Source: Candidatus Mediterraneibacter quadrami (GTDB lineage Bacteria > Bacillota > Clostridia > Lachnospirales > Lachnospiraceae). Taken from it: a DNA stretch of 44,237 bases. A program made the position numbers and the translations under genes. Shown here piece by piece: positions 1-44,237 of this stretch. The notes beneath the pieces are model-generated. The model had not been told where the DNA came from. It saw only the letters and a program-made list of their open reading frames with translations, and ran no database searches. The number at the start of each line of letters is the position of its first letter. The stretch's first letter is position 1. The DNA is taken from NCBI GenBank assembly GCA_019120575.1, contig DWUU01000061.1, positions 1-44,237 on the forward strand. Reading direction: 5' to 3'.

Positions 1-229
1 GAAAAAGACATTAGCCGAGGTGTCGAAACTCTTATATTCTCTTGGAGAAATTTCCGGGAAAAGCATCTTTATTGATGGAACGAAAATAGAATCCGTTGCG
101 AACAAATATACTTTTGTCTGGAAAAAGACCATTACGAAAAATCAGGCAAAACTTTTCGATAAGATTCTTGTCCTTGTGGAAGAGTGCGAAAATCTTTATG
201 GTTTCACCATTATATGTAGCTGTCAATAA
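1..229 (+). pseudogene. IS1182-like transposase remnant, open at the left edge
   Basis: The reading frame is open from the first base, so the GTG at 20 is not a reliable start. The translation contains FIDGTKIESVANKYTFVWKK, followed by a lysine-rich stretch. This is the typical catalytic-core context of IS1182/IS1380-like DDE transposases, where FIDGTKIEANANRYTFVWKK-type sequences carry the first catalytic Asp. The frame stops at 229, within what should be the middle of a protein of roughly 450-550 residues, so the copy is truncated on this side. The sequence is much more AT-rich than the genes from 645 on, which suits acquired DNA. Whether the upstream part is intact lies outside the window. 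The family call rests on motif recognition only. Confidence 0.7.
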
Positions 230-242
230 AAAGATACTCATT

Positions 243-540
243 TTAATGACCTTGACCTGTAAAATTATGTAATATTTCGTTATCAATTAAATCCAACTTT
301 TCGTTTGATAATTTAACGTTACTTAAAATATCAAAATTTGTTTTTGGGTCATAAATTCGTATTTTACTGATAGTAGATATCTGATTAGTCAAGGCTATAC
401 TGCCTCGCCTCATCTTCGCCACTTCATCCATCATTCTAAAAAGAAAATCCTGTTCAGATTTTGCTTTTTGAATATCAGATTCGATGGATGAAATAAATGA
501 TTCTTTTTGCTCCTCGTTCGTTACTGCAATATCCTCAATT
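243..540 (-). pseudogene. Unrecognised AT-rich fragment
   Basis: On the minus strand an open frame runs from just after a stop at about 541 down to a TGA at 243. The first ATG is only at 434, giving 63 residues. The frame stays open upstream of that ATG for about 35 codons with protein-like, charged sequence (EEQKESFISSIESD), which suggests the 5' part of a real gene was lost. I do not recognise the family. It could be the tail of a mobilisation, phage or restriction gene left with the adjacent transposase remnant. It may also be non-coding. The 441-644 stretch to its right carries no other gene. Confidence 0.3.
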
Positions 541-542
541 CA

Positions 543-555
543 GATTGTAACAATC
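543..555. promoter_or_regulatory. Palindrome upstream of the response regulator, candidate operator
   Basis: GATTGT-A-ACAATC is a perfect inverted repeat centred at 549. A TATAAT -10 box lies at 602-607 with only a weak -35 (TGGTCT at 579-584), as expected for an activated promoter. A related palindrome (GACTGT-GA-ACAGTC) sits at 2264-2277 before the ABC genes, and the two share ACARTCACSAT across their right halves. I infer a binding site for the response regulator encoded at 645. Confidence 0.45.
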
Positions 556-644
556 ACGATAAGCTTGCTATATGAGAGTGGTCTTTTTGTCTGCATAGAA
601 GTATAATTAGTTTGACTGATACAAAAAGAGAGGGATTTATTACT

Positions 645-1298
645 ATGATAATAGGCATTATAGAAGATGACCGCCTTCTGAATCAGGCGCTAAATAAATT
701 TCTGACGGATAATGGCTATGACACTGTCTGTGCGCATTCCGGGGAGGAAGCCTTTGCTGCGGCTGCGGATCATCCGAATCTGTGGCTCATTGATATCGGC
801 CTTCCGGATGGAAACGGTCTTGATCTATACCGGGAACTGACTGCTGTGAGAAAGGTCCCGGCTGTTTTCCTGACGGCAAGGGATGAGGAACGGGATATGC
901 TGCAGGCTTTTGATATGGGAGCGGAGGACTATGTAGTAAAGCCGTTTTCCATGAAGGTGCTGCTCAAACGGATCGAGCGGATCCTGAAAACGAACAGGGA
1001 AGGCCGCATGCTTACCTGCGGGGGTATCACGCTGTATCCGGAGAAGAAGCAGGTGCTTTCCGGGGATGAAGAGATTGCCCTGACCGCAAAGGAATATCAG
1101 CTGCTGGAACTGTTTATGGAGAATCAGGATCAGGTGCTGACAAAGGAAAATATCCTGGACCGGATCTGGGGGATTGACGGGGCGTTTATCGAAGAAAATA
1201 CCGTAAGCGTAACCATCAGCCGGCTGAAGAAAAAGCTGGGCGAAAGACAGTCGTATATTAAGAATGTTTTCGGCCTCGGCTACCGTATGGGAGAATAG
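645..1298 (+). CDS. OmpR-family response regulator
   Basis: DNA-binding response regulator of 217 residues, the usual OmpR/PhoB length. The receiver domain covers about residues 1-115, with acidic pocket E7-D8-D9, phosphoacceptor D50 in LIDIGLPDG, T77 in LTARD and K99 in VVKPF. A winged helix follows (about 125-217), with TAKEYQLLELF and the C-terminal VFGLGYRMGE. The ATG at 645 is chosen because AGAGAGGG stands ten bases upstream; an upstream TTG at 612 has no such site. A sensor kinase begins four bases after the stop and an ABC ATPase/permease pair follows, the arrangement of peptide-antibiotic sensing modules of Firmicutes (Bce/Vra/Van-like). It probably activates the ABC genes through the palindromes at 543 and 2264; that link is inference. 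Confidence 0.93.
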   Translation: MIIGIIEDDRLLNQALNKFLTDNGYDTVCAHSGEEAFAAAADHPNLWLIDIGLPDGNGLDLYRELTAVRKVPAVFLTARDEERDMLQAFDMGAEDYVVKPFSMKVLLKRIERILKTNREGRMLTCGGITLYPEKKQVLSGDEEIALTAKEYQLLELFMENQDQVLTKENILDRIWGIDGAFIEENTVSVTISRLKKKLGERQSYIKNVFGLGYRMGE

Positions 1299-1302
1299 GG
1301 AA

Positions 1303-2247
1303 ATGTATATAACAGCATGCATCGCATTTTTGACCGGACTTGCCGCGGGCGGAAGCATTCTGTATCTCCGGCAGCGGAAGCTGCGCATGGAGGAACTCGG
1401 AAAAGCGGCGGCTATGGCGGAGGACATACTGGCGGGCAGGAAACTGTGTGTGTCAGCTCCGGGTGATGAACTTCTGCTGGCGCGGATCGAAAATCAGCTT
1501 GTCCGCATCCAGGAGATGCTGGACGGCAGAAGAAAAGAGGCGGAGGAAAGCAGGGATGAGATCCAGAAACTGATCTCAGAGATCGCCCACCAGATGCGGA
1601 CGCCTCTGGCCAATATTGAAAGCTACACCTGTCTTTTACGGGACGCAGCTGAAAATACAGAAGCGGGAGAAGAGCCTGACAAGTTCGCTGAGGAACGGCA
1701 GCAGTACCTGTCCGCGCTGGAAGAAAGCGAGAAGAAGCTTCATTTTCTGGTGGACAGTTTTGTGAAGATGGCCCGCCTGGAACAGCATATCATTCAGATC
1801 CGCAAAGATGAAACGGATCTGCTGAAAACGGTTCAGAATGTCTTCGGGCAGATCCAGAACCGGGCGGAGGAGAAAGGAATCCGGTTCCGGATCCGTATGC
1901 CGGAGCAGGCAGTCTGCGCCCACGATCCGAACTGGCTGGGGGAAGCGCTTTTTAATATTCTTGATAATGCGGTAAAATACAGCGCACCGGGCGGCAGTAT
2001 CGAGGTGACCTTACAACAGAATGAAATGTTTACGAAGTTTCAGGTGCGTGATCATGGTCTTGGCATCGAGGCGGGGGAGGAAAACCAGATCTTCCGGAGA
2101 TTTTACCGGGGCAGTCGTGTGACTGTCCAGGAGGGCTTCGGGCTCGGCCTGTATCTTGCAAGGGAAATCATCTGTCTCCACGGAGGTTTTGTGACGGCCA
2201 AACGGATGGAACCGGGCCTTCTGATCGAGGTAAATCTGCCCCGGTGA
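1303..2247 (+). CDS. Membrane sensor histidine kinase
   Basis: Sensor kinase of 314 residues, partner of the preceding regulator. There is one hydrophobic N-terminal segment (about 3-22) and no sizeable extracellular domain. A short linker/coiled coil leads to the dimerisation helix with the H box at EIAHQMRTPL (His96). The ATPase domain shows the N box NILDNAVKYSA, G1 DHGLGIEAG, F box FRRFYRG and G2 GFGLGLYLA. The ATG at 1303 follows GGGAGAATAGGG; earlier in-frame codons overlap the regulator gene. A kinase with almost no outer domain cannot easily sense a ligand directly. In comparable intramembrane-sensing kinases the signal is relayed by the partner ABC permease, encoded here at 3043. Which drug or peptide is sensed cannot be read from the sequence. 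Confidence 0.92.
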   Translation: MYITACIAFLTGLAAGGSILYLRQRKLRMEELGKAAAMAEDILAGRKLCVSAPGDELLLARIENQLVRIQEMLDGRRKEAEESRDEIQKLISEIAHQMRTPLANIESYTCLLRDAAENTEAGEEPDKFAEERQQYLSALEESEKKLHFLVDSFVKMARLEQHIIQIRKDETDLLKTVQNVFGQIQNRAEEKGIRFRIRMPEQAVCAHDPNWLGEALFNILDNAVKYSAPGGSIEVTLQQNEMFTKFQVRDHGLGIEAGEENQIFRRFYRGSRVTVQEGFGLGLYLAREIICLHGGFVTAKRMEPGLLIEVNLPR

Positions 2248-2263
2248 AGCCCGCGGCGTCCGG

Positions 2264-2277
2264 GACTGTGAACAGTC
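2264..2277. promoter_or_regulatory. Palindrome before the ABC transporter genes, candidate operator
   Basis: GACTGT-GA-ACAGTC has six-base perfect arms. A TATACT box lies at 2312-2317 without a well-spaced -35. Compared with the palindrome at 543-555, the centre-to-(-10) distance is about 42 instead of 53 bases, a difference of about one helical turn, so both sites would face the same side of the DNA. It is likely bound by the OmpR-family regulator. Confidence 0.45.
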
Positions 2278-2346
2278 ACCATGTTGTCAGTACTTTGTAA
2301 GATTTGCTGTGTATACTGAGAAAAAACATGGATGGGGAGAGCAGCT

Positions 2347-3039
2347 ATGGATATGGTAACGGCAGTAAATCTGAAGAAATATTACAGTACGGATACGTAT
2401 GAAGTTCGTGCGCTGGACGGCGTCTCGCTGACGGCAGAGGAAGGGGAATTCCTCGCGGTGGTCGGGACTTCGGGCAGCGGTAAGACCACGCTCCTGAATA
2501 TGCTGGGCGGTCTGGACGTGCCGGATTCCGGCGGGGTCTGGATCCGGGGGAGCAGCCTGAAGGACATGGACCGGGAGGAACGTACCGTATTTCGGAGGCG
2601 GAATATCGGATTTGTCTTTCAGCAGTACAATCTGATTCCGTCTCTTTCTGTGTATGAAAATATTGTCCTTCCGCTCAGGCTGGACGGACAGGGAGCGGAT
2701 GAGTGCCTTTTTGAGGAGATCACACATCTTCTGGGGCTGGCGGATAAGCTGGACAGGCTGCCGGGCACCCTTTCGGGCGGGCAACAGCAGAGAACGGCCA
2801 TCGCAAGAGCCATGCTGCCACGCCCGGCCGTCCTGCTGGCCGATGAGTTTACCGGCAGTCTGGACTCGGTTACCGGGATGGAAGTGACCGGACTTCTGCG
2901 CTCCTGCGCGTCCCGGTTCCGCCAGACGGTGATCGCGGTCACGCATCAGGAGCTGGTGGCACAGATGGCGGACCGGATCATCCGCATTTCAGACGGACGT
3001 ATCTGCAGCGACGGCAGGGATTCGGGACAGGAGGGGTAG
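2347..3039 (+). CDS. ABC transporter ATP-binding protein (MacB/LolD-like)
   Basis: ATPase of 230 residues that energises the FtsX-type permease encoded next. Walker A is GTSGSGKTT (40-48), the Q-loop lies in FVFQQYNLIPSLS, the signature is LSGGQQQR (142-149), and Walker B is AVLLADEFTG with D166 and E167. The switch histidine is in AVTHQ. The LIPSLSVYENI stretch and compact size are typical of the MacB/LolD/BceA branch, which serves mechanotransmission or peptide detoxification rather than import. The ATG at 2347 is preferred over 2332 because GGGGAGA (2334-2340) lies six bases before it. The permease starts four bases after the stop. The last residues carry a short tail without a recognised domain. 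Confidence 0.93.
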   Translation: MDMVTAVNLKKYYSTDTYEVRALDGVSLTAEEGEFLAVVGTSGSGKTTLLNMLGGLDVPDSGGVWIRGSSLKDMDREERTVFRRRNIGFVFQQYNLIPSLSVYENIVLPLRLDGQGADECLFEEITHLLGLADKLDRLPGTLSGGQQQRTAIARAMLPRPAVLLADEFTGSLDSVTGMEVTGLLRSCASRFRQTVIAVTHQELVAQMADRIIRISDGRICSDGRDSGQEG

Positions 3040-3042
3040 ACG

Positions 3043-5835
3043 ATGCGCAGAAGAGAATTTACCCCCAATGACACCCGCGGTGTGATCCGCCTTCTTTCCC
3101 GTCGGTATGCCGGAACCGCCAGAGGGAGGAACCGGATCCTTCTTGCAACGGTCATCCTGTGCATCGTTGTCCTGACGATGGTGTTCGGGATCACCCGCGG
3201 GAAGATACGGGCGGAAGAACTGAATGCCATCCGGACGGCCGGGACAGCGGCGTCCGGAATCGTGGAAGACGGAAATGTTTCCCAGTATGCAGCGCTTAAG
3301 GCGGCAGGTTATATCAGGCAGGCCGGAAGATGCGTGACTGTGGGGCCGGCGGAGACCGGAGAGACGGTGTGTTCGATCCGGTGGGCGGATGCGGACGCCT
3401 GGGAGAAACTTCTTCGCCCGGCCTATACGGAGGTGCATGGAAACTACCCGGAGCAGGAACAGGAGATCATGCTGTCCGGGCGTGCGCTGAAAACCCTGGG
3501 GATTACAGATCCCGAGGAGGGAATGGAGATTTCTCTTCGGGTTTTCTATAGCCTTTTTCAAAGTTCAGACGAAACGTTCCGACTGAGCGGATGGTTTACC
3601 GATCACGGCGGGGAGGCTGTGCCGGGTTATGTCTCGGAGAAAAAACTGAGTGACTGGGGGATCCGGCCCGATGAAGAAGCGGACCTGATCTTCCGCCAGG
3701 CAGACCGGCTGGACTGGCAGGAAACGGAAGCCCGTCTGTATGACGCTCTGCAAATGAACGATCCGGGCCAGAAGATCACAGTAAGCGACACGGCGGCGTA
3801 TCAGGCGGTGTCGGGCATGACGGGCGGCTATGGGATGGCGGCTCTTGGAACGGTCATTGTTTTGTGCGGCATTTTCTTCCTGTGCCACAATGTACTGCAG
3901 ATTTCCATGGCGGGCGATATCCGGCAGCTGGGACTTCTGAATACGATCGGCGCGACACAGAAGCAGCTTTCAAAGGTCTATTACAGCCAGATCCGGCGGA
4001 TCCTTATTCCGGGGTCTGTGGCCGGAGCGGCGCTGTCTGCCGTTTTGCTGATCGGGATCATCCCGGCAGTTCTGAGCGGAGAATATCTGGAAAAGACCGG
4101 AGGAGCAGAAGGGCTGCATATTTTCCATCCGGGGATCCTCCTGCTGTCGATCCTTTTCGCGGACGGGATCGTTCTGGCGGCATCCGCCGGGGTGATCAGA
4201 AGGACGGTGGGGATGTCCTGCCGGGAGAGTGTCGGATATACAGATGCGTCTGTTCGGAACAGCAGCAGGAAACGCCGGGGGAAAGATCCAGTCTTTATAA
4301 AAAAGAAACGGAGCCCGGCCGGGGAAATGCGCTATCTGGCAGGGAGAAATATTGCCGGTCACAGGAAGCGGTTCATCTTGACTGTGCTCTCCCTTTTCCT
4401 TGGGCTGGAAACATTTCTGTGGGCAGTGGTGATCACTTCGGGGAGCGATTACTCCCATGTGATCGAACAGCGCCCGGACTTTCTGATTGCCGGACAGTTC
4501 AGCGCTTATGCCCGTGAAGAGGGATATGGAGAAGAATATAAGACGCGGGACGCCGGTCAGGATCCGATGCTGACAGAAGGGAACTCTATCCAGCTCCTGT
4601 ATGATAATGATTACGATGAGTTTTCACCGATCTCTGCTGACGTCAGGGATGAACTGATGGATCTGGACGGTGTAAAGCCGGAAGAGTCGTATATCATGGA
4701 GGGCGCTTACCTCTATGCAGTAATTTCCCAAAAAGGAATCCGGCCCCTTGAAAAAAATTTCTCGTACGAGGATGCAGTGGATACAGACGACAATGAAATG
4801 ATCGAGGGGTGGGAGCCGGATGTGGTACAGATTCTTAATGAAGAGGAAATCGGATCGCTGAAAAAATATGTAGATGAAAAGAAACTCGCAATTGATATGG
4901 ATTCTCTTGAGAACGGCACGGGCGTCCTGATCCTCCATGACCATGCGTTATCTCCTGCGCAGGAAAAGCAGGCTCAGGAAAGCGTGGGAGAGCCGGTGTA
5001 CTTTAAGACGATGCTTTCGAGAGAAGAACGGATCCGATGGAACCGAACGGATGATGCGGAACGGACGGAGCAGGAGGAAACGGGGGACTTTTCCATGAAG
5101 CAGTCGGAAGAGTTTACCCTGTGCGGCTATCTTGATAACCGGGCGGATGGTTTTCCGGATATCCGGCAGACCTGGCACGGAGCGGAAGGAAGCCTGTATT
5201 TTCTGATCAGCGAAAAAGGGTTCTCGAACATACCGACCGAAAAGAAAACGCTGTATATGGAACTGACAGTCGATGAGGATAAGGAGCCGGCGGTAAATGC
5301 GGCTGTCCAGAGGATCATTTCGGAAGATAATCAGGCACGGAGCCGGATGACGGAAACATCCTTTGACGAAGAAGAAAACGGGGAGGCCGGGATCTTCTGC
5401 ATCAGTAAATCCGATCTGATGAGCGAGGCGTCTTCCTATATCCGGGGCAGCCGGATGATCCTGGGAAGCATCAGCGCCGTGCTTCTGCTGGCCGGCTTTA
5501 CCAATTATTTCAATATCATGGTGACAGGCTTCCTGGCCAGGAAACGGGAACTGGATATCATGGAAAGCATCGGCATGACGCAGAGACAGAAAAGGAAGCT
5601 GATCGCGGATGAAGGCGCTTATTACTGCCTGTTCACAGCCGGGCTCCTGCTGACTGCGGGAATGGCGGCATTCCTGCCGGTGCGGTATTATATGGAACAG
5701 AAGCTTTCCTATTTTGTGTTTAACTGGCCGGTGACGGAGATGCTGCTTCTGATCGGCGGGCTGGTCGTGATAAACGGAGTGACGGCATGGAAGATGTGCA
5801 AAGTGGAGAGGGCTGCGGGTGTTTCCTGCACTTAA
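3043..5835 (+). CDS. FtsX-like ABC permease, duplicated 8-TM type
   Basis: Membrane subunit of 930 residues. Eight hydrophobic segments are visible at about 31-50, 265-286, 319-345, 364-385, 443-467, 805-827, 858-878 and 897-918. They form two units of one helix, a large outer domain and three helices. The first outer domain is about 51-264. The second, about 468-804, is very acidic. This duplicated-FtsX layout differs from the ten-helix BceB layout although the two-component neighbourhood is Bce-like. The FtsX motif appears in the last unit as GFLARKRELDIMESIGMT, and an analogous DIRQLGLLNTIGATQKQL follows the second helix. Probable role: with the ATPase, removal of or defence against antimicrobial peptides, or envelope remodelling. 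The substrate is unknown. No clear terminator follows. Confidence 0.88.
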   Translation: MRRREFTPNDTRGVIRLLSRRYAGTARGRNRILLATVILCIVVLTMVFGITRGKIRAEELNAIRTAGTAASGIVEDGNVSQYAALKAAGYIRQAGRCVTVGPAETGETVCSIRWADADAWEKLLRPAYTEVHGNYPEQEQEIMLSGRALKTLGITDPEEGMEISLRVFYSLFQSSDETFRLSGWFTDHGGEAVPGYVSEKKLSDWGIRPDEEADLIFRQADRLDWQETEARLYDALQMNDPGQKITVSDTAAYQAVSGMTGGYGMAALGTVIVLCGIFFLCHNVLQISMAGDIRQLGLLNTIGATQKQLSKVYYSQIRRILIPGSVAGAALSAVLLIGIIPAVLSGEYLEKTGGAEGLHIFHPGILLLSILFADGIVLAASAGVIRRTVGMSCRESVGYTDASVRNSSRKRRGKDPVFIKKKRSPAGEMRYLAGRNIAGHRKRFILTVLSLFLGLETFLWAVVITSGSDYSHVIEQRPDFLIAGQFSAYAREEGYGEEYKTRDAGQDPMLTEGNSIQLLYDNDYDEFSPISADVRDELMDLDGVKPEESYIMEGAYLYAVISQKGIRPLEKNFSYEDAVDTDDNEMIEGWEPDVVQILNEEEIGSLKKYVDEKKLAIDMDSLENGTGVLILHDHALSPAQEKQAQESVGEPVYFKTMLSREERIRWNRTDDAERTEQEETGDFSMKQSEEFTLCGYLDNRADGFPDIRQTWHGAEGSLYFLISEKGFSNIPTEKKTLYMELTVDEDKEPAVNAAVQRIISEDNQARSRMTETSFDEEENGEAGIFCISKSDLMSEASSYIRGSRMILGSISAVLLLAGFTNYFNIMVTGFLARKRELDIMESIGMTQRQKRKLIADEGAYYCLFTAGLLLTAGMAAFLPVRYYMEQKLSYFVFNWPVTEMLLLIGGLVVINGVTAWKMCKVERAAGVSCT

Positions 5836-5875
5836 CGGTGTAAAATTGCCACAGCCTGATGACTGTATTTTTTCA

Positions 5876-5904
5876 TTGTCTTTTTTACTTCAATAGGCTA
5901 TAAT
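5876..5904 (+). promoter_or_regulatory. fba promoter
   Basis: TTGTCT (5876-5881) and TATAAT (5899-5904) are separated by exactly 17 bases. The leader to the ATG at 5983 is about 70 bases and contains GGAGGAGAAG as ribosome site. Confidence 0.7.
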
Positions 5905-5982
5905 AGTAAAGGATTTATTAATCAGACTTATCCCGACGGCCGAAAGCTTACACGGCGGGGATTGGAAGTGGAGGAGAAGAAA

Positions 5983-6846
5983 ATGTTAGTATCAGCAACA
6001 GAAATGCTTCAGAAAGCAAAAGCAGGACACTACGCAGTAGGTCAGTTCAACATCAACAACCTTGAGTGGACAAAGGCGATCCTTTTAACAGCACAGGAGT
6101 GCAACTCACCGGTTATCCTTGGTGTGTCTGAGGGCGCTGGAAAATATATGGCAGGCTATAAGACAGTTGTAGGCATGGTAAACGGTATGCTCGAAGAACT
6201 GAACATCACAGTTCCGGTAGCGCTGCACCTTGACCACGGCAGCTATGACGGATGCCTGAAATGTGTGGAAGCAGGATTCTCTTCCATCATGTTCGACGGA
6301 TCACACTATCCGATCGAGGAGAACGTAGCGAAGACAACAGAGCTCGTTAAGATCGCACATGACCACGGCATGTCTCTCGAGGCAGAGGTCGGAGCGATCG
6401 GCGGCGAGGAAGACGGCGTGATCGGCAAGGGCGAGTGCGCGGATCCGGAAGAGTGCAAGAAGATCGCTGATCTCGGCATCGACTTCCTGGCAGCAGGCAT
6501 CGGCAACATCCACGGCGTATATCCGGACAACTGGGAAGGCTTAAGCTTCGAGACTCTGGATGCGATCCAGCAGAAGACAGGCGATATGCCGCTCGTACTT
6601 CACGGCGGTACAGGCATCCCGGACGACATGATCAAGAAAGCCATTGATCTCGGCGTAGCTAAGATCAATGTTAATACAGAGTGCCAGATCGTATTCGCTG
6701 AGGCTACACGCGAGTACATCGAGGCAGGCAAGGACAAACAGGGCAAGGGTTTTGATCCGCGTAAACTCCTGAAACCGGGCGCAGAAGCGATCATGGCTAA
6801 AGTGAAAGAGAAGATGGAACTGTTCGGCTCTGTAGGACAGGCATAA
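5983..6846 (+). CDS. fba: Class II fructose-1,6-bisphosphate aldolase
   Basis: Zinc-dependent aldolase of 287 residues, cleaving fructose 1,6-bisphosphate to dihydroxyacetone phosphate and glyceraldehyde 3-phosphate in glycolysis and the reverse in gluconeogenesis. The class II signature is visible as ALHLDHGSYD (82-86 HLDHG, catalytic Asp and a zinc His), with EAEVGAIGGEEDG, GIGNIHGVYP, LVLHGGTGIPDD and KINVNTECQI supplying further metal and phosphate contacts. Length matches the short FbaA/GatY branch; the tagatose-bisphosphate variants look alike, so dual specificity cannot be excluded. The ATG at 5983 follows GGAGGAGAAG; an upstream in-frame TTG at 5962 is unsupported. Codon use is strongly biased to a few codons (ATC, GGC, CTG/CTC, AAG), as expected of a highly expressed gene. 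It is monocistronic, with its own promoter and terminator. Confidence 0.96.
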   Translation: MLVSATEMLQKAKAGHYAVGQFNINNLEWTKAILLTAQECNSPVILGVSEGAGKYMAGYKTVVGMVNGMLEELNITVPVALHLDHGSYDGCLKCVEAGFSSIMFDGSHYPIEENVAKTTELVKIAHDHGMSLEAEVGAIGGEEDGVIGKGECADPEECKKIADLGIDFLAAGIGNIHGVYPDNWEGLSFETLDAIQQKTGDMPLVLHGGTGIPDDMIKKAIDLGVAKINVNTECQIVFAEATREYIEAGKDKQGKGFDPRKLLKPGAEAIMAKVKEKMELFGSVGQA

Positions 6847-6913
6847 AAAATTTTCAAAAAACACTTGCCTTTTCGGAGTGATTGTTTTATACTGTCACAC
6901 GTAGACAAGAACA

Positions 6914-6947
6914 AGGGCGTTCCAAGGCAACTTGGAGTGCCCTTTTT
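6914..6947 (+). terminator. fba terminator
   Basis: AGGGCGTTCCAAG (6914-6926) pairs with CTTGGAGTGCCCT (6931-6943), using two G-T pairs, around a GCAA tetraloop. A T-run to 6947 follows. Confidence 0.9.
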
Positions 6948-6953
6948 ATGTAG

Positions 6954-6984
6954 GGCCCGTACCGGGCCGCTGCAGAGAGTCTGC
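6954..6984 (+). other. Two small hairpins in the glnN leader
   Basis: GGCCCG-TAC-CGGGCC (6954-6968) and GCAGA-GAG-TCTGC (6972-6984) lie back to back, about 100 bases before the glnN start. No known riboswitch was recognised. They may stabilise or structure the leader, but could be of no consequence. Confidence 0.35.
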
Positions 6985-7081
6985 TTCCGGAACATCCGCG
7001 CGGGTGTGAGGGACGGAGGAGCGCGTGATCCGTCTGTTCCCCGGAATGATCATCGATATGACGAAGAAGGAAGGGATCAAT

Positions 7082-9196
7082 ATGAGCACAGAAAAGATCA
7101 ATGTAGCGAAAATTTTCGGTGAAAATGTTTTCAACGATACTGTGATGCAGGAGCGTCTTCCGAAGAAAGTATACATAAAGCTGAAGAAGACGATCGAGGA
7201 GGGCAGGGAGCTGGATCTTGAGACGGCCGACGTCATTGCCCACGAGATGAAGGAATGGGCAATCGAGAAAGGCGCGACTCATTATACGCACTGGTTTCTC
7301 CCGCTGACCGGCGTGACGGCCGAGAAGCACGACTCCTTTATCTCCGCACCGCAGCCGAGCGGCAAGGTGCTGATGAGCTTTTCCGGAAAGGAACTGATCA
7401 AGGGCGAACCGGATGCTTCTTCATTCCCGTCAGGCGGGTTGAGGGCCACATTCGAGGCGAGAGGCTACACGATGTGGGACTGTACCTCACCGGCGTTCGT
7501 GAGAAAAGATGCGGCGGGCGCGATCCTCTGCATCCCGACGGCGTTCTGCTCCTACACGGGCGAGGCGCTGGATCAGAAGACGCCGCTCCTGCGTTCCATG
7601 GAAGCGATCAACACACAGGCGCTGAGACTCCTGAAACTCTTTGGAAATACAACGTCTAAAAAAGTGACGCCCTCTGTCGGCGCGGAGCAGGAATATTTCC
7701 TTGTAGATGCAGACAAGTTCCTGCAGAGGAAGGACCTGATCTATACCGGACGCACCCTGTTCGGCGCGATGCCGCCGAAGGGCCAGGAGATGGACGACCA
7801 CTACTTCGGAACGATCCGCCAGAGGATCGCATCCTTCATGAAGGATGTCAATGAAGAACTGTGGAAAGTGGGCGTGACGGCGAAGACCCAGCACAACGAG
7901 GTGGCTCCGGCGCAGCATGAGCTGGCCCCCATCTATGCCGAGGCGAATATCGCGGTGGACCACAACCAGATCATCATGCAGACGCTCAAGCGAGTGGCGT
8001 GCCAGCACGGTATGAAGTGCCTGCTTCACGAGAAGCCGTTCAAGGGTGTGAACGGATCCGGCAAGCACAACAACTGGTCCCTGACCACGGACGACGGCAT
8101 CAACATGCTGGATCCGGGCAAGACGCCGCACGAGAACATCCAGTTCCTGCTGGTGCTCACCTGTATCCTGAAGGCGGTGAACCGTCATGCGGACCTGCTC
8201 CGGGAATCTGCAGCGGATCCGGGCAATGACCACAGACTTGGCGCAAATGAGGCGCCGCCGGCCATCGTATCCGTATTCCTGGGCGAGCAGTTGGAGGATG
8301 TGATCGAGCAGCTTATCAGTGCGGGTGAGGCGACCCACAGCATCAAGGGTGAGAAGCTGGCCACAAGCGTGCGCACCCTTCCGGAGTTTACGAAAGATGC
8401 GACGGACCGGAACCGTACTTCACCGTTCGCGTTTACGGGAAATAAATTCGAGTTCCGTATGGTGGGATCCAGAGATTCCGTTGCTTCCGCAAATATCGTG
8501 CTGAACACCATCGTTGCCGAAGCGTTTTCCGAAGCGTGTGACGTGCTGGAGAAAGCGGACGACTTCCAGAAGGCGGTTCACGACCTGATCAAGGAATACG
8601 CGGTAGAGAACCAGAAGATCATCTTCAACGGCGACGGATATTCAGAGGCGTGGGTTGAAGAGGCGGCCAGAAGAGGACTGCCGAACATCCGATCCATGGT
8701 GGACGCGATCCCGGCGCTCGTGACGGACAAGTCGATCAATCTTTTCGCGAAGTTCGGCGTATTTACGAAAACCGAGCTTGAGTCCCGTGCGGAGATCCAT
8801 TACGAGAACTACTCGAAAGCGATCAACATTGAGGCGCGGACCATGATTGACATGGCGAGAAAGCAGTTCCTGCCGGCGATCATTAAATATACGAGAACTC
8901 TTGCAGATACGGTCAACGCGGTGAAAGAAGCGGGCGCGGACGCGAGCGTGCAGTCCGAGACGCTGGCTGAGATCACGGTGCTTCTGAAAGAGGCGCGCGC
9001 GGCGCTGATGGAACTTGAGAAGGTAACCGGCGAAGTGGCGCAGCTTTCGGACGGACCGGACAAAGCAAGAAAATATTATGAAGTGGTTCATCCGGCGATG
9101 GATGCGCTCCGCGATCCGGTGGATCAGCTGGAGATGATCGTCGATAAAGAAGCATGGCCGATGCCGTCCTACGGCGATCTCATTTTCGAGGTGTAG
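7082..9196 (+). CDS. glnN: Glutamine synthetase type III
   Basis: ATP-dependent ligation of ammonia to glutamate, in the cytoplasm. The 704 residues fit the type III (GlnN) family, which is much longer than type I (about 440-470). Family features seen are [14 protein letters not shown] near residue 65, [20 protein letters not shown], the catalytic [37 protein letters not shown], and a C-terminal helical part beginning around [12 protein letters not shown] that is specific to this type. The ATG at 7082 is preceded by GGAAGG at seven bases; earlier in-frame starts (GTG 7025, ATG codons) lack spacing. It has a separate leader and a strong terminator, so it stands alone. The call is firm. Confidence 0.96.
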
Positions 9197-9204
9197 TCCC
9201 GTTC

Positions 9205-9258
9205 ATCCCCTCAGAGAAAGATTTTCCTCTTTCTTATCTTTCCCTGAGGGGATTTTTT
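9205..9258 (+). terminator. glnN terminator
   Basis: ATCCCCTCAGAGAAAGAT (9205-9222) pairs with ATCTTTCCCTGAGGGGAT (ending at 9253) with a single mismatch, followed by TTTTTT. The T-run is shared with the TTTTGCGCAAAA operator at 9255-9266. Confidence 0.93.
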
Positions 9259-9266
9259 GCGCAAAA
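9255..9266. promoter_or_regulatory. LacI-type operator TTTTGCGCAAAA
   Basis: Perfect 12-base palindrome lying three bases before the -35 box of the lacI-family gene. Its core TTGCGCAA recurs at 10550-10557 in the promoter of the transport operon that the regulator precedes. This pairing suggests autoregulation plus operon control by the same repressor. Confidence 0.6.
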
Positions 9267-9268
9267 GA

Positions 9269-9297
9269 TTGACATGGTTCTGTTAAGAATGCATACT
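9269..9297 (+). promoter_or_regulatory. Promoter of the LacI-family regulator
   Basis: TTGACA (9269-9274) is a consensus -35. CATACT (9292-9297) follows at exactly 17 bases as -10. Confidence 0.65.
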
Positions 9298-9366
9298 TAT
9301 CTTGAAGCGGTCCGGGAACGGCAGCTTCAAAAGCGGATTTTATGCGGTGAGAGGAAAAGATTGAAA

Positions 9367-10374
9367 ATGAAAGAAAACGGGGGACAAAAGCTTACAATTA
9401 ATGATGTGGCGGAACAGCTTGGTGTGTCGACCAGCACGGTGTCCCGTGCGATTTCGGGAAAAGGAAGGATCGGCAGCGCGACGCGGAAACGGGTGCTCGA
9501 CTTTATTGAAGAGCACGATTATCATCCGAACAGCAGCGCAAAAAGCCTTGCGCAATCAAAAACAAATAATATCGCGATCCTGATCCCGGAGGTCAGTACA
9601 CTTGTGGCGCAGCCCTTTTTTTATATGTGCATGTGCGGCGTGAATGAGGTGGCGCAGGCCAGAGGGTATGATATGTTTGTTGTTCCGACAAGCGGGCAGG
9701 ATACGTCGAATCTGAAGCGCCTGCTGGATAATGAAAAAGTGGACGGTGTGATCCTGGGCAATACCCACAGGGACGACGCGTTTGCAAAATTTCTTCAGTC
9801 GAGACGCTTTCCCTTTGTTGCGATCGGTTCACTGGATGATGATTCGGTGATACAGGTCAATCATGACAATATGAGCGCGTGCCGGGATCTGACGGCGATC
9901 CTGCTGTCCCGCAGGATGCGCAAGATCGCATATATGGGGAAAGCGGGGGACCTGATCGTCAATGAGGAAAGATATGAAGGATATCTGCATGCTTACAGTG
10001 ATGCGGGGATGGAACCGGATAAAGATATAATCTGCATGGATAATTATACCGAGACGATCATCCGGAAAAATGTGGATGAGCTTGTGAAAAAACGGGTGGA
10101 CTGCATTGTGTGCCAGGATGATTCGGTGTGCAACGTGGTCCTGCAGGAGCTGTACAGCCAGAAAGTCAGGATCCCGGAGGAAATGCGGGTGGCGTCCTGC
10201 CACAACAGTAAGATTCTGGACAGTTATCCGGTATCGGTTACGACGCTGAAATTTGATAATACGGAAATCGGGCGGGTGGCATGCGGCCTGCTGCTGGATC
10301 TTATAGACGGGAAAAATGTAAGACAGAAAACCCTGCTTGATTATCAGGTGGTTCTGAAAGAATCGACAAAATAA
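9367..10374 (+). CDS. LacI-family transcriptional repressor of the galactan operon
   Basis: Regulator of 335 residues. The N-terminal helix-turn-helix and hinge (about 8-65) read TINDVAEQLGVSTSTVSRAI and GSATRKRVLDFIEEHDYHPN. A periplasmic-binding-protein-like effector domain follows from about residue 70 (NIAILIPE) to near the end, with VDGVILGN, IAYMG and a final TTLKFDNTEIGRVACGLLLDLI. The ATG at 9367 is slightly far from GAGAGG; a TTG at 9361 is the alternative start, adding two residues. It lies directly before the sugar ABC operon, in the same direction, with its own promoter and terminator. The operator-like TTGCGCAA occurs in both promoters. By family and context it probably responds to galactose or a galacto-oligosaccharide; the effector is inferred. 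Confidence 0.93.
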   Translation: MKENGGQKLTINDVAEQLGVSTSTVSRAISGKGRIGSATRKRVLDFIEEHDYHPNSSAKSLAQSKTNNIAILIPEVSTLVAQPFFYMCMCGVNEVAQARGYDMFVVPTSGQDTSNLKRLLDNEKVDGVILGNTHRDDAFAKFLQSRRFPFVAIGSLDDDSVIQVNHDNMSACRDLTAILLSRRMRKIAYMGKAGDLIVNEERYEGYLHAYSDAGMEPDKDIICMDNYTETIIRKNVDELVKKRVDCIVCQDDSVCNVVLQELYSQKVRIPEEMRVASCHNSKILDSYPVSVTTLKFDNTEIGRVACGLLLDLIDGKNVRQKTLLDYQVVLKESTK

Positions 10375-10410
10375 ATTGCTTTTCTGAGACTTTCAAAACA
10401 GATAATTGTG

Positions 10411-10456
10411 ATGCGCTTACAGGCGCGCAATTTGCGCGACTGTAAGCGCATTTTTT
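10411..10456 (+). terminator. Terminator of the LacI-family gene, with embedded TTGCGC repeat
   Basis: ATGCGCTTACAG (10411-10422) pairs with CTGTAAGCGCAT (10440-10451), followed by TTTTTT. Inside, CGCGCAA-T-TTGCGCG is a second inverted repeat, so nearly the whole 41 bases can pair. The inner arms resemble the TTGCGCAA operator and might bind the repressor weakly. Confidence 0.9.
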
Positions 10457-10503
10457 GTGTATAACATATAAAAATAACGAAAAATAAATGTAAAATATGC
10501 GTA

Positions 10504-10532
10504 TTGTATAAAAATAATCATAGTGCTATAAT
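10504..10532 (+). promoter_or_regulatory. Promoter of the galactan transport operon
   Basis: TTGTAT (10504-10509), 17 bases, TATAAT (10527-10532). TG at 10524-10525 makes it an extended -10. The start site would be near 10539. Confidence 0.75.
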
Positions 10533-10548
10533 TTAAACAGAGCAAGCG

Positions 10549-10560
10549 ATTGCGCAAAAC
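10549..10560. promoter_or_regulatory. Operator TTGCGCAA downstream of the operon promoter
   Basis: ATTGCGCAAAAC contains the eight-base palindrome TTGCGCAA (10550-10557). It lies about 11-18 bases past the expected start of transcription, a classic position for a repressor block. It matches the core of the site at 9255-9266. Confidence 0.6.
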
Positions 10561-10612
10561 GCGCATGAACAAAAAAACAATCCGGCAAACCCGGAAAAGG
10601 AGGTTTTATTTT

Positions 10613-11908
10613 ATGAAGAAAAAGTTGGTAAGTGTCCTGTTGTCAGCTGCGATGGTGACGGCAATGCTCGCGGGCTGCGGCGGCGGTTCGGACGAGGCAC
10701 AGCAGGGGGCTGCGGCGGCATCCGGCGAGAAACAGACAGTGGCTCTGAGAATGTGGGGCGCGGAGGAAGATCAGGCGCTTCTTCAGACTCTGATCGACTC
10801 TTTTACAGAAGAGTATTCAGATGTGGCGGACATTACAGTTGAGCTTGGCGTGGAGAGTGAGTCTACTGCAAAAGATACAGTGCTTACGGATGCGACAGCG
10901 GCGGCAGATGTTTATGCATTTGCATCTGACCAGCTTCCGGATCTTGTAAACGCAGGCGCCCTGCAGTCTGTCGATGCGCTGGACGAGGCGCTCCAGGCGT
11001 ATACAGGTAAAGGGGTTGCGGATATCGAAAGCGCGAATTCCGCAGATTCAGTTGAGGCGGCTACATTTAATGATACGCTGTATGCGTTCCCGATGACCGC
11101 GGATAACGGCTATTTCCTGTACTATGATTCGACTGTGCTTTCCGAGGAAGACGTTGCTTCATGGGATACAATGCTTGCCAAAGCCGATGAGGCGGGGAAA
11201 AAGGTGGCTATGACACTGGCTTCCGGATGGTATAATGCATCATTTTTCTACAGTGCGGGATTCACAACCAGTCTGAATGAAGACGGATCCACAGCAATGG
11301 ACTGGAACGGTGAGGCAGATTATTCGGGTGTTGAAGTAACGCAGGCGATGCTGAACATCGCATCAAGTCCGGCCTTTATGCCGGCTGCTGACGGAGATAT
11401 TTCCAATCAGATCGCTTCAGGGCAGCTTTGTGCAGCGGTATCCGGAACATGGGATGCGGCAGCGGCACAGCAGGCATTTGGCGACGGGTATGCGGCAACG
11501 AAGCTTCCGACATTCACAGTTGCAGGCGACCAGGTACAGCAGGCATCTGTATCCGGTTATAAGCTTGTCGGCGTAAATGCACATTCAGAAAATGCAGGAT
11601 GGGCAGCGCTTCTTGCCGACTGGATCACAAATGAAAACGCACAGCAGCAGCGCTTCGAGGAACGTCAGATCGGACCGTCCAATCTGGCTGTGCTTGAGTC
11701 TGACGAGGTTCAGTCCAATGTGGCACTGGCGGCACTGGCGGCACAGAATGAATTCGGCGTAGTGCAGTTCGCAGGACAGAACTACTGGGATCCGGCAGCT
11801 ACGTTCGGCCAGATCATTGCACAGGGTGAACTCAGCGCGGATGACACTGCGGGAATCCAGGCGGCACTTGATACTCTTGTAGAAGGAGCGACAGCTCCGA
11901 TCAACTAG
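10613..11908 (+). CDS. Sugar-binding lipoprotein, MalE/GanS-like (solute-binding protein family 1)
   Basis: Extracellular substrate-binding protein of 431 residues, tethered to the membrane by lipid. The signal sequence ends in a lipobox, AMLAGC, with Cys22. A glycine/alanine-rich linker follows and then the binding domain, with ALRMWGAEEDQALL at its start and the family 1 pattern ADVYAFASDQLPDLVNAGAL. AGGAGG stands nine bases before the ATG at 10613. The MalF- and MalG-like permeases and a GH53 galactanase follow, so the likely ligand is a beta-1,4-galacto-oligosaccharide. The ligand assignment comes from neighbours only. The gene is the first of its operon and is separated from the permease genes by a stem-loop, which commonly allows excess production of the binding protein. 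Confidence 0.9.
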   Translation: MKKKLVSVLLSAAMVTAMLAGCGGGSDEAQQGAAAASGEKQTVALRMWGAEEDQALLQTLIDSFTEEYSDVADITVELGVESESTAKDTVLTDATAAADVYAFASDQLPDLVNAGALQSVDALDEALQAYTGKGVADIESANSADSVEAATFNDTLYAFPMTADNGYFLYYDSTVLSEEDVASWDTMLAKADEAGKKVAMTLASGWYNASFFYSAGFTTSLNEDGSTAMDWNGEADYSGVEVTQAMLNIASSPAFMPAADGDISNQIASGQLCAAVSGTWDAAAAQQAFGDGYAATKLPTFTVAGDQVQQASVSGYKLVGVNAHSENAGWAALLADWITNENAQQQRFEERQIGPSNLAVLESDEVQSNVALAALAAQNEFGVVQFAGQNYWDPAATFGQIIAQGELSADDTAGIQAALDTLVEGATAPIN

Positions 11909-11924
11909 GCACTGAATAAGACTG

Positions 11925-11949
11925 GGGCAGGACGGTTCAGGTCCTGCCC
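11925..11949 (+). other. Intercistronic stem-loop after the binding-protein gene
   Basis: GGGCAGGAC (11925-11933) and GTCCTGCCC (11941-11949) pair perfectly around a seven-base loop. There is no T-run, so it is more likely an mRNA-stabilising or partial-attenuation hairpin than a full terminator. Confidence 0.6.
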
Positions 11950-11969
11950 GGCCTGGGAAGGAGAGAACT

Positions 11970-13415
11970 ATGGAAAAATCGAAAGGAAAGATCGCCGGGT
12001 TCTTCGGCGGCATCGGAAGATTTTTTCGGGGATTTGGAGAGGCGGTTGCAAAGGGCGACCTTTTCGTAAAGCTCTCCCTGATCTGGATGGGCGCGGGATA
12101 CGCACGTAGAAAACAGTATGTGAAATCCGTCCTGATCACCATATTTGAAGCGCTGGTCATCGTATTCAGCGTGGTATGCTCGTCTCAGTATATACCGAAG
12201 TTCGGTACACTTGGGGTGGTTAAGATGGCATCGGAGTTTAATCCCGTGACCATGAAAAATGAAATAAATGATTATGACGATTCATTTATGATCCTTCTGT
12301 TCTCAGTTGTAAGTATTGTGATCTGGGCTGTGACACTTGTGGTCTGGATGTCCAATGTGAAACATGCTTATGAACTGCAGAAAATGGCGGAGAGAGGAGA
12401 ACATATAAACACATTTAAGGAAGACCTGAACTCCTACCGCAACGAAAACTTTTATAAAACGCTGCTGGCCCTCCCGGTGGCAGGTGTGGTTGTATTCACG
12501 ATCGTACCGCTTCTGATCCTGATCCTTGTTGCCTTTACGAATTATGACCAGCAGCATATGCCGCCGTCAGAACTCTTTACATGGGTGGGGCTTGACAACT
12601 TCATCAGTCTGTTCGGAGGCGGCGGGCTTACGATCACATTCGGCTATTCGTTTGTGAGAGTCCTGATCTGGACGCTTGTGTGGGCGCTGTTTTCCACATT
12701 TACAACCTATATCGGCGGCATCTTGCTGTCACTGCTTATCAATCATAAGCGGGTGAAACTTAAAAAGATGTGGCGTACGCTCTTCATGGTGACGATCGCG
12801 GTGCCGCAGTTCGTGTCCCTGCTGCTGGTGCGGAATTTCTTCGCGGACGGCGGTATTGTGAATACGATCTGCGCAAGTGTGGGGCTGACAGATTTCCTGA
12901 GAGATGTGGGACTGATCAGCACATCCTACATTCCGTTCCTCACATCACCCGGGTGGGCGCATGTGATGATCATTCTGATCAATATCTGGGTCGGCGTGCC
13001 GTACCAGATGCTGATCGCGACGGGCGTTCTGATGAACCTGCCCACAGACCAGGTCGAGAGTGCGCGTATCGACGGTGCGACGCCGGTCCAGATCTTTCGT
13101 CATATTACCATGCCGTACGTACTGTTTATCACAGGCCCGGCGCTTGTGACGGATTTTGTAAAGAATATTAATAACTTTAACGTAATCTATCTGCTGACGC
13201 AGGATGTATACACAACGACAAACCAGGCGCTTGCGAACTCACAGGCGAAGGAGGTCGACCTGCTGGTAACATGGCTGTTCCGGCTGACTCAGGAATACTA
13301 TAACTATAAGATGGCAGCCGTGATCGGTATCGTTGTATTTGTTATCTGTGCCGCATTTACGCTGATTGCCTTCGGCCGCATGACCAGAGGGGACCGAGAG
13401 GAGGTATATCAATAA
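11970..13415 (+). CDS. Sugar ABC permease, MalF-like
   Basis: Inner-membrane subunit of 481 residues for import of maltose-type oligosaccharides. It is longer than most simple permeases because of an N-terminal part (about 1-165) with two extra membrane helices (near 50-70 and 105-130), as in MalF/GanP. The core BPD_transp_1 domain has about six helices, and the EAA loop that contacts the ATPase reads ESARIDGATPVQIFRHITMP. An AAGGAGAG ribosome site precedes the ATG. The stop overlaps the start of the next permease by one base (TAATG), indicating translational coupling. No ATP-binding subunit is encoded here. Confidence 0.93.
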   Translation: MEKSKGKIAGFFGGIGRFFRGFGEAVAKGDLFVKLSLIWMGAGYARRKQYVKSVLITIFEALVIVFSVVCSSQYIPKFGTLGVVKMASEFNPVTMKNEINDYDDSFMILLFSVVSIVIWAVTLVVWMSNVKHAYELQKMAERGEHINTFKEDLNSYRNENFYKTLLALPVAGVVVFTIVPLLILILVAFTNYDQQHMPPSELFTWVGLDNFISLFGGGGLTITFGYSFVRVLIWTLVWALFSTFTTYIGGILLSLLINHKRVKLKKMWRTLFMVTIAVPQFVSLLLVRNFFADGGIVNTICASVGLTDFLRDVGLISTSYIPFLTSPGWAHVMIILINIWVGVPYQMLIATGVLMNLPTDQVESARIDGATPVQIFRHITMPYVLFITGPALVTDFVKNINNFNVIYLLTQDVYTTTNQALANSQAKEVDLLVTWLFRLTQEYYNYKMAAVIGIVVFVICAAFTLIAFGRMTRGDREEVYQ

Positions 13416-14257
13416 TGAAGATCAAAGTATCAGATGTTTTGAGACATGTACTTCTTGCGTTTCTGGCAGCGGTGTGGCTTGTTCCGATCGTCTGGCTCCT
13501 TGCCACGTCGTTCAGTAAATATACGGGCATAAACGCTTCCACGTTCTTCCCGGAAGAGTGGGCTCTGGACAGCTATAAAAATCTTCTCTTCGGAGCGGAT
13601 TCCGTGGCACAGTTCCCGCAGTGGTTCTGGAATACATTCATCATTGCATGCTTTACCTGTATTATTTCGACTGCGTTTGTGCTGATGGTGGCGTACGCGA
13701 CATCCTGTATGCGTTTCCGGGGCAGGAAGACTCTGATGAACATTGCGGTCATCATCAATCTGTTCCCGGGCGTGCTTGCCATGATCGCCGTATATTTCAT
13801 CCTGAAGAGTATCGGGCTGACCAACAGCCATCTGGGGCTGATCTTTGTGTACTCGGCTTCGGCGGGACTCGGATATCTGATCGCCAAAGGATTCCTGGAT
13901 ACGGTTCCGGTGTCGCTCAGAGAGGCGGCCTATCTGGACGGGGCAAGCGAGGCGAAGGTGTTCTTCCGTGTGGTTATGCCGATGAGCAAGCCGATCATTG
14001 TGTACACGGTCATCAGTTCATTCCTTGTACCGTGGATGGATTTCGTCTATGCGAAGATGATGCTCAACTCCGGCGTGGCGGATCAGTGGACGGTCGCGAT
14101 CGGGCTTTACAATATGCTTGAAAAGAGCCTGATCAATACGTACTTTACACAGTTCTGCGCAGGCGGCGTGATCGTATCGATTCCGATTTCGATCCTGTTC
14201 ATCATCATGCAGAAATTCTATGTAGAAGGCGTGACAGGCGGCGCTGTTAAAGGCTAG
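13415..14257 (+). CDS. Sugar ABC permease, MalG-like
   Basis: Second membrane subunit, 280 residues with six predicted helices; the first is near 10-30 (LLAFLAAVWLVPIVWLLATS). The EAA loop is EAAYLDGASEAKVFFRVVMP. The C-terminus GVTGGAVKG is the usual end of this family. It overlaps the MalF-like gene by one base and is followed 19 bases later by the GH53 gene. It forms the heterodimeric channel with MalF and would need an ATPase of the MsmX/MalK kind supplied from elsewhere in the genome. Confidence 0.94.
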   Translation: MKIKVSDVLRHVLLAFLAAVWLVPIVWLLATSFSKYTGINASTFFPEEWALDSYKNLLFGADSVAQFPQWFWNTFIIACFTCIISTAFVLMVAYATSCMRFRGRKTLMNIAVIINLFPGVLAMIAVYFILKSIGLTNSHLGLIFVYSASAGLGYLIAKGFLDTVPVSLREAAYLDGASEAKVFFRVVMPMSKPIIVYTVISSFLVPWMDFVYAKMMLNSGVADQWTVAIGLYNMLEKSLINTYFTQFCAGGVIVSIPISILFIIMQKFYVEGVTGGAVKG

Positions 14258-14276
14258 TTAAGGAAAGGGAAATAAT

Positions 14277-15383
14277 ATGAAACCGTTTATTAAGGGCATG
14301 GATGTCTCCTCACTGAAAGAACTTGAACAACTGGGGGCTGAATATTACAAAGACGGACAGAAAAGGGAACTTCTGGGGCTGCTGAAAGAGTATGGAACAA
14401 ATGCAGTCCGGTTAAGGCTCTGGAATGATCCGTACAGCGAGTCGGGCGTCCCGTACGGCGCGGGAACCAATGACCTGAAAACAACGGAAGAACTGGGAAG
14501 ACGGGCGCTTGCCCTGGGACTGGACGTCCTTCTTGATCTGCATTACAGCGATTTCTGGGCGGACCCCGGCAAACAGCGCGTCCCGAAAGCATGGCGGGGC
14601 ATGGATGTGCCGCAGCTGGAACAGGCGGTCTATGACTTTACCAGACAGACGCTTGTGGAATTAAAAACAAAAGGAATATTCCCAACCATGATTCAGGTGG
14701 GAAATGAACTGTCAAACGGCCTGTTATGGCCGTTTGGCAGAGTTCCGGACTATGACAACATCGCCCGTTTTCTGAAAGCGGGCATCCGGGCGGTAAGAAG
14801 TGTGGATCCGGATCTCCCGGTCATGCTTCATCTGGATAACGGCGGAAATAACGCGCTCTACAGAGAATGGTTTGACGAATACATGAAACGGGGGCTGGAC
14901 TTTGAAGTGATCGGTCTGTCCTACTATCCGTTCTGGCACGGGACGCTTCAGCAGCTGGAGGACAATATGCATGATATCGCCGCGCGCTATGGAAAAGAGC
15001 TGATCGTGGCGGAAGTGTCCATGGGGCATACGATGGAAGACTACGCGGTTTATGAGCAGCTTGGGGCGGATCAGCGTAAAGGAATGGCGACAAAGCCGGA
15101 ACTTGCCGCAAAGATCGAATATCCGATGACAGAGCAGGGACAGAGCGATTTTATGACTGACTTCCTGACCAGGATCTCACGGGTGGAAGGATGCCGCGGA
15201 TTCTATTACTGGGAGCCGGCCTGGCTTCCGGTCCCGGGATGCGGATGGGCGAATGAGGCGGCGCTTGCGTACATCGAAGAAGAAGGACCCGGCGGGAATG
15301 AATGGGCCAACCAGGCGCTCTTTGATTATGAAGGACATCCGTTGAAAGCACTGGAGACGATCCGGGATTTCACGATTAAATAA
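14277..15383 (+). CDS. GH53 endo-beta-1,4-galactanase, cytoplasmic
   Basis: Arabinogalactan endo-beta-1,4-galactosidase family, 368 residues, a (beta/alpha)8 barrel. Recognisable family blocks are KGMDVSSLKELEQLGAEYY at the start, TNAVRLRLWNDP, LDLHYSDFWADPGKQRVP, the acid/base Glu in MIQVGNELSNGLLWP and the nucleophile Glu in LIVAEVSMG. FYYWEPAWLP supplies another subsite block. No signal peptide is present: the protein begins directly with the barrel, whereas most described GH53 enzymes are secreted. It would therefore act on imported galacto-oligosaccharides. AAGGAAAGGGA precedes the ATG at 14277. It is in the same operon as the importer and the unrecognised 617-aa protein. Confidence 0.92.
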   Translation: MKPFIKGMDVSSLKELEQLGAEYYKDGQKRELLGLLKEYGTNAVRLRLWNDPYSESGVPYGAGTNDLKTTEELGRRALALGLDVLLDLHYSDFWADPGKQRVPKAWRGMDVPQLEQAVYDFTRQTLVELKTKGIFPTMIQVGNELSNGLLWPFGRVPDYDNIARFLKAGIRAVRSVDPDLPVMLHLDNGGNNALYREWFDEYMKRGLDFEVIGLSYYPFWHGTLQQLEDNMHDIAARYGKELIVAEVSMGHTMEDYAVYEQLGADQRKGMATKPELAAKIEYPMTEQGQSDFMTDFLTRISRVEGCRGFYYWEPAWLPVPGCGWANEAALAYIEEEGPGGNEWANQALFDYEGHPLKALETIRDFTIK

Positions 15384-15405
15384 ACAGAAAGGTTTGGTAC
15401 AGCAC

Positions 15406-17259
15406 ATGGACAAGTTTATTGTTAATATTATTCATCGTCCCGAGATGGTGCCGGAATACGCCGAGAAGGTGACCGGACACGGGAAAGAAGAGGATATCGG
15501 AAGAAAATCTCTTCTCACAGAGTCTCTCGACATCTTCCGTTTCCAGCAGGAGACTGCGCATAAGAACGGGCTGAAGACGACGATCCAGATGACGTACGCT
15601 TCTTTATTTAACGAAGAGGCGATCCAGATCGCGAAAGAGGACCACGAAAAATATGGTGATGAGATCGCGCTTTCGCTGCTCGGTCTTCCCTGTACAGAAT
15701 TCCGGGAGAAATATAAGACAAAAGATTTCTGCATCTGGATGTTCTCCATGGAAGATAAGAAATCCATCGTTGATGATGTGTTCGGGAAGTTTTATGACAT
15801 TTTCGGATTCTATCCGGAATCAACCGGCTCCTACTACATGGATGCGGAGCTGACGAATTATATTAAAGAAAAATATCCTTCTGTAAAATGTGCCATCGCC
15901 ACATGCTGGGAAGAGGGACCGAAGGCATACCATACATGCAATAATTCGTGGTACACACTGTTTGACGGCGGCCCGTGGAATCCATGGATCCCTTCAAAGC
16001 AGAACACTCATGCGCCTGCGGCAAATGAGGCGGAGGACAGCGGAATTGTTGCGATACCGCATCTTTCCCGTGACCTGCTTGCATGCTACGACGGGAACGG
16101 ATCCAACTTCGGTACTCATCCGCAGAATGTCCTGCGCGGCATGATCTATGATACGAAGACATGGGAATATCCGTACCTCTACAATCTGATTGATCAGTAC
16201 CGGGCGCTTGAAAAATACAACAACGGTTACGCTTACAATATGATGTTCGTAGGCCCGGGCTGGCTCAATAAGATGGGCCGCTGGGAAGCGCCGTACGAGC
16301 TGCTTAAGAAATCCTATGAGGATGGCATGGCTTATTACGGTCAGCTGAAAAAAGAAGGAAAACTGGACGATATGACCATGGCGGAATTCGCGGATTATTA
16401 CCGTGAGAAGAAGACTTATACTGAGCCGGAGTGCGCATTGTGGAGAGATATCCTTTATGGTTCTGACAAACAGATCTTCTGGTACTGCGATCCGTATATG
16501 AGAGCCTGTGTCAATATGGACCAGGGCGGCGCGATCGTAGATCTGCGCCCGTACGCGGCAAAACTGAAATGGGAAGTGGGAATCGGGACAAAGCATGTAC
16601 AGGATGCGTCCTATCCGTTCCTGATCCAGGAGAAATACAGAGCCGGATACTTCACACATTATGCAGGTGAAGGAACCGTGCGCAGCGCGAAACTCACCTA
16701 TAAAGGCGAAGAAGTTGATCTGTGCCTGTGCCGTACAAAAGCACATTTCTCCGAAGAAGAGATGGGAGAAGGAAAGAAAAAGCGAATCCTTACCCTTGAT
16801 CCGGTAGATATTGAATTTCAGGATCTGACTGTAAAACTTCAGACAAGAGTGATCTTTGCAGAAGGCGGGTCTGATATTCAGATTGAGAGAAGTATCCTCG
16901 AGATGAGCGATCCGGCTGCAAAAGTCGAGCTCAACGAGTACATGGTGGCATGCTACGGTACGACCGAGTACCCGGAGGATATGACAGGCATCACTCTTGC
17001 ATGCACAAAAGCAGGAGAAGAGAAGATGATCAGCTATGAATATAAATGCAGAGAAGCTGATATGGAAAGTGCTGACAGTGTCAGTGCAGTGATCCCGGAG
17101 ATTGAGACGAAAGTCTCTATGAGCATGGACAAAAAAGAGGCGAAAGGCTATGTTCGCGAGGGATATGCATTTTCCCCGATGTTTACACTGGGATATACGA
17201 CTGAAGTTTCGGATAAGGAGGTAGTGTCCACATGGCTCAGGCTGGAAAAGGCAGATTAA
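15406..17259 (+). CDS. Uncharacterised 617-aa protein of the galactan operon
   Basis: Soluble protein without signal peptide or membrane segment. I do not recognise the family with confidence. The first ~350 residues look like an alpha/beta barrel related to polysaccharide deacetylases or glycosidases: an early NIIHRPEMVPEYAEKV, a mid-barrel ESTGSYYMDAELTNYIKE, a Trp/Gly/Asn-rich stretch (DGGPWNPWIPSKQNTHAP) and IPHLSRDLLACYDGNGSNFG, all reminiscent of a carbohydrate-binding active site. The rest (about 390-617) looks beta-rich, like a sandwich domain. It follows GH53 by 22 bases, and the next gene starts inside its end, so it belongs to the operon. Probable role: a further hydrolase or modifying enzyme for galactan fragments. 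The ATG at 15406 is chosen with AGAAAGG upstream; spacing (13) is long. Reaction unknown. Confidence 0.75.
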   Translation: MDKFIVNIIHRPEMVPEYAEKVTGHGKEEDIGRKSLLTESLDIFRFQQETAHKNGLKTTIQMTYASLFNEEAIQIAKEDHEKYGDEIALSLLGLPCTEFREKYKTKDFCIWMFSMEDKKSIVDDVFGKFYDIFGFYPESTGSYYMDAELTNYIKEKYPSVKCAIATCWEEGPKAYHTCNNSWYTLFDGGPWNPWIPSKQNTHAPAANEAEDSGIVAIPHLSRDLLACYDGNGSNFGTHPQNVLRGMIYDTKTWEYPYLYNLIDQYRALEKYNNGYAYNMMFVGPGWLNKMGRWEAPYELLKKSYEDGMAYYGQLKKEGKLDDMTMAEFADYYREKKTYTEPECALWRDILYGSDKQIFWYCDPYMRACVNMDQGGAIVDLRPYAAKLKWEVGIGTKHVQDASYPFLIQEKYRAGYFTHYAGEGTVRSAKLTYKGEEVDLCLCRTKAHFSEEEMGEGKKKRILTLDPVDIEFQDLTVKLQTRVIFAEGGSDIQIERSILEMSDPAAKVELNEYMVACYGTTEYPEDMTGITLACTKAGEEKMISYEYKCREADMESADSVSAVIPEIETKVSMSMDKKEAKGYVREGYAFSPMFTLGYTTEVSDKEVVSTWLRLEKAD

Positions 17260-17447
17260 ATTACCGCTGCCCGATGTGTTTTATGAGAGATCTTGACATC
17301 GATATGTTCTATGATAAAGACAAAGATGAGTATTACTGCATCCGCTGTCAGTATGTCGGCAACGAGGAGGATGTTCTTAAGAGAAATGAAGTCGTCCGCA
17401 TGAAATACGGTTCGATGATGAAACGATATAAGATGGAAGATTTCTAA
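17232..17447 (+). CDS. Small zinc-ribbon protein
   Basis: Seventy-one residues with two Cys pairs, CPMC (about 13-16) and CIRC (about 36-39), separated by an acidic linker, the layout of a treble-clef or rubredoxin-like zinc ribbon. A basic tail follows. It begins 28 bases inside the preceding gene in another frame, with AGGAGG before its ATG, so its translation is probably coupled. A strong terminator follows, making it the last gene of the operon. I do not recognise the family. It may assist the 617-aa protein or be a regulator, but nothing in the sequence proves a function. Confidence 0.75.
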   Translation: MAQAGKGRLNYRCPMCFMRDLDIDMFYDKDKDEYYCIRCQYVGNEEDVLKRNEVVRMKYGSMMKRYKMEDF

Positions 17448-17466
17448 ATCTGTAATTTTACCATAT

Positions 17467-17515
17467 AAAAAGTGCGTCAGAGGTATTTTTCATAAAGTAC
17501 CCGACGCACTTTTTT
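17467..17515. terminator. Bidirectional terminator
   Basis: AAAAAGTGCGTC (17467-17478) and GACGCACTTTTTT (17503-17515) form a stem with A- and T-runs on both sides. It serves the galactan operon on the plus strand and the AraC-family gene on the minus strand. Confidence 0.9.
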
Positions 17516-17538
17516 ACTGCTATTCTTTTTGGCAGAGT

Positions 17539-18342
17539 TCAGTTCATCCGCCGGAATTCCAGCGGCGTGGTCCCGACGGCTTTTTTGAATACAGCGATGA
17601 AATGGCTGGAATCAGTAAAACCCGTGTGACGGGCGATATCCTGTATCTCCAGATGCGGACTGGTGATCAGCAGCTCTTTTGCCTTGCTCAGCCGGTATGA
17701 AGTCAGATATTCGTATGCGGAGCAGTTGAGATAACGACGGAAGAGCCGGGAGAGGTACTGTGGAGTAATGAATACCTGCCTGCTGAGCTTCTCAATGGTC
17801 AGCGGAAGGAAATAGCTGCTTTCGATTTCTTTCATCACAGGCAGTACATAATTCCGGTAGAGCGGTTCGTCCGACCGACTGCCGTGTGTTGTGTCCGCGA
17901 TCTGGATCAGCACACTGTAGCAGTTGACGGAGAGCTTTTTTACATCCAGAGGCCGGGCGGTGGATATGGCTATGCCGTCGTCTATCAGCCGGCTGATCCG
18001 TTCCCCCTGCGCGGCGCCTGTGGAGATCATCTGCCGGTTTCCCATGATCTGAGGGATGGCCCGCTCTGCGGTCCCGGTAAAAGTAGCATACTTTACAACC
18101 CAGTCGTTTCCGCTTTTTTCATAGGAATGGCGGATAAAAGGCGCCATCAGAAGCCCCTCGCCTTCGTGCAGCAGACAGGATCCCGCGGGGGTTTCTACCC
18201 TGCCCGCCCCTTTCTCTGTCTGAAGATAGTGGTAGAATGGATAGCCGCCCGGACGGGAGACATGATCCTGCGTCCAGTCTTTTCCGATAGATTCATAAGT
18301 AAAAGGCTCTGTCACGGGGATGCTTCTGAAAATGATACGCAT
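17539..18342 (-). CDS. AraC-family regulator, divergent from lacZ
   Basis: Transcription factor of 267 residues. The N-terminal half is a cupin-like effector domain (GGYPFYHYLQTEKGAGRV, then SCLLHEGEGLLMAPFIRHSYE). The C-terminal ~100 residues contain two helix-turn-helix motifs: IEKLSRQVFITPQYLSRLFR and IQDIARHTGFTDSSHFIAVF, followed by TPLEFRRMN. Ribosome site AAGGGGG is nine bases before the ATG on the minus strand. It is divergent from lacZ, sharing a 216-base region with it, so it most likely controls lacZ-GH42-anSME in response to a galactoside. The ligand is inferred. Confidence 0.92.
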   Translation of the reverse strand: MRIIFRSIPVTEPFTYESIGKDWTQDHVSRPGGYPFYHYLQTEKGAGRVETPAGSCLLHEGEGLLMAPFIRHSYEKSGNDWVVKYATFTGTAERAIPQIMGNRQMISTGAAQGERISRLIDDGIAISTARPLDVKKLSVNCYSVLIQIADTTHGSRSDEPLYRNYVLPVMKEIESSYFLPLTIEKLSRQVFITPQYLSRLFRRYLNCSAYEYLTSYRLSKAKELLITSPHLEIQDIARHTGFTDSSHFIAVFKKAVGTTPLEFRRMN

Positions 18343-18393
18343 AAAACAGTTCCCCCTTTCCCGTGTTTCGAAATCTTATATTTTATAGTTTAA

Positions 18394-21660
<3,267 letters not shown>

Positions 21661-21723
21661 ATACAGGATACGGCCGCGCGGAGACAGCGGGCGAATATCG
21701 TAAGGAAAGAAAGAGGAAAAAAG

Positions 21724-23787
21724 ATGGTAGGCGGACATTTACTACACGGAGGAGATTATAACCCGGAGCAGTGGCTGGACTGTCCGGAGATTTTAGAGGA
21801 AGATATCAGACTGATGAAAGAGGCGGGCGTCAACTGCGTGACGCTGGGGGTATTCTCCTGGTCTGTACTTGAACCGGAAGAGGGAGTATATAACTTCGGC
21901 TGGCTGGAGGAGATCATCGATAATCTCGGGCACGCGGGGATACAGGTTATCCTTGCGACCCCGTCGGGGGCAATGCCGCACTGGATGACTCAGAAGTACC
22001 CGGAGGTGATGCAGATGCGCCAAGACGGCTCCCGCAACCTTCCGGGGAAACGCCATAATTTCTGTTATACATCACCTGTAATGCGGAAGAAAACAGCGGC
22101 TGTAGACGAGGCGCTTTCCAGAAAATTCGGCAGGAAAGAGAATGTGATCCTTTGGCATATATCCAATGAGCTGGGAGGAAACTTCTCGGACGGGGCATGC
22201 CACTGCGAAGCCTGCCAGAGCGCATTCAGGGAATGGCTGAAAGAAAAATACGGAACTCTTGACAATTTAAACCGGGCGTGGTGGGGGAGATTCTGGAGCC
22301 ATGAGTACACCGAGTGGGAGCAGATACACAGTCCCGCGGACCGTGGAGAGACGACCGTGACGGCTCTGGAGCTGGACTGGCGCAGGTTTGTCACGGAACA
22401 GTTCTGCAGTTTCTGCGAAATGGAGATCAGCGCGGTGAAAAAACATTCAGATCTCCCGGCTACGACAAACTACATGGATATTTTTAAAAATATTAATTAT
22501 AACAGGCTGGCGCGCGGGCTTGATATTATCTCGTGGGACAATTACCCATTCTGGCACAGAGAGAAAGACGAAGTGCCGACAGCGGTCAGGGCGGCCTTTA
22601 ACCACAGCATGATGCGGAGTATGAAAAAGCAGCCGTTCCTTCTCATGGAGAGCGCGCCGTCTGTGATCAACTGGAGAGAGAACAATCCGGTAAAGCGGCC
22701 TGGGATGCATATGCTTTCTTCAATGCAGGCATTGGCGCACGGCTCTGATTCCGTGCAGTATTTTCAGTGGAGAAAAGGCCGCGGCTCATACGAGAAATTC
22801 CACGGGGCCGTGTTGGATCATAAAAACGGAAGCAATACCCGGGTCTTTCGTGAAGTATCGGAAGTGGGAAGACGTCTGCCGGGACTTGAACATCTGCTGG
22901 ACGGAACGGTCAATCGTCCGGACGCAGCTGTCCTTTTTGACTGGGAAAACTGGTGGGCAGTGGAGGATATTACCGGACCGAGGCTGGATCTGGACTATCC
23001 GGGGTATGTCATGGATCATTACCGAGCTTTCTGGGAGCAGGGGATTGAGGCTGATATCGTGGACATGGATGCAGATCTGAGCGGATACAGGCTTGTGTCC
23101 GCGCCTCTCAACTATATGTACAAAACCGGATGGGCAGAGAAAATAAGAACATTTGTCAGAGACGGAGGAATATTTGTGACTACGTTTTTCAGCGGAATGG
23201 CGGATGAGACGGATCTCTGCTTTACCGGCAGCCATCCGCTGGAGGATGTTCTGGGCGTTGTACAGGAGGAGATCGACGCACCGTCTAAAGATTTTGAGAA
23301 CCGTTTCATATATTCGGGAAAAGAGTATCCGGCAGTGAGAATGTGCGAGATCGTTCATGTGAAAGAAGGGACGGAAGTACTCAGCGTGTATGAAAGAGAT
23401 TTTTACGCCGGTCTCCCGGTAGTGACACGCAGATCATACGGAGAAGGACAGGTGTATTATCTGGCGGCGGAGTCAGACCTATCGTTTTTGAGACGGTTTT
23501 ATGAAAATATATTTGACTCCTGCGGCATGAAAAACGTGCTGGGGGCAAAGCTGCCGTACGGAGTGACCGTCACCGAGCGGACCGCCTGCCTGCCGGATCC
23601 GGCAGATGCGGACACAGGGACAGGAGACTGCCGTGGAGCCATGTTTGTAATGAACTTTAAGAATGAACCGGTCTTTGTGGAATGCGCGGGAGAATGGACG
23701 GATGCGGAGAACGGGGAAGCATTCTCCGGAAAAATCAGACTGGAAGCTTTCGGCTGCAAAGTACTGCTGAGCAGGAAAACGAAATAG
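21724..23787 (+). CDS. GH42 beta-galactosidase
   Basis: Beta-galactosidase of 687 residues, the usual GH42 length of about 660-700. The barrel begins almost at once (GGDYNPEQWLD, near 9-19). The acid/base is E149 in HISNELGG and the nucleophile E309 in LLMESAPS. A Cys cluster CHCEAC near 160 resembles the zinc site of trimeric GH42 enzymes. The trimerisation domain (about 390-590) and a small C-terminal beta domain follow. No signal peptide. GH42 enzymes often act on galactan-derived or milk oligosaccharides. The gene lies 63 bases after lacZ, and the maturase gene begins 72 bases after it. Confidence 0.94.
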   Translation: MVGGHLLHGGDYNPEQWLDCPEILEEDIRLMKEAGVNCVTLGVFSWSVLEPEEGVYNFGWLEEIIDNLGHAGIQVILATPSGAMPHWMTQKYPEVMQMRQDGSRNLPGKRHNFCYTSPVMRKKTAAVDEALSRKFGRKENVILWHISNELGGNFSDGACHCEACQSAFREWLKEKYGTLDNLNRAWWGRFWSHEYTEWEQIHSPADRGETTVTALELDWRRFVTEQFCSFCEMEISAVKKHSDLPATTNYMDIFKNINYNRLARGLDIISWDNYPFWHREKDEVPTAVRAAFNHSMMRSMKKQPFLLMESAPSVINWRENNPVKRPGMHMLSSMQALAHGSDSVQYFQWRKGRGSYEKFHGAVLDHKNGSNTRVFREVSEVGRRLPGLEHLLDGTVNRPDAAVLFDWENWWAVEDITGPRLDLDYPGYVMDHYRAFWEQGIEADIVDMDADLSGYRLVSAPLNYMYKTGWAEKIRTFVRDGGIFVTTFFSGMADETDLCFTGSHPLEDVLGVVQEEIDAPSKDFENRFIYSGKEYPAVRMCEIVHVKEGTEVLSVYERDFYAGLPVVTRRSYGEGQVYYLAAESDLSFLRRFYENIFDSCGMKNVLGAKLPYGVTVTERTACLPDPADADTGTGDCRGAMFVMNFKNEPVFVECAGEWTDAENGEAFSGKIRLEAFGCKVLLSRKTK

Positions 23788-23859
23788 AGATGCCGGGGTG
23801 CGGGCAGGCACTTGACGAAGATACGCCGGAAATGGAATAATGAAACCGGAGGTGAGAGA

Positions 23860-24975
23860 ATGCTGCTTCATACGATACTGATCAAACCTGCTTCCGGACT
23901 GTGCAATATGCGTTGCAGTTATTGCTTTTACTGCGACGAGATGGACAAACGTGAAGAAGGCATCCGCGGAATGATGTCCGTGGATACTGTAAAAAATCTC
24001 ATAAAAAAGGCTATGAGACAGGCTGGGGATGAGATATGTTTTGCCTTCCAGGGAGGGGAACCAACCCTCCGGGGACTGGATTTTTTCAGAGAAGTGATCC
24101 GGCTTGAGAAGAGGTTCAACAGAAGAGGAATCCGTGTGCTTAATACGATTCAGACAAACGGGTTTGCTCTTGACGAAGAGTGGTGCCGGTTTTTTAAAGA
24201 ACATGATTTTCTGATCGGTCTGTCAGTGGACGGAACACAGGAGATTCATGACCGGTACAGGCATGACGCATCAGGGGGAGCGACTTACGCCCGTGTTAAA
24301 AAGGCGGCGGATCTGCTTGACAGCTTCGGCGTGGCCTATAATATTCTCACAGTTGTGACCCGGAGCGTGTCGGAACATACCCGGGAGATATACAGAGAAT
24401 ACAAAAACAACGGATGGAATTACCAGCAGTATATCGCCTGTCTTGATCCGGCGGGGGAAGAGCCGGGAGGCAGGGAATACTCGCTGACGCCGGAAGCTTA
24501 CGGAAAGTTTCTGACAGAGCTGTTCCGGTTATGGGAAAAGGACTGGAGAAAGGGCAGGGCGCCGTATATCCGCCAGTTTGAGAATTACATCGGAATCCTC
24601 GCGGGTATCCCTCCGGAGTCCTGCGAGCAGAGGGGAACCTGCAGTGTGCAGTGCGTAGCGGAGGCGGACGGCAGGGCATATCCCTGTGATTTCTATGCGA
24701 TGGACGGATACTGTCTGGGAAATTATAACGAGAACAGAATTGAGGAATTCTTTGAGAATGAGACTGCAAAACAATTTGTGCGGGAATCTCTGAAACACGA
24801 TGAAGAGTGCAGGCAGTGCCGGTGGTTTCAACTCTGCCGGAACGGGTGCCGCAGACACAGAATACGGGATGATCAGACAGGGACGTACAGAAACTACTTC
24901 TGCGGCGGATACAGGATGTTTTTTGAAAAATGCGCACCGAGGATGAAAGAGATTGCCGGCTATCTTAGGAAATAA
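23860..24975 (+). CDS. Anaerobic sulfatase-maturating radical SAM enzyme (anSME)
   Basis: Oxidises the active-site Cys of a sulfatase to formylglycine without oxygen. It has 371 residues, the family length. The radical SAM cluster motif is CNMRCSYC (C15, C19, C22), followed by FYCDEM. The FAFQGGEPTLRG motif binds S-adenosylmethionine. SPASM-type cysteines for two auxiliary clusters come late: CSVQC, YPCDFYAMDGYCLGN, CRQCRWFQLCRNGCRR. GGAGGTGAGAG precedes the ATG at 23860; the 16 upstream in-frame codons lack a good site. The only sulfatase in the window, at 33187, has the matching CSPAR sequence about 8 kb away. The placement in a beta-galactosidase operon links sulfate removal with galactoside breakdown. 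Confidence 0.93.
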   Translation: MLLHTILIKPASGLCNMRCSYCFYCDEMDKREEGIRGMMSVDTVKNLIKKAMRQAGDEICFAFQGGEPTLRGLDFFREVIRLEKRFNRRGIRVLNTIQTNGFALDEEWCRFFKEHDFLIGLSVDGTQEIHDRYRHDASGGATYARVKKAADLLDSFGVAYNILTVVTRSVSEHTREIYREYKNNGWNYQQYIACLDPAGEEPGGREYSLTPEAYGKFLTELFRLWEKDWRKGRAPYIRQFENYIGILAGIPPESCEQRGTCSVQCVAEADGRAYPCDFYAMDGYCLGNYNENRIEEFFENETAKQFVRESLKHDEECRQCRWFQLCRNGCRRHRIRDDQTGTYRNYFCGGYRMFFEKCAPRMKEIAGYLRK

Positions 24976-24994
24976 GACAGCCGGCAATCTCTTT
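24946..24994. terminator. Stem-loop between convergent anSME and fucosidase genes
   Basis: AAAGAGATTGCCGGCT (24946-24961) and AGCCGGCAATCTCTTT (24979-24994) pair over all 16 bases. The left arm lies inside the last codons of the maturase gene. The T-run is short, so termination may be partial. It serves both directions. Confidence 0.7.
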
Positions 24995-25034
24995 GAATGT
25001 CCGGAAACAATCAGGGCGGGCTTCCGCCCCGGTC

Positions 25035-26393
25035 CTATCCGGTAACAGCGCAGAAGCCTTCCGCGTAGAATGCTCCGCCTGTGGGAAGGCCGTCTGTGAA
25101 GACGGTGACTTTATCTCCTTCCTGGCGGAAGAGAACCGGAGTGCCGGTACGCATACATATGACAGATTTCACCGGTTTTTCTGAGACGAGTGTGATCTGT
25201 GCCGGAAGAACAGGAGTATCTCCGTATGCGCAGAAAACATATCTTCTATTTTCTTTCTGCGTGTAGAACAGGTTATCTTTGAAATACGGGGCACAGATGC
25301 GCGTCCCATATATGCCGTCTCCGTAGATTTTAAGCCATGCGCCCATGTCGCGGAGAGACCGGACTGCGGGAGCCGGGAGTTCACCGTCCGGCTGCGGGGC
25401 GATGTTAAGGGCAAGATTGCCGCCTTTGCTCACGACATCAAGCAGAAGCAGAACAAGCTGGTGTCCGCTTTTGAATGTATCTGTATAGTGGAACGAAAAC
25501 TTCTTCCCTACAGTCGTACAAGTTTCCCACGGAACACTGAGGGCAGTCTCGGGGACAGTTTTCTCCGGTGTGATGAAGTTTTCATACTCTCCCCCGCAGG
25601 TACGGTCAGAGACGATCAGGTGCGGCTGGGAGGAAGAGCGGATCTCCTCCACGATCTCGCCGAGACGGATGTCCTGTCCCAGATTATCGGGGCGCACCCA
25701 GCCTCCGTCCAGCCAGAGCACATCGACTTTGCCGTAGTTCGTGCACAGTTCCCGGATCTGCTGATGGGCAAACTGTACATATTTCTCCCACAGATCCGGA
25801 TGTTCACTGACATCATAATTTACGTTTCTGTCAGGTGCAGTGCCAAACTGCGGAGCCCAGTAATATTCACTGTGCCAGTCCGGCTTGGAAAAATAGACAG
25901 AGATGCCTAGCCCCTGTTTGCGGAATTCCCGGAAGAGAGCGCCGACGATGTCAGCGTCCTTATGTGTATGGAAGGGACAGCTCTCTGCTGTGATCTTATA
26001 GTCTGTTGTATCCGTGTCATACATACAGAATCCGTCATGATGCTTTGTTGTAAAAAGCAGGTATTTAAACCCGCAGTCCGCGGCGAGCGCCGCCCATCTG
26101 GCGGGATCGAATTTTATGGGATTGAAAGTCCGGTTTGCATCCCAGTACTGCTGCTTGCAGGTCTCGATGTCGGCCCATGTCATATCTTCCTGGCTCCATG
26201 AGCCGTCTCCGTCGCTTAACGGCCAGCTCTCGTAAGTGCCGAGCTGGCAGCCGGGTGCCCAGTGCATCATCAGTCCCAGCTTCTGGTCCATGAACCATTC
26301 CAGATGCTCTCTGACCGCCGCTGATTTCGGGGGGATATATTCCTCCGGTGCAGTATAATTGTGAATACCATTGACAACAAGTGTTTTCGCCAT
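25035..26393 (-). CDS. GH29 alpha-L-fucosidase, cytoplasmic
   Basis: Removes terminal alpha-linked fucose, 452 residues. The barrel shows MMHWAPGCQLGTYESWP near 42-58, FTTKHHDGF at 114-122, and the nucleophile D229 in VDVLWLDGGW. A small beta-sandwich C-terminal domain follows. No signal peptide, so it acts on imported oligosaccharide. AAAGGAGC precedes the ATG on the minus strand. It is downstream of, and co-directional with, the regulator-kinase pair (gap 84 bases), so the three may form one transcription unit. Fucosidase beside sulfatase and beta-galactosidases points to mucin- or milk-type glycans. GH29 subfamily cannot be decided by eye. Confidence 0.92.
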   Translation of the reverse strand: MAKTLVVNGIHNYTAPEEYIPPKSAAVREHLEWFMDQKLGLMMHWAPGCQLGTYESWPLSDGDGSWSQEDMTWADIETCKQQYWDANRTFNPIKFDPARWAALAADCGFKYLLFTTKHHDGFCMYDTDTTDYKITAESCPFHTHKDADIVGALFREFRKQGLGISVYFSKPDWHSEYYWAPQFGTAPDRNVNYDVSEHPDLWEKYVQFAHQQIRELCTNYGKVDVLWLDGGWVRPDNLGQDIRLGEIVEEIRSSSQPHLIVSDRTCGGEYENFITPEKTVPETALSVPWETCTTVGKKFSFHYTDTFKSGHQLVLLLLDVVSKGGNLALNIAPQPDGELPAPAVRSLRDMGAWLKIYGDGIYGTRICAPYFKDNLFYTQKENRRYVFCAYGDTPVLPAQITLVSEKPVKSVICMRTGTPVLFRQEGDKVTVFTDGLPTGGAFYAEGFCAVTG

Positions 26394-26477
26394 ATTTTTG
26401 TGCTCCTTTTCTCGTATCCGGCAAAAACAGCCGGGGGTTGATTCTAATATACCGCCCTGCTGTAATGTTTGAAAGAG

Positions 26478-28262
26478 TTAAAACTTATTATCAGGTGCAC
26501 TTTTTTTATCTGTGCAGATTTTTAGCGTGGCAGCGAGCCGGCCGTTCGGATCTATGGAAAAGGTCAGGCCGCTTTCTCCGCCGAAATGGAGCTGTATCCT
26601 CTCGTTTACGTTGCGTATACCGAACCCGTGGGATACTTTCAGATCTACATCTTCGTAGCGCAGGTAAGCATTCAGTTTGTCAGGATTGGCACCCCTGCCT
26701 GTATCGGTGACCTGTACATAGAGATTGTCTCTATCTTCCCATGCCCGCAGGAATACGGTGATACCGGCGTCCTGCCGGGTGATCCCGTGCCGGATCGAGT
26801 TCTCTACGAGCGGCTGCAGGGTAAACTTGGGGATAAAAATCTCCGTGTCCGGACGGTCTGCCGAGACTTCCAGACGGATTTCCTGACGGAAACGCAGAGT
26901 ATAAATGGAGATGTATTCCCGTATATTTTCGACCTCTGTCCGGATGCTGACAAGCTGGTCCGGTTCAGTGATGCTATAGCGCATCAGATTAGCGATGGAA
27001 TCAACGGTAGCGGCGATATCATCCTCTTCACGCATCAGCGCCATGTAATTTACGGTATTCATGGCGTTTAGTACAAAGTGCGGATTCATCTGTGCCTGGA
27101 GTGCCCGAAGCTCACTGATCCTCCTTTGTTCCGCAGCCTGCTGGATCTGTCCGGTCAGGCGGTTGACACGGCGGATCAGATCGCTGAAGCTGCTGTTCAG
27201 CCTTCTGATTTCCGGGGGTCCCGAACCTGAAAATGCTGACAGGTCTACATTCCGGGTATCTTCGATACGTTCAATCTTCCGTGTCAGCTGTACGACAGGA
27301 AGTGTAATTCCCCTGGAGAGCAGGAGAGAGGACAGGGCGCCGATGATCAGGAAGACAAATGAACAGAGCAGATACGGGAGCATCATCGCATGGAGTTGCT
27401 CTGTAATATCGCTGTAAGGCGTGAGGAAGAGGAGGTGGAGTCCCCAGTCAAGTTCCGCTGAGCTGTATATATATGAACTGCCATTCAGGTTCAGTTTCTG
27501 ATGGGAGGTATCGCTCAGAAACTGCTCGGCTGCATCAGACAGGTCCGGCAGAGCGTCCGACTGGTACAGAAGCGCTCCGTCGCGGCTGAAAAGTGCAAAT
27601 CCGCTGTTTGCAGTAAGCGGATGAAAAGAAAAAATCTGGGGGATGCGGCTTGCCGGCACACTGCAGAGAAGTACTCCGACTCCGTCTTCCAGACGGGGAC
27701 CGGAATAATGGCTGTTCTGGAGCTTTTTGGCAAAGCAGAGCCGACCTTCCGTTTCATCTACAAAAATATAATGACGTGCAATCTGATCAAGTGCATGTGT
27801 ATACCAGTCCTCATTGAGAAAAGTCTCTGCGCTGAAGAGGCGGCTGACGCCCCGGACCGTTGTATTGGACCTGAAAAGAGTGCTTACAGGAAGCTCCGGA
27901 TTAACATAGAGGACAGAAGAAAATCCTTTATTAGACAGTGCGCTCTGGGAATTCAGCGTGTACGCCATCCGGCTGTTCAGTTCAGATTTCGTCTGGAGAT
28001 CCTCCAGTCCGTCATTGCCTACAGGCATGGAGAGCAGGCTGCCCAGCTCCTCATCAGTAGTATACATATATGTAAGCTGGTCCAGTTCTTGTGTGAAGAG
28101 CCGGCACAGAGAGTTGTTGGCGTCTACAAGAGTGTCGTAGGAAGTCAGGATCTGTTCGGTAATCGAATACTGGAAGAGTCCGTAAGTGACCAGGTTCAAT
28201 GTGATCAGTATGCAGGATATAATCAGGCATATGATCATGAAACTGCGTTTGGTGATGCTCAT
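26478..28262 (-). CDS. YesM-type sensor histidine kinase
   Basis: Membrane kinase of 594 residues. The first helix lies at about 7-29, then an extracellular dCACHE/sensor-like region to about 280, then a second helix (about 290-312) and a HAMP segment. The histidine-kinase domain has QAQMNPHFVLNAMNTVNY with His395, followed by an ATPase domain with NSIRHGI and DTGRGANP. This is the class that works with AraC-type response regulators to sense extracellular carbohydrates, often through the binding protein of a nearby importer. Its ATG overlaps the stop of the regulator gene by four bases, so the two are translated together. Confidence 0.93.
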   Translation of the reverse strand: MSITKRSFMIICLIISCILITLNLVTYGLFQYSITEQILTSYDTLVDANNSLCRLFTQELDQLTYMYTTDEELGSLLSMPVGNDGLEDLQTKSELNSRMAYTLNSQSALSNKGFSSVLYVNPELPVSTLFRSNTTVRGVSRLFSAETFLNEDWYTHALDQIARHYIFVDETEGRLCFAKKLQNSHYSGPRLEDGVGVLLCSVPASRIPQIFSFHPLTANSGFALFSRDGALLYQSDALPDLSDAAEQFLSDTSHQKLNLNGSSYIYSSAELDWGLHLLFLTPYSDITEQLHAMMLPYLLCSFVFLIIGALSSLLLSRGITLPVVQLTRKIERIEDTRNVDLSAFSGSGPPEIRRLNSSFSDLIRRVNRLTGQIQQAAEQRRISELRALQAQMNPHFVLNAMNTVNYMALMREEDDIAATVDSIANLMRYSITEPDQLVSIRTEVENIREYISIYTLRFRQEIRLEVSADRPDTEIFIPKFTLQPLVENSIRHGITRQDAGITVFLRAWEDRDNLYVQVTDTGRGANPDKLNAYLRYEDVDLKVSHGFGIRNVNERIQLHFGGESGLTFSIDPNGRLAATLKICTDKKSAPDNKF

Positions 28263-29353
28263 GGATTGTCCTCCTTATCGCTATACTCGGGGGTAAAGTC
28301 CCTGGAACTGTGGAGATTACGATACTCGCTGGGCGTCATCCCGGTCTGCTTTTTAAAGGATCTTGCAAAATAATGCGGATCTTCGTATCCTGACCGTGCA
28401 CACACATCTTTGATAGGAATCGAGATGTCCTGCAGCAGTTTCTGGGCGCAGAGCAGCCGCTGACGGGAGAGATAGCTGCTGATCGTCTGTCCCATTGCCT
28501 GTTTAAAAACCGTACTCAGATAGGGGAGAGACAGATTGGCCTGGTCTGCAAGCTGGGAGATGTTAAAGCCGGGATCAGAGAATGATTCCCGGATTACCTG
28601 GATACAGTGCGCAACGATCGGCTGTTCATATTCGCTCTTCCTGCTCTGCGCATATGTCATCAGTTCCTGACAGCGGGTATAGATGTAAGAAACACGTTCC
28701 CGGGATGAGGAGAGCAGCCAGTATTCATCCGTGCATGTTTTCTTCAGCTCATCAAGCGCAGCTTTGTCCTTGCCAATTTCATTCTGATAGGCAAAAGTGT
28801 GGTTAAGAAGTGTGGAGCCGAGAGTCCCGGCGGTATCATGGAGGAGTGCCTCTGCCAGAACTCCGTCATACAGGAAGTCATAGACCGCTTTTTCATCTCC
28901 CTGCCTCAGTAAAGAGAGCAGCCGGTCTTTGAGGACCTCGCTTCCCGTCAGACGGCGGATCTGTTTCTTTGCAGCGAGCTCCTTATCGATCTTTTTCAGA
29001 AGAGTTTCCAGTTCTTTTATCTTCTGTCGGGTGACCGGTTTGAGGATGTAATCTGTGACACGGTACTGCAGCGCTTTCTGTGCATACTCAAATTCGCTGT
29101 GGCCGCTCAGCAGAATGACGCGGGTACCGCGATGGTTTTCGTACAGATAGCGGGAAAGCTCTATACCGTTCATTCGGGGCATTTTGATGTCTGCCACGAC
29201 TACGTCAGGGGGATTATCTTCAATCATGGAAACGGCATCAAGCCCGTCTGTGGCACAGCCTGACAGCTCACCGTTGAAATCATCCCAGTGAAGCATCTGG
29301 CACAGTCCCTCAAGGGCGAGGTAGTCGTCATCTACAAGCAGTATTTTGATCAT
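28259..29353 (-). CDS. YesN-type response regulator with AraC DNA-binding domain
   Basis: Response regulator of 364 residues. The receiver (about 1-120) has D8-D9-D10 and phosphoacceptor D55 in VVVADIKMPR, S83-type LLSGHSEF and K in ILKPVTRQK. A helical linker follows (about 130-255). The C-terminal AraC domain has ISQLADQANLSLPYLSTVFK and IKDVCARSGYEDPHYFARSF, ending TPSEYRNL. The GAGGAGGAG ribosome site lies before the ATG at 29353; the ATG at 29371 would sit on that site and is rejected. It is divergent from the LplB/YtcP importer operon, which is its likely target along with its own operon. Confidence 0.93.
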   Translation of the reverse strand: MIKILLVDDDYLALEGLCQMLHWDDFNGELSGCATDGLDAVSMIEDNPPDVVVADIKMPRMNGIELSRYLYENHRGTRVILLSGHSEFEYAQKALQYRVTDYILKPVTRQKIKELETLLKKIDKELAAKKQIRRLTGSEVLKDRLLSLLRQGDEKAVYDFLYDGVLAEALLHDTAGTLGSTLLNHTFAYQNEIGKDKAALDELKKTCTDEYWLLSSSRERVSYIYTRCQELMTYAQSRKSEYEQPIVAHCIQVIRESFSDPGFNISQLADQANLSLPYLSTVFKQAMGQTISSYLSRQRLLCAQKLLQDISIPIKDVCARSGYEDPHYFARSFKKQTGMTPSEYRNLHSSRDFTPEYSDKEDNP

Positions 29354-29413
29354 AAATCTTCTCCTCCTCATTTGCAGTTCTCATTTGTGAGCTATCCGCA
29401 ATAATCATCGGGT

Positions 29414-29443
29414 ATTATAGCATACAGACGGCAGATTTGTGAA
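29414..29443 (-). promoter_or_regulatory. Promoter of the regulator-kinase operon
   Basis: On the minus strand TTCACA (29443-29438) is followed after 18 bases by TATAAT (29419-29414). The ATG at 29353 is about 55 bases after the expected start. Confidence 0.6.
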
Positions 29444-29499
29444 TTATTTCCTAAAATTAGTGATCTCGGGTGCTCTTTTTAAGCACATAGCATCAGATA

Positions 29500-29540
29500 A
29501 AAAAGATGCACCTCATATAAAAATTGTGCCGTTGTTGAAG
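29500..29540 (+). promoter_or_regulatory. Direct repeats before the importer operon, candidate YesN-type site
   Basis: AAAAAGATGCACC (29500-29512) and AAAAATTGTGCC (29519-29530) are similar, about 19 bases apart, and abut a possible -35, TTGAAG (29535-29540). AraC-type regulators commonly bind such pairs next to the -35. The -10 is not convincing. Two short inverted repeats lie upstream (GTGCT...AGCAC, GCATC...GATGC). Confidence 0.4.
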
Positions 29541-29596
29541 CAGGAATGTGGATGATAAACTTTATGTAGAAAGCACGGAAAGAAAAGGGGGATGTT

Positions 29597-30553
29597 ATGA
29601 AAACTTCAACTGCAAACCCGGCTGTCGTGAAAAAAAAGAAAAAAAGTTTCTGGTATGTATTTAAAAAAAATCTTCCACTGACTATTATGGCGGCGCCGGG
29701 GCTGATCGTAATGATTCTGTTCCGCTACCTTCCGATGTCGGGACTGCTTCTCGCATTTAAGCGCTTCAGCGTAAGGGACGGCATTTTCGGAAGTGAGTGG
29801 ATCGGCTTCAAAAACTTTGAATTTCTGTTCAAGACAACAGACGCCTGGATCATCACGAGAAACACACTGCTTTATAACGGTCTGTTTATCCTGCTGGATC
29901 TCGTGATGGCAGTGGCTATGGCGATCGGTCTGAACGAACTCCTGAAGAAACGCAGGGCGAAGATATATCAGACGATCTTCATGGCGCCTTACTTCCTGTC
30001 ATGGGTTGTTGTTTCGTTTATGGCGTTTTCAATGTTCAGCGTGGACGACGGCCTGTTCAATCATCTGCTTGACTACTTCGGATTCGCCGGGGTAGACTGG
30101 TATTCTGATCCTGGAAAATGGCCGTTTATTCTGACGTTTTTCCAGCTGTGGAAGACGATCGGATATTCAACGGTCATGTACCTGAGTTCTCTTACCGGTA
30201 TTCCGAACGATTACTATGAAGCAGCGGTAATCGACGGAGCGACAAAATGGCAGCAGATCAAAAATATTACGCTGCCATGTCTGAAACCGATGATGATCGT
30301 CCTGACAATCCTGGCAATCGGAAGAATCTTCTACGCTGATTTCGGTCTGTTCTTCCAGCTCCCGAGAGATTCGGGACCGCTGTATGACGTGACACAGGTT
30401 ATTGATACATATGTATACAGGGCGCTCAAAGAAACCGGCAATGTCGGCATGGCATCTGCAGCCAGCCTTTACCAGTCGATTGTGGGATTTGTCCTTGTAG
30501 TAGGAACCAACCTCGTCGTACGTAAAATGGATCCGGACAGCGCATTATTCTGA
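29597..30553 (+). CDS. Oligosaccharide ABC permease, LplB-type
   Basis: Membrane subunit of 318 residues with six predicted helices after a basic N-terminus (VVKKKKKSFWYVFKKNLPL). The EAA loop is EAAVIDGATKWQQIKNITLP. The APGLIVMILFRYLPMSGLLLAF start is typical of the LplB branch, which imports complex oligosaccharides in Firmicutes. AAAGGGGG precedes the ATG. It is followed by the YtcP-type partner after 15 bases. The ATPase is not in the operon. Confidence 0.93.
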   Translation: MKTSTANPAVVKKKKKSFWYVFKKNLPLTIMAAPGLIVMILFRYLPMSGLLLAFKRFSVRDGIFGSEWIGFKNFEFLFKTTDAWIITRNTLLYNGLFILLDLVMAVAMAIGLNELLKKRRAKIYQTIFMAPYFLSWVVVSFMAFSMFSVDDGLFNHLLDYFGFAGVDWYSDPGKWPFILTFFQLWKTIGYSTVMYLSSLTGIPNDYYEAAVIDGATKWQQIKNITLPCLKPMMIVLTILAIGRIFYADFGLFFQLPRDSGPLYDVTQVIDTYVYRALKETGNVGMASAASLYQSIVGFVLVVGTNLVVRKMDPDSALF

Positions 30554-30568
30554 CAGGAGGGGTTATGG

Positions 30569-31510
30569 ATGAGAAGTTTATTTAAGAAGAAAAAGAACAA
30601 GGATGAGGGAGTACCTGATCTGACAATAAACCGGATATCTAAAAAAGCCGATATTGCTCTGAATATCTGGTTTGCCATATGGACTCTTGTCTGTGTGCTT
30701 CCGCTTCTGCTCGTAGTGATCGTATCTTTCAGCAGTGAGCAGAGCATCTTTGAAAACGGGTACAGCTTTTTCCCGTCCGAGTGGAGTCTCGCGGCATATG
30801 AGTTCTTCTTTAAACTGGGAGACCAGCTTATCCGTTCTTACGGAATCACAATTTTTGTAACTGTAGTCGGAACAGTATTCAGTCTGGCGATCAGCGCAAG
30901 CTTCGCATATGTACTCAGCCGAAGCGACTATGCATACAACAGACTGTTTACACTCCTGATGCTCTTTACCATGCTGTTCAACGGAGGTATCGTTGCCACA
31001 TATATGGTAAACACACAGCTGCTCGGTCTGGGAAACAGCGTGTGGGCACTGATCTTCCCGATGTCGTTCAACGCATTCTATATTGTGGTGCTCAGGACAT
31101 TCTACAAGAGCATACCCGTTGAACTTATAGAAGCTGCGAGAGTGGACGGAGCCAGCGAGTTCAAGACATTTTTCAGGATCGTGCTTCCGCTTTCCAAACC
31201 GGGTATCGCAACGATCGGTATGTTTACGATGATCGCATACTGGAACGACTGGTTTCTGGGAATGCTCTACATCGTGGATCAGGAAAAATATCCTGTACAG
31301 ACACTGCTGTGGAGTATGCAGAACAGTCTGGAATTTATGAAACAGTCTTCGGCAAATGCTCTGGAATATGCAGAGATGGCAGCAAATGCACCGACAGACA
31401 GTGGCCGTATGGCTCTTACCGTACTGGTAGTCCTGCCAATCCTTCTGGCGTATCCATACTTCCAGAAATATTTTGTCAAAGGACTTACGGTCGGCGGAGT
31501 GAAAGGCTGA
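30569..31510 (+). CDS. Oligosaccharide ABC permease, YtcP/AraQ-type
   Basis: Partner permease of 313 residues with six helices and the EAA loop EAARVDGASEFKTFFRIVLP. The end, GLTVGGVKG, is characteristic of the YtcP branch. An ATG at 30565 opens a frame that stops at once, so translation starts at 30569 with GGAGGGG nine bases upstream. The binding protein follows 62 bases later. It forms the channel with the LplB-type subunit and needs a shared ATPase. Confidence 0.93.
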   Translation: MRSLFKKKKNKDEGVPDLTINRISKKADIALNIWFAIWTLVCVLPLLLVVIVSFSSEQSIFENGYSFFPSEWSLAAYEFFFKLGDQLIRSYGITIFVTVVGTVFSLAISASFAYVLSRSDYAYNRLFTLLMLFTMLFNGGIVATYMVNTQLLGLGNSVWALIFPMSFNAFYIVVLRTFYKSIPVELIEAARVDGASEFKTFFRIVLPLSKPGIATIGMFTMIAYWNDWFLGMLYIVDQEKYPVQTLLWSMQNSLEFMKQSSANALEYAEMAANAPTDSGRMALTVLVVLPILLAYPYFQKYFVKGLTVGGVKG

Positions 31511-31572
31511 TATAACACGTATTCAGAACGCAGAAGCGTTTTGGTAAATAATTTCTAAGAGGAGGAAAGATT

Positions 31573-33123
31573 ATGAAACTGAGAACAAAGAGATTGCTCA
31601 GCATCGGACTTGCGGCAGCCATGACAGTAGGCCTGCTGGCAGGATGCGGAAAGAAAGGCGGATCAGACAACGGCGGCAGCGACGAGGATGGCATCACGAC
31701 ACTGAAATGGTATATGTCCATCAACCCGGTGGCAGCAGATACAGATAAGGTGATTGAAAAGCTCAACGAGTATACACGTGACAAGATCGGCGTAGAGATT
31801 GATTACAATGTAATTGCAAATCCGGACTACAAAGAGAAAATGCCGAACCTGATCAATGCAGGCGAGTATTTCGATATCTGCTTTACAGCAAACTGGACGA
31901 CAGATTATCTTCAGTTCGTAGGCAAGGACGCATATATGGATATCACAGATCTCCTTCCGGAATATGCAAAAGAAACTTATGATTTTATTCCGCAGGAAGT
32001 GTGGGATACAGTGAAAGTAGATGGACAGATCTACGGTGTTCCTTCCTATAAAGAAATGGGATGGCAGGGCGGAATCGTATATAACAGCGATCTTGCAGCT
32101 GAATATGGCATCGATATGAGTCAGGTTGCCACACTTGAGGATTACACAAAAGTTCTTGAGACAGTTGCCGAGAAATCAAAGGCAGCAGGACAGGATGTGA
32201 TCGGTGTATCCGGACTTGTGAACGCATGGCCGATGGCTGCTCCGTATGAGTCTCTTACAGGAAACTCCACACTCCCTGCAGTTGCGGCAGTACCGGAGTA
32301 TGATAACTTCAAAGATATGGCGGGAGAGACTGTATTTAACCAGTACGCGAGCGAAGAGTACATGAACTACTGCAAGACAGTTTATTCATGGAATAAAGCA
32401 GGATACCTTGGCGGCGATCCGGTTAACTATGACAGCGATACAGCAAACCGTGACAATGACTTCAACAACGGCAAGCTGTTCTCCTACTTCATTAAAAATG
32501 CACCGGGTAATGTAGAAATGATGTCAAATTCAAGCGGACACGGAGTAGGTTTCGTATCACTGATGGATCCGTTATTTGAGACAACAAGTGTACTCAGCGG
32601 CGGTATCCTTGCAATCTCCTCCGCAAGCGAGCATCCGGAGAAAGCTCTTGAGTTCATCAATCTTCTGAACACAGACGAGTATGTTGGAACACTGATCCGT
32701 CATGGTATCGAAGGCGAGCACTATACAGCAGTCGGCGAAGACCAGGTTGACAGAACAATGGACGGAACACTTGATCCGGCGGACAACGGATACGACTATA
32801 CATACGGATGGCAGTTTGGTACACCGTTCAACCAGAAATGGGATATCAGTTATCCGGACAACATTGAAGAACTGTTCCAGGAGTACAATGATGCAGCTAT
32901 TATCTCCCAGAACAACGGTTTCTCCTTTGATATGACACCGGTAGAGACACAGGTTGCAGCGCTGACTAACGTAATCGCAGAGTACGGTCCGTCTCTTGAG
33001 ACGGGATCTGTAGATCCTGAGGAATACATCCCGGCATTCCTTAAAGATCTGGAAGCAAACGGGGCACAGGATCTGATCGATGAAGTGACAACTCAGGTTG
33101 AGGAGTTTCAGGCATCTAAATAG
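31573..33123 (+). CDS. Oligosaccharide-binding lipoprotein of the LplA/YtcQ type
   Basis: Extracellular substrate-binding protein of 516 residues, longer than the 431-aa protein of the first operon, as usual for importers of large glycans. The signal ends in GLLAGC, with Cys25 lipidated. A Gly/Ser/Asp linker follows, then TTLKWYMSINPVAADTDKV at the start of the mature domain. AGGAGG lies before the ATG. The terminator right after it would give high binding-protein expression with less of the sulfatase gene beyond. Codon use is strongly biased, as in a well-expressed gene. Confidence 0.92.
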   Translation: MKLRTKRLLSIGLAAAMTVGLLAGCGKKGGSDNGGSDEDGITTLKWYMSINPVAADTDKVIEKLNEYTRDKIGVEIDYNVIANPDYKEKMPNLINAGEYFDICFTANWTTDYLQFVGKDAYMDITDLLPEYAKETYDFIPQEVWDTVKVDGQIYGVPSYKEMGWQGGIVYNSDLAAEYGIDMSQVATLEDYTKVLETVAEKSKAAGQDVIGVSGLVNAWPMAAPYESLTGNSTLPAVAAVPEYDNFKDMAGETVFNQYASEEYMNYCKTVYSWNKAGYLGGDPVNYDSDTANRDNDFNNGKLFSYFIKNAPGNVEMMSNSSGHGVGFVSLMDPLFETTSVLSGGILAISSASEHPEKALEFINLLNTDEYVGTLIRHGIEGEHYTAVGEDQVDRTMDGTLDPADNGYDYTYGWQFGTPFNQKWDISYPDNIEELFQEYNDAAIISQNNGFSFDMTPVETQVAALTNVIAEYGPSLETGSVDPEEYIPAFLKDLEANGAQDLIDEVTTQVEEFQASK

Positions 33124-33137
33124 ATAAGATGATTTAT

Positions 33138-33171
33138 AACCGGCACTGCCAGACGGCGTGCCGGTTTTTTT
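33138..33171 (+). terminator. Terminator between binding protein and sulfatase
   Basis: AACCGGCAC (33138-33146) and GTGCCGGTT (33158-33166) with TTTTTTT to 33171. The sulfatase ribosome site starts right after it, with no room for a separate promoter, so the sulfatase probably relies on read-through. Confidence 0.88.
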
Positions 33172-33186
33172 GAGAGGAGTTTGGAG

Positions 33187-34653
33187 ATGAAGCGACCGAA
33201 TATATTGTTTGTCCTGACGGATGATCAGGGGGCGTGGGCAATGCGCTGCGCCGGGAATACAGATATTTATACGCCGAATCTGGATCGGCTGGCAAAACAG
33301 GGAACGAGATTTGACAATTTTTTCTGTGCGTCTCCGGTATGCAGCCCGGCAAGGGCGTCCATACTGACGGGACGTATTCCCTCACGTCACGGAGTCCACG
33401 ACTGGATCCGCTGCGGAAGTCTTGATAAGGATGCACTCGGGGAATATAAAGACCACCCGTATTTCGCCAATGAAGACAAGCCGGTCCGCTATCTGGAAGG
33501 TATGACAGCGTACACGGATCTGCTTGCGTACAACGGATACTGCTGCGCCCTTTCAGGCAAATGGCATCTTGGCGACAGTATGAGCCCGCAGCACGGATTT
33601 ACGGACTGGTTTACAATCGGCAGAGGCGGCTGCCTTTATATGGAGCCGGATGTGATCGAGAACGGTGAACTCAGGATAGAGAATCGTTATATTACAGATT
33701 TAATAACGCAGCATGCACTGGAAAATATTGATAAATATTCGGAGCGGTATAAGGATTCAGATCAGCCGTTTTATATAAGTGTGCATTATACGGCGCCCCA
33801 CGACCCGTGGGATGCAGATCAGCATCCGGCAGAGTATGTAGAGATGTACCGTGACTGCCAGTGTACGGCGACTCCGGACGAACCGCTCCATCCTAACCGT
33901 ATCCCTACGGCTCCGGGAGGAACAGGCGAGGAGAGAAAACGTCTTCTGCGGGGATATTATGCTGCGGTGACGGCGATGGATGCAGGCGTAGGCAGGCTTC
34001 TTGACCGTCTGGAAGAGCTGGGGATCGCGGATGATACACTGGTGATCTTTACCGCTGACAACGGCATGAATATGGGACATCACGGCATCTGGGGAAAAGG
34101 CAACGGAACGTTTCCGTTCAATCTGTTCGATACGGCTGTCAAGGTTCCGTTCATTGCCCGCTGGAAAGGCGTGATTCCTGAAGACAGGGTAACGGAGAGT
34201 ATGTGCAGCCATTACGATATCATCCAGACACTGAAAGATCTGCTCAAGCTTGACGGTGACCTTCCGGAGGGACTGCCGGGCAGGAGTTTTGCTCCTGTGC
34301 TGACCGGAGCATCGGACACGGATAATCATGTTGTTATCCTGGATGAGTATGGATCAAGCAGGATGATCCGCAACCGTGAATGGAAGTATATCCATCGTTA
34401 TCCGTATGGCCCGGATGAACTTTATCATTTGTCGGAAGATCCGGAAGAGAAAGAGAATCTGATCGGACTTCCGGAATATGAAGAAATCCGGTGCGGGCTG
34501 TTTGACCGGCTGCAGAAGTGGTACATGAAATATGCGGATCCGGCTGTGGACGGCTCAAGAGAAGCCGTGACCGGAATGGGGCAGCTGCGCCGTCCGGGTG
34601 TATATTCCGAAGGCAGGCAGGTGTATGCTGAAACAGCAAAATATCAGAAATAA
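33187..34653 (+). CDS. Cys-type sulfatase, cytoplasmic (S1 family)
   Basis: Removes a sulfate ester from a sugar; 488 residues. The N-terminal metal site is NILFVLTDDQG. The maturation motif is CSPARASILTGRIPSRHG, with Cys52 to be converted to formylglycine by the anSME at 23860. Further active-site parts are SGKWHLGD, VHYTAPHDPW, FTADNGMNMGHHG. Near the end YIHRYPYGPDELYHLSEDPEE is the common S1 C-terminal block. No signal peptide: unlike many gut sulfatases it appears to act inside the cell on imported sulfated oligosaccharide. GAGGAG precedes the ATG. Substrate position (6- or 3-sulfated Gal, 6-sulfated GlcNAc) cannot be read from this. Confidence 0.94.
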   Translation: MKRPNILFVLTDDQGAWAMRCAGNTDIYTPNLDRLAKQGTRFDNFFCASPVCSPARASILTGRIPSRHGVHDWIRCGSLDKDALGEYKDHPYFANEDKPVRYLEGMTAYTDLLAYNGYCCALSGKWHLGDSMSPQHGFTDWFTIGRGGCLYMEPDVIENGELRIENRYITDLITQHALENIDKYSERYKDSDQPFYISVHYTAPHDPWDADQHPAEYVEMYRDCQCTATPDEPLHPNRIPTAPGGTGEERKRLLRGYYAAVTAMDAGVGRLLDRLEELGIADDTLVIFTADNGMNMGHHGIWGKGNGTFPFNLFDTAVKVPFIARWKGVIPEDRVTESMCSHYDIIQTLKDLLKLDGDLPEGLPGRSFAPVLTGASDTDNHVVILDEYGSSRMIRNREWKYIHRYPYGPDELYHLSEDPEEKENLIGLPEYEEIRCGLFDRLQKWYMKYADPAVDGSREAVTGMGQLRRPGVYSEGRQVYAETAKYQK

Positions 34654-34690
34654 CAAACGTTGATTTGATAAAGCAGAATGAAGAAGGAAC

Positions 34691-34740
34691 CGCGCGGTTT
34701 TGTATTTGATCCCTTTGACGGGGGACGACAGAACCGCGCG
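34691..34740 (+). other. Hairpin in the region after the sulfatase gene
   Basis: CGCGCGGTTTTGT (34691-34703) and ACAGAACCGCGCG (34728-34740) pair over 13 positions with one G-T pair. There is no T-run on the 3' side. The 34654-34868 gap holds no gene; it holds this hairpin and the promoter at 34822. Confidence 0.5.
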
Positions 34741-34821
34741 AAGTGCGTTTCGGGAGAAAGTGTTCCGGCTGCGTGTGCCGGATCGTACAGACAGACGGTA
34801 TGAAAATATGAGAAAACAATA

Positions 34822-34850
34822 TTGATTTCGCCGGCGTCATGTACTAAGAT
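34822..34850 (+). promoter_or_regulatory. Promoter of the ATPase-sbcC gene cluster
   Basis: TTGATT (34822-34827), 17 bases, TAAGAT (34845-34850). The mobile element at 34869 would begin about 12 bases after the start of transcription, so it lies wholly in the mRNA leader of the gene at 35140. Confidence 0.5.
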
Positions 34851-34868
34851 GTGAGTCAGGTATGAGTT

Positions 34869-35069
34869 TAGCGTCAGTGTACAAGGGGACAATACGGTCG
34901 CTGAAGGGCTGATTTGGGCTCCTTCTGCGTTACTTTCCCTCCGCGTACGTTTCTGTACGCGTTGATCAAGTGCCTTGAAGGGGTCCAAATCAGCACCTTC
35001 ACGACTCGAAGACTCCAATCGCCGAAATTACGCGGCTTGGAGCGTGTTGCCCCTTGTACACTGACGCTA
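34869..35069. mobile_element. 201-bp MITE-like element with 20-bp terminal inverted repeats
   Basis: TAGCGTCAGTGTACAAGGGG (34869-34888) and its exact complement (35050-35069) bound the element. GAGTT stands on both sides (34864-34868 and 35070-35074), a five-base target duplication. It encodes no protein. Inside, a second inverted pair (34896-34917 with 34985-35005, including GCTGATTTGG/CCAAATCAGC), a central hairpin CGCGTAC...GTACGCG (34942-34961) and a third stem CTCCAA...TTGGAG (35013-35042) let nearly the whole element fold. A deleted relative lies at 18479. The partner transposase is not in the window; the family is not one I recognise. Confidence 0.8.
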
Positions 35070-35139
35070 GAGTTTGTGAGGACAAACGAAGAGAAATATC
35101 AGATTCCGACTGTGAGGCCGGAAGAAGGGAGACATCACT

Positions 35140-36843
35140 ATGCAGTCATCAACAGAACTTAGAAGCCTGTTAAACAGGATCGACCACCGGGGGTATCCGG
35201 CATATAAAGATACAAAGGGCGCTTACCAGTTCCCAGGCTATATATTGTCTATCGACCATGTGCAGGGAGACCCTTTCGCTTCACCATCAAAGGTGAGCGT
35301 ACGCGTGGCCGGGCGCACCGCGGGATTCCCGCAGGAACTTTATGGAGGAGACCATCAGAGGATTGCTCTGCAGGATGAGCTGACGAGGCAGTTCGGCAGA
35401 CGGGCGGAGCAGTTCGCATTTAAGGCGAAAGGATCCGGGAAGAGCGGACTTATCTCGGTGAGCCGCTGCGGGCAGGAAGTGCTGGAGCGGACGGCCTGCC
35501 GGATCGATCCAAAGAGCGGGGATGTGGTGCTCCGCATGGAGATCGGATTCCCGGCTAACGGGCGGACTATCAATGCGCGGGAGCTGGAGAAGATCCTCTT
35601 TGACTTCGTACCGGAATGCGTGAAGCACGCGCTGTTCTATAAAAATATGGACGCGAAGCGGCTGCGCGCCATCGTTGACCTGGCGGAGGATCAGCATTTC
35701 ATCCGGGAAATGCTGCCGAAGCTCGGGCTGTGCGCGTTCGTGGCGGACGGGAGCACCCTGCCCCGGGAGTCCGGCATTTCCGCACGCCCCATGAAAGGCG
35801 GCGTGGTGTTCCGGTCGCCCGATGAACTGAAAGTAGAACTGGACCTGCCCCACCGGGGGAAGATCACCGGCATGGGCATCCGCAGGGGGATCACCCTGAT
35901 CGTGGGCGGCGGATACCACGGGAAATCCACCCTTCTTAAAGCGCTGGAACTGGGCGTGTACGACCATATCGCCGGGGACGGCCGGGAGTATGTGATCACG
36001 GACGATACGGCCATGAAGATCCGGGCCGAGGACGGGCGCAGCATCCGGAAGACCGACATTTCCATGTTCATCAATGATCTGCCGAACGGGAAGGATACGG
36101 TGAAATTCTGTACGGAGGACGCCAGCGGCAGCACGTCCCAGGCGGCCAATGTGGTGGAGAGCATCGAGGCCGGGGCGTCCCTCCTGCTGATCGATGAGGA
36201 TACGAGCGCCACCAACTTTATGATTCGGGATGAGCTTATGCAGCGGGTGATCCACCGGGATATGGAGCCGATTACGCCGTTCATCGACCGGATCCGGGAA
36301 CTGTATGAAAATTACGGCATTTCCACGGTGATCGTGGCCGGCAGTTCGGGGTCTTATTTCCACATCGCGGATACGATCATCCAGATGGACTGGTATGTGC
36401 CGAAGGACATTACGGCTTATGCGAAGAAGGAGGCGGAGAACTTCCCCATGATCAGCGCGCCGGAGGAGCCGGCGGCGAAGCCGGATCTCGGCCGTCGGCC
36501 GCAGCCGGACAAGGCGTTCAGGGGCAATGACCGGATCAAGATGAAGACGCTCGGAAAAGAAGGTGTGATGATCAACCGGGAGACCATCGATCTGCGGTAT
36601 GTGGAGCAGATCACGGACAGCGAGCAGGCGACGGCGCTCGGGTACTGCGTGCGGTATGCACAGAAGCATCTTCTGGACGGAAGGAAGGACCTGCGGCAGA
36701 TCGTGGCGGAGCTGCAGGAGGCGATTGAAAAAGGAACCCTTGCGGCGCTCTGCGAGAGCGCTTCGAGCATCGCCTGCATGGCCAGGCCGAGACGGCAGGA
36801 GATGTTCGCCTGCTTTAACCGCTGCAGGAGCCTGAAGCTGTAG
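35140..36843 (+). CDS. ABC-class ATPase domain protein
   Basis: Soluble protein of 567 residues, recognised as the 'predicted ATPase of the ABC class' family (PF09818-like). The N-terminal ~240 residues are a family-specific domain (YPAYKDTKGAYQFPGYIL near 20-37). The ATPase core has Walker A GGGYHGKSTLL (256-266, Lys262) and Walker B LLLIDEDTSATNF with D352-E353. An ABC signature of LSGG type is not obvious; CTEDASGSTSQAAN may take that place. No membrane segments, so not a transporter. A distant eukaryotic relative acts on RNA, but the bacterial role is unknown. GAAGGGAGA precedes the ATG. It heads ATPase-editing protein-sbcD-sbcC, so a nucleic-acid role is reasonable. Confidence 0.85.
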   Translation: MQSSTELRSLLNRIDHRGYPAYKDTKGAYQFPGYILSIDHVQGDPFASPSKVSVRVAGRTAGFPQELYGGDHQRIALQDELTRQFGRRAEQFAFKAKGSGKSGLISVSRCGQEVLERTACRIDPKSGDVVLRMEIGFPANGRTINARELEKILFDFVPECVKHALFYKNMDAKRLRAIVDLAEDQHFIREMLPKLGLCAFVADGSTLPRESGISARPMKGGVVFRSPDELKVELDLPHRGKITGMGIRRGITLIVGGGYHGKSTLLKALELGVYDHIAGDGREYVITDDTAMKIRAEDGRSIRKTDISMFINDLPNGKDTVKFCTEDASGSTSQAANVVESIEAGASLLLIDEDTSATNFMIRDELMQRVIHRDMEPITPFIDRIRELYENYGISTVIVAGSSGSYFHIADTIIQMDWYVPKDITAYAKKEAENFPMISAPEEPAAKPDLGRRPQPDKAFRGNDRIKMKTLGKEGVMINRETIDLRYVEQITDSEQATALGYCVRYAQKHLLDGRKDLRQIVAELQEAIEKGTLAALCESASSIACMARPRRQEMFACFNRCRSLKL

Positions 36844-36910
36844 TGCGGTAAGGATCGCAGGTGAGTTTTGGGAAAAGAAAATGCAGGAAAAAGAGACAGG
36901 AGAGAAAGAA

Positions 36911-37462
36911 ATGGAATTATATAACGGAAGACCGGAGCATACAGAAGGCAGACTGGAGAAAGAGCTGCGCGTATACGATCTGCTGGATTCCCTGGGCTTG
37001 TCCTACGCGCGGGTGGACCACGAGGCGGCCATGACCATGGACGCCTGCGAGGAGATCGACCGGACGCTCAGTAAAGGCGTGGAGGAAGGCGTGTCGATCT
37101 GCAAGAACCTGCTCCTCTGCAACCGGCAGGAGACGGATTTTTATCTGCTGCTCATTCCGGGGGACAAGCCTTTTAAGACGAAATATCTGTCCGCCCAGAT
37201 CGGTTCCGCAAGGCTGTCCTTTGCCAAAGCGGAATACATGGAGGCTTATCTGGATATCACGCCCGGGTCGCTCAGCGTAATGGGGCTGATGAACGACCAT
37301 GAGGGGCGGGTGCGGCTGCTGATCGACGAAGATGTGCTGAAGCCGGCGTATTTTGCCTGTCATCCGTGCATTAATACGTCAAGCCTCCGGTTCGCTACAA
37401 AGGATCTGACGGATAAAGTGATCCCGGCCATGAACCACGAACCGACGATCGTGAAGCTCTGA
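36911..37462 (+). CDS. Prolyl-tRNA editing domain protein (YbaK/ProX-like)
   Basis: Free-standing aminoacyl-tRNA deacylase of 183 residues. The YbaK/EbsC fold spans about 15-175: VDHEAAMTMDACEEI, ISICKNLLLCNRQETDFYL-like KNL motif, LLIPGDKPFKTKYLS, and GLMNDHEGRVRLLIDEDVL followed by CHPCINTSSLRFATKDL. The family removes wrongly attached Ala (or Cys) from tRNA-Pro. AGGAGAG six bases before the ATG at 36911 decides the start; the ATG at 36881 would add ten charged residues. The gene lies 67 bases after the ATPase gene and 26 before sbcD. Confidence 0.9.
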   Translation: MELYNGRPEHTEGRLEKELRVYDLLDSLGLSYARVDHEAAMTMDACEEIDRTLSKGVEEGVSICKNLLLCNRQETDFYLLLIPGDKPFKTKYLSAQIGSARLSFAKAEYMEAYLDITPGSLSVMGLMNDHEGRVRLLIDEDVLKPAYFACHPCINTSSLRFATKDLTDKVIPAMNHEPTIVKL

Positions 37463-37488
37463 CGGGAGAAACGGAAAAGGGGAAAGCC

Positions 37489-38667
37489 ATGAGATTTTTT
37501 CATTTATCGGATCTTCACATAGGGAAACAATTGCATCACTATAATCTCCGGGAGGATCAGGAACATATCCTCTCGGAAATCGTTTCTTATGCGGAGACGC
37601 TGCGCCCGGACGCGGTGGTGATCGCCGGGGATGTTTATGACAAGACCGTGCCGTCCGGCGAGGCGGTAGGGATTTTCGATGACTTCCTCACACGGATGTC
37701 AAAGATCCGGCCGGAGATCCCGCTGCTGATCATCGCGGGAAACCATGACTCCGCCCAGCGTCTGGACTATGCGAGCCGGCTGCTGGGGAGCCACCGGATC
37801 CATATCGCCGGCCGGGCGCCGGAAACGGAGGATGAGCATCTGAAGAAGATCACGCTGGCGGATGAACACGGGAACGTGAACTTTTACCTGATGCCTTTCC
37901 TAAAGCCCGGGTATGTGCGCGGCCTGAATGGGGGCAGCCTGCCGGAAAATTATACGGAGGCGGTCCGGATCGTGCTGGAACGGGAGAAGATCGACACGCG
38001 GGAGCGCAATGTGATCGTCTCCCACCAGTTTTATACCGGGAAAGACGACGCCACAGGGGAGATGCTCCGGCCGGAGACCTGCGATTCCGAGCAGGTCAGC
38101 GTGGGCGGCATCGACAACGTGGACATCTCCGCTCTGAAAGATTTTGATTACGCGGCCCTCGGGCATCTCCACGGCGCCCAGAGGGCCGGGCGGGAGACGG
38201 CACGTTACTGCGGAACGCTTCTGAAATATTCGGTCAGCGAGGCGGAACAGGACAAGACGCTCCATCTGGTGGAACTGGGGGCAAAGGGCGCGCCGGTGAA
38301 GGTGGAGAAGCTGCCTCTTCATCCGCTGCGGGATGTGCGCCGGGTGCGCGGTGAACTGGATGATATTTTAAAAGAAGCGGACCCGCGGCACCGGGATGAT
38401 TATGTGAGTGTGGTGCTCACCGATGAGACAGACCCGTATAAGCCGAAAGAGCAGCTGCAGAAAGTGTACGGCCATATCCTGGAAGTGCGGATGGACAACA
38501 CCCGCACCCGGAAGAAGCTGGAGTTTGACGACGATGAGATCCGGCTCGGGGATCCGGCGCAGGTGTTCGCGGATTTCTACCGTGAGATGCAGGGCCGGGA
38601 TCTGACGGACGAGGAGCGCGGGATCGTGGATCAGGCGTATGATCATGCAAAGGGGGATGAGCAGTGA
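37489..38667 (+). CDS. sbcD: DNA exonuclease subunit SbcD (Mre11-type)
   Basis: Metallophosphoesterase nuclease, 392 residues, acting with SbcC on hairpins, protein-blocked ends and double-strand breaks. The five metal-binding motifs are seen in order: SDLHIGK (Asp8, His10), GDVYDKTVPS, AGNHDSAQRLD, VSHQFYTG and ALGHLHGAQ. The C-terminal capping domain follows from about 270. The start ATG has GGGGAAAGCC upstream. The last bases overlap the GTG start of sbcC, so the two subunits are made in coupled fashion. Relevant to palindromes: this enzyme cleaves cruciform-forming repeats like those at 34869 and 18479. Confidence 0.96.
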   Translation: MRFFHLSDLHIGKQLHHYNLREDQEHILSEIVSYAETLRPDAVVIAGDVYDKTVPSGEAVGIFDDFLTRMSKIRPEIPLLIIAGNHDSAQRLDYASRLLGSHRIHIAGRAPETEDEHLKKITLADEHGNVNFYLMPFLKPGYVRGLNGGSLPENYTEAVRIVLEREKIDTRERNVIVSHQFYTGKDDATGEMLRPETCDSEQVSVGGIDNVDISALKDFDYAALGHLHGAQRAGRETARYCGTLLKYSVSEAEQDKTLHLVELGAKGAPVKVEKLPLHPLRDVRRVRGELDDILKEADPRHRDDYVSVVLTDETDPYKPKEQLQKVYGHILEVRMDNTRTRKKLEFDDDEIRLGDPAQVFADFYREMQGRDLTDEERGIVDQAYDHAKGDEQ

Positions 38668-41285
38668 GACCGGTCAGACTTACCATGTCTGCGTTCGGAT
38701 CCTATTCCGGCGTGGAGGTTATTGATTTTACAGTGATAAAAGGCGGACTCTTTCTCATCACCGGCGACACGGGCGCCGGAAAGACGACCATCTTTGACGC
38801 CATCACCTACGCGCTCTATGACCGGACCAGCGGCGGGGTGCGCGACGGCAATATGATGCGCAGCCAGTATGCGGACGAAAGCACGGATACCTATGTGGAG
38901 TACACCTTTTCCGGCAGGGAGGGCGAGTACACGGTGCGGCGTAATCCTGAATATATGCGGGCCGGCAGGCGGAAAAATGCGGACGGCACCGTGCGTCTGG
39001 TAAAAGAGACAGCGAAGGTGAGCCTGCTCCTGCCCGACGGGAAGGAATTCCAGGGAAAAAAGCGGGAGACAGACCAGAAGATCGAGGAGATCCTGGGGCT
39101 GGACGCCGGACAGTTCACTCAGATCGCCATGATCGCCCAGGGCGAATTCCTTCAGTTGCTGCACGCGGGCTCCCGGGAGCGGCGGAAGATCTTCAGCAGG
39201 ATCTTCCAGACCCGGATCTACTGGAAGATGCAGGAAGAGCTGAAAGAACAGGCGAAAGAACTCTATGTCAGCCTGAGGGAAAACGAGGCGGATATCCGGC
39301 GGGAGATCGAACGGGTGGATGCATTTCATGATCCGGACCTGCGCTGGCGGGAGATCGCCGGCATGGAGATGCCGCCGGCAGAGGAGACGAAAAACGCATT
39401 AAAGGAGATCATCCGGGCAGGAAAGAGCCGTCTGTCAGAACTGGCGAAGGAAGAAAAGCAGCTTCAGGAACAGGCGGAGGCGATTCGGATCCTGATCGAG
39501 AAGAAACGGGAGACGAACCGGCTCCTGGATCTGCTGGAAGAGGCGAAACGGGAGCAGAGCGGACTGGATCAGGAGAAACAGAATATTGAGCGGATAAAAT
39601 CCGAAGCCCGGCAGGGGGAGCGGGCAGAGCAGGCGCGCCGGCTTGAGGTGCAGGCGCTCCGTACTCAAAAAGACCTGAACCGGGTGGCAGAAGAGATCAC
39701 ATCGCTGGAAACCTGGCAGAAGGAACACAGTGAAGATGAAAGACAGCTCGGAGAGAAACTAAAGGAGCTGGAGGAAGCGCTCGGCCGGGATGAACCGGGG
39801 CTTCAGGAACGGATCGCTGGACTGCGCGAGATGCTGCCCCGGTATGAGACGGTGCGCCGGATGAATGCGGCATGCAGGGAATGGACAGAGAAAATGTCTG
39901 AATGTATGGAGGCGTGCCGGAGGGCCACGGCTGAATATGAGGACCGGTATGAGCGTTTCTTCGCGGGACAGGCCGGCCTGATGGCGCGGGAGCTGGAAGA
40001 GGGGAATCCCTGCCCGGTGTGCGGCTCTGTCCACCATCCCCATAAGGCGGAACTGCCGGACGGCGTCCCGGACCAGAATGCGGTGGAACAGGCGAAGAAG
40101 CGCCGGGACCAGGCGGAGTCCCGGCGGGCGCAGGTTCAGGAAGAATATCAGAAAGCGGCCGCGGCACTGGCGGCGGAGAAAACGGCGCTGGGGGAAGATC
40201 CGCCAGCGTACGAAGAGGCGAAAGCGCAGCTGACCGGCGCAGAGAAAGAACTGGACAGCCGGAAGGCGGCCGTTGCGCAGGTGCGGGAACAGCACCGGAA
40301 ATGTGCGGAAGAGAACCGTCGGAAAGCCGGGCAGCTTGAAAGCCTGCGCAGCCGGCATGCGGAGACGGCAAAAAGGCTGGAAGAAGAGAAAGAAGCTTTT
40401 TACAGCGAGATCCGGAACCAGCAGTTTAAAGACCGGGAAGAATACCGGGCGGCGAAGCAGTGGATCGAAGGCTGGCAGCAGAAAGAACAGAAGGTAAAGG
40501 AATACAACGAAAAAGTCCTTCAGTGCCGCACCCGGATCGAGACGCTGGAGAACCAGACCGGCGGCAGAAAGCGGGAAGATCCCGCTCCGGACCAGGAACG
40601 GGAGAGGGAACTCAGCCTTGCAGTAAAAGACTTCCGCAGGCGGTCCATGGATCTTCACGGCCGGAATGAGACGAATAAAAGTGCGTATGAAAACCTGAAA
40701 AGATATTTCGCATCCCAGGAGGAACTGCGGAGAAGATACGAGGTGATCGGCAACTTAAGCCGCACGGCCAACGGCAACTTAAGCGGCAGTGCCAAGCTGG
40801 ACTTTGAGACATACGTCCAGCGCCGGTATTTCCGCCAGATCATCCAGGCGGCGAACCGCCGGCTCGCCCGCATGACGTCCAATGAATTCATCCTCCAGTG
40901 CCGGGAGATCCGGGCGCTGGGAAGCCAGGGACAGGCCGGGCTTGACCTGGACGTCTATGACCTGGTCAATGACTCGGTCAGAGATGTGAAGTCCCTGTCC
41001 GGCGGCGAGTCCTTCATGGCGGCGCTTTCCATGGCGCTGGGCCTTGCGGACATCGTGCAGAATACGGCCGGGGTCGTGAACCTTGAGACCATGTTCGTGG
41101 ACGAGGGATTCGGGTCCCTGGACGATGCGGCCCGGGAGCGGGCCATTCAGATCCTGAAAGAACTGGCGGGAGAAAAAGACCTGGTGGGGATCATCTCCCA
41201 TGTAAATGAATTAAAAGAGCAGATCGACTGGAAACTTAATGTCATCAAGACGGAGCGGGGCAGCCGGACAGAGTGGTCGCAATGA
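38664..41285 (+). CDS. sbcC: DNA exonuclease subunit SbcC (Rad50-type)
   Basis: SMC-like ATPase of 873 residues, on the short side (E. coli SbcC is about 1050) because of shorter coiled coils. Walker A is GDTGAGKTT (34-42). Long helical arms run from about 180 to 440 and 470 to 690, meeting at the zinc hook CPVCG (Cys450, Cys453). The signature is LSGGES (778-783) and Walker B VDEGFG, with D813 and E814. The GTG start overlaps the sbcD stop (GTGA), with AGGGGGATGA as ribosome site. The stop at 41283-41285 is followed by the hairpin at 41299. Confidence 0.96.
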   Translation: MRPVRLTMSAFGSYSGVEVIDFTVIKGGLFLITGDTGAGKTTIFDAITYALYDRTSGGVRDGNMMRSQYADESTDTYVEYTFSGREGEYTVRRNPEYMRAGRRKNADGTVRLVKETAKVSLLLPDGKEFQGKKRETDQKIEEILGLDAGQFTQIAMIAQGEFLQLLHAGSRERRKIFSRIFQTRIYWKMQEELKEQAKELYVSLRENEADIRREIERVDAFHDPDLRWREIAGMEMPPAEETKNALKEIIRAGKSRLSELAKEEKQLQEQAEAIRILIEKKRETNRLLDLLEEAKREQSGLDQEKQNIERIKSEARQGERAEQARRLEVQALRTQKDLNRVAEEITSLETWQKEHSEDERQLGEKLKELEEALGRDEPGLQERIAGLREMLPRYETVRRMNAACREWTEKMSECMEACRRATAEYEDRYERFFAGQAGLMARELEEGNPCPVCGSVHHPHKAELPDGVPDQNAVEQAKKRRDQAESRRAQVQEEYQKAAAALAAEKTALGEDPPAYEEAKAQLTGAEKELDSRKAAVAQVREQHRKCAEENRRKAGQLESLRSRHAETAKRLEEEKEAFYSEIRNQQFKDREEYRAAKQWIEGWQQKEQKVKEYNEKVLQCRTRIETLENQTGGRKREDPAPDQERERELSLAVKDFRRRSMDLHGRNETNKSAYENLKRYFASQEELRRRYEVIGNLSRTANGNLSGSAKLDFETYVQRRYFRQIIQAANRRLARMTSNEFILQCREIRALGSQGQAGLDLDVYDLVNDSVRDVKSLSGGESFMAALSMALGLADIVQNTAGVVNLETMFVDEGFGSLDDAARERAIQILKELAGEKDLVGIISHVNELKEQIDWKLNVIKTERGSRTEWSQ

Positions 41286-41298
41286 AATGAATGAAGAA

Positions 41299-41354
41299 CG
41301 CCGATGTGCAGGTGTTCAGGGGTTCAAGTCCCCTGAACACTCTGCATACCGGCG
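41299..41354. terminator. Hairpin between convergent sbcC and amylase, tRNA-minihelix-like
   Basis: GTGTTCAGGGG (41312-41322) and CCCCTGAACAC (41330-41340) pair perfectly around TTCAAGT. Outer pairs TGCAG/CTGCA and CGCCG/CGGCG extend it. A loose T-rich stretch (TGTATTTTG) follows. It most likely ends transcription of the convergent genes. The loop TTCAAGT fits the tRNA T-loop rule TTCRANY. Confidence 0.65.
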
Positions 41355-41393
41355 ATTGTATTTTGCCTGTAATTTATTCCATGATCTGACAGG

Positions 41394-42743
41394 CTACATT
41401 TTCAGATACTGGATGCTGTACGGCGGCATGGAAAGCTGACCGTTCAGTGTTACGGTATCTGTTTCTGCATTGTCTGTATCTGTCTTGGCTGCAGCTTCGG
41501 GATACGTCATGATCCGCTCGAATGTTCCGTTCAGCTCGTGGCTTCCGGCGGAAAATTCCGCATCAGACGCATTGATTGCCACGAGGACGCGCTCGCGGTC
41601 GGTCTTCCGCTCAAAGACAAGCTGGTGGTTGGTGATCACGACGTTGTGGTAGGTTCCGTTGCAGAGAGCGTCGCTTTCCCTGCGAATGGCGATCAGTTCT
41701 TTGATCAGGTCTGTCAGTTCATTCGGTTTCGGCTCCTCGAAGCAGGGGCGCAGAGCGTAGTCGTTGTCCGGTGCTTTCTGGCCTTCCTCGCCCCATTCGC
41801 TTCCGTAATAGATGCAGGGGATGCCCGGCATTCCGAAGAGCAGCCCGTAAGCCAGCGGGATATGCTTCTTGTTGGTCAGGATCGTGGCCAGCCGGGAGAC
41901 GTCGTGGTTGTCTGCGAACGTCATCAGATGCTTGCCCCGGTAAATGCACCACTGCTCCGGACCGTACTGGCGGTTCAGGGAGTGTGCGATCTCGAACATG
42001 TTCATGCTGTTGAAGCTGGAGTAAAGCCCTTTGTAGCACTCATAATTCGTGCAGCTGTGCAGCATCTCGTCATTGACGATCAGGTTGTAGTCGCCGAAGA
42101 GCACCTCGCCGATCAGGGCGAAGCCCGGCCTGATCTCCTCGCAGTAGCGGCGGAGCCGTTTCATGAAATTGTGGTCCAGGCTGTACGCCACGTCGAGACG
42201 GAGCCCGTCGATGCCGAATTCCTCGATCCACATTTTCACACATTCCAGGAGATAGTCAACGACCGCCGGATTCTGCAGGTTCAGTTTGACCAGTTCATAG
42301 TGGCCCTCCCAGCCCTCGTACCAGAAACCGTCGTTGTAGCCGCTGTTTCCGTCAAAGTTAATGCAGAACCAGTCTTTGTAGGGGGAGTCCCATTTCTTCT
42401 CCTGTACATCTTTAAAGGCCCAGAAGCCCCGCCCCACGTGATTGAAAACGCCGTCCAGCATGATCTTCACATCGTGGTCGTGGAGCGTCTGACAGACTTC
42501 CTTAAAATCATCGTTCGTTCCGAGGCGGCAGTCGATCTTCTTAAAATCCCTCGTATCATAACCGTGGTTGTCCGACTCAAAGATCGGATTCAGAATGATC
42601 GAGCCGATCCCCAGCTCCTGAAGATATTCCGCCCAGTCTGCAAGCTTCAGGATGCGGTGCTCAGTGATGCCGTCATTGTGAACGGGCGCGCCGCAGAAGC
42701 CGATGGGGTAGATCTGATAAAAAGTTTCATTATAAGCCCACAT
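41394..42743 (-). CDS. GH13 alpha-amylase-family enzyme, cytoplasmic
   Basis: Starch-type alpha-glucan hydrolase or transferase of 449 residues. The barrel shows GIGSIILNPIFESDNHGYDT, the region I-type MLDGVFNHVG, nucleophile D184 in GLRLDVAY, acid/base E213 in LIGEVLFG and D281 in FADNHDVSR. A short C-terminal beta domain ends in PPYSIQYLKM. No signal peptide, so it probably acts on imported maltodextrin or stored glycogen. AAGGAAGG precedes the ATG on the minus strand. Subfamily and product cannot be fixed by eye. It stands alone, convergent with sbcC. Confidence 0.92.
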   Translation of the reverse strand: MWAYNETFYQIYPIGFCGAPVHNDGITEHRILKLADWAEYLQELGIGSIILNPIFESDNHGYDTRDFKKIDCRLGTNDDFKEVCQTLHDHDVKIMLDGVFNHVGRGFWAFKDVQEKKWDSPYKDWFCINFDGNSGYNDGFWYEGWEGHYELVKLNLQNPAVVDYLLECVKMWIEEFGIDGLRLDVAYSLDHNFMKRLRRYCEEIRPGFALIGEVLFGDYNLIVNDEMLHSCTNYECYKGLYSSFNSMNMFEIAHSLNRQYGPEQWCIYRGKHLMTFADNHDVSRLATILTNKKHIPLAYGLLFGMPGIPCIYYGSEWGEEGQKAPDNDYALRPCFEEPKPNELTDLIKELIAIRRESDALCNGTYHNVVITNHQLVFERKTDRERVLVAINASDAEFSAGSHELNGTFERIMTYPEAAAKTDTDNAETDTVTLNGQLSMPPYSIQYLKM

Positions 42744-42803
42744 AAATTCAGTACCTTCCTTATATTTGATAACGTAACGCCGGCTGACCCGGCACTGTCT
42801 TAC

Positions 42804-42812
42804 ATTGTACCA
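42804..42812 (-). promoter_or_regulatory. Extended -10 of the amylase gene
   Basis: On the minus strand TGG-TACAAT makes an extended -10. The -35 region is weak (TTTCGT at 17 bases). The leader to the ATG is about 55 bases. Confidence 0.45.
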
Positions 42813-42864
42813 TATTCTGTAAGGAAACGAAAGAAAAACCGCTGTGATAAATGTGCGCTCTCGA

Positions 42865-42893
42865 TTGACACCGGTCCGGGCCGGGGCTATACT
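42865..42893 (+). promoter_or_regulatory. Promoter of the surface-protein gene
   Basis: TTGACA (42865-42870) and TATACT (42888-42893) are separated by exactly 17 bases. Strong, constitutive-looking. Confidence 0.8.
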
Positions 42894-42965
42894 GGAAACA
42901 TAGTATTGTACGGCGGCAGGATCTGCGGGGAAGATCCAAAGCGCATGAAGTAAGGGGAGAACAGA

Positions 42966-43967
42966 ATGAAAAAATGGAGGATGGTTTTGAAAAAGATATG
43001 GGGAATCGCGCTTGCGGCGGTGGTCATTTCCATGGCGGTGCCGAATCCGGTTCTTGCGGAAGAGGCCGCAGGAAACGAAATCACGGTGGAGACAGAAAAT
43101 TGCGAGGCTGAAAATCCGGAAACTGAGGGTCCGGAGACTGACAGTCCGGAAGCTGAAGATCCGGAAACCGGGGAGAAACCTGACACGGATATGCCGGAAG
43201 AAGACGGAGCGGAGCCGGACGGTTCCGACGATAATATGCAGGATCCCGGCGGGTCCGATGTAAATGAACCGGATATCGAAGAACCGGATATCGAAGAACC
43301 GGGTGACAGCGAACCGGGTACTGAAGAACCGGAAGGCGGCGAGTCCGATGGTGAAGAACCGGATGGCAGTGAACAGGGCGGCGGACAGCCGGGGGCAGAA
43401 TTTCCGCCGGTCGCTATTCCTCCGATGGCGGTGACGATCTCGATGGATCCGTCAGACGCAGCGTATGCGGAACTGAGTCAGTTATTAACGCGTATCTCAG
43501 ACCGCTTTCAGGTGTATACGGTTGCGGTTGTTGATCCGATGACGCAGCAGCCGGTAACCGCGGACGAACCGGTGGATGTGTCGCTTGCGATTCCGGAAGA
43601 CTATGACAGAGAAAGAACATTTTTAAAGGAAATTAAGCAGACCGCTGATGTGCAGGGCGTCTCCTGGAATGATGTGGCTTACAGGAGCGAGAATGGCAAA
43701 GCGCTGTTCGAGACGGATCACAGCGGACTCTTTGTGGTCATAGAAATACCGGATACACCGGATAAGCTGGAGATGACGTCAAAAGTCGACAGGCTGGAAC
43801 TGACAAAAGCATATCCGTCCGGAACATTTCCGGTGTCACTGAAATATTCGACGGTGGTTCCTCTGACCGGCGATGACAACTCCGTATTTATCTGGGGCGG
43901 CGTCACGGTTCTGGCGGCTGCAGCGGTGATCGCGGGGATCATTATCATAATAAAAAGAAGAAAATAA
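42966..43967 (+). CDS. Acidic-repeat, sortase-anchored surface protein
   Basis: Cell-wall protein of 333 residues. A signal peptide (about 1-31, ending PVLA) is followed by a very acidic low-complexity region (about 35-145) of Glu-Pro-Asp/Gly units; DNA repeats of 15 bases coding EPDIE are visible around 43267-43335. A folded domain of unknown type follows (about 155-280). Near the end VPLTGDD (298-304) is a sortase-type motif of the xPxTGD kind, followed by a membrane helix (307-328) and RRK. AAGGGGAG precedes the ATG. No homologue recognised. Repeat number may vary between strains. No sortase gene is in the window. Confidence 0.85.
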   Translation: MKKWRMVLKKIWGIALAAVVISMAVPNPVLAEEAAGNEITVETENCEAENPETEGPETDSPEAEDPETGEKPDTDMPEEDGAEPDGSDDNMQDPGGSDVNEPDIEEPDIEEPGDSEPGTEEPEGGESDGEEPDGSEQGGGQPGAEFPPVAIPPMAVTISMDPSDAAYAELSQLLTRISDRFQVYTVAVVDPMTQQPVTADEPVDVSLAIPEDYDRERTFLKEIKQTADVQGVSWNDVAYRSENGKALFETDHSGLFVVIEIPDTPDKLEMTSKVDRLELTKAYPSGTFPVSLKYSTVVPLTGDDNSVFIWGGVTVLAAAAVIAGIIIIIKRRK

Positions 43968-43997
43968 GGAAAAGCATACATAAATCCAAGAAAAATC

Positions 43998-44026
43998 TTG
44001 ACACGGGGGTTCCTGCGGACTATAAT
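43998..44026 (+). promoter_or_regulatory. rplM promoter
   Basis: TTGACA (43998-44003), 17 bases, TATAAT (44021-44026): an exact consensus promoter, fitting a ribosomal-protein operon. Confidence 0.9.
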
Positions 44027-44140
44027 ATTACAGCATGACTAAAGGAGAAACAGTATGCGCCATAGCCCCGGAGTATGCTGATTTCAAATAAATAAGCTAC
44101 AAAAGCAACGTTATCTGATGATTTTATAGGAGGAACACCC
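44027..44140 (+). ncRNA. rplM mRNA leader, possible L13 leader
   Basis: The 5' leader can form a stem with CAGTATGC pairing to GTATGCTG (about 44051-44082, with two wobble pairs). Firmicutes rplM operons commonly carry an L13-binding leader at this place. The assignment is from position and one stem only. Confidence 0.5.
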
Positions 44141-44237
44141 ATGAAAACTTATATGGCTAACCCTGACAAGATTGAAAGAAAATGGTATGTGGTTGACGCT
44201 GACGGATGTACACTCGGACGTCTTGCTTCTGAAGTTG
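44141..44237 (+). CDS. rplM: Ribosomal protein L13, cut by the right edge
   Basis: The first 32 residues are visible ([20 protein letters not shown], then [12 protein letters not shown]), the well-conserved start of L13, a 50S subunit protein of about 142 residues that nucleates assembly. AGGAGG lies before the ATG. The gene continues beyond the window, usually followed by rpsI. Confidence 0.97.

Follow-up and report, generated by a model that had tools for sequence, protein, structure and literature searches.

A small mobile element of 201 bp lies in the window (the whole stretch of 44,237 nucleotides analysed), and comparison of its copies indicates that it belongs, as an internal deletion form, to a TA-target MITE family whose full-length copies measure 275–284 bp. 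The family is dispersed over many loci, has empty sites in related genomes and deletion forms, and carries covarying hairpin arms whose core recurs under other ends. We consider it fairly probable, somewhat better than an even chance, that the element is a non-autonomous MITE served in trans by a transposase of the IS630/Tc1-mariner class, with its arms acting as DNA hairpins. The features of the window are listed below.

34869–35069, unstranded: MITE copy (inverted repeats and empty sites)
34869–34888, + strand: left terminal inverted repeat, TAGCGTCAGTGTACAAGGGG (repeat finder)
35050–35069, − strand: right terminal inverted repeat (repeat finder)
34864–34868, unstranded: GAGTT, pre-insertion host sequence (empty sites L217 and L218)
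35070–35074, unstranded: GAGTT, pre-insertion host sequence (empty sites L217 and L218)
34891–35009, + strand: complete left hairpin arm (covariance model R1, E 3.4e-28)
34919–34984, + strand: conserved hairpin core, internal loop and apical stem (covariance model R2, E 5.3e-17)
35012–35042, − strand: right-arm remnant (alignment to L034, L017 and L003)
18479–18526, unstranded: second copy of the family, 48-bp form, terminal repeats only (copy search; empty allele in G026)
35140–36843, + strand: ABC-class ATPase gene, downstream context (PF09818, E 4.6e-123)

The element is located between a sulfatase-type gene (33181–34653) and the ATPase gene, and its length includes a TA at each end, one TA being the duplicated target. 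The terminal inverted repeats are 20 bp long and perfect, as an earlier reading made from the sequence only had described, and are spaced by 161 nt; the ATPase gene start that it placed at 35140 is supported by the PF09818 match. In short form, the window-type ends read TAGCGTCRGTGTACARGGGG. As is typical of a MITE, the element is short, has no transposase gene and ends in perfect terminal repeats, and ORFs of 82 aa (+) and 124 aa (−) in the mechanical ORF list overlap it. The minimum free energy of the fold of 34864–35074 was −126.1 kcal/mol on the + strand (shuffle mean −64.4, z −14.5) and −112.7 kcal/mol on the − strand (z −12.3), and 0/200 shuffles folded as well on either strand. The sequence-only reading had also claimed three inner inverted pairs. 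The branched shape agrees with the predicted fold, which gives an apical hairpin and a right-hand stem besides the inner pair; the repeat finder itself returned one further pair (34897–34925 with 34977–35005, 76% complementary). Alignment to the 278–279-bp copies L034, L017 and L003 showed that approximately 78 bp of the right arm are missing in the window copy.

Empty alleles were sought in 58 genomes with the joined flanks of 11 sites as queries. Sixteen site-genome pairs were aligned, of which 15 cross the join and cover 8 sites; G019C7/L232 aligned on one side only, and the C53 and C36 sites had no aligned empty allele. The flanks of the window site are approximately 99% identical in G043 and G025, and the empty alleles of both genomes contain GAGTTTAGAGTT. 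GAGTT at 34864–34868 and again at 35070–35074 had been taken for a target duplication, with empty sites expected to lack one copy. Its presence on both flanks stands; since the empty alleles read GAGTT-TA-GAGTT, both copies predate the insertion and only TA was duplicated. A 5-bp duplication is thus ruled out by the empty sites, and equal 5-bp flanks were found in 1/101 paired copies, namely the window copy. G026, a more distant genome, also has the window site empty, with TG in place of TA.

Exactly one TA was present in at least one empty allele at 5/8 sites (window 34869, C11, C10, C58 and G025C39). Both empty alleles of C10 have a single TA, those of C11 have TA and CA, and that of C58 has a single TA beside a one-base flank difference. 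At window 18479–18526, the G026 empty allele (L230) is compatible with TA, its flanks differing by other gaps as well. Non-TA empty alleles only were found at 2/8 sites (TC in four alleles of G031C47 and CA in G025C35). Over the eight sites (5 exact, 1 compatible, 2 non-TA), duplication of TA and nothing else is the pattern of IS630/Tc1-mariner elements. A or T occupied target position −4 in 88/101 copies and +4 in 79/101, as raw counts with no background control. In L006 (C11 of the window's assembly, G000), the insertion at junction 1488 is at a flank TAG; the element begins with TAG, and a stop codon could be kept.

Other copies of the family occur in G000 as 279-bp forms on contigs C58 and C53 and as short forms on C11, C36 (another at C36:35514) and C10 and at 18479–18526 of the window. 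The last has an AraC-type regulator on one side and lies upstream of a beta-galactosidase-like gene on the other; a Candidatus Mediterraneibacter guildfordensis record (L096) carries the same 48-bp copy, and the copy is absent from this site in G026. The 102 paired copies, de-duplicated by the sequence of copy and flanks so that some doubles near contig ends may remain, fell into sizes of 31–86 bp (n = 51), 152–238 bp (n = 12) and 275–284 bp (n = 39). Long and short forms shared an orthologous site in three cases: 279 bp in L020 and 47 bp in L007, 278 bp in L151 and 46 bp in L161, and 228 bp in L073 and 50 bp in L101. These alleles indicate that at least some short forms arose by internal deletion. 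One-ended copies were common among the loci. Several draft contigs break off 131 bases into the element, in G042 (C14, C15), G031 (C27, C78) and G221 (C29, C30).

The family was detected in 18/99 genomes and in 17/58 genomes of the genus, and its end pattern in 12/397 genomes of the family Lachnospiraceae (reversed pattern 0), with G000 included in each count. Its distribution is patchy, and the named records among the matches listed (at least 117 stretches) include Mediterraneibacter, Blautia, Claveliimonas and Merdisoma. The end pattern had no match in viral contigs, and a 279-nt query had none in plasmids and phages. The dispersed copies, the empty sites and the 2-bp duplication bear out the proposal that the element is a MITE.

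The alignment of the full-length form used 38/39 copies, L154 (284 bp) being excluded. The consensus contains 93 pairs, of which 41 show a double compensatory change in at least one sequence. The left arm is homologous to the reversed right arm, so the full-length layout is end, arm, inverted arm, end. Covariance model R1, which represents one arm, was built from 22/38 copies (44 arms) and matched 11/12 chosen genomes. The arms listed for these 12 genomes either abut or stand single, and none were seen around a gene. Across 48 R1 matches (47 distinct), 92.8% of cells were paired vs 34–44% in slid controls, and 30/35 pairs had double changes. The internal loop is mismatched in the full-length copies. 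E-values of R1 and of the core model R2 are rough; at E 0.001 per genome, approximately 0.3 chance genomes are expected per 300.

R2 is a 65-nt covariance model of the core, trained on relatives found with R1. In the order it matched 28/295 genomes, from eight families, and in the phylum 17/299 (G000 included in both), with up to 17 matches per genome. Divergent matches belong to other two-armed elements with the terminal repeats TACCCTCTCTTTACAAG, TACCCTCAGTTGACAAG, TACCCTCAGTGTACAAG and TACCCAAAGCGAACACT, and to single-armed elements of approximately 160 bp with TAGTGTGCTGTATC, TAGTGCACTGACAC, TATAGCAATTCCAG and more. Searched by blastn with a typed query for the core, 72,556 plasmids gave 10 records, all from Streptomyces (best E 5e-6); the five checked with R2 matched at E 1.4e-8 to 2.6e-10. 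The core of one Streptomyces plasmid, used as the query, returned 31 records, again all Streptomyces. The core pattern had no match in viral contigs, nor had the core query in phages or, by blastn at E 0.01, in 20,395 E. coli records. Around 1501–1565 of L434–L438, Streptomyces plasmids carry palindromic elements of roughly 160–190 bp with the same core.

The core set A5 comprised 53 aligned cores from 43 loci, chosen among the hits. Its stems covary, with 88.5% of cells paired (slid controls 24–52%) and double changes in 13/14 pairs; at the foot of the apical stem, two pairs fit poorly. Information per column was 1.21 bits in the internal loop, 1.06 in the apical part and 0.56 in the outer stem, the loop value being inflated because both the models and the query behind these hits favour loop sequence.

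The recurrence of the core under different ends hints at a shared helper. We tentatively suggest, with confidence a little short of even, that a cellular factor, itself conserved, recognises one DNA hairpin module, in which a conserved internal loop (about GCGTTGTCGTCAnTC ... CTCnnTCCTCCGCCTTG) lies between stems free to covary. Such recognition would explain why the module was acquired by, or retained in, MITEs whose ends are unrelated and whose transposases probably differ, in both Bacillota and Actinomycetota. The window element would then be a derived two-armed form.

We favour a core that is a DNA hairpin aiding transposition. The MITE inserts into a TA dinucleotide and duplicates TA only. 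A DDE transposase provided in trans, of the IS630/Tc1-mariner class, would recognise the terminal repeats and move the element by cut and paste. In the full-length MITE, the two inverted homologous arms, each with a conserved internal loop between covarying stems, would form DNA hairpins, either extruded or on single-stranded DNA during replication. These hairpins would bind a conserved host or element factor, by which the MITE may become a good substrate for transposition. The window copy, or the copy from which it came, has lost most of its right arm.

An RNA role of the arms is unlikely, but it has several points in its favour. The arms would be transcribed from leaders or intergenic sites and alter mRNA stability or expression, as in ERIC and Correia, for which such effects are published (available text of PMC2229807 and PMC10969869). 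The very stable fold on both strands and the compensatory changes in the arms agree with it, and co-directional copies often lie within approximately 100 bp of a gene end. In an RNA, G.U is expected to be better tolerated than A.C. Counted over all pairs of alignment A3, there were 101 G.U vs 50 A.C cells, and U.G is conserved at column pair 41/86 (35 cells), which may be a true conserved wobble. However, 68 of the 101 G.U cells fall in two nearly invariant column pairs, 41/86 and 6/124, which were set aside from the variable-stem count. G.U was not in excess in the variable arm stems, with 29 G.U vs 37 A.C cells on the core strand, and A5 had 11 vs 30. Core orientation, tallied for 34/53 entries, was even to co-directional genes (sense 7, antisense 6); the remainder were divergent (7), convergent (6), inside an ORF (7) or at an edge (1). 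As for the family, 24/102 copies lay 'inside' ORFs, an upper bound given a crude ORF caller that extends starts. The lack of a G.U excess in the variable stems and the even orientation lean mildly against an RNA role. Inverted arms would moreover give every transcript one sense and one antisense core. The Rfam scan of the window at gathering score gave 0 matches, and six loci scanned at E up to 1 gave only two, both far under their gathering scores.

The DNA-hairpin reading with an IS630/Tc1-mariner-class transposase draws its enzyme from the target, since a TA target is typical of that class. For the 36/53 core matches whose terminal repeats are clear, the ends were scored against 88 ends from 36 IS630-type loci; these IS ends were chosen by an inverted-repeat threshold, and some may be chance. 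With the better of two ends as the observed value and one end only in the shuffles, six of 19 single-arm elements scored above all 200 shuffles each (15/18 for L371, L373 and L398; 14/18 for L381, L265 and L394), and the other 13 did not. Neither the window-type ends (L021, L041 and L049; 7–8/18) nor the other two-armed ends (8–10/18) rose above the shuffles, and the ends of the window element matched no IS630 family member compared. L265 (G213) has a single-arm core element at 2038–2198, nested in an IS630-type transposase gene with a similar end.

A full-length transposon with the same ends, which the sequence-only reading had proposed to look for, was not found among the end-pattern matches listed or the loci examined, the latter covering part of the transposase matches. 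The window's assembly (94% complete) had no PF13358 match. DDE_3 occurred in 6/58 genomes of the genus (all 27 matches examined) and in 38/397 of the family (30/52 examined), none of those examined having the window's ends. The R1 arm was absent from 56/57 DDE_3 loci; in L265 it belongs to the nested element. Among the matches listed from an exact-pattern end scan of the species genomes (at least 117 stretches), the pairs seen were of MITE size apart from two long ones, and lone ends also occurred. The long pair in L083 (976 bp) was judged chance, its far end having 4 mismatches, and that in L138 (3,976 bp) has one end that belongs to a short copy. Since the window ends lack an IS630 match and no transposase gene with those ends was found among the loci examined, we infer the class and do not file the element as a family member.

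A mover of IS5-like or other type, rather than IS630-type, is rather unlikely. By eye, the core's Streptomyces relatives seem to end in IS5-like sequences (CTAG or TTA targets), so the core is not tied to IS630, and none of the IS630-type ends compared matched the window-type ends. Against such a mover stand the clean 2-bp TA duplication, the absence of PF13586 (a match in 0/18 MITE-bearing genomes), and PF01609, whose 45 matches in 14/18 of these genomes included 30 examined as loci, none with paired window ends.

Quite improbable, in our view, is an origin of the compensatory changes without selection, by template switching that, at imperfect palindromes, rewrites one side of an arm from the other, the MITE being otherwise ordinary. 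Template-switch correction is known for quasi-palindromes, and it needs no function. However, the internal loop is equally exposed to such correction and is still mismatched in the full-length copies, and in the core set it is better conserved than the outer stem, a selection-biased comparison with an inflated loop value.

A conserved, immobile cis-regulatory leader of the ATPase gene can be practically dismissed: the position before the ATPase start agrees with it, but the element is absent in G043 and G025 despite their nearly identical flanks, as it is in G026, and the same family occupies many other loci. The 'good promoter' proposed at 34822, from which the element would be transcribed into the leader, is weak; a sigma-70 scan of 34640–35200 gave 0 sites at threshold, and the candidate (TTGATT-17-TAAGAT) fits 8/12 positions by eye.

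REP/BIME elements are not known to have a target duplication or a terminal repeat stem, and membership in them was rejected for the window element, which has both a TA duplication and terminal repeats. Among TA-target elements, RUP of Streptococcus pneumoniae (107 bp) is the published parallel with an IS630 partner, and it is likewise small, multi-copy and bounded by terminal repeats (available text of PMC2229807). RUP has a proposed partner IS (IS630-Spn1), whereas no partner was found for the window family, which has two homologous inverted arms. ERIC/IRU of enterobacteria (127 bp) shares the TA termini and has long stem-loop transcripts, but its terminal repeats are 7 bp (same text), and the core had no match in the E. 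coli records. Correia/NEMIS of Neisseria resembles the family in its TA termini and size classes (24-bp terminal repeats; 107 and 155 bp; PMC2229807), but neither a two-arm design nor a common hairpin core appears in its descriptions in the available text of PMC2229807 and PMC10969869. CIR of Caulobacter and Brucella also has two arms, joined by a linker, but it has a conserved GANTC motif and no terminal inverted repeat in the available text of PMC2229807. The Lachnospiraceae IS630-type (DDE_3) elements have TA-flanked ends, which are similar in 6/19 single-arm core elements, but they carry a transposase and, with the L265 exception, lack the R1 arm. By analogy with RUP, ERIC and Correia, as far as the available text describes them (PMC2229807, PMC10969869), the window MITE would work like other small TA-target bacterial elements. 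The open-licence literature searched yielded no description of this MITE family, of the two-arm design or of the core under different ends; two papers that matched core strings appeared to deal with unrelated subjects.

Bacterial MITEs are usually viewed as remnants whose defining feature is the ends required by their transposase; in this family and its relatives, it is the middle that recurs. One hairpin core under many ends in two phyla, with compensatory evolution in its stems and sequence conservation in its loop, turns what a cell recognises in a MITE besides its ends into a testable question. The MITE repeats seem to break assemblies, and R1 and R2 are models with which such elements can be sought, including where an assembly is broken by them. 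A core-like hairpin lies near 145–211 of L397 (G080), in surroundings that resemble, by a sequence motif, the 3′ part of a 16S rRNA gene; it may be a real insertion or a matter of assembly.
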